Positions 1-64,000 of a stretch of DNA of 64,000 nucleotides are shown one piece after another; the first letter of the stretch is position 1; each line of letters begins with the position of its first letter. Location of the stretch: positions 558,001-622,000 of the forward strand of contig JBBPFI010000013.1 of NCBI GenBank assembly GCA_037974965.1. Reading direction: 5' to 3'. Source of the stretch: Dacryopinax spathularia (Eukaryota; Basidiomycota; Dacrymycetes; Dacrymycetales; Dacrymycetaceae). The notes beneath the pieces are model-generated. The model saw only the letters and a list, made by a program, of their open reading frames with translations. It ran no database searches and had not been told where the DNA came from. The translations under genes were made by a program, and so were the position numbers.

Positions 1-1121
1 CTGGTAGCCGGGTAGTCGATATCATACTGTATCTTCCTCTTTTTCTAATGGATCTTGGATTCCGCTGGGTATACATGCACGCTCGTACGTAGCACCATCA
101 TCATGGGTCTTTGGGACAGGTCGAGGTCGGCATGGTCGGCCCGCGGGAAAGTCGACACACGTCGGCAGATAGCTTTAGGCCGCCATCTCACCGCGCGCCG
201 GGGCGGACCGCCGCCTATACCACATTGTCGGCACCGGAAAAGCAGGGGTCGAATGGCGGACAAGAAGCTTCTGGGCGACACAAGAGTTCTCATCGAGCCA
301 GCTTCTCGCGGATCAAGGATTCTGCATTAATGGCGCCAGCACGTGCTGCCGGGGCTTGTAGAAGGGAAGCGCTGTAAATGGAGGGTTTACCATAACTACG
401 GCACCAGGGGTTGACCGTTGGAAGCTGTGACTTGCAGAAAAATGACTCCAGAATATTACTGACGCGCAAACCGCTTCTGCTTTCTGTTGAGCTCCGTTGT
501 ATTTTTTTTCCGGAACAATGTTCAGCAAGTTGTCGCGCGGCATTTGGCTATAATTGGCAGGAGCAAAATTCAGCGAGGCACCGTACAAGCCCTCGAAGCA
601 ACGGCGCGTACTGACTGCTTCTCGGAATCCGACTATGTTGGAACGTATGGGTTGCAGACGGGAAGCTCCGGGAACTGCCGGATTTGGTTTTGGGGCCAAT
701 CGTAGGCCGTGCAGCGCGGAACCTTCCGCAGAGCACAAGACGAGTTTCCGATAACTTCACTTCTTGATGAAAGCGTAGGAATGTCCGTCAGGGTGTTTTC
801 TGCTCGGTTTCATTCCTTTCCAACGGCCACCGATAGACTCCAGTATCTTAGGAAACGTAGTCCAATACGGCAAGTGGGCATGCGGTAATAGATTCTGGAA
901 AGTTGCGATCTTCCATCCATCATGGGGCGCGCCGTGGAAATGATGATCAAATGAGTGAGTAGCGTGCTAAGTATTAGAACTATAGACACAGTGCGGGAAG
1001 GCGAGAAGTTCCGAAGTCAAACCATGCGTCAACGAAAGCCAAAGCCAACCCTACTAGAACTATTATTCCAAATGTCGCATAGTAGTGCAAATCTCAGGTA
1101 CCCGTGCTCGTGTATTCACTT
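1..1121. other. No gene recognised (left edge)
   Basis: Open frames here are short, several begin at non-ATG codons, and none shows a known domain or a convincing intron chain. The right part is the 3' flank of the TOM70 gene, which reads leftwards. I see no tRNA, repeat or promoter motif that I can defend. Confidence 0.5.
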
Positions 1122-3443
1122 TTAGCCGGCGAGTGATCGGGCCAGTTGGCCGAGTTGGGTCGCCATCTCAGGGTATTCCCTGACGAACTGCATCTGTGCT
1201 TGTGTAGCCTGATTATGCCGTTAGAATGACAGCTTCACTGCAGCAGTAATGGTCACTCACGTATTGGTAGGTGAGAGCATTCTCCAGATCGGGCGCCGTC
1301 CGCGCAATCTCCGCACCTTTCTTGAACATCTCAATAGCAGTGTCGAGCTTGCCCATCTGCAAGCTGAACTGCGCAAGAGTGCCAACAGCGGCATCGCACT
1401 CCGGATCAATCTCCAGCGCCTCACGGCAAAGCGCTTCCGCAGCGGCCGTATCCTGCTTCCATTGATAGATGGTAAGCGCCTTGTTAACGAGAGGAAGGAC
1501 GTTCATTCTCCGGCGAGGCTTCTGTCGCTCAAGCTCGATCGCACGGTCAAACTTCTCCACCGCGTCCTGGAACCTCTGCTGGTCGAGCAGGAGTTCACCA
1601 CTGTGTGCTGTCAGAAACCGCGCAAGACGCAGTGGTAACCGACACTCACTAGTAATTCTGTGGCTCGCTGCTCTGCGGGAACTGCCGCATCGCCGCCCGG
1701 AACTTGGCCATGCTCTGTGGGATGTTGCCCTGTTTGTACTTGGCGACCGCAAGCTGGATATGGGTGAACACGAAGTTCGGATCGAGCGCGACCGACTTCT
1801 CGTAGTCCTCGGAGGCGGCATCATAGTTGCCCATGATGAAGTGGACTTGCCCACGGTGGTAGTAAATATCCGGGTCGTCCTTGTTGTACTCGAGCGCTTT
1901 TTCGAAGGACTTGAATGCGGCGTCGGAGTCGTTGAGCTCCATGTGGACGCTGGCGATCTTGACCCATGTTTGGGTAAGGGTGGGATCGGCGTCAATCGAT
2001 GCCAGCATGTCGGCGCGGGCCGCAGTCGCTTCACCGAGGATGAACCTGAGGGCAGTGTTAGGCTGATCGTGTTGAGGATGGCATGCAATGCGTACTTGAA
2101 TGTACCGCGCAGGTTGAGTGCCTCCGCCTTTCCACGCGGGGTGGAGATACCCTGCTCAATGGCCTCATTGACCAAGGTGAAGGCATGCTGATAATCAGCA
2201 GCAGCGAGAGCATCGAACGCAAGATCAAGGGTCTTGTCCCCCTGAGATGGGTTTTCGGGAAGTGCGGGCTTCGGGTCTATCAACGGATTAGCATATATGC
2301 TCAAATCGAACCCAACTGCAGCTTACGGGGTCGGAAAGCAGCAAGGTAGGAGGAGATGAAGGTCATAGACGGTAACTTCGGCTCCCGGGTCTGAATTATG
2401 GTCAGGGTCTGGAATGTGATCATGACTTATGGCTGCATACCGAGAGGATTTCGAGCATCCGCTTGTTCGCCACCTTCTTCAGCACGCGCTCCATCGCTTG
2501 GGCCGACGTCTCGTTCTTGAAGCGATCGAGGATAGTAGCGGCAGTGAAATCTGTACGAAATGTGTCAGAAACAGCGTAACGAGACAGGTTATGCACGGAC
2601 CATGCAGCGCCTCCATATCGTGACCCAGCGCCTCGTGCGCACCCGCCCTCCTGTTCAGCGCCTTCACGTAGTTCTTATCGAGCTTAAGCGCTTCGTTGCA
2701 GTCCTCAATGACCTTTTGATGCTGGGGTGGGGAGTAGTTCACATAGCCTGAACGTCATTGAGCTAAGTTCCGAGCAGTTCAGTTTTCTGCCACTCACATG
2801 CAGCCCGGTTAGAGTAGAACACGGCCTCCGGTGTGGGTGAGACGGCGATCGCCCGAGTGTACAGCTCAACGGCATATTGGAAGTTTCGTGCTTGGTAGGC
2901 AGCATTTCCTTTTTGCTTCAACGTTGCAGCCATAGCAGAACGTTCCTGCAAAGAAAGTTAAATGGGCGCTTCTTTAACCGGGCCACTGTAGCTCACCTCG
3001 GTCGACATCGCCTTAATTTGCTCCTCAGTAAGTCTCGGGCCCAAGTCTGCCAGTCACGTTAGACATCAAACAGTGGAAATCGATGTCATTCACGCACCAT
3101 CCTCATCCTCAACCTTCACCGCCTCCTTTGCCTTTTCCCCAGCAGCATCACCACCAGTCTTCTTCTTACTCTTCTTCTTCTTATGCTTCTTTCCCCCCGT
3201 AGCGGCAGGTCCCTGCTCATGTACATCCTCCCACTCCTCTTCCTTCTCCTCTGCCTTAGCTTTAGCCTCGTCCTTGACCTTCTTGAGCTTCGACTGTGCA
3301 GAGGACGAAGTGTACAAGTAGTAGCCGGTACCGCCCGCCGCGAGGACGGCAAGTGAGGTGAGCAGGATCGTCCGCTGATGCTGCGTCACAAAAGTGGAAA
3401 TGCGCTCCGATAACGGTGCGCTGGTCGAGGTCGAGGAGGCCAT
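1122..3443 (-). CDS. TOM70: TOM70-type mitochondrial import receptor
   Basis: Outer-membrane receptor that hands Hsp70/Hsp90-bound preproteins to the TOM pore. Exons on the minus strand: 3443-3098, 3046-2997, 2945-2798, 2747-2601, 2550-2441, 2390-2327, 2276-2096, 2045-1650, 1600-1261 and 1208-1122. They sum to 622 residues with no stop, close to the roughly 617 of yeast Tom70. A single membrane segment lies near residues 25-45, followed by a Lys/Glu-rich linker. TPR units then run to the C terminus, including KQKGNAAYQARNFQYAVELY, the family signature DFTAATILDRF and the block STREPKLPSMTFISSYLAAF. Introns are 49-52 nt. I chose the ATG at 3443 because it directly precedes the hydrophobic anchor. 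Family assignment is firm; individual splice sites are inferred from GT-AG and frame. Confidence 0.92.
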
Positions 3444-3799
3444 TATGAAAGAGAGAACAGCACAAGCAACCAAGAAGCTACAGAAGTAGTGAGGCTACTA
3501 CAGGGCTTAGTGTATGGGCGGAGACGACCTTTCAGAAGATGGATGAGGAGCGGACTCGTCGAATTTTGAATCCGTCATCGATGACCCGGCTGTCCGGCAT
3601 GACGCGTGTACCGTTCTCAACGCCATTAACCGCTCACCGCCGTTATGAAACGCATCCAATAGATATACAAAACAACCAGCAGATCGCAAAGCTACTTTTC
3701 TCCAAAACACTAACCGCGAGCATGTATTGACAACGCCGTTTTGCAAATGCCGGCGAAGAGGCCGAAAAAGATTGCGTCGGCGCGGCTCGGACGGGAGCG
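3444..3799. other. TOM70 upstream region
   Basis: This is the 5' flank of TOM70. It holds no long conserved frame and no clear TATA box. Confidence 0.4.
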
Positions 3800-3814
3800 G
3801 AAAAAACGAAAAAA
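3800..3814 (-). terminator. Pol III T-run terminator of the tRNA gene
   Basis: Read on the minus strand, two runs of six T residues follow the tRNA 3' end within about 25 bases. This is the normal RNA polymerase III stop signal. Confidence 0.75.
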
Positions 3815-3825
3815 GAATTATCCGA

Positions 3826-3916
3826 TGCCCCCAAGCCGATTTGAACGACTGACCTCGACATAACAGGCTGATTAGCTAGTTACTAGTGTCGCGCTCTACC
3901 GCTGAGCTATAGGGGC
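3826..3916 (-). tRNA. tRNA-Thr (anticodon AGT) with a 19-nt intron
   Basis: On the minus strand the molecule folds as a full cloverleaf. The acceptor stem pairs GCCCCTA with TGGGGGC and is followed by discriminator A. The D arm is GCTC...GAGC, the anticodon stem CGACA/TGTCG, and the T arm AGTCG-TTCAAAT-CGGCT. The loop reads CT-AGT-A, giving anticodon AGT (read as IGU, Thr ACN). An intron at 3862-3880 begins one base 3' of the anticodon, the canonical position for eukaryotic tRNA splicing endonuclease. The mature length is 72 before CCA. Confidence 0.93.
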
Positions 3917-4017
3917 TTTGGATGAAAGCTCATTCATCTCCAACGTACTCGTAGTTCTTCTGTTGGCCACTGCCCTTCGCAATCCCTTCGACCTCTATGC
4001 ATCCTACAGTCAATGTC

Positions 4018-5540
4018 CTACTCGTCATAATCATCGCTCTCCTGATGTAACTCCACGACCCCGTTCCCTTCACGTACATCCGCTGCCGTCTTCGCTCCCG
4101 TTCTGAAAGCGTGCCCGTCCTCCCGCTGCTCATCCTCGAACCCCTCCTGACTCTCCTCAAACTCCTCGATCTCCTCCTCACTCTCGCTCTCGAACCCCCT
4201 GTTCAGCACCCGCTCCCTCCAGCCCCTAAACCACTTCACCTCTCGCATATTATCTTTCCTGCTCAATCCAAGAGTCTCGAGGAACAGAGGTCGTAAGCGA
4301 TACTTTGGCGGAGGCGGAGGAGAGTATCGTTCGTCTTCGTCTTCTTCCTCTGAATCTGAGGGGGATGCGGGCAATGGCTCGGGTGAGAGGGGGCGGCCTC
4401 TTGATTTGGTTGGTGATGGGTCGAAGAGGTTGGATGATTGGCCAGAGTGGCTCGACTGAGCAGAGGAAGGGAGGAACAGCGAGCGGGACGAGCTCGCGCT
4501 CTCCAGTGTAGAGGAGAATCGTTTGGTCGGTGTGATCTGCGTGCCCGTCGCGCTCCTTGTCATCCGCTTTGTCGGCGATTCCTCTTCCACTCCTCCCTGT
4601 GCACTCTTCCTAGCCGAGAGATTAGGAGAATCGCGTTTCCCGCTGAGCAGCGAAGGAGTGTAAGGTCGTTTCGTCGGTGTGATCAGCTCGTCTGGCATGT
4701 CGATAGTAGATGCTTTCCGTTTCAGCCCCTTGGTGGGAGTGATCACGGGTTCCTGCTCATCATTGGAGGGGCCATGATAGTGCAGCTCGGTCTTCTTCTC
4801 TAGAGCTGCTTTGCGCGCATAACATCGCGCGTCGAGCGATTGGAGGATGTTCGTGAGGTCGACTTGGCGCATGTTCTGCTGAGCGCAGAAGGCTGCTTTG
4901 TCGACGGGATACTACGTAGCAGAGCATCAGCTTGCACGCCCAAGAAGGGACAAACATCAGCGCACCTTCAACGACGTAAGTACCCACACAAATATTGCCT
5001 TCATATACCTCGGATCCTCCGCTCCCGTATGTTTGCCCCCCTTAGCCTTATCCAACAGCCTCTCCCACTCCTGCATAGTCCGGTTCATCTCCTGAACCGC
5101 ACCCCTTCCAATTCCAAGATGTCTGTAGGCGCCAGCTAGGGATTCGAACGAGATCGAAGCTGTTGAACGAGGAGGCGGCTTTTGTGGGGAGGTCGAGGCG
5201 GACTTTTGGACTAGGAGACTGCGGACTGCTTTGAGGCAGTTCTGGAACTCGCCTGGACGGCGGAAAGATGCTTTTTGCGCAGAGGCGAGGGTGACCGTAT
5301 CTGAGCCGCCCCTACACATCAACTATTAGCTTGCGGGCCAAAGGCGGCTGGGACGGGTACGCACTCTTCACACGCGAGGAGAGCGGCGATGGGCGCGAGA
5401 GCAGTCGCATTGTCCCGCAGGCTGCCGACGGTAGACGCCAGCATCCGCAGCCGGGCTAAGTAGTCGCTAGCCACCTTGATGAGCTCTGCATCACCTTGCA
5501 GCAGCTGGCGCAGGCGCTCGGCATCTTGTCGAGCTGCCAT
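4018..5540 (-). CDS. ORC6: Origin recognition complex subunit 6
   Basis: Orc6 acts with ORC1-5 in MCM loading. Exons 5540-5365, 5311-4984 and 4911-4018 give 465 residues. The N-terminal ~190 residues match the double cyclin-box plan of Orc6: a helical first repeat, then FRRPGEFQNCLKAVRSLL (compare the family pattern of an aromatic, CLK and a leucine pair), a second repeat starting SISFESLAGAYRHLG, and a helix ending in AAFCAQQNMR. The middle is disordered and has several TP-K/R sites (ITPTK, SPTKR), which look like CDK targets. An acidic C terminus carries VKWFRGWRERVL, resembling the conserved Orc6 C-terminal helix that contacts Orc3. It is divergent from a 338-bp intergenic region shared with the alpha-galactosidase gene. 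Identity rests on architecture, not on a search. Confidence 0.78.
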
Positions 5541-5878
5541 GGATAGGTGGATGGCGAGGTGAAGGATGGACAATGAACGGATGGAATGTCGCGTCTCTTG
5601 AACGCGTCCGCGCCTCGGCTTACGATCAGCTGGTCTCGTGCCACTAGGACACCATATATGCTGGCAACTCGGATACCGGTTACTACATCTGATGATCTTG
5701 GATGAACACCTAATCATTGGCTTGTGACCATATTGCTCTTATGCCGACGAGATAGAGGTCCGACTGCAGAGCCGCCTTTCTGACGGCGACATCACTCAGT
5801 GCCGCGATCATATCCGTCCACCTGGTCCACTACCGCTGAATTTAGCCGTCAACTGAGGCAGCTTGACATATCTGGACA
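5541..5878. promoter_or_regulatory. Shared divergent promoter, ORC6 / alpha-galactosidase
   Basis: Both start codons face away from this 338-bp stretch, so it must carry both promoters. I cannot point to a specific element. Confidence 0.5.
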
Positions 5879-7553
5879 ATGCTGAACTTACTTCCTCTGT
5901 CTTTACTACCCTTTTTGGTTACTGGCGTTCTCGCCGCTCCTATCGAGCAAGCACGGCCCATCCCGCCGCCTCTGAACGTCCTCCGCTATGCGACAACACC
6001 GAATGGCTTCCACAGCCCGCCCAGAGGCTGGAACAGCTTCGGTATGCAAGTCGGCATCCGATCCGCCACGAAATTTTCCATGACGCAAGCCGACATCCTA
6101 GCGCAATGCGACCTTCTAGCCGACCCATCCGCGCTCGGAGGAGCGGGGTACGAATACTGCTCGCTCGACTCTGGCTGGTCTATCGGCGACCATGGGGACG
6201 AGCATGGTCGAATCGCTTATATCAAAAAACAGCTTGACCTGCCGGCGCTTGCGGACCACTTGCATGCCAAAGGTCTCAAGCTGGGTGTCTATGTTGTTCC
6301 TGGCGCTTTTTCGAAGGACGCGAATAAGACGATTTATGGCACGGATATCAAGCTGAATGATACCTTCACTGGACATGATAATGGGCTTGCGAGGATCGAT
6401 TTCAACTACAGTAGACCTGGAGTGCAGGAATGGCACAACTCAGTCGTTGACCAGTGTGCAGAATGGTAAGCATGCCGTATATTCTCCTCCGAAGCCCCCT
6501 GAAAAGGTCATCTACAGGGGCGTAGACTTCATCAAGCTAGACTTTGTCACTCCCGGAAGTCCGCAGAATGGCGTTCATTTATCACCCGATACGAGCGGCA
6601 GCGTCGTCGCCTTCCACAAAGCCATCGCCCAGGCCTCTCGACCTATGCGTCTGGACATTTCCTGGAAGCTAGAGCGCAACGAAACGTACTACGACGTCTG
6701 GCGACACAACGCTGACAGGTTCGTCTCCCCTCTTCCGCGAAGCAGCTCACAGAGCTCATGAATGATACGTATTATAGCATGCGCACCGACCAGGACATCA
6801 ACAACCAAGGCGCTGACACGTTCGTCTCCTGGTCGACCATCCAACGCGCAATCGACAACTACAGACAATACATCATTCTCCGCACCTCCTCCCCACAAGA
6901 ACCCATCACGATCTATCCAGACCTCGACAACCTCTACGTCGGCAACGCGGCCAACATATCCGGCGTAACAGACGCGCAAAGGAGGACTATGATGACTTTT
7001 TGGCTTGGAGCGGGGGCGAACCTTATTGTCGGGTCGGACTTGTTGCAGCTCGATGAGCTGGGGAGGGAGTTGTTGACCGATAAGGAGGCACTGGATGTGG
7101 CGGAATTCACTGCAAGATATCCGATGCAGCCTCGTAATCCGGAGACTGGGCTGCAGAAGGCTAAGCAGCTACAAGCCTGGATTGCAGGGCCTTCGGACTT
7201 GACGGGCGCAGCAGTTGTCGTGGTTGCTAACCTTGGCCCGCCGCTCGGACAAAGTGGATACGAAGGTGCTGAGGTGGTAGAGGGTATACAAGAGGTCGAG
7301 GTGAGCTTTGAGAGCCTCGGAGTTGCGGGAAACTACCGGGTGAGAGATGTCTGGAGTAAGATAGATCTGGGCGTGAGGAATGAGGGGCTGCATGTGCTGC
7401 TGGGCGAGGGGGAGTCGAGGTTGTTTAGGTTGACGCCGGCTATGTATGCGTCTTTTTCCTTCTTTTGGTTGCCTTGCTGACACTTTGGGGAGTAGACTGC
7501 TGAAAGATCAACACGAGGCCGCACTTCGGATACAAGGCTCGAGAGAACGGTAA
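5879..7553 (+). CDS. Secreted GH27 alpha-galactosidase
   Basis: Hydrolyses terminal alpha-1,6-galactose from galactomannans and oligosaccharides outside the cell. Exons 5879-6465, 6518-6718, 6778-7443 and 7496-7553 give 503 residues. Residues 1-19 are a signal peptide (MLNLLPLSLLPFLVTGVLA). The barrel shows PPRGWNSFG near the start, YCSLDSGWS, and the nucleophile motif IKLDF, where the Asp follows the family K-x-D pattern. The acid/base Asp lies in the loop RTDQDI. Many N-x-S/T sites fit secretion. A C-terminal beta domain follows. The donor at 6719 (GTTCGT) is weak, and the last exon is short: reading through the final intron would instead end at 7480. Subfamily and substrate are not resolved. 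Confidence 0.88.
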
Positions 7554-7735
7554 TGGAGCTTGTTGATCTGGTATACATACATTCTCGCGTGTATACATGT
7601 TCCTGGTATACATATTCCATGCGCTGTACCAGCTGCCCGCAGCGTTGTACAGAACACCGTGACCCCTCTTCCACACGTACCGCCGAAAGCCCAAAGTAAA
7701 ATCCGAACACATACGATACCAAAAGAAACAGCCCA

Positions 7736-9098
7736 CTACTTCGGCTGCAAATCCATCAACTTCCTCTCGAACGCCGTCCTAAACTCATCAAACGTCGCTC
7801 CCCCCAGCACAGCAAACTCAACGCGTTCAAAAACCGCAAAGAACTTGCTATGCGGCAGCGCCAACAACTCCGCCCAAGTACTCGCAACCATGCTGATGCT
7901 GTTCCTGAACACGCCCGTCCCGAACGCGCCTAACACGAGATGCCGACAGCCTTTGGACTGGAAGAGCCAGAGGATACGGGCCATGCGTTCGGCCATTTCG
8001 CGTTCTATGAGCCGGTCGATCTCTTCTAGCTTCAAGCGCTCGCGGACGACGCCGGCGTTCACTGCTGGCGAGGTGAGAACGTCCACTGTGTAGGGCTCGA
8101 TGAGCTGGTCGTCGTCGTCCCGGAATATCACCACGCCAGGGGAGTAGATCATCGCATGCGTATAAAACCCGTCCGTTTGCGTGCTCTTATGCAGTTCATA
8201 GAACTGCCTGGCCTGGGGCGAAGTAAGGCTCGCATAAAGGCTCGAGCTTCTGGCGATGGACTCTTCCTGCGCCTGGGCGCCGTTCAGGAATCCCCCGCCG
8301 GGTTGGGTAGCACTTGAGCACTCCGATCCGCGTGAGCCGGGAGGGGTGCTGCGTGCGCAGTTGACGGGCGGCGGAGAGGGTCGTACGGTTGAAGATCCCA
8401 AAGTCTGTGGGTGTACGAAGGCGGGGCAGGCCGCCGAGCGAGCTGCCCGGTCTGGAGCTGCTACCGGCTCCTCCTGTGCCCGGGGAGAGGCTGGAGCCAG
8501 TGGTGAGCGCTCCACCGCCATAATCTTCTGCAGAGTCCGCTTCGAGCGCTTCGAGCGACAGCTCCTCCCAGTTCTGTAACAGGGGGTCGTCGTCCGCCAG
8601 GTACTCGGTAGCGCGCACACTCGCTTCGACCGCAGAAGCGATATCGTATTCCTGTATTCCACCGCCTTCCTCTTCAGGGAGACGGACGGGAACGATACCG
8701 GAACGGAGGATGGAGAGGGTCTCTTCTGCTATGAGGCGGCGTTGGTCTCGGCCTGAGAGGGGCATTGGCTGGGAGGTGGTCGTGGAGGTTGTGTAGCGTG
8801 CTTGGGGTTGAGGCTGGGCGGGGGATCGATAGGCCGTCGCCGTCGTGGCGTTCTGCGGCGGCAGCGGTCGAGCTGCAGTAGAGTACGGAGATCCAGAGTA
8901 GGGCGAGTACGTCCCGCTCTTCCTCGAGGAAGTCGAGACTCTCCTCCCTCTCTGGTCGTACGGCGCGAGCCCGCCGTCCTCCCGAGCAGTAGCGTCCGCA
9001 TAGTACACCTGCGCGGGCTGCTGCTCCCTCTCCCTGTCTCGTTCGCGCTGAAAGTATCTGGACCAACTGGTGAGCAATTGTTGGCGAAGTGCGGGCAT
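7736..9098 (-). CDS. Microbial-type PARG-like protein, frame interrupted
   Basis: Macrodomain-related poly(ADP-ribose) glycohydrolase-like protein of the TIGR02452/DUF2263 type. It begins at 9098 with leader MPALRQQLLTSW, followed by ~90 low-complexity residues. A helical region then leads into the first catalytic-domain strand (IFNRTTLSAARQL...RIGVL). The catalytic block PGGGFLNGAQAQEE and the rest of the domain, to LMDLQPK, follow in another frame. The switch lies at 8312-8315. There, four bases stand where the family expects a codon-sized link between the VL strand and the A-x-x-PGGG loop. No GT-AG intron I tried restores frame. Either a small indel, a sequence error or unusual decoding is involved. 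The active-site motif itself is intact. A TATA box lies 53-60 bp upstream. Confidence 0.72.
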
Positions 9099-9150
9099 TT
9101 TGGCAAGCGTACTGGGATATTCTATTCTGCTTCATCTCTCCTTTGAGTCT

Positions 9151-9158
9151 CTTATATA
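9151..9158 (-). promoter_or_regulatory. TATA box of the PARG-like gene
   Basis: TATATAAG on the minus strand, 53-60 bp before the ATG. The same element and flank recur upstream of the next gene at 10589-10596. Confidence 0.7.
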
Positions 9159-9567
9159 CAGCCGCACCAAGCGGGTTTAGAGCAGAGTCAGGTCTAAGTC
9201 TCAAGGAGCGCAGTAGGGCGGTCGGGATTGCTGGAATGATGGTATGAAAATATGATTGCAATGTGGTGATGGAGCAGGGGGGGGGATGACTAGGAAATGG
9301 GCATACTGCTGGATTACTAGCGTGCCTCACCTACTGCACGCTGCCTTTGCCCGCAGGACGTTGGGACTGGAATGTCCGAGGCGCGTTATTCGGTCGGTGA
9401 TGACCGGTGGCGGTGCCGTAAACAATGTAAAGAATCACATGCCGCTAGGCTTTGGGTATGTAAACAGAAGTGCCGTAATGCAATGTAGCTACAGTACAGT
9501 TCACTGCTATCGTGCGCTCAGAGGAGCGGCTGCGTAGAACAGGCGTAAAAATAGCAGCGCGACTGAC
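9159..9567. other. Upstream region, duplicated
   Basis: No gene found. The stretch around 9365-9440 resembles 10850-10930: both contain ACTGGAATGT and GTGGCGGTGCCGT followed by AACAATG and AGAATCAC. This is part of the tandem duplication of promoter regions described for the neighbouring genes. Confidence 0.55.
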
Positions 9568-10548
9568 CTAGGCTCTTCGAGGAGGGATTGGTGTCACAGG
9601 AGCACGAGAGGCCATCCGACTGGCACTTGCTACATTTCTCTCCTCCTCGAGCAGCCTGCGTGCCCCTTCCCGAGCCGCCGGCCACATGGCTTCGTCGGAC
9701 AAATCATACGGCTCATGAAGCGGTATGTACTTATACGCATTCTCGGGCGTAATATACCCCAATGCAACCAGCCGTGCAGCCCATCCCTTTGAGACCCTCT
9801 CGAAGTACTCCATTTGCTTTCGTCGTGCGGCTTCACGAGCTGCGGCTTCTCTCGCTTCCGGTGACAGAGCATACCACTCTTGGATAGCCCTGCTCCTCTC
9901 CGCCGCCAGGAGGGCCGCACGCCTTTCGGCAGCGCGTCTCTCCAAAGCGATAGGACCCGCCCACCCTTTGCCGGCTCGATCCATCTCTTCCTGTACCTGC
10001 TTTCGAGCAGCTTCACGGACGGAAGCCCATCTCGGTTCATTCAAGCCGGGATACAGGCCGGAATCTTCAGGAAGGAATATGCCCATCTGGGCTAGTCGGG
10101 ATCCAGCTCGGAGACGGGCTGCTTCTGAAGCCTGCATGTGCTCCGGAGGGATACGGAGTGTTGCGTAGATGGGCGGAATGTCTTCCCATCTCTTGTATGA
10201 CGGTAGCTCCTCGTCCAGCATATTGAGGCGCGTTGACGGGTTGTCGTCAGGATGAAGGTTGTCATCGGTGGTGATGCTCTCATCGGTGGTGATGCTCTCA
10301 TCGACAGGACCGCCATCATCTTCGTTCTCATCGGCGTCCGAGCCAGAGGAGAATTGCATATGCAGCTGGCAGGAAACGAGACAGACCGGCGTCGTGACAT
10401 TCTGGGCAGGGTCGGGTGGGCTGGATGCAGAAATCGTGAGAACAGAGTCGGGCTCGTCCTGCGTTCCGGTAATACTTGACTCTGGCTCGCCGTCGCGATG
10501 GAAACACTTAGTCCAGCTGGTGAGCAATCGTTGTGGAAGGCGAGGCAT
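9568..10548 (-). CDS. Unrecognised 326-residue helical protein
   Basis: Single uninterrupted frame from the ATG at 10548. I do not recognise a family. Its first 16 residues (MPRLPQRLLTSWTKCF) and its TATA promoter match the PARG-like gene just downstream, but the bodies differ completely. Residues 60-115 are acidic and contain the direct repeat DESITT DESITT. The C-terminal half is Ala/Arg/Glu-rich helix. It contains two diverged copies of a ~45-residue unit at 151-193 and 259-303, sharing the pattern RL-x2-x-G-x3-PE...L-EP...REAAR/REGAR...EE. No signal peptide or membrane span. Likely lineage-restricted; function unknown. Confidence 0.65.
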   Translation of the reverse strand: MPRLPQRLLTSWTKCFHRDGEPESSITGTQDEPDSVLTISASSPPDPAQNVTTPVCLVSCQLHMQFSSGSDADENEDDGGPVDESITTDESITTDDNLHPDDNPSTRLNMLDEELPSYKRWEDIPPIYATLRIPPEHMQASEAARLRAGSRLAQMGIFLPEDSGLYPGLNEPRWASVREAARKQVQEEMDRAGKGWAGPIALERRAAERRAALLAAERSRAIQEWYALSPEAREAAAREAARRKQMEYFERVSKGWAARLVALGYITPENAYKYIPLHEPYDLSDEAMWPAAREGARRLLEEERNVASASRMASRAPVTPIPPRRA

Positions 10549-10588
10549 GCTTGATGTGTTGGCATCTCTTCTTTCGATACATCTTTCT

Positions 10589-10596
10589 CTTATATA
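10589..10596 (-). promoter_or_regulatory. TATA box of the 326-residue gene
   Basis: TATATAAG on the minus strand, 41-48 bp before the start codon. It is followed by GAGA-rich leader sequence resembling that of the neighbouring PARG-like gene. Confidence 0.7.
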
Positions 10597-11026
10597 CAAC
10601 AGAGCCAGCAGTGGACTGGCGGGTGCGAGTCGTACAGGCCAGTCAAGTACGAATCCCGGAAGCGCTCGTTAGTAATCCCGGGACCGAGCCAGACAGTTCC
10701 GGTCAGGCCAGCGGAGCAATTTTAGAGCAGCATAGATTGTTCTAGTACCCGAGCAGCAAGATTAGGAGTGGACAGTCTCCCGTCGAAAGTCTGGTGGTCC
10801 CGCATGCCAATCTTGACTTTGTTGGCGTAGGTTGGGCAGAGAGCGTTCGAACTGGAATGTGCTCAGCGCACCGTAGGATCAATGGAAGTTTGTGGCGGTG
10901 CCGTCAACAATGGGAGAATCACGTTCTCAGGGTTTTGACGATGATGCTTCCTATCCTTCCACATCGGGCAACCACCTCAATTTGCCGTCTCTAACTAATT
11001 AGAGTTCCCATGCAAGCGCTAGTACA
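10597..11026. other. Divergent upstream region
   Basis: It lies between a minus-strand gene and the plus-strand Rrn11-like gene. It contains the second copy of the duplicated upstream block (about 10850-10930). No other feature seen. Confidence 0.45.
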
Positions 11027-11824
11027 ATGACGGCGATATTCACACCCTCCCCATCCTCCCATCCGTCAGACCCATCTCGGCTCACTCGCAGCGCCCGCGC
11101 GACGCATATATCCCGAACGACCGACATCCTCCATCTCGCCCTCCAACGAGGAGACCTCCCGCGCGCTAGGAAGGCGTGGAGCATCCTCATCCGGTGCAAG
11201 GAATTCGACTGGCGCGCACAATGGCGGCTCGGACTTGCGATTCTAGCCGACGAGGGTGAGGGCGAGAAGATGGACTATCTGCAGAAAGCGTTTCTGGCTT
11301 GTCCTGAAGAGGTACGTCTCCACACCATGCTTCCTAGAATGGGGTGTTCAAGGAGACATACAGAAAGAAGCGATATTGAAGGAGATTGTGCTTTCTTATA
11401 TTGCTCAGCATAGGGAACGTGCGGCGCTCGATCAGCTGGAGTTGTACCTCCAGACATTCCCGTTCCAAGACAACCCTTCCCTGCACATATATGCGGGTAT
11501 GCTCGCGCTGTACCTATCGCAACAGTCCTTATTGTGTACGCCTATTCTCTCCGGTTCTCCTTCTCTCTTGATGCTGATCATGCGATGCGCGGGAAATTAT
11601 AGCGGACCACAACCTCCTTCGATCAGCTAAACAGCAGTTCCTCACCTCTCTTGCCCTGGATCCTGGAAATCCAGCCGCGAATGGGTATCAGGAGCTCGTA
11701 CGTCTCTTCCTTTTGCGGTCTTTTGGAAAGGGGAACAGATGTATGTATCTAGGTTGGAGATGTCTTAAAGGATTCTGGAGCTGGTGGGATGGAGGAGAGC
11801 GAGGGGGAGGAGTCGGTGTCCTGA
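11027..11824 (+). CDS. Rrn11-like RNA polymerase I initiation factor subunit
   Basis: Exons 11027-11311, 11364-11535, 11603-11697 and 11753-11824 give 207 residues, about the size of fission yeast Rrn11. The recognisable part is the first TPR-like unit: LHLALQRGDLPRARKAW, then ILIRCKEFDW and a WRLGL strand. Further helical repeats follow, including YIAQHRERAALDQLELYL and a segment with SALALDPGNPAANGY-like spacing near residue 165. The C terminus is acidic. In yeasts Rrn11 belongs to the core factor at rDNA promoters. Assignment rests on the RARKAW...CKE.DW pattern and on size. Any small TPR protein is an alternative. Confidence 0.55.
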
Positions 11825-12399
11825 GTCGATGTTTCCCTCTGCGGGAAGGAGCGGGTGTTGTGCGCGTTTCTCCGTGCACAAGGAGGAAGAGACGCTCCTT
11901 GCTACGATTGGATGCCCGTTCTCGGCGTCCAGCCCTGCGACCTATTTGGAGAAAGATCGAACTCTGGCGATCTGGCTTGAAGCCTGGGACTCTCCTGGGT
12001 AAGGCGGCAAGGCCTATGAAGTCTCATAAGCACGAGGACGCGCAGGCGATGCTTGGAGCGCGCTCATATGATGCACCAACACGAGATCGGACGAGCTAGA
12101 AAGGGGACCCGGCTCGCTTCGATAAGTGCGTTCTACGGCACAGAACGACAAGTCGCGATATCCGCCGTCCTTTCTCCACGGGATCATGCACTTTCCTCGA
12201 CGATAACTTGCATGTGGATGCTTTGGCATTTGCAACACCGAAACGATCCGTCGCAGCTAGTCCGTGTTTGCTCACAGTCCACGAGATGAATGGAACATAC
12301 GCAAAGTCTAGTCTTGCGATAACTGCGCCGAATTGGTACTGTATCTATCGTCTCAATCGTACAGTTCGGATCCGGATGCGTAGCAACTCGGGTGCGAGT
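11825..12399. other. No gene recognised
   Basis: 3' flank of the Rrn11-like gene and the left approach to repeat copy A. The open frames here are short and have no family signature. It is unclear whether the repeat begins before 12400. Confidence 0.4.
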
Positions 12400-14100
12400 A
12401 AACTGTTCTGAGTTTGCGTAGTGACGAGCCAGTGCACGTCACCATCGTCAGCGGCGCCACGACTTCTGTTGCGGGTGGTAACAGATTGTGCGATAAGCAG
12501 AGGTCGGAGAGCACTTCCGAAATTCATCAAATCAAGGATTCACGTCGCGATGAGATTCGAACTTTCCAAGGAAGAGATGCCGATGATCCCTTACGAAACT
12601 CGGCTCGGCCGATCGGAGTCAAAAGTCTCACCTTTGTTGATACTATGTCTTTGCTTGTCGCGCATCCTTGAGAGTAAGCATTCACAATGCGGTCTTAGGG
12701 AGAGAGAATGGATGTCAAATGGCTTTCAAGCTGCCCTTGGTACGAGCCTATAGCAAGGGAAGCCAACAGCGGCCGGAGCCTCTAGCGTCTTGACAGAGGC
12801 TGTACCCTGACCTTCCCTCGGCCGCAGGCGGACACCACGAAAAGAAGTACGGTCGCCAGAGGTTGCGAGAAGAAATAGGGTCTACCTTCTGCGGGGAACT
12901 ACTCGTCACCACGAAACCATGTCTTCTTTGATGGGCCAGCCACCTCCATTCAATAGTCTAAGCTGACAATGGCCATGGATTTTTCGCTGGTCCGTGCACA
13001 GGCGCGCTGAGCAGAGCGAGTACTGGCGCAAACCATGGCCCGTGCGCTTCCCCCTGGGGTTTAAAAACGCCTCAATCTCGCTCGTCGTGTTCTCCCAGTT
13101 CCCCGCGCTTCGGCACGGGAAGGGGGCCCTCCCCACAAAAGTAGGACGGCAGTTGGTGCGTTCTGTCTTCCTGATTCTCCTCGAGCCTTCACTGATATAC
13201 TGCTTCCTTCAGGTTATGCAGGCGCCAAAGCGCTCACCACCGTGGGGCGCGCGGCTGCCAGCCCCCTGGCCCGCCATTAAAGGCACGTCTCCTCCGCTCC
13301 TTCTCTGTTCTACTCGCGCTGACATTGGTTCTCTTTAGGTCCTCTGGGGCGCTACCCCAGAGGCCGCCCTAGCCACCCTGGGGGGCGGGTTGGCGGGGGG
13401 GACGCCAAAGAGCGGACCCCCAGGGCCAGGGGGGACACAAGGGGGCCAAAGGCCCCCGTCCCCCTGCCTCTGATACCGCAACCCCTGCGCGGGGAACAAG
13501 CAAGTCCTTTCCTTTCCTTCGTCTCAAGCAATCACTGATCATCTCTTTAGGTTACTGATGTTTTTTGTACAGCGCGGCCTCGGCATTCCAGCATCCTCAA
13601 GGTGTCCCCTGGAGAAGGCTTCAAGAACATGGATGGATGCTCCCCACGTCTGGGGAGCACTTGGTATGGTTTCTCCCTCCAGAACAGCGCGCTGACGATT
13701 TTTCCAGGTCGCTCCTGCCGTTCACATTGGTCCATCTCAGCGTCATCGGTCTACCACAGGTGTTCTTGTTGCTCATTTGAACACGACGCTGACGATTTCC
13801 CAGGTCGCTCCAGCCGCGCGTTCGTCTGTCCATCCTCGTCTGCTGGCTCGTGGTTTTCGCCGTCCGTCGTTCTCGTCCGCGTTGCGTTCTTGTCCCTTGT
13901 CCCGTTGTCTTTTGCTCGATGCTCTTGTCGACGCCTACGGACCGCACACTGGGAACGGTGCGCCATTCTTGGCGTAACCATCCAGCGCGTCTCCAAGAAC
14001 AACCCAACCAGTGTCGCGGGGGATAACAGAAGGAACGGCCCTTGCGGTCTCCTTCATGTCCCCCCCCCACATACAGAAGAGGACCGCTCGCATCTCATCG
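12400..14100 (+). repeat. Dispersed repeat, copy A (unclassified, degenerate)
   Basis: About 1.7 kb matches, in patches, the reverse complement of 33070-34760. Shared blocks include TAGTCTAA...CTGA then TGGATTTTTCG (about 12955-12990), AAGTCTCAC...TGTCTTTGCTTGTCGCG (about 12628-12662), the palindrome at 13341-13363, the hairpin at 13441-13457, and a 3' block with ACATACAG-AGAGGACCGCTCGCA near 14067-14095. Intron-like blocks, each with a CTGAC/CTGAT branch and AG end, occur at corresponding places in both copies (for example ending at 13212, 13338 and 13551). The copies are well diverged, so the family is not recent. I do not recognise its class. It looks like an old spliced transcript unit rather than a live gene. 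Confidence 0.7.
13098..13497. repeat. GC-rich core bounded by 11-bp inverted repeats (copy A)
   Basis: GTTCCCCGCGC at 13098-13108 is answered by its exact reverse complement at 13487-13497. Between them lie a 9-bp-arm palindrome (CCTCTGGGG/CCCCAGAGG, 13341-13363) and a 7-bp-arm hairpin (GGGGGCC-AAA-GGCCCCC, 13441-13457). The same arrangement occurs in copy B with nearly the same spacing (400 against 402 bp). Confidence 0.75.
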
Positions 14101-14432
14101 TTTCGAGTTTCCCACCGTCTATGGCACTCATTGGTTCGCTTGGGCTGCTGTGGAAAGGTGGCGTTGCTTCTCGGTCCCTCTGTGCCTTACCCGTCGTTTC
14201 ATAGGTCACCGCGAGAGTCGTAATGCAACAATACAGTTCAACCATATATCGCCGATGGCCGCATCGGCTCGCGTGCGAAACTGAACATCTTACGTCTCGT
14301 ACGCAAGCGAGCGTGAAAGGGCCTTCGACGCATCGCATCTTTGGCTCTAACCCGTCGTTCGTTCAGATGCACGGATCGCTCGCAAAGAAAGTGCAAAGTG
14401 GCGCGTCCCCATCCCATTATCCCATTAATAAC
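14101..14432. other. Gap between repeat copy A and MTO1
   Basis: No gene found. This is the 3' flank of MTO1, which reads leftwards and ends at 14433. Confidence 0.4.
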
Positions 14433-17291
14433 CTACAACCCCGCCGCAGCCCTAACGCCCAAATAACTGCCCCCCTCATCCGGCAGCCTATCCTCCTCCT
14501 GTCTCTCCCTCTCCTGCCTCCTCTCCCTCAAATACTTCAACAGCCCCAAAACGCCTGCAGGCGTCACACCCTCGATTCGCTTCATAGCGCCTATCGTGCT
14601 TGGCTTTAGAGCCGCCAAGCGGAGTTTGATTTCGGTTGAGAGGCCGGGGATGGAGGAGAAGGACGTTGTTGGGGGGATGGGGACGCCGTCTTCGGAGAGA
14701 TAGGCGGCGACGTCTTTTTCTTGTCGTCGGAGGTAAACGTGATATCGACCTACGCGCACACGCGAACGCATCAATCCAACTGCCCCGAAAAACAGTTAAT
14801 AAGGGAAGTAGAAGGGAACGTACCTTCGATATCGACCCTCTGCAGCACATACGGGTCAATCTCCCCCAAAACCGGCACAACGCCCACCAGATCCTTGCTC
14901 GTAACACCCCCGTGACGCAACATATCCCACGCACTCCTCATGATCCCATCCCGCTGCACCTCGAACCCTTTCTGGATCCATTCGTGTGGAGAGAGGGCGA
15001 CAGACTCCAGGGCAGAGCGGGCGGTGTTGAGCTCTGATTGGGTGGATTGGAAGGCTTGCCACCGGTTGTCTGGGACTATTCCCGCTGCTCGGCCTAGGGG
15101 TGTGAGGCGTTGGTCAGCGTTGTCGGACCGGATTGAGAGGCGATATTCAGAGCGGGCGGTGAACATCCGGTCTGGTTGCGCTCATCAGCACGCGTGCTCA
15201 TAGTAGGAGTTAAGGCAGGAAGAAGGACGTACAAGGCTCCTCAGCCCCCTTCTCAACCAAATCATCCACCAACACCCCCGTCAGCCCATCCGCCCTCCCC
15301 AGCGTGAGCCGCTCCGCCTTGCCCTGCGCTTGCAGACCCGCATTCGCACCCGCGACTACGCCCTGGCAAGCGGCTTCTTCGTACCCTGTTGTGCCGTTTA
15401 TTTGGCCGGCGAGGAAGAGGCCGCGCACTTTGCGGGTTTCGAGGGTGTCTGCAGCGGACGGGGGTCAGCTGCGGTACGGATATTGGGGACGCCGAGCCAG
15501 CCAGAAAGTGGAAGGCAGACGGGGAGGGGGAGGGGAAGAGAAGGGGGAAGAAAGAGGAGGAGAGGGACGTACGTTCCAACTCCCTCGGATCCACAAAATC
15601 ATACTCGATCCCCCAACCATGCTTGAGCATCTCGACATTCTCGAGCCCCTTGATCGTCCGTAACATCTCCAGCTGCGCTTCGGGCGGGATGGTGGTGGAG
15701 AGGCCGTTGGGGTATATGACGTCTGTTTTGGGTTTCGTCAGCCGTCATTCACCGAACAAGGCCGGATGGAATGGGCAGGGGTGGGGAAGGAAGATGGGGA
15801 GGTGGGAAGGGCATAGAGAAGGTGGATAGAAGGAGGTAGAGAGGCAGGAGGAAGGTGGGAAGACGCACCGGAATCATACCCCTCCGGCTCCAACCAAACA
15901 ACGTGTGACTCCTTTTCGTGAAACCGCGTAACCTTGGCTTCAATGCTCGGGCAGTATCGTGGCCCTACACGCCTTTATCAGTCTCCTTTGCATTGGATGG
16001 CGAGGGAAGGAGCTGCGAAGGAAAACGCACCGTTGATCGTCTCCTTGATATGGTGCGTTTTGTGCAGGTTTGCGCGGACTATCTCGTGTGTCCGCGGGTT
16101 CGTATGCGTCAAATAGCACTTCATCTGGTTCTCCTACAGCCCTCATGAGCCAACCCCGCCAGAAGACTCCCATCGCAAGGAGAGCAGGACATCGCAGATC
16201 GCACGCACCTCATTCCTCACCCCCCTACTCAAATACCCAAACCCCCTCCACCCCCTCTCACCCTCCTGCACCCCCATTCCCTCATACCTGATCGTCCTTC
16301 CATCCAACCGCGGGGGAGTGCCCGTCTTAAGTCTGCCTAGTTTTAGACCGACGGCTGCGAGGGAATCTGAGAGGGTGGAGCGGCGCGGGAGGGGGGTGCT
16401 GGTTAGGCCGATGTTTACGCTGGCGCGGAGGAAGGTGCCGGTGCAGATCGTTATGGCTGAGCAGTGGACTATGTCGCCGGTATCTGTCCGTCAATAGTCA
16501 GCACGCGGTATTATCACCTATTAACCCTTCGAAGGCGGGAAGGGAGAGGGAGAGGCAGCGTACCGAGTCGCACGCCCTGCACTGAGCCCCATCGACCGGG
16601 GGAGGAAGGATCACCAGGCGAGAGAAGCAGGGAGTGGACGTTTCCCTCCATGAGAGTCAGGTTTGGGTAAGTGGAGAGTAGGAGCTGCATCTCTTTTTTG
16701 TAGAGGGTCCGGCTGAGCTGGGCTCGGGGTCCCTACGACTTCCTGTCAGCATCATTTCCTCCCGCCTTTCTCAGAAAGGAGCAAAGAGGGAAGCAAGAAA
16801 GGAAGTCAGGCAGGAGTCGGGAGAGAAGTGGGGAGAGAAAGAGAGATGTAGAGGCAGGACGCACCCAAACAGCGGGCCCCTTGCTCCTATTCAACGTATG
16901 AAACTGCACCCCCGCCCGATCCGCCACTTCCCCACACACGCCTCCCAGCGCATCCACCTCTCTCACCAAGGTCCCCTTCCCCACTCCGCCTATCGAGGGG
17001 TTACAAGCCAAGTTACCGATCTCGGAGAGGGATTGGGTGAGGAGGACGGTGCGTGCGCCTGAGCGGGCAGAGGCGGTCGCTGCTTCGCAGCCGGCGTGGC
17101 CGGCGCCGATGACGATCACTGTGTGATTTATGGGTGGAGTGTTGTAGGGTAGGGGGAGAGAGGGACGGACCATCGAATTTGTTCGGCTCGGAGGGGGAGA
17201 GAGAGGATGATGCTTGCGCTTCAACGTGGGTCGCGAATCCCCTCGTCCGCCTTGCTGCTCTCGGCACTCGTGTTCTGAGCACTCTATGCAT
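14433..17291 (-). CDS. MTO1: Mitochondrial tRNA wobble-uridine modification enzyme (MTO1/GidA)
   Basis: FAD-dependent enzyme that, with the GTPase MSS1, installs 5-carboxymethylaminomethyl groups on U34 of mitochondrial tRNAs. Ten exons: 17291-17171, 17118-16865, 16732-16564, 16483-16209, 16133-16031, 15964-15869, 15722-15573, 15448-15233, 15171-14824 and 14749-14433. They sum to 682 residues. Exon 1 encodes an Arg-rich presequence, [20 protein letters not shown]. Exon 2 opens with the FAD-binding motif [14 protein letters not shown] and [11 protein letters not shown]. Later motifs include [39 protein letters not shown] and [15 protein letters not shown], all typical of GidA. An ATG at 17173 would skip the targeting exon and is less likely. 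Upstream sequence is shared with the divergent WHI2-like gene. Confidence 0.95.
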
Positions 17292-17745
17292 CCCTTTCCT
17301 TCCCACCAGCCCTTAGCAAGCAGAGAGCACCGTGAGTGGACAGAGAGGCAGACGACGCGAAATATGCCGGTGCTCAGCCAGGGACGGGCGCTTCTCCTCA
17401 CTTTACCTCACCCGTCCAAATCGGGCAGGAATGCCCTGAATGCCTCCGACGGAAACAGAGACAAAATCTGGATCCGGCGGGTGTTGCCGAGTCGCGGCGT
17501 TCGATGCTGTCGCCTGGCCGTAGGGGGGCACGAGCTCACGTACCTCAGCACGCGTTGACCTGCCTGTTCCTCATCGATACACCATCTGACTGCTGCTGCT
17601 GGGCTTTCATTTCCCTATTGCTGATCATCCCCTTCTGGCTCTAGTGGGTGAATCTTAGCGCCCATCAAAGGCTAGCTTCGATCCCTGCCATTCGCCCTCT
17701 TTCCCGTTCCTGCCTCCCCTCCTGCTTCTGAAAGACGCAGCGACA
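17292..17745. promoter_or_regulatory. Shared divergent promoter, MTO1 / WHI2-like
   Basis: 454 bp between two outward-facing start codons. No specific element identified. Confidence 0.45.
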
Positions 17746-19199
17746 ATGGCAGCAGCGCAAGTGATCACCCAAGCCTCCCCAGGTCCAACCTCCTCATCCC
17801 CCATAACGCAAGTAACAGCCCCGACCTCCCAACCCACACTCGCCCAGGGCTCAGGGGCGCATCTCCTTACCCGACTCCGCTTGGAACTGAGGGGTCAGAC
17901 GTTCAACGTTGATAGGGAGGCTATTATGGCCCTTCCTGAGAGTGTCCTTCTGTGTTTGTTCCCCAATGGACTGGTGTTGAGTAGGCCGGATGGGCAGATG
18001 GGCACTGAGGATGGGGACGAGGATGAGGAGAGGGCGGAGACGTATTATGTTGATGTCAGTCCATCCCTTTTCCCCACTACACCCACTCCCCTGTGCCTGC
18101 GCCCCAGCGAGAGGGAGTGAGAGAGCAAGGAAGACTGTGCTAACGATGCAAGCAGTTCGACCCCGACTGCTTCTCCTTCGTCCTCCGCTTCTTCCGCGAA
18201 GCGCAAGAAAAGTTCTACGGCACCTCCACGAACCCCGGCGGCCTTCTCGCAGCCCAACAACACCTGCTCGACCTCCCCCCTCCCTCCAGCGCATCATCCA
18301 CCAGCAGCCCGGGCTTCCTCGCCCCCTCCTCCCAAAACCCCTTGCTCCTAAAGCAAGCCATCATCGTCCTCCGTGAAGAGCTCGAGTATTTCGCCATCCC
18401 GCCCAAGGGCGACGAGCACGCGAAGACGGACGCGAATGGGAGGAGTAATGATGCGCTCCTGCAGCTGAAGAGGGAGTGTGGGAGGTTGTTGTTGGAGAAG
18501 AGGAATATCTTTACGGCGCTCCAGAGGAACGTGAATAAGGAGAATAATATTGCGGAGCAGCATTTGATCGATATGCTTTGCATGAGGTGCGTGTCTACCC
18601 CTTCTCATCTTTCTCTGTCGTACTCTCTCCCCCTCCTTTGTCCCTCTATCCCCTTGCTTTCCTGGGCCGTGCTGATTCGCATCCCAGCGGCTTCGACCGC
18701 ACCGACACCTGGGGCTACCGGGCCCTCGAACCAGGCCGGTCCTGTATCTCCAGCATCGCCCTCGTCCTCCTCAAGACCGGCATAACCCACCCTCCTCCTG
18801 GAGCTGCAAATGGGCAGGTGACGATCGATCATGCGCAGATGACGACGGCGCAGAAGTTGTTGTTGTTTTGGCGGAAGCCGGCGGTACGTCCATCCCCTAC
18901 CTATCTCTTCACGCCATCTTCGTTCTCGCTATCCTTGCTATGTGATTCTTCTTCGCGCCTTGTATGGGCTTGGCGGGGCTGCGAGGTTTGCTGGCGGTGG
19001 TAGAATGATGCTGATACGATTCGGGTAGAGGAAATGCTGGTGGGACGGCATCGACCTCGATATTCCCCCGCTCGGAGCGGCCCCAGCTAGAAAAGTCCGA
19101 CTCTGGAGCAGGCGAGTCTGGACGCTCGAGCTGAGTCTCGTACGTCTCTCTCCTCGCCCCCGGCCTTGACATATACTGACCACCTGTCGGTAGGTATGA
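17746..19199 (+). CDS. WHI2-like BTB/KCTD-type stress regulator
   Basis: In yeast Whi2 works with the Psr1/Psr2 phosphatases in the general stress response and in TORC1 restraint under amino-acid starvation. Exons 17746-18054, 18156-18586, 18688-18883, 19029-19139 and 19194-19199 give 350 residues. Residues ~40-130 form a tetramerisation-type BTB: ELRGQTFNVDREAI, LPESVLLCLFPNG, then FDPDCFSFVLRFFR. A conserved core follows (LREELEYFAIP, ECGRLLLEKRNI, GFDRTDTWGYRALEPGRSCI). The C terminus contains RKCWWDGIDLD and VWTLELSLV, as in fungal Whi2 homologues. The last exon of two codons is uncertain; reading through gives a slightly different tail. Confidence 0.72.
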
Positions 19200-19762
19200 G
19201 CCCACTTGCTCAGGCTGGCATGTATACGCCCATGCCCTTCCGTTCCTTTTCTCTGTTCTGCAATTCAGTCGGCATTCTTTTGCGCCTTTTTGGCGTGCAT
19301 ACCCATACACAACAACGATCCACTCCCCAGCCCACGTCTCCTTCTCTGCGTCTCCAAAAAACCAGCGCTGCACTCGTCGCCCACAGTTCGCGGATGATCG
19401 TGACGAGCTGTAGCAGTTTCAGTGCCCTTCGCAGTAGCGGACTACGGACTTTGACAGGCTGGGAGTAATCACTTCAGTTTTGCGTTTAGTTTCAGTTTCA
19501 GATTGTAATTATACACTATCCATGCATCTCTGCCGGTTCATATCGTGCGTTCGCGTGCCCGTCTTGCTCTTTCTCCTGGAGAACAAGATAGATTCGTTCT
19601 TCTCAGCCTCCCACGAGAAACGGGGCTAGGGAGGGGAGGGGCCCTGGTTACGTAATCAGTCGAGGTTTAGACTAAACTTGCCTCTGGTCAGCTCGCCGTC
19701 CCCGCACGCAGCTGCTCTACAGCCTGGGCCTTGATATCCGTTCTTCTTCACTGAGATCGACT
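19200..19762. other. Intergenic region WHI2-like / LTO1
   Basis: 3' flank of the WHI2-like gene and promoter of LTO1. No convincing gene or motif. Confidence 0.4.
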
Positions 19763-20494
19763 ATGGATGAGCCAATGGACACCCATGACCAGCCACAGGC
19801 AGGCCCGTCTCGCGGAACCGCTGCGGTGAAGCCCCCGACGGTGGACATCTCTTTTGACCTGGACGACCTAGCGAACCTCGAACAGCAGTACGTCCCCTTC
19901 CCCGTCCCCCACTCCTCTCTTTCCCCCATTCTCTCCACCTTTCCCTCCTCTGTCAGCTTTCCCATACCTCTAGCTAATACCACGCGCAGTTTCTACAACA
20001 CAGGCTACACCGACGGCTTCTCCCACGGCCGCATCCACGGCCTCATAGAAGGCCGACAGCTAGGGGTAGAAAAAGGGTTCGAGATATGGGAAGAAGTGGG
20101 GTTCTACGAGGGGTTCGCGAGGACTTGGACGAGTCTGCTTGCTCTCTCTTCTTCTGCCGCCGCCGCCGGGAGCGGGCAGGGACAGGGGAATGGGCAGGCG
20201 GCAGATGGGGGGAAGACAAGAGCACAGCAAGGGCTGGTGAAGCTGCTGGGGTTAATCGAGCGGTTCCCCACTACCAACCCCTCTCCATCAGCTAGCGGGA
20301 TGTCTGAGCTCCCGAGCGCTCTTGAGATGGATGAGGGAGATGTCCCGACACCGCCGGAGAATGTCGATATCCCCGCTCTGCTCGCTCGGATCCGGGCGCA
20401 GTATAGGACTGTTTGTGCGGCGCTGGGTGTGAGGCCGAGGATGGCTGTTGCGCCTAGTGAGGGGGTGGAGTTGGGGAGGAAACTGGCGTTTTGA
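19763..20494 (+). CDS. LTO1: LTO1/ORAOV1-type Fe-S adaptor protein
   Basis: In yeast, Lto1 with Yae1 links the cytosolic Fe-S targeting complex to the ABC protein Rli1. Exons 19763-19887 and 19990-20494 give 209 residues. The family mark is a chain of glycines every four residues in YTDGFSHGRIHGLIEGRQLG followed by EKGFEIWEEVGFYEGFA (the deca-GX3 motif). A Gly/Ala/Gln-rich stretch (about residues 95-120) precedes a helical tail. The 102-nt intron is in frame and open, so an unspliced product with 34 extra residues is possible. Splicing joins the acidic N terminus directly to FYNTGYTDG, as in homologues. Confidence 0.82.
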   Translation: MDEPMDTHDQPQAGPSRGTAAVKPPTVDISFDLDDLANLEQQYVPFPVPHSSLSPILSTFPSSVSFPIPLANTTRSFYNTGYTDGFSHGRIHGLIEGRQLGVEKGFEIWEEVGFYEGFARTWTSLLALSSSAAAAGSGQGQGNGQAADGGKTRAQQGLVKLLGLIERFPTTNPSPSASGMSELPSALEMDEGDVPTPPENVDIPALLARIRAQYRTVCAALGVRPRMAVAPSEGVELGRKLAF

Positions 20495-20705
20495 AAGGCA
20501 CCTCGCTTGTCTGCCTTATCCCAACAGTGGGGGATTGCGCGTTGCTTGCGCTCAACGAACGGACCAGCTGGGATGCTGTATGCCGCTTGGGGAGCATACA
20601 GGCGTCTGTGCATTAAACCAGTGCTAATTAGGAAATAGCGCTCTCCGGCCTCATCACTGGCGGAAACCATCCTCTTCCTCAGCCTTTGCAGGCATGGCTC
20701 GTACG

Positions 20706-21921
20706 CTACAGCTTGGCAATCTGTTCCTCGCACCACTGCCAAAGTCTCGCTCCCAACTTCGGATCCTGCGTATCCGGCCTCGGCTTCCCCACTCTGGCCC
20801 AAGGAACAAGATACGCCCCGTTCATCTGTGCCGCTTCAGGCATAGTACCCGCATACAGCATCTGGTACCCTCCATACGGCTCCAAGTCATACAAGAGGAT
20901 CGCGTTCTTCCCCAGTCCGGTGAGCGCCTCGTTGGAGATACGAAAGAGGGACGCGCTTACGAGTAAAAAGTATCCCAGCTTGGGCATGTTCTTATGCAGG
21001 TCTGTGCGGATGTTCCCGGGGTCAAACGAAATGGAGACGATGCCCTGATTGCCATATCTCCTCGCAAGCTCGTTCGAATATGTCGCGTTACCCTGTCATA
21101 CCCCGTCTCAGCTGGCGCCGAACACGAAGGGGGGAAAGGCAAGCGTACCCATTTCGACTGATAGTACATCTGCCATGTGCCGGCTTTTGTACGTGCTGGG
21201 CCTGGGGTGAGGGTCTTGATGTCCATTCCTCCTTCGAATGCGTGCATGTGCCCCCTATCACACAGGTCAACGACGGTCACCCAAATCGAGCAAGCAACGT
21301 ACGCAGAGCTCGTGTTCACCACCCGAACGACTCCTGGCGCCGATTCGGCGGTGGAGAGGAGGGTCGGCAGGAGAAGCTTCGTCAGATACGCATGACCGAG
21401 CACGGATACCCCAAACTGCAGATCATAGCCCTGCTTCGTCAATTGCTCGATGGGCGGAGTCATCACACCCCTGCGCATCCACATCAACCAACGTAACAAC
21501 TTGTCGACGCAAAGAACATACCCATTGTTGAAGAGCATATGGAGCTGGCTCTCCTTACTCCAGAACTCCTCCGCCGCCCTCCTCACGCTATACAAGTCCG
21601 CCAAGTCCAGCGGAAGGAAGAAGAGCTCTTTCCTCCCCGTCTCCCGTTTCAGCCTGTCAATGACTGGCAAAGCGCGTGCTTGGGAGCGCGAGGCCATGTA
21701 CACTCTTGCGCCTTTGGAAAGGAGGATCTTGCATGCTAGCATCCCTATCCCGGAGTTGCCGCCCTACAGGGGGGAGTGTCAGAATGTGGGATAGGGCGAG
21801 CGCCGAGGAGGGGTAGCGGAGGACGTACGGTGATGATGGCTATCTTGCCTGTTTGGTCCGGGATGTCATTGAAGCTAAACTTGCTCTTCGGTGGGAAAAT
21901 GAAAGAGAGCAGGTTACCCAT
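20706..21921 (-). CDS. Short-chain dehydrogenase/reductase (RDH/WWOX-like), copy 1
   Basis: NAD(P)-dependent oxidoreductase of the classical-to-extended RDH11/13-like group; substrate unknown. Exons 21921-21829, 21763-21522, 21470-21303, 21254-21149 and 21092-20706 give 331 residues. The cofactor motif is split by intron 1 and reads T-GGNSGIG. Then come RSQARA, LDLADLYSV, FNNGGVM, NTSSA and the catalytic YYQSK. The C terminus WARVGKPRPDTQDPKLGARL closely matches the paralogue at 53682-54783. The first three intron positions and the lengths of exons 2 and 3 (242 and 168) are identical in the two genes. It converges on LTO1 and has a TATA box about 50 bp upstream. Confidence 0.85.
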
Positions 21922-21971
21922 GGTAATCCGTTCACTCGATCTTGACTTTTACTTCGACTAAGGAGAAAAGC

Positions 21972-21979
21972 CTTTTATA
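21972..21979 (-). promoter_or_regulatory. TATA box of SDR copy 1
   Basis: TATAAAAG on the minus strand, about 50 bp before the start codon. Confidence 0.6.
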
Positions 21980-22593
21980 AGTCGCCGCAAGAGCACGTCA
22001 AGCGCAAGTAGTATTCGAGCCTCCCCATCCTTGGACGGGCTGCCTTTTATCTCAAGGATTATTCTTGCATCGTCATATCTACTGAGCGGAGATCATTTCC
22101 CAGCCGCAGCAGTCGAACTCTCCAGCAACAACATCCCAGACACCCTGCCGTACAATGTTGGGCCTGTTCGAAATCCGGCGCCGCCCATGCTCCTCCACTG
22201 AGCTTTGACGCGTCTTCCCCGCGCCCATACAGTTCTTCGTGGATTCCCATTCAGTTTGTGAGGGACCGGAAGCAAATAGTCTTCCTCGACTTTTGATCAG
22301 AGGCTGCGCTGCCTTTCCACTAGAGTAGCTGTGGGATGGATTGTTTTTCTGTCGGCTGCAGCCTAACATGCTGCGTCCGTAGTCAGATAGTCCCATTGAT
22401 CTTATGTTGGAGGCCCAATGAAGAGAAGTATCCTTCGCAGGAGCGCCCGTACGCTTACGTAAGTTCCGAATTGCCGAGGGGTCCTCGGCGCTGCAGGATT
22501 TCAGGCCCCTTAGCGCCCGTTGCTCTGACCTTTGCCACATCTTGGACTTGTACACTACGGCTGGCCTCATCACTCTATACCCCTTGACGAGCC
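21980..22593. other. Divergent upstream region, SDR copy 1 / DPH3
   Basis: About 600 bp without a supported gene. The long minus-strand frame here runs into the coding region of DPH3 on the other strand and has no family signature. Confidence 0.4.
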
Positions 22594-22984
22594 ATGGGTT
22601 TCTACGACGAGATTGAGATTGAGGATATGACGTGGGACGAGGCCAAGGGCGTCTTCCATTATCCCTGTCCATGCGGGGATAGGTTTGAAATCAGCCGCAA
22701 GCAGCTGGCGAATGGGGAGGACATCGCTACTTGCCCGAGCTGCAGCTTGGTGATTCGGGTCATCTATGATTATGTACGTCTTTGCTATGCGCTCGGAAGC
22801 TCGTGTTGCTGACTGTCATGTGCAGCTGGACTTTGAGGATGATGCGGACGATGATGACGATGAAGAGGGAGAAGAAGTCGAGGAGGAGTCTGAGGAGTCT
22901 GAGTCAGCTGACGAGAAGTTCGAGGACGCAGTCGAGAGCCTCGAGGTCGACCTCAGCACTCGTCTCGTTGTTACCAACGCGTAA
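22594..22984 (+). CDS. DPH3: Diphthamide biosynthesis protein 3, CSL zinc finger
   Basis: Electron carrier and partner of Dph1-Dph2 in the first step of diphthamide synthesis on eEF2; also acts with Elongator. Exons 22594-22773 and 22826-22984 give 112 residues. The opening [14 protein letters not shown], the cysteines C25, C27, C47 and C50, and the CSL tripeptide (50-52) in [11 protein letters not shown]...[12 protein letters not shown] are diagnostic. The domain ends at about residue 62, where the intron lies. A very acidic C-terminal tail of ~50 residues follows, longer than the ~82-residue yeast and human proteins. Confidence 0.95.
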
Positions 22985-23476
22985 TGGAACAACAGGCACT
23001 TTGGTCCATGCCGTTTGAAGCATCGGCAATGGTGTCGAGCGCCGGTCTCGTTGTCGCCTGCGCGTAATCGAGCACGAAGCACGAAGCACTTCCGTCTCTG
23101 CGTCGACATCAGTTGTGCACTCAGCACGATCAGCACCCCAATCCGAGCTTCGCACCTCTGCGTTTCGATCAAGTACAGCCTGATGAGCTTCAGGCGGCAG
23201 GTTCGCCCGACGTTGAACCCCTCGCCCGACGAACAGCATTTGACAATCGCCCCCAAAAGTCTCGCAGCCCTGACAGCGTTGTCCCTCAATCAAGGAGCGT
23301 TGAAGGCAAGGGCAGGAATAGGCTGAATGCGAATGAGAAGATTGGTTGTGTAGTACAGTACATATGTCTATGGTGGATGTATGCTCTGTGATATTCTTAT
23401 TGTAATGTTCAGCAACCTCTTTATGCCCCTAATCGCACACTCTTGCTGGCCCGGGCCGCGGCCTCCTCGCGCTGGA
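22985..23476. other. Convergent 3' region, DPH3 / secreted Cys protein
   Basis: 3' flanks of two converging genes. No gene found. Confidence 0.4.
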
Positions 23477-23960
23477 TCACATATCGTCGTGCCCTCTACC
23501 GACATGTGCGCTTTCGTCATCGTTCGTGGGTGTCGGTGTGGTGGCCCGCTGAATGAGGAGTGCTGCCGCCTGGGGCTGCACTTGCGCTTGCGCTTGTGCC
23601 TGCTTCTTCTTTGACGTTTTCGTCTTAGTGCGCTTCCGAGAGCAGCTGGCGATTGCATTCGGTCGACAATTGTTGTTCGTGGACTTGGCCGGCTTGAGCT
23701 TTCCGGCATTCTGGTCGACAGCTCAGCTTATCTACGCGCTTATAGGTGGGACGTACCAAACTATATGCGCATGTTCCGCTCGAGCTATAGTAGCACTCCA
23801 TCAGGCTGCTCTTGCGCATCGTGTTGGCGAGAGCATGGTTCGAGCGATCGGATGGCGGACAAACGAACGAGCACCCCGCTGAGGCTCGAGGGACGGCGGC
23901 GGCGAGCGTGCAAGATATGAGAGATAGTAACGACAGGATATCCGCTACGAGCAGGCGCAT
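23477..23960 (-). CDS. Small secreted cysteine protein with basic Gln/Ala tail
   Basis: Exons 23960-23757 and 23710-23477 give 145 residues. Residues 1-20 (MRLLVADILSLLSLISCTLA) form a signal peptide. Six cysteines follow in the order CSFVC...CYYSSSGTC...NCRPNAIASC, a spacing like that of small secreted basidiomycete proteins in which a C-x-Y...C-x-Y stretch precedes a G-x-L turn and a final C-x6-C pair. After the last Cys the chain changes abruptly to RKRTKTKTSKKK and an Ala/Gln run, then a polar tail. Function unknown. Splicing is supported because it places the last two cysteines in frame. Confidence 0.7.
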
Positions 23961-24929
23961 TGTTTCTTGGAGTCTATGGTCTTGAGGAGGAGAGTGTATG
24001 ATGTGTGATCTAGTATTGATTGTACAGGGGACACTGGATGATTGGGCTTGACCGGAGATACGTGTAAAGGAAAGTGGTTGTTGGAGAGATCGCTGACGAC
24101 GCTTTCCGTGAGCACAGCTGAGACGATAGCACACAACCAGGGGCAAGACATCGCTGGAATGGACACGCGCAAAGCCTAGTGCTCGTCGACAGATGCTCGT
24201 CAATGTCGCTGAAACATAACCGGAGCGTTGAGAAGCAAAGACCGGGCTTCACCGAGACTTATCGCGTTCACATCTCCCAGATATTCTGAAGTCAGCTCGA
24301 TCCATCGGTTCCCCCTGCAGCCAGACACCCAGAGCGTATCTCATCAGGTTCAGGAAGGAGATCGAAGAGGGAGGAGGGACTGGAGACGACGGAGCCCACA
24401 TTTCGATCTCCAACCGGAGCCGCACCTCCGAGCCTCCCAAGCATCGATGGAGCAATCACGCGTCTGCGACCTGCGTTGACATCCCACCACTAGTTCCACT
24501 CTCTGCTGTTCTCCTCTCAATGCACCCGCTCGATCCCTTCGGACGAACTGCCTCTTCGAAGAGAGATGCCAGGGCTGAAGCAGGATGAGAGGACGATGGA
24601 TTTGCCATTTTCAAAGCCAATGAGATAACCCGATCCAAGCACGCTTTGTGGCTGCAGGCTTGGCGAACTTGGCAATTTCTCTCGGCGTCTCGCAACTCAT
24701 CAGCACTCCCACACAATCGTACTTTGGCCACCTCTGCTGTTCCACTATGTTCACGCACGTTGTCTGGATCTCCTGCGTTCTGTTCTCGTTTGCGTCGAAT
24801 GCATACGGACCTCCTGTGCGATGTCCGCAATTTGCCGATCGCACCGTCTCTTGCATTCCGTCATAAAAGGCGGACCGACCAAGCTTGTCCGTCTCTCCAG
24901 GGTTGAAGGGGTTTGCCAAACTTGCCAAT
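23961..24929. other. Divergent upstream region, secreted Cys protein / alkaline phosphatase
   Basis: Nearly 1 kb with no supported gene. A TATA-like CATAAAAGG lies near 24861-24869, about 60 bp before the phosphatase start. Short frames elsewhere are unspliced noise. Confidence 0.45.
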
Positions 24930-27086
24930 ATGCTCGGTCTTTACTCCGCTGTCGCTGCGGTTCTCTCGCTCGCTGCTGTCGGTAACGCCCAGACCTACCA
25001 ACGCTTGGGCACTTGTCCTAGTCTGGGATGCATCTTCCCGCCTGATCAGTACGTCCCGCAACAATACTGCTTACCTCGCTCTCATATTCATCTAGGACTG
25101 ATTTCCTTCCTGGTGCCTTCTTCGACATTCGCGCTGAGATTCATGCCCCCGTCAACGGCTCTGAGGCAAACGGCGGTATCCCCGATTCCGCCTTCGGTTT
25201 CACGCTCGCAAAGGTCGGCTCCGATGCCAAGCCCCTCTCCGCATTCTTCAACGTGAACGAGCCCAGTCTCGAAACCTGGAACTTCACCTGGTATGAGGGT
25301 ACGCTGGTTTTCCACTGGAATGCGCGCATATATGCTGATATGCTCGACAGATCTGTTCGCGAAAGATGCCAATCAGCCTTCTGTTGTCCGCGTTACCTCA
25401 AAGGCATGGCGCAAGATCAGCTTGAGCGAGCCTGGAGACTACGTCGCTACCTTGAGCTACTACAACGGTAGCAAGACTGTTGCCAACTGGCATGTCCGCT
25501 CTCAGTCTCCAGCCCGCAAGGCTAAGAACGTTCTTCTGTTCATCGGAGATGGCATGGTATATCGGACTTATTATGTTAGAGATCGCCTCGCTGATACATT
25601 GGTAGACGACCAATATGATCACGGCCGCCCGCCTGATGGCGCACAAGTCGATCAACGGCAAATACCAGTCTCTGATGCAGATGGACAAGTTCCCCGTCGT
25701 CGGACACCAGATGACTCACTCCATCGACTCCTTCATCACGGATTCTGCCAATAGCGCCACGGCTCTGTACACCGGCCACAAATCCACCGTCAACGCCTTG
25801 GGCACTTATGCTGATTCGTCCAAATCTCCGTTCGACGACCCGAAGGTCGAGACGATTGCCGAGCTCGTGCACCGCAAGTTGGACGGCGGTGTCGGTATCG
25901 TCTCTACCGCCTTCATTGCCGACGCCACGCCTGCTGCGCTCACCGCACACACCCGCGATCGCTACCAGTACGGCGCCGTCGTCGACTCTTTTTTGAACGG
26001 CATCGTCAACTACACCTGGACTAACTGGTCCGGCCCCGACGTCCTCTTCGGCGGCGGAGCGGAACAGTTCTATCCTGGTCCAGGCTCGTTCCAAGGCAAG
26101 GACTACTACGAGGAGTTCAGCAAGAAGGGCTACCAGGTCGTCTGGAACAACACGGCCATGTGGGCTGCACCGAACAACACGAAGACGCTCGGTATCTTCT
26201 CCGTCAACAACCTTGCCAAGTGGCTCGACCGGAATGTGTATACCGAGAACCTCAAGAACCAGAAGAACTCGCCGGATGGGAAAGGTGCTGATGCGCTTGA
26301 TCAGCCGGGGTTGAAGGAGATGACTATTAAGGCTATGGAGATCCTACAGGCTCGCAGCGGTGATAAGGGCTGGTTCATGATGTCTGAGGCGGCTTCCATC
26401 GACAAGCAGATGCACACGTAAGTCTCCCGTTTGCTCAATCAGGGACACAGTTCATACCCTTCAACAGGCTTGACTACGATCGTGCGCTGGGCGAACTTCT
26501 TGAGCTTGACGACACCGTGCGCGCCTCGATTGACTATCTCAACAAGACCGGCCAGCTCGAAGAAACCCTCGTCCTTGTCACGGCCGACCATGGTCATGGA
26601 TTCGACGTCTTCGGCTCGGTGGACACAAAGTACCTGAACGCGGCCTCCACCGACAGGCAGAAGCGCAACGCCATCGGGACGTACCAGAACTCCGGCTTGT
26701 CTCAGTACACCTTCGGCGGCAACCTCACCTACTCCGAAGGCGTGCACTTCCCCGCCCGCTGGGATCCTCGCTATACTCTTGCAGAGGGTCTCGGTGCCCA
26801 CCCGGACGAGCGCGAGGACTTCCAGGTCACGAAGGGGGGTCCTCGCCTCCCAGCTGTGAACATCTCCGCCGAGCACCCGACGGATTACTACGTGAACGCG
26901 AAGCAGACCCAGACCGGCTTCGTCGTCAACGGCACTCTGCCGGTGAACAACGACCAGGGCGTGCACTCCCTCACGGATGTGCCCGTGTACGCGCTTGGAC
27001 CGTGCCAGGAGATGTTCAGCGGCACGTACGGCAACATCGATATCTTCTATGCTATGGCGAACTGCCTTGGTCTGGGCCGTCCTTGA
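24930..27086 (+). CDS. Secreted or vacuolar alkaline phosphatase
   Basis: Metal-dependent phosphomonoesterase of the PhoA superfamily. Exons 24930-25048, 25096-25298, 25351-25556, 25606-26417 and 26468-27086 give 652 residues. A signal peptide (MLGLYSAVAAVLSLAAVGNA) is followed by a ~140-residue beta-rich N-terminal domain not found in bacterial PhoA. Catalytic-domain motifs are LLFIGDGM (metal Asp174), DSANSATALYTG (nucleophile Ser223) and VTADHGHGFD (metal Asp and His). Many N-x-S/T sites fit passage through the ER. The N-terminal extension and length suggest the fungal extracellular type rather than yeast Pho8, which has a membrane anchor. Confidence 0.9.
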
Positions 27087-27718
27087 TCTCTCGCAATCCC
27101 TATCCTCGTTGAAAATTGCTCTCAATAACTTTGTGCCTGCCGTAACGTACGGAATAATTGAGATGGATGGTCTCATCCGATGTAGCCCGAACTTTTGTGT
27201 TTCCTCACAAGCTTTCGGCCTTCTAGCCGATGAGACCTTACCGCCATGCCTTTTTCATGCCAAGAAATCTAGCCGATGAATAGGAGGGATGTTTGGAGGC
27301 AAGAGGGGTCGCCCGGCCCAAACCCTCGGTCCGCAGAAAGCTAGGGACTAGGCCGCTTGTCGACGTTGTTATCATCATCAGTCCCTGATTCGAGGTGCTA
27401 TGACGCGCACTCCGACAGTCGGTAACCTGCCGATATCAATGAGCTGCTGCGCTTGGAGCGTCGTGTGTATACTCCTGTTCCAGCACATGCGTGAACTTGC
27501 AAGTTTGCCTCATTGTGGAGGGGTTGTGTCTGTCGATTTTGGTGAGGGCGGTCAACCTCAGCGGAACGGAACCAAGTCATTCCTGGTTGCTCCTGACCGA
27601 TGACATCATCCGACGCCACATCAACGTCCTCAGTGACGCACCGCTTCCTTCTGCACCTGCCAACTCGCAAAGTCAGGCGGAACGAAAGCCTGCAGGTTCC
27701 AAGATGGGCCTGCAACAC
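27087..27718. other. Intergenic region after alkaline phosphatase
   Basis: No gene found. The region includes the 3' flank of the phosphatase gene and the distal promoter of the small membrane protein. Confidence 0.4.
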
Positions 27719-27725
27719 TATAAAA
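27719..27725 (+). promoter_or_regulatory. TATA box of the 61-residue membrane protein gene
   Basis: TATAAAA, 95 bp before the ATG and within a compact upstream region. Confidence 0.6.
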
Positions 27726-27819
27726 CATGCAACTGCTGAGCTCGGTGGCTCGCCAGAAACCCCAACGCGACCCACAATCTTGAATAACCCCCCACAACTA
27801 AACCACAGCTAAATCCGAC

Positions 27820-28118
27820 ATGGTATGTACACCGCGACCCCTAGGGGACAAAAGAACGAGGTGCTGACACTAGGCTTTAGGGATCAGTCTTCTCTGCTAT
27901 CGGCTCGGCCATCATGGCCGTCATCTCCGCGATCGCCTCTGTGCTTGAGGCCATCGTTGGCGGCATCACCACGGTGCTTGTGGCCAGTACGTACAATTCG
28001 GCCTCAAACGACTTGACATGATGCTGACTCTCATCTCCTAGTCTGGAACTTCATCCTCGATATCCTCTGCTGCCGTCTGTGCAGAGGCGGCCGGACGAGA
28101 ACAACCGCAGCCTACTAG
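27820..28118 (+). CDS. 61-residue hydrophobic membrane protein
   Basis: Exons 27820-27822 (the ATG alone), 27881-27986 and 28042-28118. The product is M-GSVFSAIGSAIMAVISAIASV followed by another hydrophobic stretch, LEAIVGGITTVLVAIWNFIL, and a Cys/Arg-rich tail, ILCCRLCRGGRRTRTT. Small proteins of this pattern, with two glycine/alanine/isoleucine helices and a CC-x-C-x-R tail, occur widely in basidiomycete genomes but have no known function. The tail cysteines could be acylated (inference). Both introns have good donors (GTATGT, GTACGT), CTGAC branch sites and AG ends. Confidence 0.75.
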
Positions 28119-29107
28119 CGGCGCGGGTGAGCCCAGGGTGATGCGCGCTCGGCCCGCCGCTGCCCCGGTAGCTGCAGCCTGAGTTCGTCTTCGCCCGCGC
28201 CGCGATGTTGATGGCTTGCGATGTTCCCCCAGTGCGGGACTAGCGGCTGTTGCGCATCCCTAACGACTTTGTTATGACGAGCTGCCTTGTGTATCGATCA
28301 CACGCACACGACTGTATCATACATAGAATCTACTACCCTTAATGTATCGGATGGTGCTTTGATCCCCCGCCGACATGTTGCCTGTGTTGTGCACTTGCCT
28401 CTCGCCGTTGACTCCGCATTGCCCCTCGATGCCCGGGTTGAGCTCGATGCAAGCCGCACGACGAACTCGACGGCTCGGCTCACCCGTTTACGTACGAATG
28501 GCGGGCTGCTATCGTACAAACTTCATCTTGCTGACCCGGCAGGTCCCGTGGCTGCCTCTAGCTGGGAGAACCCAAAGCTCGTACTTTATCTGGCCATCAC
28601 TCAGCAGCTATCCTCTAGGTCTCTTGCAACTTTGCGGATGGTTTGTACAACGAAGCTCCAGGGGTGATCTGCACATTTCGATAGTGTAGAAATATGGCTA
28701 GTAGGCCAAGTGAACAGGTCGCCCCTATGCTCCAAAGGCAAACGTCTACGAAAAGCTTGACGACGTAATAGGTCACGAGGACGTCACGAGACCACTCTCG
28801 CGCTTCTCCGCACAGGGAAACCCGAGCAAGCGAGCGAGCGATTGATTTCTACCGTAAGCGGGACTAATTAGTAAGTCCGCCCGAGACAGCTGCCAGCTGT
28901 TGCTTACATCGGCCGGTTCGGATGAGCGTGAGATGGTCGCGGGTCGTACGCTCGTCAACATATGGACGATAACAACACTCAGCGAGCGGGTACTTGCTGA
29001 ACAAGAACCACCAACATCCTCTTCTCCTTCATTCCTCTGCTCTGTACCACTCTTATTTCGGGACACTTGCTGGCTTGTACATCTATTCCTGGGACAGACA
29101 GACAGAC
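28119..29107. other. No gene recognised
   Basis: An open frame of 126 residues at 28287-28667 has no ATG-proximal hydrophobic or domain signature. I cannot call it a gene. The right part is the promoter of the F-box-like gene. Confidence 0.4.
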
Positions 29108-30014
29108 ATGGCGACACAGCTTGTGCACGAGCACGCATCAGCAGAACGCCCGGTCACATCGGTACGAGAAGGCCTGCGACTGCCCATCGAGCTCATTCTC
29201 CATACACTCGAGTTCGTACCCACATCGGAGCTGGCCAAGATGCTCAAAGATCGGACGTCGTTCCGAGATGTGCCGGCGCGCATCATGCGGCAGAGGTTCT
29301 TTCGGATGATGGAGGACCCGAGGATGGCTCTTTCGGTGCGCTGTTGTGCCGACTATACATTCTAACAACACCGACTGACCTCGGGATTGATGTGGTAGTT
29401 CGAGTGCTCCCTGCCGTCGGGATACACCAGCGGGACGAGGCATGAGCTGCATTTCTCGCATCTGGACGAAAACAACTGCGATCTCTCGGCGCACTTCACT
29501 TTCCCGCAAGGCGGACCGCCGTTCACCTTCACGCTGGAGTCGTACGAGGCGTTCCAAACCGTGCTCTACACTCTCTCCCTGAAGCACGTCGTCGAGGGAT
29601 CGCGCAAGCTCACATACACCGTAACGGTTCTGGATGGGATCTACCGGGTACGCCCTCCGTCTCATTATTAGCCTAGCCAAAGCATGTGCTGATTACATAC
29701 TGCGCTCGCAGTTCTTCAAATCCTCCTTCCACCCCATCACCCGCTCGGTCAAGCACCCATTGTCGGACCCGCCAACACCGCCCTGCTCGCTGCATGCGAC
29801 GCACCTCCCGCCCGAAGTACCATTCACGAACGGTCCGCGGCAACCAAGGCTCCAGCTCTCGTCTTCTCTCCCCGCTCAGTTTCCCTTTGCGGACCAAGTC
29901 ACGCGCTACAGCATGCGGTACACGAGTATCGAGCTGAGCGTGGCTCAGCTGTTGATCATCAACGAAGAGAACGAGGCGCGTGGGCCGTGCACGGTGTTTA
30001 TTTTCGGTCGCTGA
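29108..30014 (+). CDS. F-box-like protein, otherwise unrecognised
   Basis: Exons 29108-29335, 29399-29647 and 29712-30014 give 259 residues. The N terminus LRLPIELILHTLEFVPTSEL resembles an F-box first helix, though the rest of an F-box is weak. The remainder is rich in aromatic and beta residues, with a motif-like ending SIELSVAQLLIINEENEARG. No membrane segment. The three exons join in frame through standard 64-nt introns, so the gene is probably real. If the F-box is genuine, the protein would be an SCF ubiquitin-ligase adaptor. Confidence 0.6.
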
Positions 30015-30946
30015 GAGCGGTCTCGATGTTCCGCTTTGCACGGAATGAGGGGAGGTTCCCGACCGAGATCTTGTGCTGCTTTACTCATCTGGAGGATATC
30101 AATAACCAATGTCGGGGAAGGTAACTATTTTTGGATGGAATACGCTATGTTTAGAGGCGTTGTATATTGGGACATGCTGGGTTAACAATAGGCTCGAGGC
30201 CGGGGAGAATATGCTTCTTCGTTTTACTTCTCTTGTGCTTCTCGTCCTTCATTGCGCTTTCTTCTGTAGCGGCATATGTACGAGATATTTGTACACGTCT
30301 AGACTGTAGCTCGTAGATAGACTGGGCTGTACTCGGGCATCATCGGTCCCATAGTACACTGTATGACATTACCATTTCCTGCGAAAGTACTCGTTTCGTC
30401 ACGATCGATGGAAGATGTTAGGGCGTTGGAGAAGCGAATGACGCCGCGGATTCGCGCGGATTATTTCCGCGCGGCGTGTCTCTGCCTTTGACCGAGTCGC
30501 GTCTTCCTCTTCGCGTCTTCGCATCTTCGCGGCAAAATCGTTCAACGCAGCCTCCCCGGCCTACGTATATGCTCCTCCTTCGTACAGCCTTCGCATTACC
30601 TGTGCTACGGCTCTTCTTTTCGAGTATGCTCCACGATATTGCCTGATCTTGGGATCTCATTTCCAGCCCCGAAATAACTTTCCCGCAGGCTTCGTCTGCC
30701 GATGCGCACTGCCTACTACCAGGCGCAACGCACTACCGGGGAACCTGGCTTGTCTTACTGATCGTGCTCTTTGCTTCGTCGGGAAATGATGTCACTTTGG
30801 CCTGTCATTGTCGGCGCTGAGGAATGGGACGTGTGGGCAGGGTATGATGATCGGTCTTGCCTTGGGGACGCGTTCTCTGCTTGCCTTGCCTTGATGGATG
30901 ATGCTCTGACTATGAGCGCTCCGGGTTGGCCCGAGCGTAAGACGCA
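30015..30946. other. Long upstream region of the oxalate decarboxylase gene
   Basis: More than 900 bp without a supported gene. A GC-rich inverted stretch, CCGCGGATTCGCGCGG near 30450, is followed by TTATTTCCGCGCGG. It may be a regulatory hairpin or binding sites. Confidence 0.35.
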
Positions 30947-30954
30947 TATATAAA
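30947..30954 (+). promoter_or_regulatory. TATA box of the oxalate decarboxylase gene
   Basis: TATATAAA, about 112 bp before the ATG. Confidence 0.7.
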
Positions 30955-31065
30955 GCTTGCTCTCTGGTTGTGGTATGGTTGTACCTCAGCCAACGTCGAC
31001 ATACACGACAAGGACACCGACATCAACACGCGAGAACGACAAGCACCCGTACGACAACAGGCAAC

Positions 31066-32882
31066 ATGCTCCGCTCATTGCTCCTCGCCGCCCTCCCTCT
31101 GGCTCTCGCAACGCCCCTCCAACCACGTCAAGCGACCTCCACCTCCTCTAGCCCAGCAGCAACGCCAACAGTCCCCTACGCCTCTGACGACCCGAACGAC
31201 TCCTTCTACCAGGAGTTCAACCAGCCCGGCGCGCTGCCTATGCCTCAGAGAGGGAAGACGGGCGGCGATATCCTAGGGCCGGACAACCGACCGCTGGATA
31301 TGCAGAATCCGGATTTGCTCGCTCCGCCCAGTACGGATGAGGGGGATATGTTAGTCGTCCCTTTCTAGCTCTGCGTCGGGATAGTCGCTGATGTAAAACA
31401 GCCCGAACTCAAAGTGGCCTTTCTCGCTTTCGCATAACCGGCTGCAGACGGGTGGATGGGCGAGGCAGCAGAATGGTGTGTTCTTGTCTGTTCGTCCTGT
31501 ACATCTGATTGACTGGTTATAGTGCACGACATGCCCATTGCGACTGCTCTTGCGGGAGTGAACATGCGACTGGAAGCGGGTACTTATCGGTAAGCAGTCT
31601 ACGGTTCGTGCGGATTTGCACTTTGCTGACGCAGTTGATAGTGAACTTCATTGGCATACCGCGGCCGAGGTATAGGGCTTTCCCTTCTGCAGTATAACTA
31701 CAGGCGCTCATGATTGTTTCTCGTAGTGGTCGTATGTGCTTGCCGGCAGTTGTCGAATCACGGCGGTTGACCAGGAAGGCCGCAATTATATTGCCGACAT
31801 CGTAAGTCTCCAGCGTTTATGTGACCTGTGAACACAATCTAACAATGTCCTTCCAGTACCCTGGAGATCTATGTATGCCGATCCTTCTCGATCTGATGTC
31901 CTGTATGCTTACCCGCTCCTGCAGGGTACTTCCCAGCGGGCATACCGCATTCGATCCAAGGTCTCAACGATACTGCAAACGGCTGCGAATTCCTCCTAGT
32001 CTTTGACGACGGCGAGTTCAGCGAAGACGACACCTTTCTCGTAACGGACTGGCTCGCGCACGTCCCGAAAGAAGTCCTGGCAAAGAACTTCCACATCGAT
32101 ATCTCCATGTTCGACCATATTCCCGGCTCGGAACTCTATATCTTCCCCGGCACTGTCCCGCCTCCGATCGATCAGGACAAGGTGTCCGACCCGAATGGAC
32201 AGGTTCCGCAGGCGTTTTCGTATGCTTTTTCCAAAGTCCCTGCTACGCCGTTGCCTGGAGGATCGGTCAAGATAGCTGATACCCGGACGTTCAATATCTC
32301 GAAAACGATTATCGTCGCTCAGGTTACCGTTAACCCCGGTGCAATGAGGCGCGTCTTACGTTTTCACAGTCGTGATGTCCACTGACGAGATTTCACAGAG
32401 AATTGCACTGGCATCCAACGCAACCGGAGTGGACGTACTTCCTGTGGGTATTCTGCCAGAGCTGATGTCCTATGTTCCCTGACATCTTGCTAGTTCGGGC
32501 GAAGCGCGCCTTACATCTTTCGCCGCTTCAGCCACCGCAAGAACCTTCAACTACCAAGCTGGCGATATCGCATACATCCCACCCGCATGTACGTATCACC
32601 TACATCACGCGTCTTCGAACTCCAGCTGACGAGTTGAACAGATGGTCATTACGTCGAGAACCTCGGCAACTCAACGCTCGAGTATCTCGAGATCTTCAAT
32701 ACAGATATCTATCAGGATATCAGGTACGCCCGTTCGCGTTGCGCCGGCGGTTTAGGATCTGATTTATCTGAAGTCTGACGCAATGGCTCGCCCTTACTCC
32801 ACCGGAGATTGTTCAGGCGCACTTACAGCTGCCTATCGACGTGATTCAGTCGTTCAACAAGTCAAAGGGAATCGTTGTATGA
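31066..32882 (+). CDS. Secreted bicupin oxalate decarboxylase-type enzyme
   Basis: Mn-dependent bicupin expected to convert oxalate to formate and CO2; in wood and litter fungi this controls extracellular oxalate and acidity. Eleven exons (31066-31349, 31402-31475, 31523-31589, 31642-31669, 31727-31801, 31857-31872, 31925-32348, 32399-32443, 32494-32588, 32642-32723, 32774-32882) give 432 residues. A signal peptide (MLRSLLLAALPLALA) is present. Cupin 1 ligands are His145, His147 and Glu151 (ELHWHTAAEW) plus His190. Cupin 2 ligands are His326, His328 and Glu333 (ELHWHPTQPEW) plus His372. The lid region reads FSEDDTF, close to the decarboxylase SENST-type loop. The intron at 32349 starts with GC. 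Confidence 0.88.
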
Positions 32883-33069
32883 GAGTCCATGCATGAGAGA
32901 GAGAGCGTCTGCTCAAAGGACATTGTGGACGAAAGGGCTTCTCTTCCATCGTCATCCAGGCGTTGTTTTGCTTCATAATCTCATCTCCTATATCACGCAC
33001 ACAAGTTGGGACCAGTCATCATTCAAACGATGGGTGTATGTAAATGATGAATGAATCAAGCTGCTACTG

Positions 33070-34760
33070 TGAGTTGCGATACTACCAACTGCGAGCGGTC
33101 CTCTCCTGTATGTGAGTGGGGACGAGAAGGAGACCGTAGCCCGCGTTCCTTCGGTTGTCCCCAGGAACACGAGCTTGATCGAGAGCACAGTTTGACCGGT
33201 TGCGCCAAGTATGGCGTACCTTGCCATGGCGTACGTCATCCGCGGAATCGGTAACAGAGAAAAAGGGAGAGAGATGAGAAGGAAAGACCGCCTATGCGAA
33301 GGCGACGACAAGTAGTGATAGGCAACAAAATGGGGACTGTTCCAGCAACCTGAACAAGCGATTAGCGTTGTAGTATATCAGACAACGAAGACATGACTTA
33401 GCTGGTCAAACGAGAAGGTCGCTGTCCATTCAAAGCCATTGGTCTGAACGATCTGGAGAAGCAGTATCAGCAGTGTGTTCCGAACAAGTCGACATACACT
33501 TTGCTCCTCAGACGTGAGGAGCGCTCCATCCATCGGTCCAGGTCTTGATGTCTTCTCCAGGGGATGCCTGAAGTGCTGAGGCCGCACTGTCAAAAACCAT
33601 CAGTAACCTGAGCAAGTGTCAGTATCTGTAGAAGACGAAGAAGTGAAGAAGACTTGCTGGTTCCCCGCGCAGGGGTGGCGGCATCGGATGCGGCGGGACG
33701 GGGGCCATTGGCCCCCTTGTGTCCTCGCCCGGTCCTTGGGTGTCTGCCAGGTGGGCATCCACCCTGCGGACCCTGCCCCCAGGGGCAAATGGCAGCCTCT
33801 GGGGTAGCGCCCCAGAGGCTCTGCAGAAGTATATCAGTGCCGGCTCGCAGAAGGAAAAGGAAAGGGAGAGGCACCTTTAACCGCGGGCCGGGCCGCTTGC
33901 AGCTGCTCGCCCAACCGTAGTCGGGGTCCTATTGCCGCCGCCTTGATCTGCAGAATGTTCAGTCAGCGCGAAGCGAGAGAAGAGCAAGTCTAAAAGGGTA
34001 CTCACATACCGCCATCCTACTTGCGCTAGGAGGGCCCCCTTCCCGCTACAGCGCGGGGAACTTGGAGTACGACCAGGGCATTTGGGCGCGCTTTTAAGCC
34101 TCTTGGAGGAGCGCACGGGCCATTCCCTGGCCCGGCAGGAGTAACGCCAGAACACGGACCAACGAAAAATCCACGTCGCCTCAGTTTAGACTACTGAATA
34201 GGGGTGGCTGGTCCATCAGAGAAGGACGCGGTTTCGTGGCGACCCGTGCTTCGCTGCCAGGAGAAGACCCTTGGTCTTCCTACAACCTCTCGCGACTGTA
34301 CTTCTCTTCGCGGTGTGTGGCATGGCCGAGAGAGGGCTAAGGGTGCACCGCGATCATTCCCAACAGTTGTCGAGGAGCGGCCAGTACGAAAGAAACTGTT
34401 AAGATGACGGGGTACATCAAAGAGTCGTGAAGGTGCCATTTCATTTGCCACTGATCCTTCATGATGATCGGTCAAGGTGAGACGCGACAAGCAAAGACAA
34501 TGCGCAACATATGTGAGACTTTGGCTCCGTTCGGCGAGGGAGACAGGGTTTATCGGGACTTCCTTTTGGAAACATCGAAAGTTGTGACGATCCCGCTCTT
34601 TGGACGACATAATCTCGCTTCTCGGGAGTGCTGTTCGAGGGGCTTATCGTCGCCTTGGCCGTGGTCTACCAAGCTCCCCGAGCGCAACATGGAAGCATGG
34701 ACTTCTATCGTCAGGTCGCCAGAAGAAGAACTTGAGGGCGCGCCGGGCACAGTAGGTGAA
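33070..34760 (-). repeat. Dispersed repeat, copy B (unclassified, degenerate)
   Basis: Read on the minus strand this aligns in order with copy A at 12400-14100, including the palindrome (33796-33818), the hairpin (33700-33716), the paired 11-bp inverted repeats (33660-33670 and 34051-34061), several intron-like blocks, and the end block with ACATACAGGAGAGGACCGC. Between the blocks the copies have drifted, including in the lengths of the intron-like parts. No terminal repeats or flanking target-site duplication could be fixed by eye. It sits 3' of the decarboxylase gene and 3' of the DnaJ gene, so it does not disrupt either. Confidence 0.7.
33660..34061. repeat. GC-rich core bounded by 11-bp inverted repeats (copy B)
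   Basis: GTTCCCCGCGC at 33660-33670 pairs with GCGCGGGGAAC at 34051-34061. Inside are a 9-bp-arm palindrome and the GGGGGCC/GGCCCCC hairpin, matching the core of copy A in reverse. Confidence 0.75.
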
Positions 34761-34962
34761 TGGCGTTGCGGTAGAGTAGAGATGGGCGCCTCGACAAAGC
34801 CTTGCTGACTGCATCATGTCAATGAGATCTATTAGTCGTGCATGTCGAGAGCAGGAAAGTGAAAAGATACAGCAAGGACAGAACGTCGTCACATCATCGT
34901 TATCATCAGAACCGTCAACCCCATCATCGTGCGCAGCTTGCATCCCAAGCCGGTGATCCCGC

Positions 34963-36642
34963 TCACTGCCTCGCCTGATCCCTCTCCTTACTAGCCTTCG
35001 TATCCACCCTCACATACTCGCTCTCCGCCGCCTGCTCATCCTCGTCCTTCTTCACACTCTGATACGCCTCTCCCAGTATCCCCAGCCCAATAGCCCTCAA
35101 CTGGCGTTTCTCGCGTGAGACATCAGGTGCAGAAAGGACGCGGTCACATGTTTCGCGTAGGACGGACTGGATTTCTAGTCGGGCGCCTTTGAACAGCGCT
35201 TGGAGAGCCTTTTCGGCCGCTTGTTCTTCTAGCTTCTTCTTTTCTGCTTCGGCCAGACCTTTTTTCTCACTTTGTTCGATCTGCTCGAAGATATTCTTGA
35301 GCTCCATCGCAGCTCGGACGGTCGAGACACTATTAGTGAGTGGGCACGTCAGCATAGGTTGGGCGTGGTGGATGTGATGAACGTACGTTTCGCTGAAGAA
35401 GTTGACGTTGCCCTTCACGCCGTGGAACCATCCGCCGACGCCGAATGGCGTAGCGTTCGAGGCGAGGTACTGTCTGCTCTTGGCAACGTAGACGTAGCCA
35501 ATAGCGTGTAACAGCTCGACACCGTACGACTCTGTCTTCAGATTCCTAAATATATGCGCTTGAGCAGACTCGCAACCATGCGTAGAAATGACGACTCACT
35601 CCGCCTCGAGCATACACTGCGCCCTCCATCCCTCCAAAGCAGTCCGATCTGTCTCGCTCGTCGCGTTCTCCGTAAACACAGCTAACTTCCTCTCCAAGTT
35701 CTCAACAAGCTTCGCCACCCTCTCCTCCCGTTCCTTCTTCCTCTCCAGCGCAAGCTTCCGGTCCTTCTCCTCCTTCTCCGCCTTCCTCTGCCGCTCAATC
35801 TCCTTCTGCTCTCGCTCGCCTTCCTTCCCTTCTAGCCTCTTTGGTCCACCGTCGCCTTCCCCAGCTCCGGCAGGATCGCCCGTCTTGACACGCTCGGCTT
35901 TGGCGTTCTCCTCCTCGGCCTCGACGAGCGCGTCTTTCATATCGCGGCCGATACTGATGTTCCCCACTAGGGGGACGAACTTCTCACCGCCGAAGAGCTT
36001 GCTGAACACTTCTTCAGGGTCGACGAACCCTCCCTCCGGGCTGGCAGTCTGCGATGGTCCGAACTCGTTATACTTGTGCCTCAGTTGCGGGTCCGACAGG
36101 ATCTGATACGCCTCCGAGATCTTCTTGAACTATATAACAGAAGCCAGGTATCAGCAAGTGTGGAGGAAGAGGAGGGAGGAGAGGGGACGCACGATCTCAG
36201 CAGCAGAATCATCGTTCGGGTTCTTATCCGGATGATGCTTGATCGCGAGCCTCCTATAAGCCTTCTTGATCTCCTCCTCGCTCGCATCCACCTTCACGCC
36301 CAGAATATCATAGTACTCTGTATCCAGCGGCTCCTTATCCGTGCCTATCCTCCTTTGCCTCCTCGGTCGCTCAGGCATCGGCGGTACGCCTGACTGCTGC
36401 CCACTTGCGCTTGAGCCGCCTGGCGCGTTTGGAGTCGGGGTTTGGGAGCGGGATTTACTGGAGCTGGCGGAGGAGGGGTTGTGCACGATTATGGTGGCGC
36501 ATTGGCAGCATTGGACTCTGAGGGGAGTGGATGGGAGGGGGTTTGGAGGTGTGTACTCGAGCTCGGCTTTACATTCTGGGCATTTAAGGGTTGTCCATGG
36601 TGTACGGAGACGTGTTGGGATCGGTGGTGGAAGGGAAGTCAT
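34963..36642 (-). CDS. Class C J-protein of the Caj1/Djp1 type
   Basis: Hsp70 co-chaperone; the yeast relatives act at peroxisomes, ER and plasma membrane. Exons 36642-36193, 36129-35600, 35545-35387 and 35329-34963 give 501 residues. Residues 18-55 carry two CxxC-like pairs (C21/C24 and C45-C48), a zinc-ribbon-like element. The J domain starts near 107 ([10 protein letters not shown]) with HPD at 137-139. A charged coiled-coil ([15 protein letters not shown]...) follows, and then the DnaJ-X region. Sequences such as [16 protein letters not shown] and NVNFFSET are typical of Caj1/Djp1. The gene is divergent from RAB18. Confidence 0.9.
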
Positions 36643-37277
36643 GGTGTTGTTTGAAGGTGGCAGAAAGGAGGAGAAAGATAGGGAGAGTGAACGCAGGAAG
36701 TTTGGATGGTGATGCGCTTCAGGGACTGATCTGCGTGTGACACGCGACGGGAATGAAAAGCTGATGGTTTGTTGGTTGTCGTAAATGTTACGCTTAGTGG
36801 GACTCTGTTCTCATTATTGATCTTCATTATGATCCTAAGGCTATTTTCTATGGAACTATCTCTCAAGACAACGAGAAAGCGAAAAGCTGCCATCATCATA
36901 GGGCAATGCTGACATCACGTGCCTCTCTCTCCCCCCTAACTGGGATGGGCTCTCTTACTGCGTCCAAATCATAAAATGTTGATAACGGGTAAGTCATCAT
37001 CGATGCTGGTAACAAATGGCGGAGGTACCAAGGGGCCCAGGAAGTAGAAGGACGCCAGCCGAGTCAGTGCGACTGCGTCTGTTTACCAGTAGCAGTGGAA
37101 GCGAGGGCAAAAGCTGCTTGCGGCCGGTTTTTGGCGCCCAACGGGCGCTTCTGCGATGACGCGGCTCACGTGCCGTCCACACCACACCTCGAACTCGCCT
37201 CACCCACCCAGCGTCAGCGCATACACCCAGCCCTTACATACCTCTACATACCTCTACCTCTATAGCTCCTCATAATA
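36643..37277. promoter_or_regulatory. Shared divergent promoter, DnaJ / RAB18
   Basis: 635 bp between outward-facing starts. No gene or clear motif seen. Confidence 0.4.
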
Positions 37278-38233
37278 ATGGCCTCCGACCCCGCCCCACC
37301 AGCCCCAGCAAACCTCAAAGTCCTCCTCATAGGCGACTCATCAGTCGGCAAGTCCTCCCTCTTACTCCGGTTTGCGGACCAGAGTTTCCTGAGTGAAGAG
37401 GAGGCGTCAGCTACGATCGGTGCGTCCCCTCCCTCTCTTCTGCTTGGGGGAGGGTGTTGATGGAAAGTAGGGGTGGACTTTAAGGTCCAGAGGATCGAGG
37501 TGGATGGGGTGAAGTATAAGCTTTCTATTTGGGTGAGATTGCCCGGTTCGTGCCATTGGGGGAGAGCGTGAGCTGATAGTGGAATAGGATACAGCAGGGC
37601 AAGAACGTTTTCGGACTATTACGTCCTCTTACTATCGTGGTGCACAAGGCGTCGTACTAGGTGCGCCCTCACGTCTCGGGTGGAGGAGAGAGATACTAAT
37701 GGAGGTGAAAGTTTATGACGTCTCCAACCGAGAGAGCTTCGATGACCTTCCTCGCTGGTTTACGGAGATTGAAACGTACTGCGGGCCTTCGGTGGCTAAG
37801 GTTATCGTAGGTAACAAGATCGACAAGGTGCGCCCTCATTCCTTCATCTTCAGTCCTTCCTTCCTTCCTTCCTTCCTTGCTCTCTCTCCTCGTGTCCTCG
37901 GATAGCCCAGACTGACAGCTTGAGCAGGAGTTCAGCAGACGTGTCCCAACCACGGAAGGGCAAGCCTACGCGGACAGGATGGGAGCGATGTTCCTCGAGT
38001 CGTCGGCGAAGAGGGGTATAGGAGTGGACCAGGTGTTTGAGACTGTCGTGCGGAAGGTGCGTCTCCCCAACCTCCCTCTGCACATCCCCCCGCTTACCAG
38101 TCGGCAGATCGTCGCAACTCCTGAGCTGTGGCAGAAGAGCAAGCCGGGGACAGCGAATGTGAACACCATGCCCGGCGCTGGGGTAAAACTAGAACAACAA
38201 GCGCCGGAAGATGCTGGTGCTTGCGCTTGCTAG
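37278..38233 (+). CDS. RAB18: Rab18-type small GTPase
   Basis: Membrane-traffic GTPase, linked in animals to ER-lipid droplet contacts. Six exons (37278-37419, 37471-37532, 37588-37660, 37712-37827, 37928-38056, 38108-38233) give 215 residues. Motifs: P-loop GDSSVGKSS, effector loop SATIGVDFKV, switch [22 protein letters not shown], guanine motif GNKID and SSAKRGIGV. The C terminus ends in CAC, a CxC double geranylgeranylation signal. [12 protein letters not shown] and the overall pattern fit Rab18 better than Rab1 or Rab8. A CCTT microsatellite lies in intron 4. Confidence 0.87.
37854..37878 (+). repeat. CCTT microsatellite in an intron
   Basis: About six tandem CCTT units within intron 4 of the Rab18 gene. 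It is polypyrimidine on the sense strand, so it does not disturb splicing. Confidence 0.85.
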
Positions 38234-38460
38234 CACCCTGCTCCACTCCTCCCGGCTTCCTCCTTCGTCCGACCTCCGTAATATGTAACCCTACCCTTCA
38301 CGACATGTAACGATACAGCAGCTTGTTCATTACGACGTAGACGGACGGAATGCGATAATAGTACACGTGCTTTTCATTCCCTTCTCTCTCTTCCCTTCTC
38401 TTCCCCCACCCCACCCTCTCTCTCTCTCCCCACTGCTCTGGCCACTGGGCACGGGGCGGC

Positions 38461-39467
38461 TCAATGACTCCCCCAATTCATCCCCATATCCGTCCCCGCA
38501 ATCTTCGGATGATCCGCCAGCTGAGGCTTCGACTCGTACACCGCAATGACCGGCTTATCGTTCAGCTATATCGCGCACATCAGCCACATCCCTGCACTAT
38601 TCGCAGAGAAGAGGGGGAGAAGGGTAGACGTACAGGCTGCCACTCGCCATAGAACCCGATGTAGTACACTCGCGTCGTCTCCCCTCCTATGGAGGAGGGG
38701 ATGAAGATCGTTATCGATCTGCATGCTGAGAACTTTGCCGCCCTGCACTCGAGTCAGCTGCGTTCCTGGAGAGGAACGGGAACGAGTGAGAAGCGACCCG
38801 AAGGAGAAGAACGAGTGGTAAAGGACGAGCGAGAGGACAAGGACCGCAAGACGCACTTCACAGGATACTCGACCGCCTCCCTCACCTCCGGACAGTCAAT
38901 CTCCTGCGCAGCCTTCCTATCCGTCACATCGCTAAAGTCAAGATTATCCTCATTCGGGAACTATCAACACATGAGCATATATGCTGGTATGTGGCAAAGG
39001 GCAGAGGGCACGGTCGTGGGACGTACGAGCAGCACTTTCTCGGCTGTTTGGCCGGCAGGGCCAGTCTTGAGCATTATACTCCGCAGCTTGACGTTCGCCG
39101 TAAACGGTACGCGGAAAATAAGTTGATCATCCGCATCCGACTCTACATACTACCCAGCCTCTCGTCAGCTCAGTCCACTCATCGCCGCGGAGGAGGAAGA
39201 GGAAGCCGGACGTACGACACTCTCATCCTCCCTCTCCACATGAGGCTTGAACACCTCTCTCCCGCTCCGCCCTCCTGGGGCGCCGTTGAGCACTACGACG
39301 TTCGGGTGGTCGATCTGGCCATAGAGGGAAGTAGGGGTCGAGTGGGTCGGTTTGTCCGAGTCGTCGTGCGAGTGGCCGTGGTGCGAGTGTTCGTCGTGTC
39401 CATGGCTGTGAGAGTGGCCGTGGCCGTATCCTTGACCGTGGGAGTGGTGGTCGTGCGGGTGCGACAT
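38461..39467 (-). CDS. PITH-domain protein with His-rich N terminus
   Basis: Homologue of PITHD1 and of the C-terminal domain of thioredoxin-like TXNL1, which binds the 26S proteasome. Exons 39467-39216, 39149-39027, 38960-38857, 38742-38634 and 38565-38461 give 230 residues. Residues 1-40 hold a His/Gly/Ser tract starting MSHPHDHHSHGQGYGHGHSH with about 17 histidines. The PITH beta sandwich follows: LIFRVPFTANVKLRSIML, FPNEDNLDFSDV, SITIFIPSSIGGETTRVYYI and GFYGEW. It ends in YESKPQLADHPK. The His tract may bind metal (inference). Confidence 0.85.
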
Positions 39468-39988
39468 CGTCGGTCGTCAGCTTGTTAGGATATGATGAAT
39501 TGTAGGTGTGGATTGCGATTCAGACTAGCTAGTCCTAGGTATTGAGGAGGCTGGGAATGAGATGGTTGGTCCAGGTTCCGGGAATGTCGTAACAGGAGAG
39601 TCATCACGCGCCCAGCTCGAAGACTCCGGAATGTTGCGCGTCATGCTTTTCTGTCCGCTCCGAGCACATGTGCACGCATGAACAACATCCTAATTGTCCT
39701 TGGAAATGTGTGCCCCTAATGGAGCAGGAGCATTATGAGGTTACATATCCGGTACGGGTGCGGCGTTGACAAAAGTACTTCAGCTTCGGGTTCTTGTGAA
39801 GTCACTCGTGGAGTTAGTTGCACGTGCAATAAAGGGTACCCCGCCAACTCCGGCCAAAGACCGTGTAGTCAGACGTATGAACAGCGCGCGACGCTTCAGC
39901 CTATTATCACCCGGTAGAAAAAACAGTACGATGAACCTGATACAGCGCCTCACCAGCCTCCACGCACCTTCCCAGCGCGCAGGCACAA
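39468..39988. other. Intergenic region between PITH and BTB genes
   Basis: Promoter of the PITH gene and 3' flank of the BTB gene. No gene found. Confidence 0.4.
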
Positions 39989-42414
39989 TCAGAGCGGCCA
40001 CCACGATTGACCACCTGGCACAACATCCCCGGTCATCCACTCCCTCCACAGCTCCTCATCCGAATCCAGCTCCCCCTGCCCGTCATTTCCGAGCCATGCC
40101 TCAGTGGAATCTCCCTCCTCCCACCCGACCTCCGCGATCCCCACCCTTCCCGCTGTCCGCCGCTCATACTCTCGCAAACGCAGCCTAACCTCCTTGAACC
40201 AGCGCACATCCTGCTCCAGCCACGTCCTCGTACATCCTCCCGATTTCGCTTCGGCTCCTTCCCGCAGCTCTCTCTGCAGCTGCCCACTCGCAGCCGCTTG
40301 CCGATAATGCGGCGGCACAAAGGATCCCAAAAGGGGATGTGGCATCTCCCTCAGGGTGTAATATGATCCTTGTGGCAGATCGCCGTTGGTTTCCATCCCA
40401 CTCCATGGAGGCCCCATACCCCGCGAGAGGAAGTCGAGCTCGAAGATCTTCCCCGACCACGGACGTCTCTCAAGCTCCTGTTTTGCGAGCTGGGCCCAGC
40501 GAGCGGGCCAGCGCTCGCCGCATGCGAAACAGGTGTATATCCCCAGCCGGTCCGTGATGAGAGCTTGCAGCGCAGAAGAGGTCTGCTGCCGCCATGCAAG
40601 GAGTCTTGTATACTGCACAGCTGAAAGACCAGCCACCGAAACCTCCGCAACGTTCTCCATATCGACCCTCAACGACGCCCGTGCCGCCCTCCTCCCCACT
40701 TCCTTCAGGCCATACACGCACGCTAAGGCGTACGCCCTTACCGGGTCCTGCTGCAAAAACCGGGGCTGGGTGAGGAGGGACGAGATGTGGGATAAGGCGA
40801 GGGGGATGTCGTATTTATGAGCCGCTTCGAGCAGCGGTTCGAGCGTGGAGAGGTTGGTCGGGAAGGCGGGGTTAGGGAGGGGAGAGAGGAGCTGGAGGAG
40901 GGGGCGGAGGGTTGTTGAGGGTTCGGGGAAGGAGATTATTGGTTTTTCGTCTTTTTTCTCTTCTGAGGAGGGGATGGCGGATGAGGAGGAGGAGGAGAAG
41001 GAGGGGGTAGGGGATGGGGAGGTGGGAGCCGGGTGCTGCGGGAGGGAGAGGAGGTCGGCGAAGAATGGAGAGGCTTGGGTGAGGATCAGTTTCCACGCTT
41101 GTAGGTCCACGCCGTCCGATGTACGGAGTACAACGTCCCCTTCGTCAAACTTCGCAAGTTGTTCGTCCTGCACCACAGGTTCCGGGGGGTTGGGCCGCGC
41201 CGGCGGGCGAGGAACGACTGGCCATACTCTGTCAGCGCCCTCTTATCGGAAACAATGCGAGAAGAAGAGAAAGCAGGAGTGGAGAAAAAGTGACAAGACG
41301 TACAGAATTCGACTTCTCCCCGCTCAGCAGCCTGAGGACTACAAGCCTCCCCCAGCTCCCTCCATCCCTCCAAAAACGCCCAATAAACATCACATCTCCC
41401 ACAAACGCCCGCAATCCCGTCCCCCCCTCCCCCCCCTCCCGCCGCCCCTGCTCCAGCTCCTGCGCCGCCTACCCCTCCTGCCCCTGCTCCTCCAGCCCTA
41501 CCACCTCCCCTCCCAGCAAACTCCTCCCCCAAAATAACCCGCACACTCGGCCGACTCTGGACCTCCCGGACGGCCCGAGCATGAAACTGCGCCGCCCAGG
41601 AATTAGAAGATTGACAGTCCTTACACCTCCTTCCGAGCCAGCGGTCTAGCGCGCGGGTGAGGGAGATGGTGCGCTGGCGGTGGTAGCGCTGGAGACGGAG
41701 GTAGGAGATTGCGCTGAGGCCTTGGAGGTGGAGCGGGGTGAGAGTGGGGAGGGGGTGGAGGGTTGTCGCTTCTAGTGCTAGGGCTAGCTCCGGTTCCAGT
41801 GACAGGTCCGGAGAGGAGGGTGCCGAGGCGGACGAGGCGGAGGAAGTGGCAGGGAGGGAGGAGCGAGAAGGAAGGGAGGAGAGAGAGGAGAGGGCGGCGT
41901 AGGTCTTGATAGGGTTCGAGTACAAAAACCGATCAGTGACGAGCTCTTTCCTCAGCCTGGCGAGGAGTGGGCCGAGCTGATACGTCGCGGCGAGAGAGAG
42001 AAGGGAGAGGAGGTCGTCCAGGTTTTCAGATTCGGGGGGGTCGTATTCCGGGTATAGGTGGCGCAAGAGGAGGTCCAGAATGCGTCCCGTGGCTGGTAGG
42101 TGTATCTGCGCCTTTCCATTCCCAGCAGCGGTGGTGGAGAGGGAAGCGTCGATAGCGGCAGCAAGGATAGGAGAGACTCTTCTGAGGATCAGAGTGTGGG
42201 CGTGGAGCTCCACGTTGTCCGTCGTCAGTATGATCAAGTCGGCGTCTGGGATAGGCGGGGAGAACGTATATCTCTCCTGCTCCTCCTCTTCTATCGTTTC
42301 CTCTTGCGCTTCGTCCATCAACGCCTCTTCAGGTGGGAGAGGCGAAGGCACAGAAGCCGGTGACGGCAGGGAATGAGACGAGGCCGAGGAAGGACTGGAC
42401 GGCGGGGTGTCCAT
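39989..42414 (-). CDS. Protein with two tandem BTB/POZ modules
   Basis: Two long frames overlap here. The upstream one starts at ATG 42414. The downstream one has no ATG in front of its BTB domain; its apparent first codon is GTG at 41176. Splicing exon 42414-41304 to exon 41226-39989 across a 77-nt GT-AG intron joins them into one 782-residue frame. Each half has the same plan. A BTB core (DADLIILTTDNVELHAHTLI; EGDVVLRTSDGVDLQAWKLI) is followed by a helical region with KTYAALSSL or VRAYALACVYGLKEV. Then comes a block ending in a CxxC (RRCKDCQSS; YTCFACGERW) before RAVREVQSR or KQELERR. Such proteins may be transcription cofactors or Cul3 adaptors. An alternative acceptor would end the first half at once, leaving the second without a start. 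Confidence 0.6.
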
Positions 42415-42921
42415 GGTATATCAATCGTAGTGGTGATGGTGGTGGTGGTATAGTTCAAGTTGGGTATATGCACATCCTCCCTTCGACCGCTCCCACCGGC
42501 GAGCCTCAAGGCGCACAGGGGCTCCTCTCAAAAGAAGAGAAGCAGCAGCAAAGGCGCGTTCATTGTCCAAAAAAGCTGCTTACCTAATGAGACCCTGCCG
42601 TTGATGAGGGTCGTGGTGCAAGCGAAAGCTTGTCGGTCCTTTGAGTCGTGGCTTGCTCTCCATTTGATCGACGCGAGTGGGCGGTTTGACGGCGTATTTA
42701 CGTGACGAGTGCTCTCTCCCCGCGTCCTTGTCTTTTTCACCCTAGACGATACACGACTGCTCAGGTCTGGGCCACGAGGGCAGCCTCTTCTGCTTTAGCT
42801 CTCGCTCCTACTAGTGATCTTGCTCGCGCTGGTACAATCGCTATCCCTCGCCTTGTGCTCTAGCTCGAGTAGTCGCTTTCGCTCGTGCTCGTGCTAGCGC
42901 ACTCGCACCCCTTCGCCCACG
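42415..42921. promoter_or_regulatory. Shared divergent promoter, double-BTB / CAP59-like
   Basis: 507 bp between outward-facing starts. Repeated CTCGCTC-like stretches lie near 42845-42900, just before the CAP59-like ATG. Confidence 0.4.
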
Positions 42922-45042
42922 ATGGCCCACCCTCTCCTCCGCTCCCGACTCCTCACGCGCATCCTCCTCCTCATCGCCTCCATCCTCTTCCTGCGCTACC
43001 TCTTCGGCGGCCGCGACACATCGCACGAAATCCGCTCCAACAGCGTCTTCGAGCGCGTCGCAATCTCCGGCAACGTCCTCGACGTCCAGCGGTATCCGTT
43101 CTTGCAGGCCAGGATTGACAGGGACGAGCGACCGGACATTTTGGATCGGGTGATCGATAATGGCGTGAATGATTTTTGGACGAGGTTTCAGTTGCCTTTG
43201 TGCGTCCCCACTTCCCTGCTCTGAATCTCTGACATATAGGCTAACGCACGCGCAGCATGACATCCTCCGACACCGCGCAAATCGACGCCCAAATCGTGCG
43301 CTCAGCAATAGACGAGCTCCTCTCCCTTAACGGCTGGGTCGCCGCCGCCTGCCCCACGCTCATCCGCCCGTTCGGGCAAAAAGAGGGGAACTACGAAGAG
43401 CTCTCCGACCCCTCGCACCTATACTACATCGCCATCGTCATCCACTCCGCAGACCATTTCCTCGTCGACCAGCTGGCCGTGATCGTCCAGATGGCCCGGC
43501 GCTTGGGGACACGCAACATTTTTGTGTCGATGCTGGACTACGATAGCCAGGACGCGACGCAGACACTTACAGATCTGTGCGAAGCGATCTTCGTCCTGCT
43601 CGGCATCCCCTTCCGGATCCGGCGTGTCTCCTCGATGACCGAAGACCCCAGCGCGGCCTACTACCCGCTCGAAGAAGCACACACGCGCAACCTGGTGCTC
43701 GAGCCGCTGAGGGAGCTGTACGAGAAGCGGAACATCAGGTTTCATAGGGTTATTTGGCTCAAGGGTTTCACGTGCCCGAACGATATTTTTGAGACTATTA
43801 AGGTTAGCCAGCTGAATGAGGCGGCGATGGTGTGTGGCATGGATTGGGCGGAACATAATGGGTTTTTCATCTTCTCCGATCGGTGCGTCCTCCCTCCTTC
43901 TCCTACTACCTCTCTCCTGCTACCTCCCACTCCCACTCCTCGCCCATCTTCTCCTTTCCTGTTTGTTCCGGCGGTGCATACGCCGGTCGCTCCGCTCCGA
44001 ACGAGCTCGCTAACGCTCACCCGCTCGCAGCTGGCGAACGCGCGACATGGACGGCGACCAATTCCGTCAATCCAAATCCTCCTCCAACCAACTCGCCGGT
44101 CCCCCCCGCGACGCCGTCGGCTCCGCCCGATACGCGCAACACCTCCCCTTCCAAGTCTTCTGCTGCGAATCCGGCACACACGTCGTCGACCCCGCCCAGT
44201 CCTACTACCGCGGCATCCGGTATCGCGCGGGGACGCAGTTTCATAATACGACTGCGCACCCTGATCTGCCCGAACCGAAGTGGGACGCGAGGGGGGATTG
44301 TCAGGATTCGAGCCAGGCGTATTTTTGTAGGGATTTGTGGGTCGAGGCGGCTAAGGATCCGGGTGGGGATGCGAGGGCGGCCGCCGCCGCGGTTGGGGGG
44401 GGAGGGGAGGGGATGTGGGACCAGCCGAGGCAGCGGGCGAAGCGCGCTGACTCCGACGATCTTCCTCCTCCTGCAGCTGCTCCTGCCGCAGGGGCCGAAG
44501 CAGCCGGCGAGCCAGGCGCGAAACGCGCCGGAGCGGAGGACGCCGACCCAGCCCCCCTAGCCCCGCCAATGCAAGCCAACCCCGGGCCGGACGCCGAGCC
44601 AGACGCAGCCGTCAACCTCCGTAAACCCATAAAAGACTCCAGCGACCCCGACGCGAACGTAGGGAGCGACTTCGACGCGATGCCCGAATCGGCCGACGAC
44701 CCCTCTCTTTCCTCTGGCGGGTCCGCAGCCGGGATGGAAGACACGCAGCTCTCCGTCCCGAACTCTGCTTTCCGCCCCGCTCGCATACTTATCAACCCGC
44801 GCTGCGTGACAACGTACGCCGGGGTATCACATACCCAGCTAGCGCTCGACCTGTTTGGCGGAGAGAGGGAAAGCAGCGTACCGGACTCGGAGAGGAGTAA
44901 GTATATTTTAGATGATTGGGAGGGCGCGCCGGACAGTTTTGTCTGTCAGGAACAGAGGCGGACGGGGGGGAGGAAGGCGACGAAGACGCAGAGGAGGCTG
45001 GCGTTTTCGGTTTATGAGGAGTTGCAGAGGAGGGGGTTCTAG
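42922..45042 (+). CDS. GT69 mannosyltransferase, CAP59/CMT1 family
   Basis: Golgi alpha-mannosyltransferase-like protein; in Cryptococcus, CAP59 and CMT1 relatives act in capsule or glycan synthesis. Exons 42922-43199, 43256-43882 and 44031-45042 give 638 residues. A single membrane anchor lies near residues 10-27 (LTRILLLIASILFLRYLF), as in type II Golgi enzymes. Conserved blocks include YYIAIVIHSADHFL, NIFVSMLDYDSQD, VIWLKGFTCPNDIFETI, LPFQVFCCESGTHVVDP and INPRCVTTYAGVSHTQLALD. Between residues ~405 and ~550 there is a Pro/Ala/Asp-rich disordered stretch that the core family lacks. Its substrate here is unknown. Confidence 0.87.
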
Positions 45043-45813
45043 GCGGGCTCTGCTGGCTTCTGGCTCTCGGCTCTGGCTCTCCTGCTGCTTCTGACCTGCC
45101 TGCGTCTCATCTTCTGTCTTGCCTCGTCTTCGCTCTTTCCTGAGAGAGTGATTCTGCTAAGGGAGGGTGATGAGCGGCGGTGGTGGTGGTACGGGAGCGT
45201 GGTGTGCATGATGGACTGTGGTTGTGGTAGTAGTGTGCGTGGTGGGAGAAGGACCTTGTTCTCCTGCGTCTGGGTCTGTGAATAGACGGCCGGCTGCGGC
45301 GCAGGCCGGTTTATCCGTACTCTCTGCAAAACTCGTTGTAATATGTTCTATCAGCAATACATTCCTCCTTCTATCTCTTCATATTTTCATGCTCACAAAC
45401 CAAACCAGGCCTGTTAGGAGCACCTTCACTCCTTCGTACACGACGGAACTCTTTGACCGTTCACACATGCTGGAGGTTCGCCTGCGTTTGGGAGGGAACG
45501 AGTCGTCATTTTTCGCTACCTACGACTACCTAGAGCTAAAAAACTATATACGCCTCGCACGTCATTTGGGATAAAGGATGCTTGGAAATTTTACAATGGA
45601 CCCCACCGATGTGACCCCTTTAAAGGTGCGCACCGGAAGGGTTGGAAAGGGTGATTGATAGGAAAGAAAGAGATTTTCAGCAACTTTCGGCGGGAGACCA
45701 ATCGTGTCAGTAATGCGAATGGCGTTTACCGAGAGATGTTCCGTTTTTGGGAGAGAGTTGGAGAAAGTTGAGGTAAGGAGATTAGAGAGATTCAGGGAGG
45801 TGAAGGTGACTGA
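45043..45813. other. Convergent 3' region, CAP59-like / glycogen synthase
   Basis: 771 bp between two stop codons. No gene found. Confidence 0.45.
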
Positions 45814-48348
45814 TTAGTGCCCGTTTGGCATGGCGGTGCCGTTCCCGTTTGGCTGGTGGTGGCTCAGCGCTTCGTCGGCGCGTTGAAGGTCGCCTTCGCT
45901 GAGGGTCTTGTTGAAGCCGCCGCCGGGTGTGCTTGCGCCGGACATGATGGAGGAGGCACGGCTGCGCACCTTGAGGACGAGTGGGCTAAGATAGACGTCA
46001 GTGAGCAAGTCAGAAATATACCTAAGGAGGGCACGTACAATGGATAGCTGTCCTCGTCGTCCTCCGCTTTCGACAGATGTGGCCATTGAGGTGCACCACG
46101 GTAGTCACTCGTTCCAAGGCGCTCCATCTCCTCCGTGAGCGTACCCAAATCCCCTGGCGTCATGTTGCCACCACGGAACCTCGGGCTTCCCGGCACAGAG
46201 AACGGCGGCTTGTTGACCCTTGAGTCGAAGTCGAAGTAGTCGTCCTCGTCGAACGAGTCTGGGTAAGCACGGCGAAGGGCGAGTTGCCGAGCCTTGGAGT
46301 ACTCGATGCCCAGGTTCTTCCAGTCGAGGAGAGGCGACAGGCGCTCAACACGGTTACGCTGGTTGATACGCTGCCGGCGGGTCTTCATGGCGAAGGAGTA
46401 AAGCTGGTCGGTCAGCTGGTTGACGGAGTCCTCCAATGAGCGCATGCGACGGTCGACGATGTAGCAGCCCTCGTCTTCCGGCTTGTCGAGCATATCCTCC
46501 ATGAACGAGCCGAAGCCAGACAAGTTGGTTGTGATGGACGGGATGCCCATGACAGTACACTCTGCCGGAGTGTATCCCCATGGCTCGTAGTAACTCGGGA
46601 AGACACCCATGTGGCAACCACGGACGAATTCCTCGTAGTCGAGACCCAGGATAGGGTTGTTCGAGTTCAGGAATTCAGGGTGGAAGATGACCTTCACCCG
46701 ATCATAGTGGTTGTTGAAGAGCTGCACGCGGCGGAGCTGGTTCAGAATCGGGTCATTAGCGTCGTCAGCCATGTTGTGCGTGGTGATCGGAGGCAGGCTG
46801 TTCCTCTTGAGCGCGAACACTCGGCGCTTGAGCAGAATCTTGTCCTCATCCGAAAGAAGCTCCTCTGGCTTGGGAACCTCCGTGCCGTGCTCGCCAGTGT
46901 ACCGTGCAGCATGCTCAAAGATGCGTTCACCGATACGGTTCTGGATGTCGGTGACGGTATCGCGCAGTTGCTTGGTGACTGCCTGACCCTTAAGCGCCTC
47001 GATTGTGTACGAGTGCGTTGCAGCCGGCATAATGATGAAGGCCACAACAGTCGTTTTCGTACCAGCCTTCTGCAGCCGGTAGTTCAACCGTGCGAGGGCT
47101 TCAATGAAGAGGTCGACACCCTTATTGCGGTATTCATATCGACCAGCGGTGAACAGCTGCAATGCCGTTAGATCAACGTCATCAGGACATGACCGAATCG
47201 CTTACGTAAATGGTGTTGTCTAGGTCGAAATCATAGTGACCATAGAAGTGACCACGAATGAAGTCGTTGATCTTTGCCTTCGCCTTTGCATGCAAGTTCT
47301 GGAACTCGTGCAAGGCAGAGAACTTCACAACGTTCAAGCCATTAGGCAGAACTCCGTCTACAGGAAGTATGAGTTCCGATTCTGAGTGGTTTCTCATAGC
47401 CACGTACCAGGCTTCCGCTTGAGCAAGTGCTCGGACTCATACGCGGTGATGTGGGAGACAGTCGTGAACACATCGGCGCAGTGAGCCGACGAGCGCTCGA
47501 TGCAGTACCTTATCTCGCTATCAGCGCTCGACCCTATATTCTGACGCGCGCGAAACGCACCTATGGTAGATTCCACGCTTTCCAGCCTCGTGATCCACAT
47601 CAAAGTATTGCAGATTGTTGTAGAAGTCGACGCTTCCAGCGCAGAGGTAGCGACCGAGCAGGGTTGCGTGCGTAGTGAAAATTGTCGTCACGTCGATATG
47701 GCGCTTGCGGCAGAGAGGAATTGCCAAACCAGCTTGCCACTCGTGGAAGTGTGCGACAACGGCCTTCTCGAGTTGCCTTGAGACGTACTAGTGGGAAAGG
47801 GAAGTCAGATCCTCGGTATATGCGCTGAAACGCCTATGGAACGTACCTCTCCGAGGAACCATGCAACCAGGTACCCGAAAATGATCGTCTCGTTTGTCTC
47901 ATGGTCGTTAGGTGGCGTGGGGATGCCGGCGAGATTCCATAGGTCGCCCTTCCACTCATCAAGCATGTCGTACTTGCTGCCCGTGTCGAAGAGAACGACT
48001 TTTGGTGAGCCTTCGACGAGCCAGCGGCCGTGAAGCACTTTCACGCCCCGCTCACGCATCGCAGCGAGTGTTGAGACCATGTGTGGGTCTGTCGGCTCCT
48101 CTGCTTCAACTTCCATCGGAGCGGTCTTATAGGAGAGTGGGCCGATGAGGGTGTATCGGTCGCCATACTCGGATACAGTGACTGGTACCTTCGTCTTGAT
48201 GACAGTGTAGATACCGCCAACTACAACGAGTCAGTTGACGTGCGAATAGACATGTGTGAAACTACAGCGTACCCTTGTTGGCTACTTCCCAAGCACACTC
48301 GAAGAGGAGATGGTCGACGACATCACGCAATGCAGGTGGGGAGGACAT
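45814..48348 (-). CDS. GSY1: Glycogen synthase, GT3 family
   Basis: Adds glucose from UDP-glucose to glycogen in the cytosol. Seven exons (48348-48273, 48220-47847, 47787-47561, 47508-47408, 47357-47206, 47156-46039, 45985-45814) give 739 residues, near the usual ~700. Motifs: [20 protein letters not shown] at the N terminus, [69 protein letters not shown] and the catalytic [16 protein letters not shown]. The Arg cluster [20 protein letters not shown] is the glucose-6-phosphate site. The C-terminal tail has SP sites ([14 protein letters not shown]) like the phosphorylated regulatory tails of fungal enzymes. Confidence 0.96.
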
Positions 48349-49059
48349 GTTGTATGCGGACTGATAGGGTGTCCGGTGCCAATCACTCTTTGATATATGC
48401 GGGTTGTGGGGGATGTTTGTCTGAAGGGGTGATGGAGGGGTGATGGAGGGTGATGGAGGACGGCGAGGGTCAAGGGGAGGGTGTAGGAAGGTAAGGCGTC
48501 GCCGGTGTAATAATGCTCTGCCTGAGGAGAGTGAGGAGCAGGGATTTGTGTCTGACCCCGCTCTTCGACGTGCGCGGTGTCCCCGCTTGTGCGGGCGGAG
48601 AAGAAGTTGGTACGGAAGCGATGACGTAGCTCGCCCGTCCGTCTTCCCCCTTTCTCGGACATTCCCACGTGATGCTGCCGCATTCCTCGTCCAATAGTAA
48701 AAGCGTACGATCGAGCATATTCCCTGCCCGCCGCTGGACATCTGACTACCCTTCAGGATCGTATCCATTCGGACAAACATATCTCGAATTTCAGCTACAC
48801 AACAGAGAGGAAGGAAAACCTCATCAGGGTTGTTGAGGTAGAACAAGGCCAATTCCTTCCGTTAGGTTGGGGACCACGCCGAAGTCAACCCGCATTAGCG
48901 AGCGGCGATGACGTGGGGAGCCGCATTTGCCGCCAGATGAGAGAGCTTCTGCTTCATTCATTTATGCCCCTTGTAGTGTCTACATATCTCCGTTTGACAG
49001 CCTCCCCTCGCACAGCTCTCGACAGAGCGCAGACTCCAGCGATGCTCCGGCTTCCTTGC
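48349..49059. other. Upstream region of glycogen synthase
   Basis: 711 bp with no supported gene. The first ~200 bp hold GATGGAG-type short repeats (about 48425-48460). Confidence 0.4.
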
Positions 49060-50449
49060 TCACCAACCGAGTTGCTCCAAAGTCCAGCCAAAGAGGGTAC
49101 CATCCGGTCCAGGTTGGTCGCATAAGCGCTTCCCTTGATCGAGACTGTTGAGGATCTTCATGTCCTCATCGTCCAGGGTAGGAAGCTGTACGGATTCACC
49201 CTGCATCAGCGAAAGACTCTTGACACGGTGGTCCACTCACATTCAAGTTCTCTATCTGGCGTTCCCTGTTCTTGCTCTGAGGCACCGCGCTAGTTCCACG
49301 TTGAATATGCCACGCAAGAGCGACCGGAGCGGACGTGACCTTGTGCTTTGCAGCAATCTTCTTGACTTCGGGATGCTCGCGAACCGCCGCGTATCCTGCA
49401 TCTCGTCGTTAACTTCCCAATGTATGCGCAAGTGGGGCGGACCTACCCGTCGGTGAATAAGCTGTCAGCATAATGCCCTTCTCCTTGCAGTACGCCAACA
49501 GGTCATTCTGCGCGAGCAAGGGATGAAGCTCGACCTGGTTGACCGCCGGAACGACCTTGGCTGTCTTAAGCAGGATTTCGAGGCTGTGTGCAAGCGTCAA
49601 CAGAATCCCTCTCATGTATAATTCCATACGCACTTCTTAATAGAGAAGTTCGAGACACCGATATTCTTCACCTTGCCGGTGGCAAGCAACTTCTCCATCT
49701 CCGCCCAGACCTCGGAGAACGTAGGATGTTCGAGGACTTGCCAGTTCTTCTGCGGCGAGAAAGGGGATCCGAGGTTGGCTGAACTGACGTTAGCGCGCGT
49801 CGGCTGACAGCTGTTTGAATGTGGTAGACTCACGATCATACTTCCGGGTGATCGGCCAGTGCATCAGATACTAGATCCTAGGTCAGCCTTGTATTTATTG
49901 CCTAACTCGGGGAGACCGTACCAGGTCGAAGTAGTCGAATCCGGAGCGCTGCAAGCTCTCTTCCAGAGATTCGGCAACTCGGGTCATATGATGAGGCCTG
50001 CTCGGTCGATCAGCGAGGTCCTTCGCGTATGACAGTATCAAGAACACTGACGGCAGCTTGGTCGTAACCCAGATCTGCTCGCGAGGTATCCCGCTCTCTC
50101 TGACGACCTCGCCAACATACTGTTCGGTGTTGTAGCCTAAGAGAACCGTTCATGCCTGAGAGCAACACTGCGTCAACCGTGGCTCACCATAAGCGGTATC
50201 CAGATGCTGCTCATCCGTTAGCATCCAGACATATTCGAAGGATGGCATTACTCACGCGATATCCGACCTTGACATGTACAACTCAGGACATTGTGTCATC
50301 TCCTAAAGAGATCCACGCACCTCCAGAGCAGTATGGATCCAGGGCTTGCATGTCGGCCATTCATGCGGCTCATTCCCCGCAAACGTGCCCAGTCCGATAG
50401 CAGGCATCTCCGCACCAGTGTTCAGCTTGACATTAGGTACTTTAGCCAT
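49060..50449 (-). CDS. Aldo/keto reductase
   Basis: NADPH-dependent reductase of the AKR superfamily; substrate not predictable. Ten exons: 50449-50321, 50267-50256, 50206-50188, 50136-50052, 49997-49922, 49870-49834, 49778-49634, 49583-49447, 49395-49241 and 49200-49060. They sum to 311 residues. Signatures: [26 protein letters not shown] with catalytic Asp and Tyr, TTKLP with the catalytic Lys, LMHWP with His, [19 protein letters not shown], and the coenzyme loop [15 protein letters not shown]. Exon 2 is only 12 nt and encodes VGYR exactly, as the family requires. Confidence 0.93.
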
Positions 50450-51311
50450 TATGACGGTATTGAGCAAGTTGATTGCAAGACGCTCGTTGGTCTCTTCGGC
50501 GCATCTCGATAATTAATGCCTTCGCGGTGGAGGAGGATGCGGCTCGATGTCGTAATTGCACGCCTCGGTCCCTCGTTGACCCGACGCGACTCGCGTTTCG
50601 CCGACCACAGTGATGGTTCCACGCTGATTACGTCCAGCAAGGATTCCTTGAAAAGGCGAGTTGGCGTGGAGCTCTTGATATCTCATGCTTAGAATTTCAA
50701 TGCTAGCACGATAGACTGCTCTCTTGCTTAGCTGTCTCTATCGCCATCAAATTATGGTCTGTATATGCTGGACAACGAGCTCCTCATCGATTGCTGGCAA
50801 CTTGCGTATCACTCAAGAAAGCACGGACCGCAACCAGGATCGTCATAGGCTGTCCACGAGCATTGGAAGCTCACCGGGATCTGTATTCTGGCCGATCCTC
50901 GAAAGCTGCTGTTTGTGCGTTTCTTGTCGCTGATCACTCGCTGTCACCGAGTTCTCCGCGGCTGACCGAGATGGTAAAAATGACTCTATTCTGCCTGATT
51001 GCGGTACCAACACTACCTTACGTACTGACCGCGACTGGACGACAAACACTTACACTCGGGCTCATAGCTGCTCCTATGTCTTCGATCAACTTACCCTCGG
51101 GCTTCGGAATTTCAAGCGAGCACGTATGCTTCGCCACGCCGTCCGCCTCAGAAATGAATATTCGCTTGCCCAAAGTCGGCGTACTTTCGCAGGACCGGCT
51201 TGAATACACTACGAAGAGTGCTCCTTTTGACTGATGTGAGAACGAAACAAGCAGCCATCAGGATGGTAGCGCATATATACGACACCTTGCAAGGCCTTTC
51301 CACTTTTCGGA
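50450..51311. other. Divergent upstream region, AKR / F-box-LRR
   Basis: 862 bp. A 147-residue plus-strand open frame (50791-51234) shows no family features, and I do not call it. Otherwise this must hold the two promoters. Confidence 0.4.
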
Positions 51312-52957
51312 ATGCAACTGGCACCCACATTCGCTGAAACGACGCCGAAGACCAACATGCATGCCGTATTTCACATCGAAGAACTCGTCTTGGAGATCCT
51401 TTCGCACTTGTCCCTTGCCGATAAGCTACATCTGGGACTCTCCTGTCGGAGATTGTGGCGCGCTTCCGTATCAACGATCTGGACCGCGGCTAATGCGGAT
51501 GCTTTGAACGGCTTGATACCACAAGATATGAGAGTTTATGATTCATTACCAGTGCGTTCCCGCGTCTCTCCCCTCATAGTTTCTGATAGTAACAATCCCT
51601 CTAGCGCAAGTCATATACTGCACTGCCTACCTCTCATACTACTCGACAATGCCTACATACATTCCTCAGCTATGTCGCATATATTCGGCATCTCTCGGTC
51701 GGAGACGCTGTACACGAGCCTCCCGAGCGCGGAGGGCACGAAGTCCGATTAGAGACGCTAGTCGATACCCTTCAAACCATCTCGAACCACATGCGGCACG
51801 TAGCAACCCTACCTCGCCTGGAGTCGCTGTCATTGTCGTTACTGTCGCAATCGAGCCTTGAGCCAGCTACGAAATTACTTTCCTCCAGTCTCAAATATCT
51901 GCAGATCAAGGTTCATCTTTGGCAATCTGCGAAGCCAAACAACGTCCTCTCCATCGTCGAAAACATCATTCGCTGCCCCGACCTGATCGGGCTGGATGTG
52001 GACGTCTCAGCAATCGGTTTCCCACGAGAAACCCTGGATTCTGCGCTCGGTAGAGTCATCTCATGGCTGCCTCGCTTACGATTTCTCCAATGCCGCGGTT
52101 CTGCTCGATTGCTCAGCGCGGCTGCCGCGTGCCCTAATTTGGAGCAATTGGTCATCGATGCGTACGAATTCTCAGCAGACGACATTCACTTTCCCTCCCC
52201 TCCATCCGCCATATTCCCGTCCCTCAAGGCTCTCGGTCTGAAGTCTATCATCCGTCTCGACGAGACTCTTGCGCTGTCTCTGTTGCACGCAATATCCAGT
52301 CCGGAACTGGCAGAACTCCAGCTTCACCTTTCCAGTTCCGAAGATGCGACCATAGAAAGATTGACCGGAATCATCGCTGGAAAATGGCGGCATTGCCTGA
52401 AGAAGCTCAACCTGCGGCTCGACACCGGTCTTTCAGAAGAAAGCATCATAGGCGGTCTACGGCCGTTGTTCTCTTGTTCGCTCCTCGAGGTGTTCATTCT
52501 GAGCTCACGTAGCCAACTGAACCTCTCTGACGAGGTGTATCGGACAATGTTCTCGGCCTGGCGAAGTCTTACAGAACTGGCCATTCGAGGCGACTTCGAG
52601 AAGGGTGACACACCCTTTCATCCTCGCGCGACTTGGAAGACGCTCGAGGCGTTATCACAAATCTGCGGAAGTATTCGCTCTGCGGCTTTGTGCGTCGACT
52701 TCGACGCATTCGTAGACCATGCCACGGCACAGCGGCCGTGTCTTTCCTTGAAGCACTTGGATGCTCGGCTTTCCAGTTGTAGCGACCGCCGAGTTACCGC
52801 AGACCGATTACGCCACTTATTTCCGGAGATCAAAGTGCTGCGTTATCAGGATGCATGCTTGCGCGAAGTTCGCGAACTATTATCCTTGCCGATGGACTCC
52901 GGCGATCCGGATGCGGGGAGCGTCCGCATTTCGCTTCCCTTCTCTCACATTGTGTAG
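51312..52957 (+). CDS. F-box protein with leucine-rich region
   Basis: Exons 51312-51551 and 51605-52957 give 530 residues. An in-frame Met at 51357 would also serve. The F-box is at residues 16-55 (FHIEELVLEILSHLSLADKL, then SCRRLW), and the rest is leucine-rich and alternates beta and helical stretches (LPRLESLSLSLL, CPDLIGLDVDV, LPRLRFLQCRG, CPNLEQLVIDA, FPSLKALGLKS, LKKLNLRL). This is the usual form of the expanded F-box/LRR families of agaricomycetes, presumed SCF substrate adaptors. The intron joins the two frames in phase 0. Confidence 0.82.
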
Positions 52958-53563
52958 ACCATACTGAATAATGAAACGAGCGTGCTTTTCCCGGCGTGGT
53001 ATGGAGCCTGAGCCCATATACTGCCGCGCGTCCTGTCAAGTCGCGCCATCACCATTGGAGAGGAATGCAGCAGGCTCCCGGCTTTCCATCCGATGGAGTC
53101 TCCTCGCCTCAAGGGGCTTACATTACAAGTCAAGCCATTCTCTGTGCCAAGGGCTCGTCGAAGCTTCAAGAACCTGCCTTCGGAAGGCTGTAATTGCTGT
53201 CTAGACCGTAGGAGCACAGACATGTCTTACTCGTGGAGGCATGACTGAATTGATCGCAACACAGGTGAACCTGGGAGCAGCAAGAAGGCACTGCCTCACC
53301 GTGGGAAAGCCCATTCAATGAAGGGAGGAGTGACTGATCACGTGATTATCTGATGGCAAGGGACCTCATGGGTCGTTTTGCAGGGTGCTGTGAGGTCCGG
53401 GGTTTTGGACGGGTGGGGTCGTCGTCGTCCAGCGGACCGAACCCTGATGTCGAACACCTCGTCGTCCTACCTGTGCTTGCGATGGCTGGCGTCAGCTACG
53501 CGACTGTCCGGAGAGGGCGAACATCCGGTAGCTCATCTTGCGATGGGAGGTGGGTGAAAAGGA
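52958..53563. other. Intergenic region before SDR copy 2
   Basis: No supported gene. It is the 3' flank of the F-box/LRR gene and the distal promoter of the SDR gene. Confidence 0.4.
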
Positions 53564-53570
53564 TATAAAG
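53564..53570 (+). promoter_or_regulatory. TATA box of SDR copy 2
   Basis: TATAAAG about 112 bp before the ATG. The spacing to the ATG is like that of other TATA-type genes in this window. Confidence 0.6.
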
Positions 53571-53681
53571 AGGCCGACTGCGGCGTCCACACCGCCAGAA
53601 ACAACGACTCGCGAGCAAGCATCAACCCGTCTCTACTAACACCAACTCTTTTTCTGCTCATTCAAAAGTCTACCCTCCATC

Positions 53682-54783
53682 ATGAGTATGCGCCAGGCCC
53701 TTTCCGAGATGTGTCCACCGAAGCCGAAGTGGACCGTCGATGATATGCCGAATCTGACTGGCAAAGTCGTCATTGTCACCGTGCGTACATATTGAGTTCC
53801 TGTCTCATCATCCACCAACACCTAGGACAGGGCGGTAACACCGGCATCGGCTTCGTGACATGCAAATACCTGCTGCTGAAAGGCGCCACCGTCTACATGC
53901 TCTGCCGCAATCCTGCCAGAGCGCAGGAAGCGATCCAGAAGCTCAAGGAAGTTACCGGTGGGAAGGAAGCACGGTTCGTTCAGTGCGACCTTGCCGACCT
54001 TGTGAGCGTCAAGAAGTGCGTCGAGGAGTTCACAACTAAGGAGAGGAGACTGCACATACTGTTCAATTCTGCGTGAATACCCTTGACTCTGAAGCGTCAA
54101 GCAACATCTGACCGAAGACATGCAGCGGTGTCATGTTCCCGCCTATTGAGCAAGTCACAAAGCAGAATTATGACATGCAATTTGGCACGAATGTCATCGG
54201 GCACTGCTACCTCACCATCCTGCTTCTTCCCACCCTTCTTGCTACCGCACAAGCGACAGGCCAGAAAGTTCGGGTAGTTAACACCAGCTCTGAGTACGTT
54301 GCGCATGGCTCACGATATGCAACCGTACTTACAAGCCTTCGCAGCGGCCACTATCTTTTCACCCCCAAAGAAGGCATCAACTACAACGTCCTGGCCGACT
54401 CTCAGGAGCGTCGCAAGATGTCTACAACCACGATGTACGGAATGTCTAAGTGGGGCAACGTCGTGTTTGCGAAAGAACTTGCTCGGCGATACGGCTCTCA
54501 AGGCATCATCGCCCATGCCCTCAACCCAGGGCATCTGAAGACCGAACTACAGCGCCACGGCAGCGGCCTGAGTCAGAAAGTCGCCGGCTTGCTACTGTAC
54601 GACCCGGATCCGCTGGGCGCGCTCACCCAGCTGTACGCGGGTACGAGCGAGGAAGCTGGCCGGGTAAATGGGCAGTATTATATCCCGTGGGCTAGGTTAG
54701 GGCACGCGAGACCGGATACGGATGACCCGGAGGCTGGGAGGAAGCTCTGGCAATGGCTGGAGAGCGAGTTCAAGAAATACTAG
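53682..54783 (+). CDS. Short-chain dehydrogenase/reductase (RDH/WWOX-like), copy 2
   Basis: Exons 53682-53780, 53831-54072, 54126-54293 and 54345-54783 give 315 residues. Motifs: T-GGNTGIG cofactor loop, CRNPARA, CDLADLVSV, FNSAGVM, NTSSD and catalytic YGMSK, then LNPGHLKT. The C terminus WARLGHARPDTDDPEAGRKL parallels the paralogue at 20706-21921. Exons 2 and 3 have the same lengths in both genes, so they are duplicates that kept three introns. The other copy has one further intron after its YxxxK. Substrate unknown. Confidence 0.87.
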
Positions 54784-55003
54784 ATATTCTCTTTGTACCA
54801 ATTTCCTCTATTTCGTACTGTAGCTGCATATCCAATAGTTCGTCTTCGGCGTTACATGCAACCCGACAATGTTCCTGAATTATGTACGTCATGGAACCTA
54901 TTGTCGCGAGCGCTTGTACCTCCAGCACGCGATCAAGCGCGATAGATGCGACAGTGACACCTTGCCTCTCGACAATCGATAACGCCTTACCTCTCTCTAA
55001 CTT

Positions 55004-57234
55004 ATGATGGTATCTAACGTCCTTCCCACCGAACTCTACGAGCATATATTTCAGTTTCTCGCCCCGTCCGCAACAGACGATGCCAGCGCTGTCGCGCTTG
55101 CGCGATGTGCCGCGACTGGACGATACGTGCGGACGATCGCTACGACGAATCTCCTCTGGAAACCACACTACGACATTCGCTACATCATAAGCGATCCTAT
55201 CCATGAGGCTGAGCGCTTCGCAGCAACTTCAGGAAGTTACTTCCATCTCTACCGGTTGCGAAGAATACTGGACCGGAAAGCTCTAGAGGCCTTGGACGAT
55301 GTTATCTATCGCAGACAAGGCCGGTGCGCTTTGGGCCGTGTCCTGGCATATGACTTGGGTATGGACGTATACGATGCCCTGCGCGCAGAGACAAAGATGC
55401 GCTGGCCCAAGAGGATCGCAAAGGCGACGGACACCGTCGTCGATCCACCAACGACGGACTGGATTTCGAGACCGTACTGGGCGGGAGAGGCAATGGGCGT
55501 TATCACGCGGCTGGAGGCATTGAGGTTGTGGAGGAAGGCTGTTGTTCAGCCGGACTATGCAAGCTTTGCAGAAGGCTTTGCTGCCTTTAGCGGGTTTAGG
55601 GGCGTTAGTCCGTCGCAGGTGCGTTGACCATGCAACAAATCCTGCACGTAGACTAACCAAGATTTAGGTGATCAAGGATGTGAAAGCTCTCTGCCAACGC
55701 TGTGAGGAACATCTGCGGGCGAAAGGCATCAACTTGGAGAGCGGCACGGAGGGGTATGACGTGGTCGGCATCTCCAACGAGATATGCGTATGGATGCGCG
55801 AGCAGGGTTTTGACAAGGCCACTGGTGTGTATAATTAGATTGCTTTACGAGCAGGGGCTGACATGGAGGAGTAGGGGTGGACTATCACCGCATGGACAAC
55901 CACTTCCTCGACTGCGTGCTTACGACAAATAAGAAGACACTGCCGTTATCCCTGGTCGTCCTCTTCGTCTCTTTGGCACAACACGTCGGCATAGACGCTC
56001 GCCCTGTTGGATTTCCACAGCATGTCCACGCGGTGGTTCGAGGCCGGATCCCGGAGTCAAGCCCCTTCTTCTCGCCTCATGTGGACGAAGGGGAATATGT
56101 TCACGTTGATGTTTACAACTCGGCTGAGCGGTTCATCCTGCGGAGAGCGCAACTGGTCAGCATTTTGGAAAGCATGGGAGTAAGCAATCGAGTCCAACAG
56201 GAACAGTTCCTTCGACGTGCGACCGTTCGGGAGATGTGCATACGAGCGGCGAGCAACATCCAACATTCATTCCATACTGAGCTAGAGGCCTTAACAAATC
56301 CGAACGGCCCGAGTTTTTCTTACATCAGGTCAGTGATCTGGCCAGCAACGTCTCCTGAATCTAATCACCTCCGCAGGGATTGCGTCCACGCAGCTATGAA
56401 CGCATTCGTCATGCTGTCCACGCCCGGCTCGCGCGGGGCTACAACGATGATGATGCACATGCTTAACTTCATCGAAGAAGCACATCGTCTGGATTGGTGT
56501 CTCCTGCCTAACGAGATCTTGCCGAATGTCGTGGGTCAGCACACGGCCGATGTCGGGGCGATCCAAGTGCGAAACCACCTCGAACGCCTATATGCTGCAG
56601 AAGAGACGGACGATCCGAAGATCAAGCGCGATATTCAGAGTTTACCTCTTGCAAAGGACGGTACAAACGTGGAGTTCCATGTCGGGACGATTATGCGACA
56701 TGCAAAATTCGCATATATCGGTGTCATTGCGGACTGGAATGTAAGCGGTTCTGTCAAGTAAGGGGGTCGGCTGCTGACACGCTGCAGACGAGATGCGAGC
56801 AGCCCGAGCAGTGGATGCGTGAAATGGGTGTAGACTCCCTATCTCGTGGTCGCCATCAACCATTCTACACCGTATTTGCAATGGATGGTACTGTCAGATG
56901 TACGTCCTCTAGACTTTCATCGTTTCGCATAATTGACCCCTTCCTGCAAGACGTGGCAGAAGAGAATGTAGACGTTGACACTCTACCCGTCGATTCGTGG
57001 CGCACGATACGCGAACTGCTGGACAATGCCAAGAATCTCGAAATGCACTTCGATCGCGCAGAAGTTGGTCCAAATGGCGTGGGCCGCTTTATCATGGGTG
57101 AGGACTTGGCGCGCAAGTTCCCGGGCGACGTTCAGTTAGCGCAGGAGGCTATGGGGTATGCCTCGATGTGGAATGATATCAAGGTACCGCAAACTGATTC
57201 ACTTGTCAGCCTGGAGCCCAATTTCTATCAATGA
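55004..57234 (+). CDS. FBXO21-like protein: F-box, SirB1/transglutaminase-like, YccV domains
   Basis: Exons 55004-55618, 55668-55824, 55875-56328, 56377-56740, 56788-56899 and 56951-57234 give 661 residues; a second ATG at 55007 is equally good. The F-box is at the N terminus (VLPTELYEHIFQFLAPSA). The middle carries a SirB1/transglutaminase-like core (LDCVLTTNKKTLPLSLVVLF then FPQHVHAVV). The C terminus holds a YccV/hemimethylated-DNA-binding-type domain: KFAYIGVIADWN, GRHQPFYTVFAMDGTVRYVAEENV, the last four residues joined only after splicing. This order is that of animal FBXO21, an SCF adaptor. Confidence 0.88.
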
Positions 57235-57311
57235 TAATCTGCATTCATCTTGCAGTTACACTGAATTGGATCTACTGGTACAGACACTTCACATGGGCAT
57301 CAAGGCAGCGT

Positions 57312-58013
57312 TCAGTAATTGTTGTTGCTACCCATTCCAGAGTCACCGCCCATGCCACCATCACCTCCACTCATGCCGCCGCCGTCGCCACCCATCCCAC
57401 CCCCCATTCCGCCGTCACCTGCCATGCCGCCATCACCCCCCATGCCACCGCCCATACCTGTACCTCCCATGCCGCCACCCATGCCGCCACCGCTCATCCC
57501 TGTGCCACCCATCCCTCCATCACCGCCCATTCCACCTCCCATGCCGCCACCGCCCATTCCGGTACCCCCCATGCCGCCGTCTCCACCCATGCCACCGCTC
57601 ATGCCAGTGCCGCCCATACCTCCGTCTCCGCCCATACCACCTCCCATGCCAGAGTCGCCCCCCATGCCGCCTTGACCCATACCACCCATACCGCCGCCGC
57701 CTCCCATCCCTCCCTGGCCCATACCGCCTCCCATTCCACCTTGGCCCATGCCAGAGTCACCGCCCATACCGCCTTGGCCCATTCCTGAAGAACAGCATCA
57801 TTATGCGAGGACGTCATTTGCGTCAATTAGCTTACCTCCGCCCATGCCCGACTGGCCGCCGAAGCCGGAATCCCCGCCCATGCCGGACTGGTTTCCGCCA
57901 TATCCTGAGTTGCCGCCCATACCCGAGTCGCCGCCCATGCCAGAGTTGCCTCCCATTCCGCCGCCGGTTGCCTGTTGGAGCTTCTGCTTCGCTTTGTCGA
58001 TCAAGCCGGCCAT
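57312..58013 (-). CDS. Gly/Met tandem-repeat protein
   Basis: Exons 58013-57836 and 57784-57312 give 216 residues. A short helical head (MAGLIDKAKQKLQQATGG) is followed almost wholly by repeats of GMGG with inserts GDSGMGG, GDGGMGG, GTGMSGG and GQGGMGG. Near the N terminus the units carry N, S, Y and F (GGNSGYGGNQSG). It ends SGMGSNNNY. At DNA level this is a minisatellite, so copy number probably varies between strains. No signal peptide. Function unknown; similar low-complexity proteins can phase-separate or respond to stress (inference). Confidence 0.72.
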
Positions 58014-58738
58014 GTTGTCTTATCGATGTTCGATGGGATATTTGGTGATGATTCAACACTGGGGTTATGGGGGCAAGTAGGGGATGATAAGGGCCTGGGA
58101 TTATATGGCCCTGCGCGATCGATCATTGTCAACTGGTGGGGTCATTGCGCCCGCTTTGAGGTCATGCAGACGTCACAATTCCAACAAGATACGAAGACAA
58201 CTGCGAAATAGAGCCTGATTCTCGTTCCCATGGATCCATCCGACTGCAGCTCTGATTGTCGGCCCTCGTGCCACGCTCAGATAGGCCGTGGGACTGCTGC
58301 CTTAAGTAGCGCTTGGAAGCAAATGTCTATGTTTAGCTCAAGCGAACAAGGGTCGTTTGGGACACATGACCGCGACTTGGAATGTTCACTGTCCAGCTCT
58401 CCGTCGGATTATCACTTTCCATTTCCTGTATGGCTTATCTCGTTGTGAGCGTACAGAGGTTTGTTATTCGCCAGATTTGTTATTCGCCTGGTGTCATCCA
58501 TCGCATTATTGCCAGTTACGACCAATGCTGTCCAAATTTCCATTGTCAAGCGCAATGTCAGTCACGTGCCGACCGACAATGACGTAGCTGGGGTCAGGTC
58601 CCTCGATCGCTGGCTGCACTAACGAATAGTCGGCTTATTGGCCATCTACGTTCGACAAGCACCCTAATCCACCCCTATTCGCAAGAGGACGAGCCTAGCC
58701 CATATCGATAAGCCTTGTTATCTGCTAGCGCCGGAAGC
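58014..58738. other. Divergent upstream region, Gly/Met protein / 74-residue protein
   Basis: 725 bp with no supported gene. A direct repeat GTTATTCGCC occurs twice near 58460-58490. Confidence 0.4.
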
Positions 58739-59015
58739 ATGGCTTCTGAAGAGAACAAGCCTCTTCAAACCGTTGACCCAGCCAAGCTCCAGCAAATGAA
58801 GCAACAGACCGAGGGGTACGTCCATCTCAATGTGCTCTGGACTAGACCTGACCACTAGTTCCTGTAGGAAATATCGCATGACGATGGAGGCGTTTAAGCG
58901 GAATACGGGGCATGAACATCCGCTCGCCGGCAAGCTCGAAGACGGTGACTCAGGGGATGGCAAGGGGCACGCATTCAGGAAGCCGGAGGGGAAGGACAAC
59001 GATGCCAAGGAGTGA
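58739..59015 (+). CDS. 74-residue hydrophilic protein, unrecognised
   Basis: Exons 58739-58815 and 58868-59015 join in frame across a 52-nt intron. The product has no membrane span. It begins MASEENKPLQTVDPAKLQQM, has a charged core (KYRMTMEAFKRNTGHEHPLA), and ends in an Asp/Lys/Gly-rich tail. The A-F-K-R-N-T-G-H-E-H-P core looks conserved, but I know no family. A small gene with a good donor (GTACGT) and CTGAC branch is more likely real than chance. Confidence 0.55.
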
Positions 59016-59374
59016 GCAGATTCGGCGGTGAATTGAATCGAGCTCGGAAAGGTTGCCTTACGACCTCTTCACGAATTTCGGAGCTCTGTGCTGGGGGACC
59101 GAGTGGCGCAAATGACTGCGTTTCTGCTCTTCATATGTACGATAATGCGTAATGTCATGTATGATAGAATCGAGCAATCCCAGACAGTTGCCGTTCGTGT
59201 GTTTGATTACCCGGCTACGGTGGACGCATGCCCGTTCGAGGACAGAATCCGTGTTCGACTTCCGTCTGACAGTCCCGACTGAAGAGCTAGAGTATCATGT
59301 AGCCCTTTGCGAGTCTTCCAGAACAAGGTGAGTTCTTGGGCTTCAACAAGCAAGAATACCGCTGAGAGTGCGAG
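59016..59374. other. Convergent 3' region
   Basis: 359 bp between two genes that end towards each other. No gene found. Confidence 0.4.
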
Positions 59375-60004
59375 CTAGCACATAGGGTAAGCATGTGTCC
59401 TGAAGAAGCAAACGACCCGACCCACCATAGTAACGTTGTCGATGAATTGATCATTGCCGGGATATTGCGATGGAGTCCTGGGTGGAAGGAGCGCGAGGCG
59501 GTTCACCTTGATTGCTTCGAACACAATCAACAAAACCCAGAAGTGAATCAGCTGCGTCAGGATTAGCAAATCTCATCCAATATCCACTTTGCGCAACTTA
59601 CCGGAATCCTCAGCAACGGTACTTTGGTTCTGAAGGCCACGATAACTAGCGCGATGATGAGACCGACTGTGTTGAATGGTAGCAGTCCAACACCGAGCTT
59701 GGCCACGCTCAGTCTAGCCAGCTCCAAAATCGACATGGCCAGGTCAGTAATGAGCAGCAACAGGTACGTGATCCAAAAGGCCATTTGCGGCTTCCCGCGA
59801 ACCACACTGGATAAGTGGAAAGGGCGCCACCACAGGAGGAGGACTGGCAGAGATGCCAACAGAATCCATGTTGGGATTGGCACGAGGGCGATGTCGAGTG
59901 TACATGTTGACGGGCTGCCCTGCTCTTCATTAGTGATCAACAAGGACGAGTTAACACATTCGTGGGATTACCGGAAGCGGCTGACGATTCGAGCAGAGAG
60001 CCAT
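59375..60004 (-). CDS. Truncated ABCC-type N-terminal membrane domain (TMD0-like)
   Basis: Exons 60004-59972, 59919-59602 and 59551-59375 give 175 residues. Four hydrophobic spans are seen (WILLASLPVLLLWW, FWITYLLLLITDLAMSIL, LPFNTVGLIIALVIVAF, HFWVLLIVFEAI). The start TLDIALVPIPTWILL and the later loop QYPGNDQFIDNVTMV resemble the TMD0 segment of fungal multidrug-resistance (ABCC) transporters. The frame then stops, and no transporter core or ATP-binding cassette follows within the 359 bp available. It may be a remnant of a truncated transporter gene, or a stand-alone small membrane protein. Confidence 0.5.
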
Positions 60005-60538
60005 GGCGGAGCGATTGAGAGCACAGGTGCAGCAGAAGCAAGCAGGAAACGGACAGGTTCATATCTGCTTTCCAGCGCTTGCGGATCCAGAGTATCGGAA
60101 ATGCACATCGCGGTTGTCAGGCCATTATTCCGCCTCCGCAACATTCGGTCTCGGCCATCGCTGGAATGCGGGTCGAGGACAAGTCTCAGTCTCTTACGAT
60201 TTGTTGGCCGCTCCGGAATGCAAGATCGACCAAGAGCTGTCAAATCACGAGAGTCCGGTCAATAGTGGTGCAAGTTGCCAGGATATATAGTTGGATTCAG
60301 AACAACAAGGTCAATGACGTGCATTGATGATGCCCAGATGCAGCAAATAATGTGGTTACGGTCGCCAAACACGCGGCGGCCAGCGGGTAGGGTTCGCGTT
60401 CGATGGCTTCTTTCTTTGCTGGAAGTGTTCTGCCTCCGTTTTGCACGTCGACCGCACCGTCCGTCGTCGCCCTTTCGACGTTTCTGAACGCGTCCTCGCC
60501 GTCTCTCTCATCCTTCACTCCTTTCCTTCATACCCAAA
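60005..60538. promoter_or_regulatory. Shared divergent promoter, TMD0-like / septin
   Basis: 534 bp between outward-facing starts. A pyrimidine-rich stretch leads up to the septin ATG. Confidence 0.4.
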
Positions 60539-61922
60539 ATGGCTGCTAACGGTTATGCTGCGCCTACGACTCCGGCATCGACCGGAATCGGAATTGCCAA
60601 CTTGCCCAATCAGGTGCGGATTCAGTTGTGGCCCTCGCGTTTCGTTCATGTCCTGATATATGCGCTCTAGAGGCACAAAATTGTTGCGAAGCGGGGTGGT
60701 CACTTCACGATCATGGTTGTTGGTGCGTACTTTAAGTACTCTGAGCTTCCAGAGGCTGATAGTATCTCAGGCGAGTCCGGTCTCGGCAAGACAACCCTGA
60801 TCAATACGCTCTTTTCCACCGAGCTCTCGCCGCCCAAGAACTACAAGAACCGTCACGTCAAGGCGCTTGACAAGACCACCGAGATCGAGATAATCAAGGC
60901 TGAGCTGGAGGAGAAGTCTTTCAAGATCAAGCTCACTGTCATTGACACGCCCGGGTTCGGCGACTATGTCAACAACCGGGATAGCTGGGGACCCATCATC
61001 GACTTCATTGACGACCAGCATGAGGCATACATGCGTCAGGAGCAACAGCCGCAGCGGAGCGAGAAGATCGACCTGCGGGTTCATGCGTGCCTGTACTTCA
61101 TCCGTCCTACCGGCCATACGTGAGCGCCTTTCCTCTTGTGTCGTCCAGACGTAATACTTACGCTATGCCAGCCTGAAGCCCCTCGATATCGAGATCATGA
61201 AACGGCTGGGGACGCGCGTCAATCTCATTCCTGTCATCGCCAAGGCCGACACGCTCACCCAAAAGGACCTCATCGTGTTCAAGCAGCGTATTCGGGAGGT
61301 CATCGCTGCCCAGGGTATCCGCATCTACCAGCCGCCGATGGAGCCGGATGATGAGCAGAGCATGGAGCATGCCAAGATCCTCATGGCCGCCATGCCATTT
61401 GCTATCATCGGCTCCACCCAGGACGTTCAGACAGCCGATGGTAGGACCGTCAAGGGCAGGCAGTACACATGGGGTGTCGCGGAAGGTGCGTTGTTCTGAA
61501 GCCATGTAGAGGTTCCCCTATCCTAACGCACGAGCGCAGTTGAGAATGAGCAGCACTGCGATTTCCGCAAGTTGCGCTACCTCCTCATCCGGACTCACAT
61601 GCTCGACCTCATCACGACGACCGAGGATATTCACTACGAAGCATACCGCCAGACTCAGATGGAGACGCGCAAGTTTGGCGAGGGCAAGGTCAAGAAGATC
61701 GACAACCCGAAGTTCAAGGAGGAAGAGGAAGCGCTTCGCAAGCGTTTCACCGAGCAGGTCAAGACCGAGGAGACACGGTTCAGGCAGTGGGAGCAACACC
61801 TCATCGCCGAGCGCGACCGACTCAACAAGGATCTCGAGCAAGCCCACAGCGCCATCAAGGCTCTGGAAGCCGAGTTGGACAACCTCCAGATGGGTTACTC
61901 TCGTGGTTCTCAACGGCGCTGA
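60539..61922 (+). CDS. CDC12: Septin of the Cdc12 group
   Basis: GTP-binding filament protein of the septin ring at the bud neck, septa and clamp connections. Exons 60539-60613, 60671-60722, 60771-61119, 61172-61485 and 61540-61922 give 390 residues. Motifs: [19 protein letters not shown]-loop [10 protein letters not shown]3 [11 protein letters not shown], the septin stretch [12 protein letters not shown]4 AKAD, the septin unique element [18 protein letters not shown], and a C-terminal coiled coil ([17 protein letters not shown]...ALEAELDNL). The phrase [11 protein letters not shown] and the C-terminal coil place it with Cdc12/AspC rather than Cdc3, Cdc10 or Cdc11. Confidence 0.95.
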
Positions 61923-64000
61923 ACGCCTTTCTTCTCATTGCTCTCTTCCTCTCGGTCTTCATACACCCAGAAACCTCCGTGATACCCCTCGTTTTCGCTC
62001 CCAGCGTACAATCTTCTGTTACCTGTCACCCTTATCCCTGGCGTCATCCGTTCGGGCTAGTCACTCATTTCTCGGTGAATATATGGGTCTCACATTCTTC
62101 TGCTGGCCAGCTGGCTCCTGGCTTTTTCAGGGATCAGGCCTGGGCCGGCACGTATCTTCTCAGAAGCCGGCTCCCTTTGCAGCTTCGCGTTCTTTAGGCC
62201 GTCGTTCCTCGGCATGACTGCACATCCTTCGAGAAAAATGTTGTTTCGTCGTCGTTCGGGGCCTATAAGCACACGTAACGATAATAACCATGAGCGTGCC
62301 GAGTCCGTGCCGCCGGTCTCAGCAGAATGAGGTTGCTCCCTTGATTGTAGGGACCGGCCCTGCGTCCAACTCTGTGTATTCGAGAGCGATAGGGACACAA
62401 CTCCTTATTACAGTACGTCTGCGGCCAGCTTATGGAGTTCTAAGTTGTATGTGCTAGAACACAAGCCAAACCGTGATGTTGAACGTTCCTTCAAGAGTCC
62501 CCCATCATTGAGCGGGAGCAATCACCAGAAGCCCAAAGCATGCCAACTTGCCGGATCACAACTACCATATTCGTTAGGGAGCCGCCTCTCAGCCTTGCCA
62601 GATCATTCGGAACGTCCACTCACCTTCGAATATATCAGCAGCACGACGACGCGCATCAAGTTCGCACTTCGAGCCTCAGCGGATCCCTATGAGTTGGACC
62701 GGTCTGGCCCATCAACAAATGAGGGATCATCATCTTCGCAGAACAGGCCAGAAGCAAGCAGTGGCATCGTCTTGGATCTTCGGAAAAAACCACGCCCGGC
62801 CGACAAGGGCAAAATGGCTGAAATCTAGAGATCCTGAGATCCGCCGACGCAGGGAAGGAAGATATTCGTCGTGTCACACTGGCACTCGTATCCCCACGGC
62901 AGGCCTCGAGGCAGATAACCACTTTCTGTCGATTTCTCGGGATGATGGAACGTGGAAGTGGTCGATCGCGGTTTATGGATTTCTCCTTAGGTCCGAGGAG
63001 GAGACGAGTGACTGATGTGGTCACAAGCCGCAGTACCACAGTCTGGGTCGCAGCTTACACACTGCGGTGCGCGTACCTCTCTTGTACCCGCTGATCGGGC
63101 CGGAGGGAACACGTTTCTCCCAACAATAACCCGGCACCGTCCGTATTGTATTCTGCGCCTGTTTTCCAAAGCTCACTCCTCTTTAGCGTACAGATGACCA
63201 GGGCTTCGGTTCCACCGGGAGCACCATCACGCGTACAGTGTCTGCCCGCAACTCGATCGAATTTAGCAGCAGTGGCACTCCCGGGAGAAGCACTACGAAC
63301 CTTCGTGGAATGCACCGCGGGCGACTAACCGTGAGCGATCCGAGTTCTCGAGCTCTGCCGGGCGAACGTGACAAGAACCGCCCAAGGCGGTAGCGTGTCT
63401 CATTACGGCACGATTTCGCAAACTGCCGTAGACGAATATATGCCACTTCCGTTTTCGGACTGAGCACAGCAACGCAAAAGGGCGAAAACCGCAGTCGTCT
63501 TATCGTGCTCGGCGCTTCCGAAAAAGGCTCGGGATCGCGGTTTAGCGCATCCAGAGCGTTGGGATATGTCTCCCCGTCCCTGATATGTACAGTGCTTTCG
63601 GTAGCAAAGCGCGGTGACCACAAAAGTCTGGTCTTGGAGCTGCTTATCCAGACACAATCAATGCAGGCTACGCGTGCAATCACAGCGACAGAGACTGGCG
63701 CCTCATGTCCCGCAGGCCGGGATAGAGCTTGGACCGTACGTCTCGCTGACAGCTCCGGCAGAGGACACAGAGCGACGCGTCGCATTCCTTCAATGCATCC
63801 CACGTGTCCAGACGTCGCGATCAGAGTTGCCAAGCGCCCCCATGCAAAAACAGCGTCTATATCTCACCAAGTCTATCGACTAAGTCCGAGCCAGAGCTTA
63901 ACGCGTTGCACGAAGCCGGCGGGAGGAGCGGAACAATCAAGGTTTCGAGAGCTTGCAGCGCGTCCAGTATCAGTTATCGCGCGTCGTCATGTCGCGACGC
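61923..64000. other. No gene recognised (right edge)
   Basis: Two kilobases after the septin gene without a supported gene. The longest frame (63183-63833, minus) begins at a non-ATG codon and has no family signature. I found no tRNA, no repeat shared with copies A/B, and no intron chain that joins frames. Confidence 0.45.

Follow-up and report, generated by a model that had tools for sequence, protein, structure and literature searches.

Two loci in the window analysed here, a stretch of 64,000 nucleotides (bases 558001-622000 of contig C13, in a genome of 29.2 Mb and 24 contigs), are probably paralogous genes, born of an ancient local duplication, for a long noncoding RNA of about 1.3 kb that is spliced and structured. 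The two, which we designated copy A and copy B, lie about 20,000 bases apart in opposite orientation, and their layout and the constraint acting on them are evident from their alignment (Table 1). The core of this alignment pairs positions 12801-13659 (+) with 34347-33502 (-) at 70.2% identity over 886 columns (E about 1e-88), and two outer blocks are collinear with it: 12608-12662 with 34535-34483 at 82% identity, and 14011-14092 with 33170-33090 at 79%. The long patches of A that a preliminary description had matched to the reverse complement of 33070-34760 are thus borne out. When five putative introns are removed, A is 1301 nt long and B is 1282 nt. A further intron is possible between the first two exons of A, e0 and e1.

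Table 1. Features of copies A and B in window coordinates
Feature	Position	Strand	Remarks
Copy A, proposed gene for a multi-exon noncoding RNA	12548-14100	+	limits set by hand from homology
A e0, 5' conserved block	12556-12670	+	67% identical to B
A e1	12790-13155	+	71% identical to B
A i1, putative intron	13156-13212	+	57 nt; GTGCGT..CTGAT..CAG
A e2	13213-13282	+	69% identical to B
A i2, putative intron	13283-13338	+	56 nt; GCACGT..CTGAC..TAG; GC-AG type (GT in B)
A e3, strongly structured (predicted)	13339-13499	+	75% identical to B
A e3 predicted hairpins	13341-13363, 13433-13461, 13482-13494	+
A i3, putative intron	13500-13550	+	51 nt; GCAAGT..CTGAT..TAG
A e4, with predicted hairpin	13551-13663	+	83% identical to B
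A i4, putative intron	13664-13707	+	44 nt; GTATGG..CTGAC..CAG
A e5, barely conserved	13708-13759	+	48% identical to B
A i5, putative intron	13760-13803	+	44 nt; GTGTTC..CTGAC..CAG
A e6	13804-14100	+	62% identical to B; 3' part 13949-14100 with two conserved predicted hairpins
Copy B, paralogue of A	33075-34608	-	limits set by hand
B i1, putative intron	33948-34005	-	58 nt; GTGAGT..CTGAC..CAG
B i2, putative intron	33821-33874	-	54 nt; GTGCCT..CTGAT..CAG
B e3, structured exon (predicted)	33658-33820	-
B i3, putative intron	33608-33657	-	50 nt; GCAAGT..CTGAC..CAG
B e4	33498-33607	-
B i4, putative intron	33453-33497	-	45 nt; GTATGT..CTGAT..CAG
B block aligned with i5	33350-33394	-	45 nt; AG end, CTAAT, AT at the aligned donor (no GT)
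B 3' structured block of e6 (predicted)	33080-33228	-

Each copy contains five intron-like blocks of 44-58 nt, which stand at matching positions of the alignment and agree in length to within 2 nt. With block limits picked by eye and branch motifs likewise read by eye from the sequence, AG ends all ten blocks (five in each copy), and CTGAC or CTGAT stands close upstream of the acceptor in nine, the exception being the i5 block of B. GT donors are common to A and B at i1 and i4, and weak or GC-type donors occur at i2, i3 and i5. The i3 donor, GCAAGT in both copies, would make a GC-AG intron; the alternative is a GT donor from its fifth base. As far as sequence signals go, four pairs of blocks are clear candidates for spliceosomal introns at kept positions, and the fifth is weak in B. 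The matching series of intron-like blocks reported earlier is confirmed to that extent; of the grammar proposed for them, the AG end held throughout and the CTGAC or CTGAT branch in nine of ten, but not a uniform GT start, from which i2 of A, i3 and i5 of B depart. The strict GT/branch/AG pattern recovers only i1 and i4, and these on the sense strand only (two matches in A and four in B, three of the latter nested on i1, with none on the antisense of either copy). This pattern is a loose one, occurring 36 and 38 times on the two strands of the window against 20.3 (sd 4.2) in doublet-matched random sequence. A similar putative intron, again read by eye, starts at 35386 in the DnaJ-X gene of the window (GTACGT..GCTGAC..TAG). 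Short introns of this CTGAC type, together with the gene content, suggest a basidiomycete genome. Within A, the branch site, acceptor and next-exon start of i4 (13682-13720) recur at i5 (13779-13816), about 85-90% alike and 96-97 nt apart; because of this repetition, exon e5 and intron i5 of A may have arisen by tandem duplication.

The exons and introns differ in how well they have been kept. Exons e1-e4 are 69-83% identical between the copies; pooled, they agree at 503 of 683 sites (74%), compared with 139 of 248 in the introns (56%), a difference with a naive Fisher P of 6e-7 that treats sites as independent, which they are not, and that excludes e0, e5 and e6 from the exon pool. When all exons are taken, including these three, 763 of 1107 sites are identical (69%, a simple sum), and the contrast with the introns is smaller. 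The introns, at 51-64% identity, lie slightly above shuffled controls (40-46%). That the exons of both copies have stayed alike while the introns are near saturation argues for a kept function. The earlier characterization of both copies as heavily diverged suits the introns and exon e5, but not the hairpins.

Consensus folding of the A-B alignment, compared with 200 column-shuffled alignments (100 for antisense), predicted excess structure on the sense strand of e3 (z -5.1), of the 3' block of e6 (-6.0) and, more weakly, of e4 (-2.6). No excess was seen in the two halves of e1 (-0.6 and -0.9), e2 (-1.0), e5 (+0.6) or the first part of e6 (+1.0), and the three introns within the test, i1, i2 and i3, gave +0.6, -0.7 and -0.3. 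On the antisense strand, the values were -3.4 for e3, -3.2 for e4 and -2.2 for the 3' block. For whole e3 (-5.1 versus -3.4) and the 3' block (-6.0 versus -2.2), the orientation that the splice sites indicate is thus the better-scoring one; the opposite holds for the first half of e3 (antisense -4.7 versus sense -3.7) and for e4 (-3.2 versus -2.6). The antisense of intron i2 (13283-13338) also has a surprisingly good consensus fold (z -5.1), one among 26 strand tests. Folding energies of the single sequences are unusual in sense for e3 alone (z -3.3 and -4.0; antisense -3.0 and -2.7), and in e6 they are more unusual in antisense (-2.4 and -2.2) than in sense (-1.0 and -1.1). The strong antisense values and the lack of excess in e1, e2 and e5 count against the noncoding RNA reading, as do the weak or GC-type donors.

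The predicted hairpins include a 9-bp stem identical in A and B (CCTCTGGGG-CGCTA-CCCCAGAGG), a 7-bp stem GGGGGCC/GGCCCCC with an outer stem GGAC/GTCC, and CCCC-TGCGC-GGGG. The e4 hairpin reads GCTCCCCA-CGTC-TGGGGAGC in A and GCTCCTCA-CGTC-TGAGGAGC in B, with one pair changed on both sides. Palindromes had been noticed in the non-intron blocks at the outset; they are recovered here as exon hairpins, and no further genomic copies of two long ones were found at up to three mismatches. For e3 and the 3' block, which are the best two domains, 146 of the 146 consensus-pair cells can pair, as against 35-61% when the structure is slid, and five of 73 pairs have both partners changed with none broken, all counted on a structure derived from the very alignment under test. 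Shuffles of the partner letters match the observed covariation in 53 of 500 and 143 of 500 trials for these domains. The covariation is thin because only two sequences are compared, and by itself it is not decisive. Taken together, the models predict a conserved fold beyond composition and conservation, strongly for e3 and the 3' block and weakly for e4.

It is unlikely that A and B are instead protein-coding paralogues, or pseudogenes derived from a protein gene, although several observations point that way: A and B have stop-free frames (the longest in each, of 252 and 171 codons respectively) over the same exons, e1-e4, a local protein alignment across the joined exons scores 169, an ATG open reading frame of 188 aa lies in the frame of A, and some rows of a coding test are weakly positive. 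The open-frame lengths are, however, within chance, being equalled by randomised sequences in 10% (A) and 14% (B) of trials, and the ATG open reading frame of B in that frame has only 66 aa and starts in e3. The substitution test, which comprised 54 rows over parts of five exons (leaving out e0, e5 and the first part of e6) in six frames, with one or two longest gapless blocks each, gave no consistent coding signal in the A-B alignment, the highest z among the 54 rows being 2.53. Rows that lean alike in both blocks are e3 antisense (z 2.5 and 2.5), e1 sense (1.9 and 1.9) and e6 antisense (2.0 and 1.8); these disagree on strand, and the e3 blocks are separated by a 2-nt indel. Two short-chain dehydrogenase (SDR) paralogues, used as a positive control, have diverged further than A and B, to 59-66% identity, yet they show a consistent frame, with the top z in a forward frame in five of five blocks (5.5, 2.4, 3.7, 4.3 and 4.5). 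The indels between A and B measure 1, 1, 1, 2, 2, 2 and 9 nt in e1, 2 nt in e3, and 1, 1, 7 and 10 nt in e4; these indels speak against a protein, as does the excess of structure in the alignment. Mismatches in e3 fall unevenly on the codon phases (21, 11 and 9), which counts against the noncoding reading; in e1 and e6, both larger exons, the imbalance is smaller. The 1.3-kb RNA probably codes for no protein.

The preliminary description had regarded the two copies as members of a dispersed repeat, a family that spread as DNA of a multi-intron unit and not as processed copies. DNA searches of the whole genome with 12900-13600 (to E 0.001) and with 33050-34700, 13340-13530, 12556-13155 and 13551-14200 (to E 10) returned A and B only, and two hairpin patterns, with up to three mismatches allowed, gave a single hit in each copy and none elsewhere. 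Since only two copies were found in 29.2 Mb, counts that are lower bounds, the dispersed repeat was rejected; copying at the DNA level, introns included, survives from that account, but the spread family does not. Of the two findings that were jointly to overturn that description, a copy number of only two was obtained, but no ordinary gene family to which the copies align was found. Searches with two hairpin patterns in viral contigs, and with one pattern in genome contigs, gave no matches, which says little because these collections are viral and prokaryotic.

Copy A precedes the 3' end of a MnmG/GidA-type gene on the opposite strand; copy B lies downstream of the DnaJ-X gene, on the same strand, and faces a cupin gene. 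The neighbours of A and B belong to different families, and no similarity between the flanks was found within the window, so the RNA unit alone, with its introns, seems to have been copied at the DNA level. The SDR paralogues (20709-21763 (-) and 53744-54780 (+)) likewise point in opposite directions, with about 32 kb between them. Positions 57324-57966 contain imperfect tandem repeats, 15-105 nt per unit, in which CCACCCATGCCGCC-like words abound; they may encode a repetitive part of a protein.

Descent from an ancient mobile element with the build of a spliced gene, of which A and B would be the remains, would also account for two oppositely oriented copies whose flanks are not duplicated, and A has 20-nt, 80% complementary arms at 12548-12567 and 14081-14100. 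We nevertheless consider this origin improbable. Beyond the copy number, the repeat tool listed no matching arms at the ends of B, and no terminal inverted repeats common to A and B were found. A duplex between the two ends, compared with shuffles, reached z -2.6 in A (equalled by 1%) but -0.9 in B, hardly above shuffled (18%); a terminal closing helix or inverted repeats, seen weakly in A, found no support in B. Exons that are kept while introns have drifted are, moreover, the pattern of selection and not of decay.

Similarly doubtful is a host transcript from whose exons several small RNAs, for example H/ACA-like ones, would be processed in place of one long RNA. The 3' block is built as a hairpin, a linker and a longer hairpin followed by ACATACA, an ending that we take to resemble an H/ACA tail, but no Rfam snoRNA matched at cut-off and the conserved parts extend over several exons.

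At the Rfam cut-off, the whole unspliced window yielded only the tRNA at 3826-3916, and the A/B RNA matches no catalogued RNA family by this measure on unspliced DNA. This tRNA gene, on the reverse strand, likely has an anticodon-loop intron; it was caught by the Rfam tRNA model and is absent from the ARAGORN list. Permissive scans gave 13 sub-threshold matches (eight in A, five in B; E 0.5-6.5), none of them common to both copies. The telomere repeat is TTAGGG, contigs C1 and C2 starting with CCCTAA repeats, and telomerase RNA was rejected for A and B on finding no template word of at least 8 nt on their unspliced sense strands, where the longest is one 6-nt word in B. A genome-wide search for RNase P and RNase MRP RNA placed the former on contig C10 (70.6 bits) and a probable gene for the latter on contig C16 at 679209-679965 (35.9 bits against a cut-off of 50, with conserved core parts aligned). 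Both families were rejected for A and B, which fall below the family cut-off on unspliced DNA. The probable RNase MRP match spans 757 nt, compared with 266 positions in the model, and has a long insert. A known RNA hidden by introns, whether telomerase RNA, RNase P, RNase MRP, SRP or a snoRNA, is very unlikely: a length of about 1.3 kb suits a fungal telomerase RNA, and a spliced Rfam match could be missed because the scans used unspliced DNA, but the template is absent, RNase P and probably RNase MRP are encoded elsewhere, and the weak Rfam matches are unshared.

Under the favoured reading, a duplicated pair of noncoding RNA genes, we infer transcription, splicing and function from the sequences as follows. 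An ancestral unit would have been copied locally at the DNA level, introns included. Its primary transcript would most likely be made by RNA polymerase II, because the introns look spliceosomal, and would lose four or five short introns by splicing; once joined, its exons would fold into GC-rich hairpin domains, namely e3, the e4 hairpin and the 3' terminal block. Selection would preserve these domains while introns and linkers drift, and the most likely mode of action would be that of a stable multi-domain RNA serving as the scaffold of a ribonucleoprotein. We regard it as plausible, at somewhat less than an even chance, that the RNA acts in this way through its fold, and not through translation or the act of transcription alone. 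Tentatively, A and B may represent a class of fungal RNA not described before, large, structured and built of several domains, with several spliceosomal introns between the hairpin domains in its gene, present as two diverged paralogues and scaffolding an unknown ribonucleoprotein. Large structured RNAs form a small group, many members of which have central roles. If the proposal is true, fungal RNA biology would gain a new kind of object in an RNA that needs four or five splicings to assemble its fold and whose two paralogues have persisted while their introns neared saturation. It would also suggest that structured RNAs in intron-rich genomes can escape covariance models run on genomic DNA, where introns interrupt the match.

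None of the papers retrieved describes a basidiomycete RNA of this kind in its title or the opening of its abstract. RNase P and RNase MRP RNA resemble A and B in being structured RNAs. Fungal long noncoding RNAs are mostly poorly conserved and unstructured; A and B differ from them in that several exons have been kept as hairpins through an old duplication. The likeness to fungal RNA polymerase II long noncoding RNAs, as these appear in the available part of PMC8113380, lies in an intergenic place and in being apparently spliced and apparently noncoding. Basidiomycete telomerase RNAs, according to the available part of PMC10035886, are also long, structured and intergenic, with candidates of 784 to 2,669 nt; Ustilago ter1, however, is a single-copy gene whose template measures 9 nt (11 nt in other Ustilaginales), whereas A and B are two copies with no template of at least 8 nt. 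The 15 structured RNA motifs of fungi, which the available part of PMC5640933 places mostly in introns, in 5' UTRs or antisense to protein genes, are likewise conserved folded elements detected by comparison; A and B differ from what is described there in that their predicted fold is spread over the exons of a multi-intron gene of its own.
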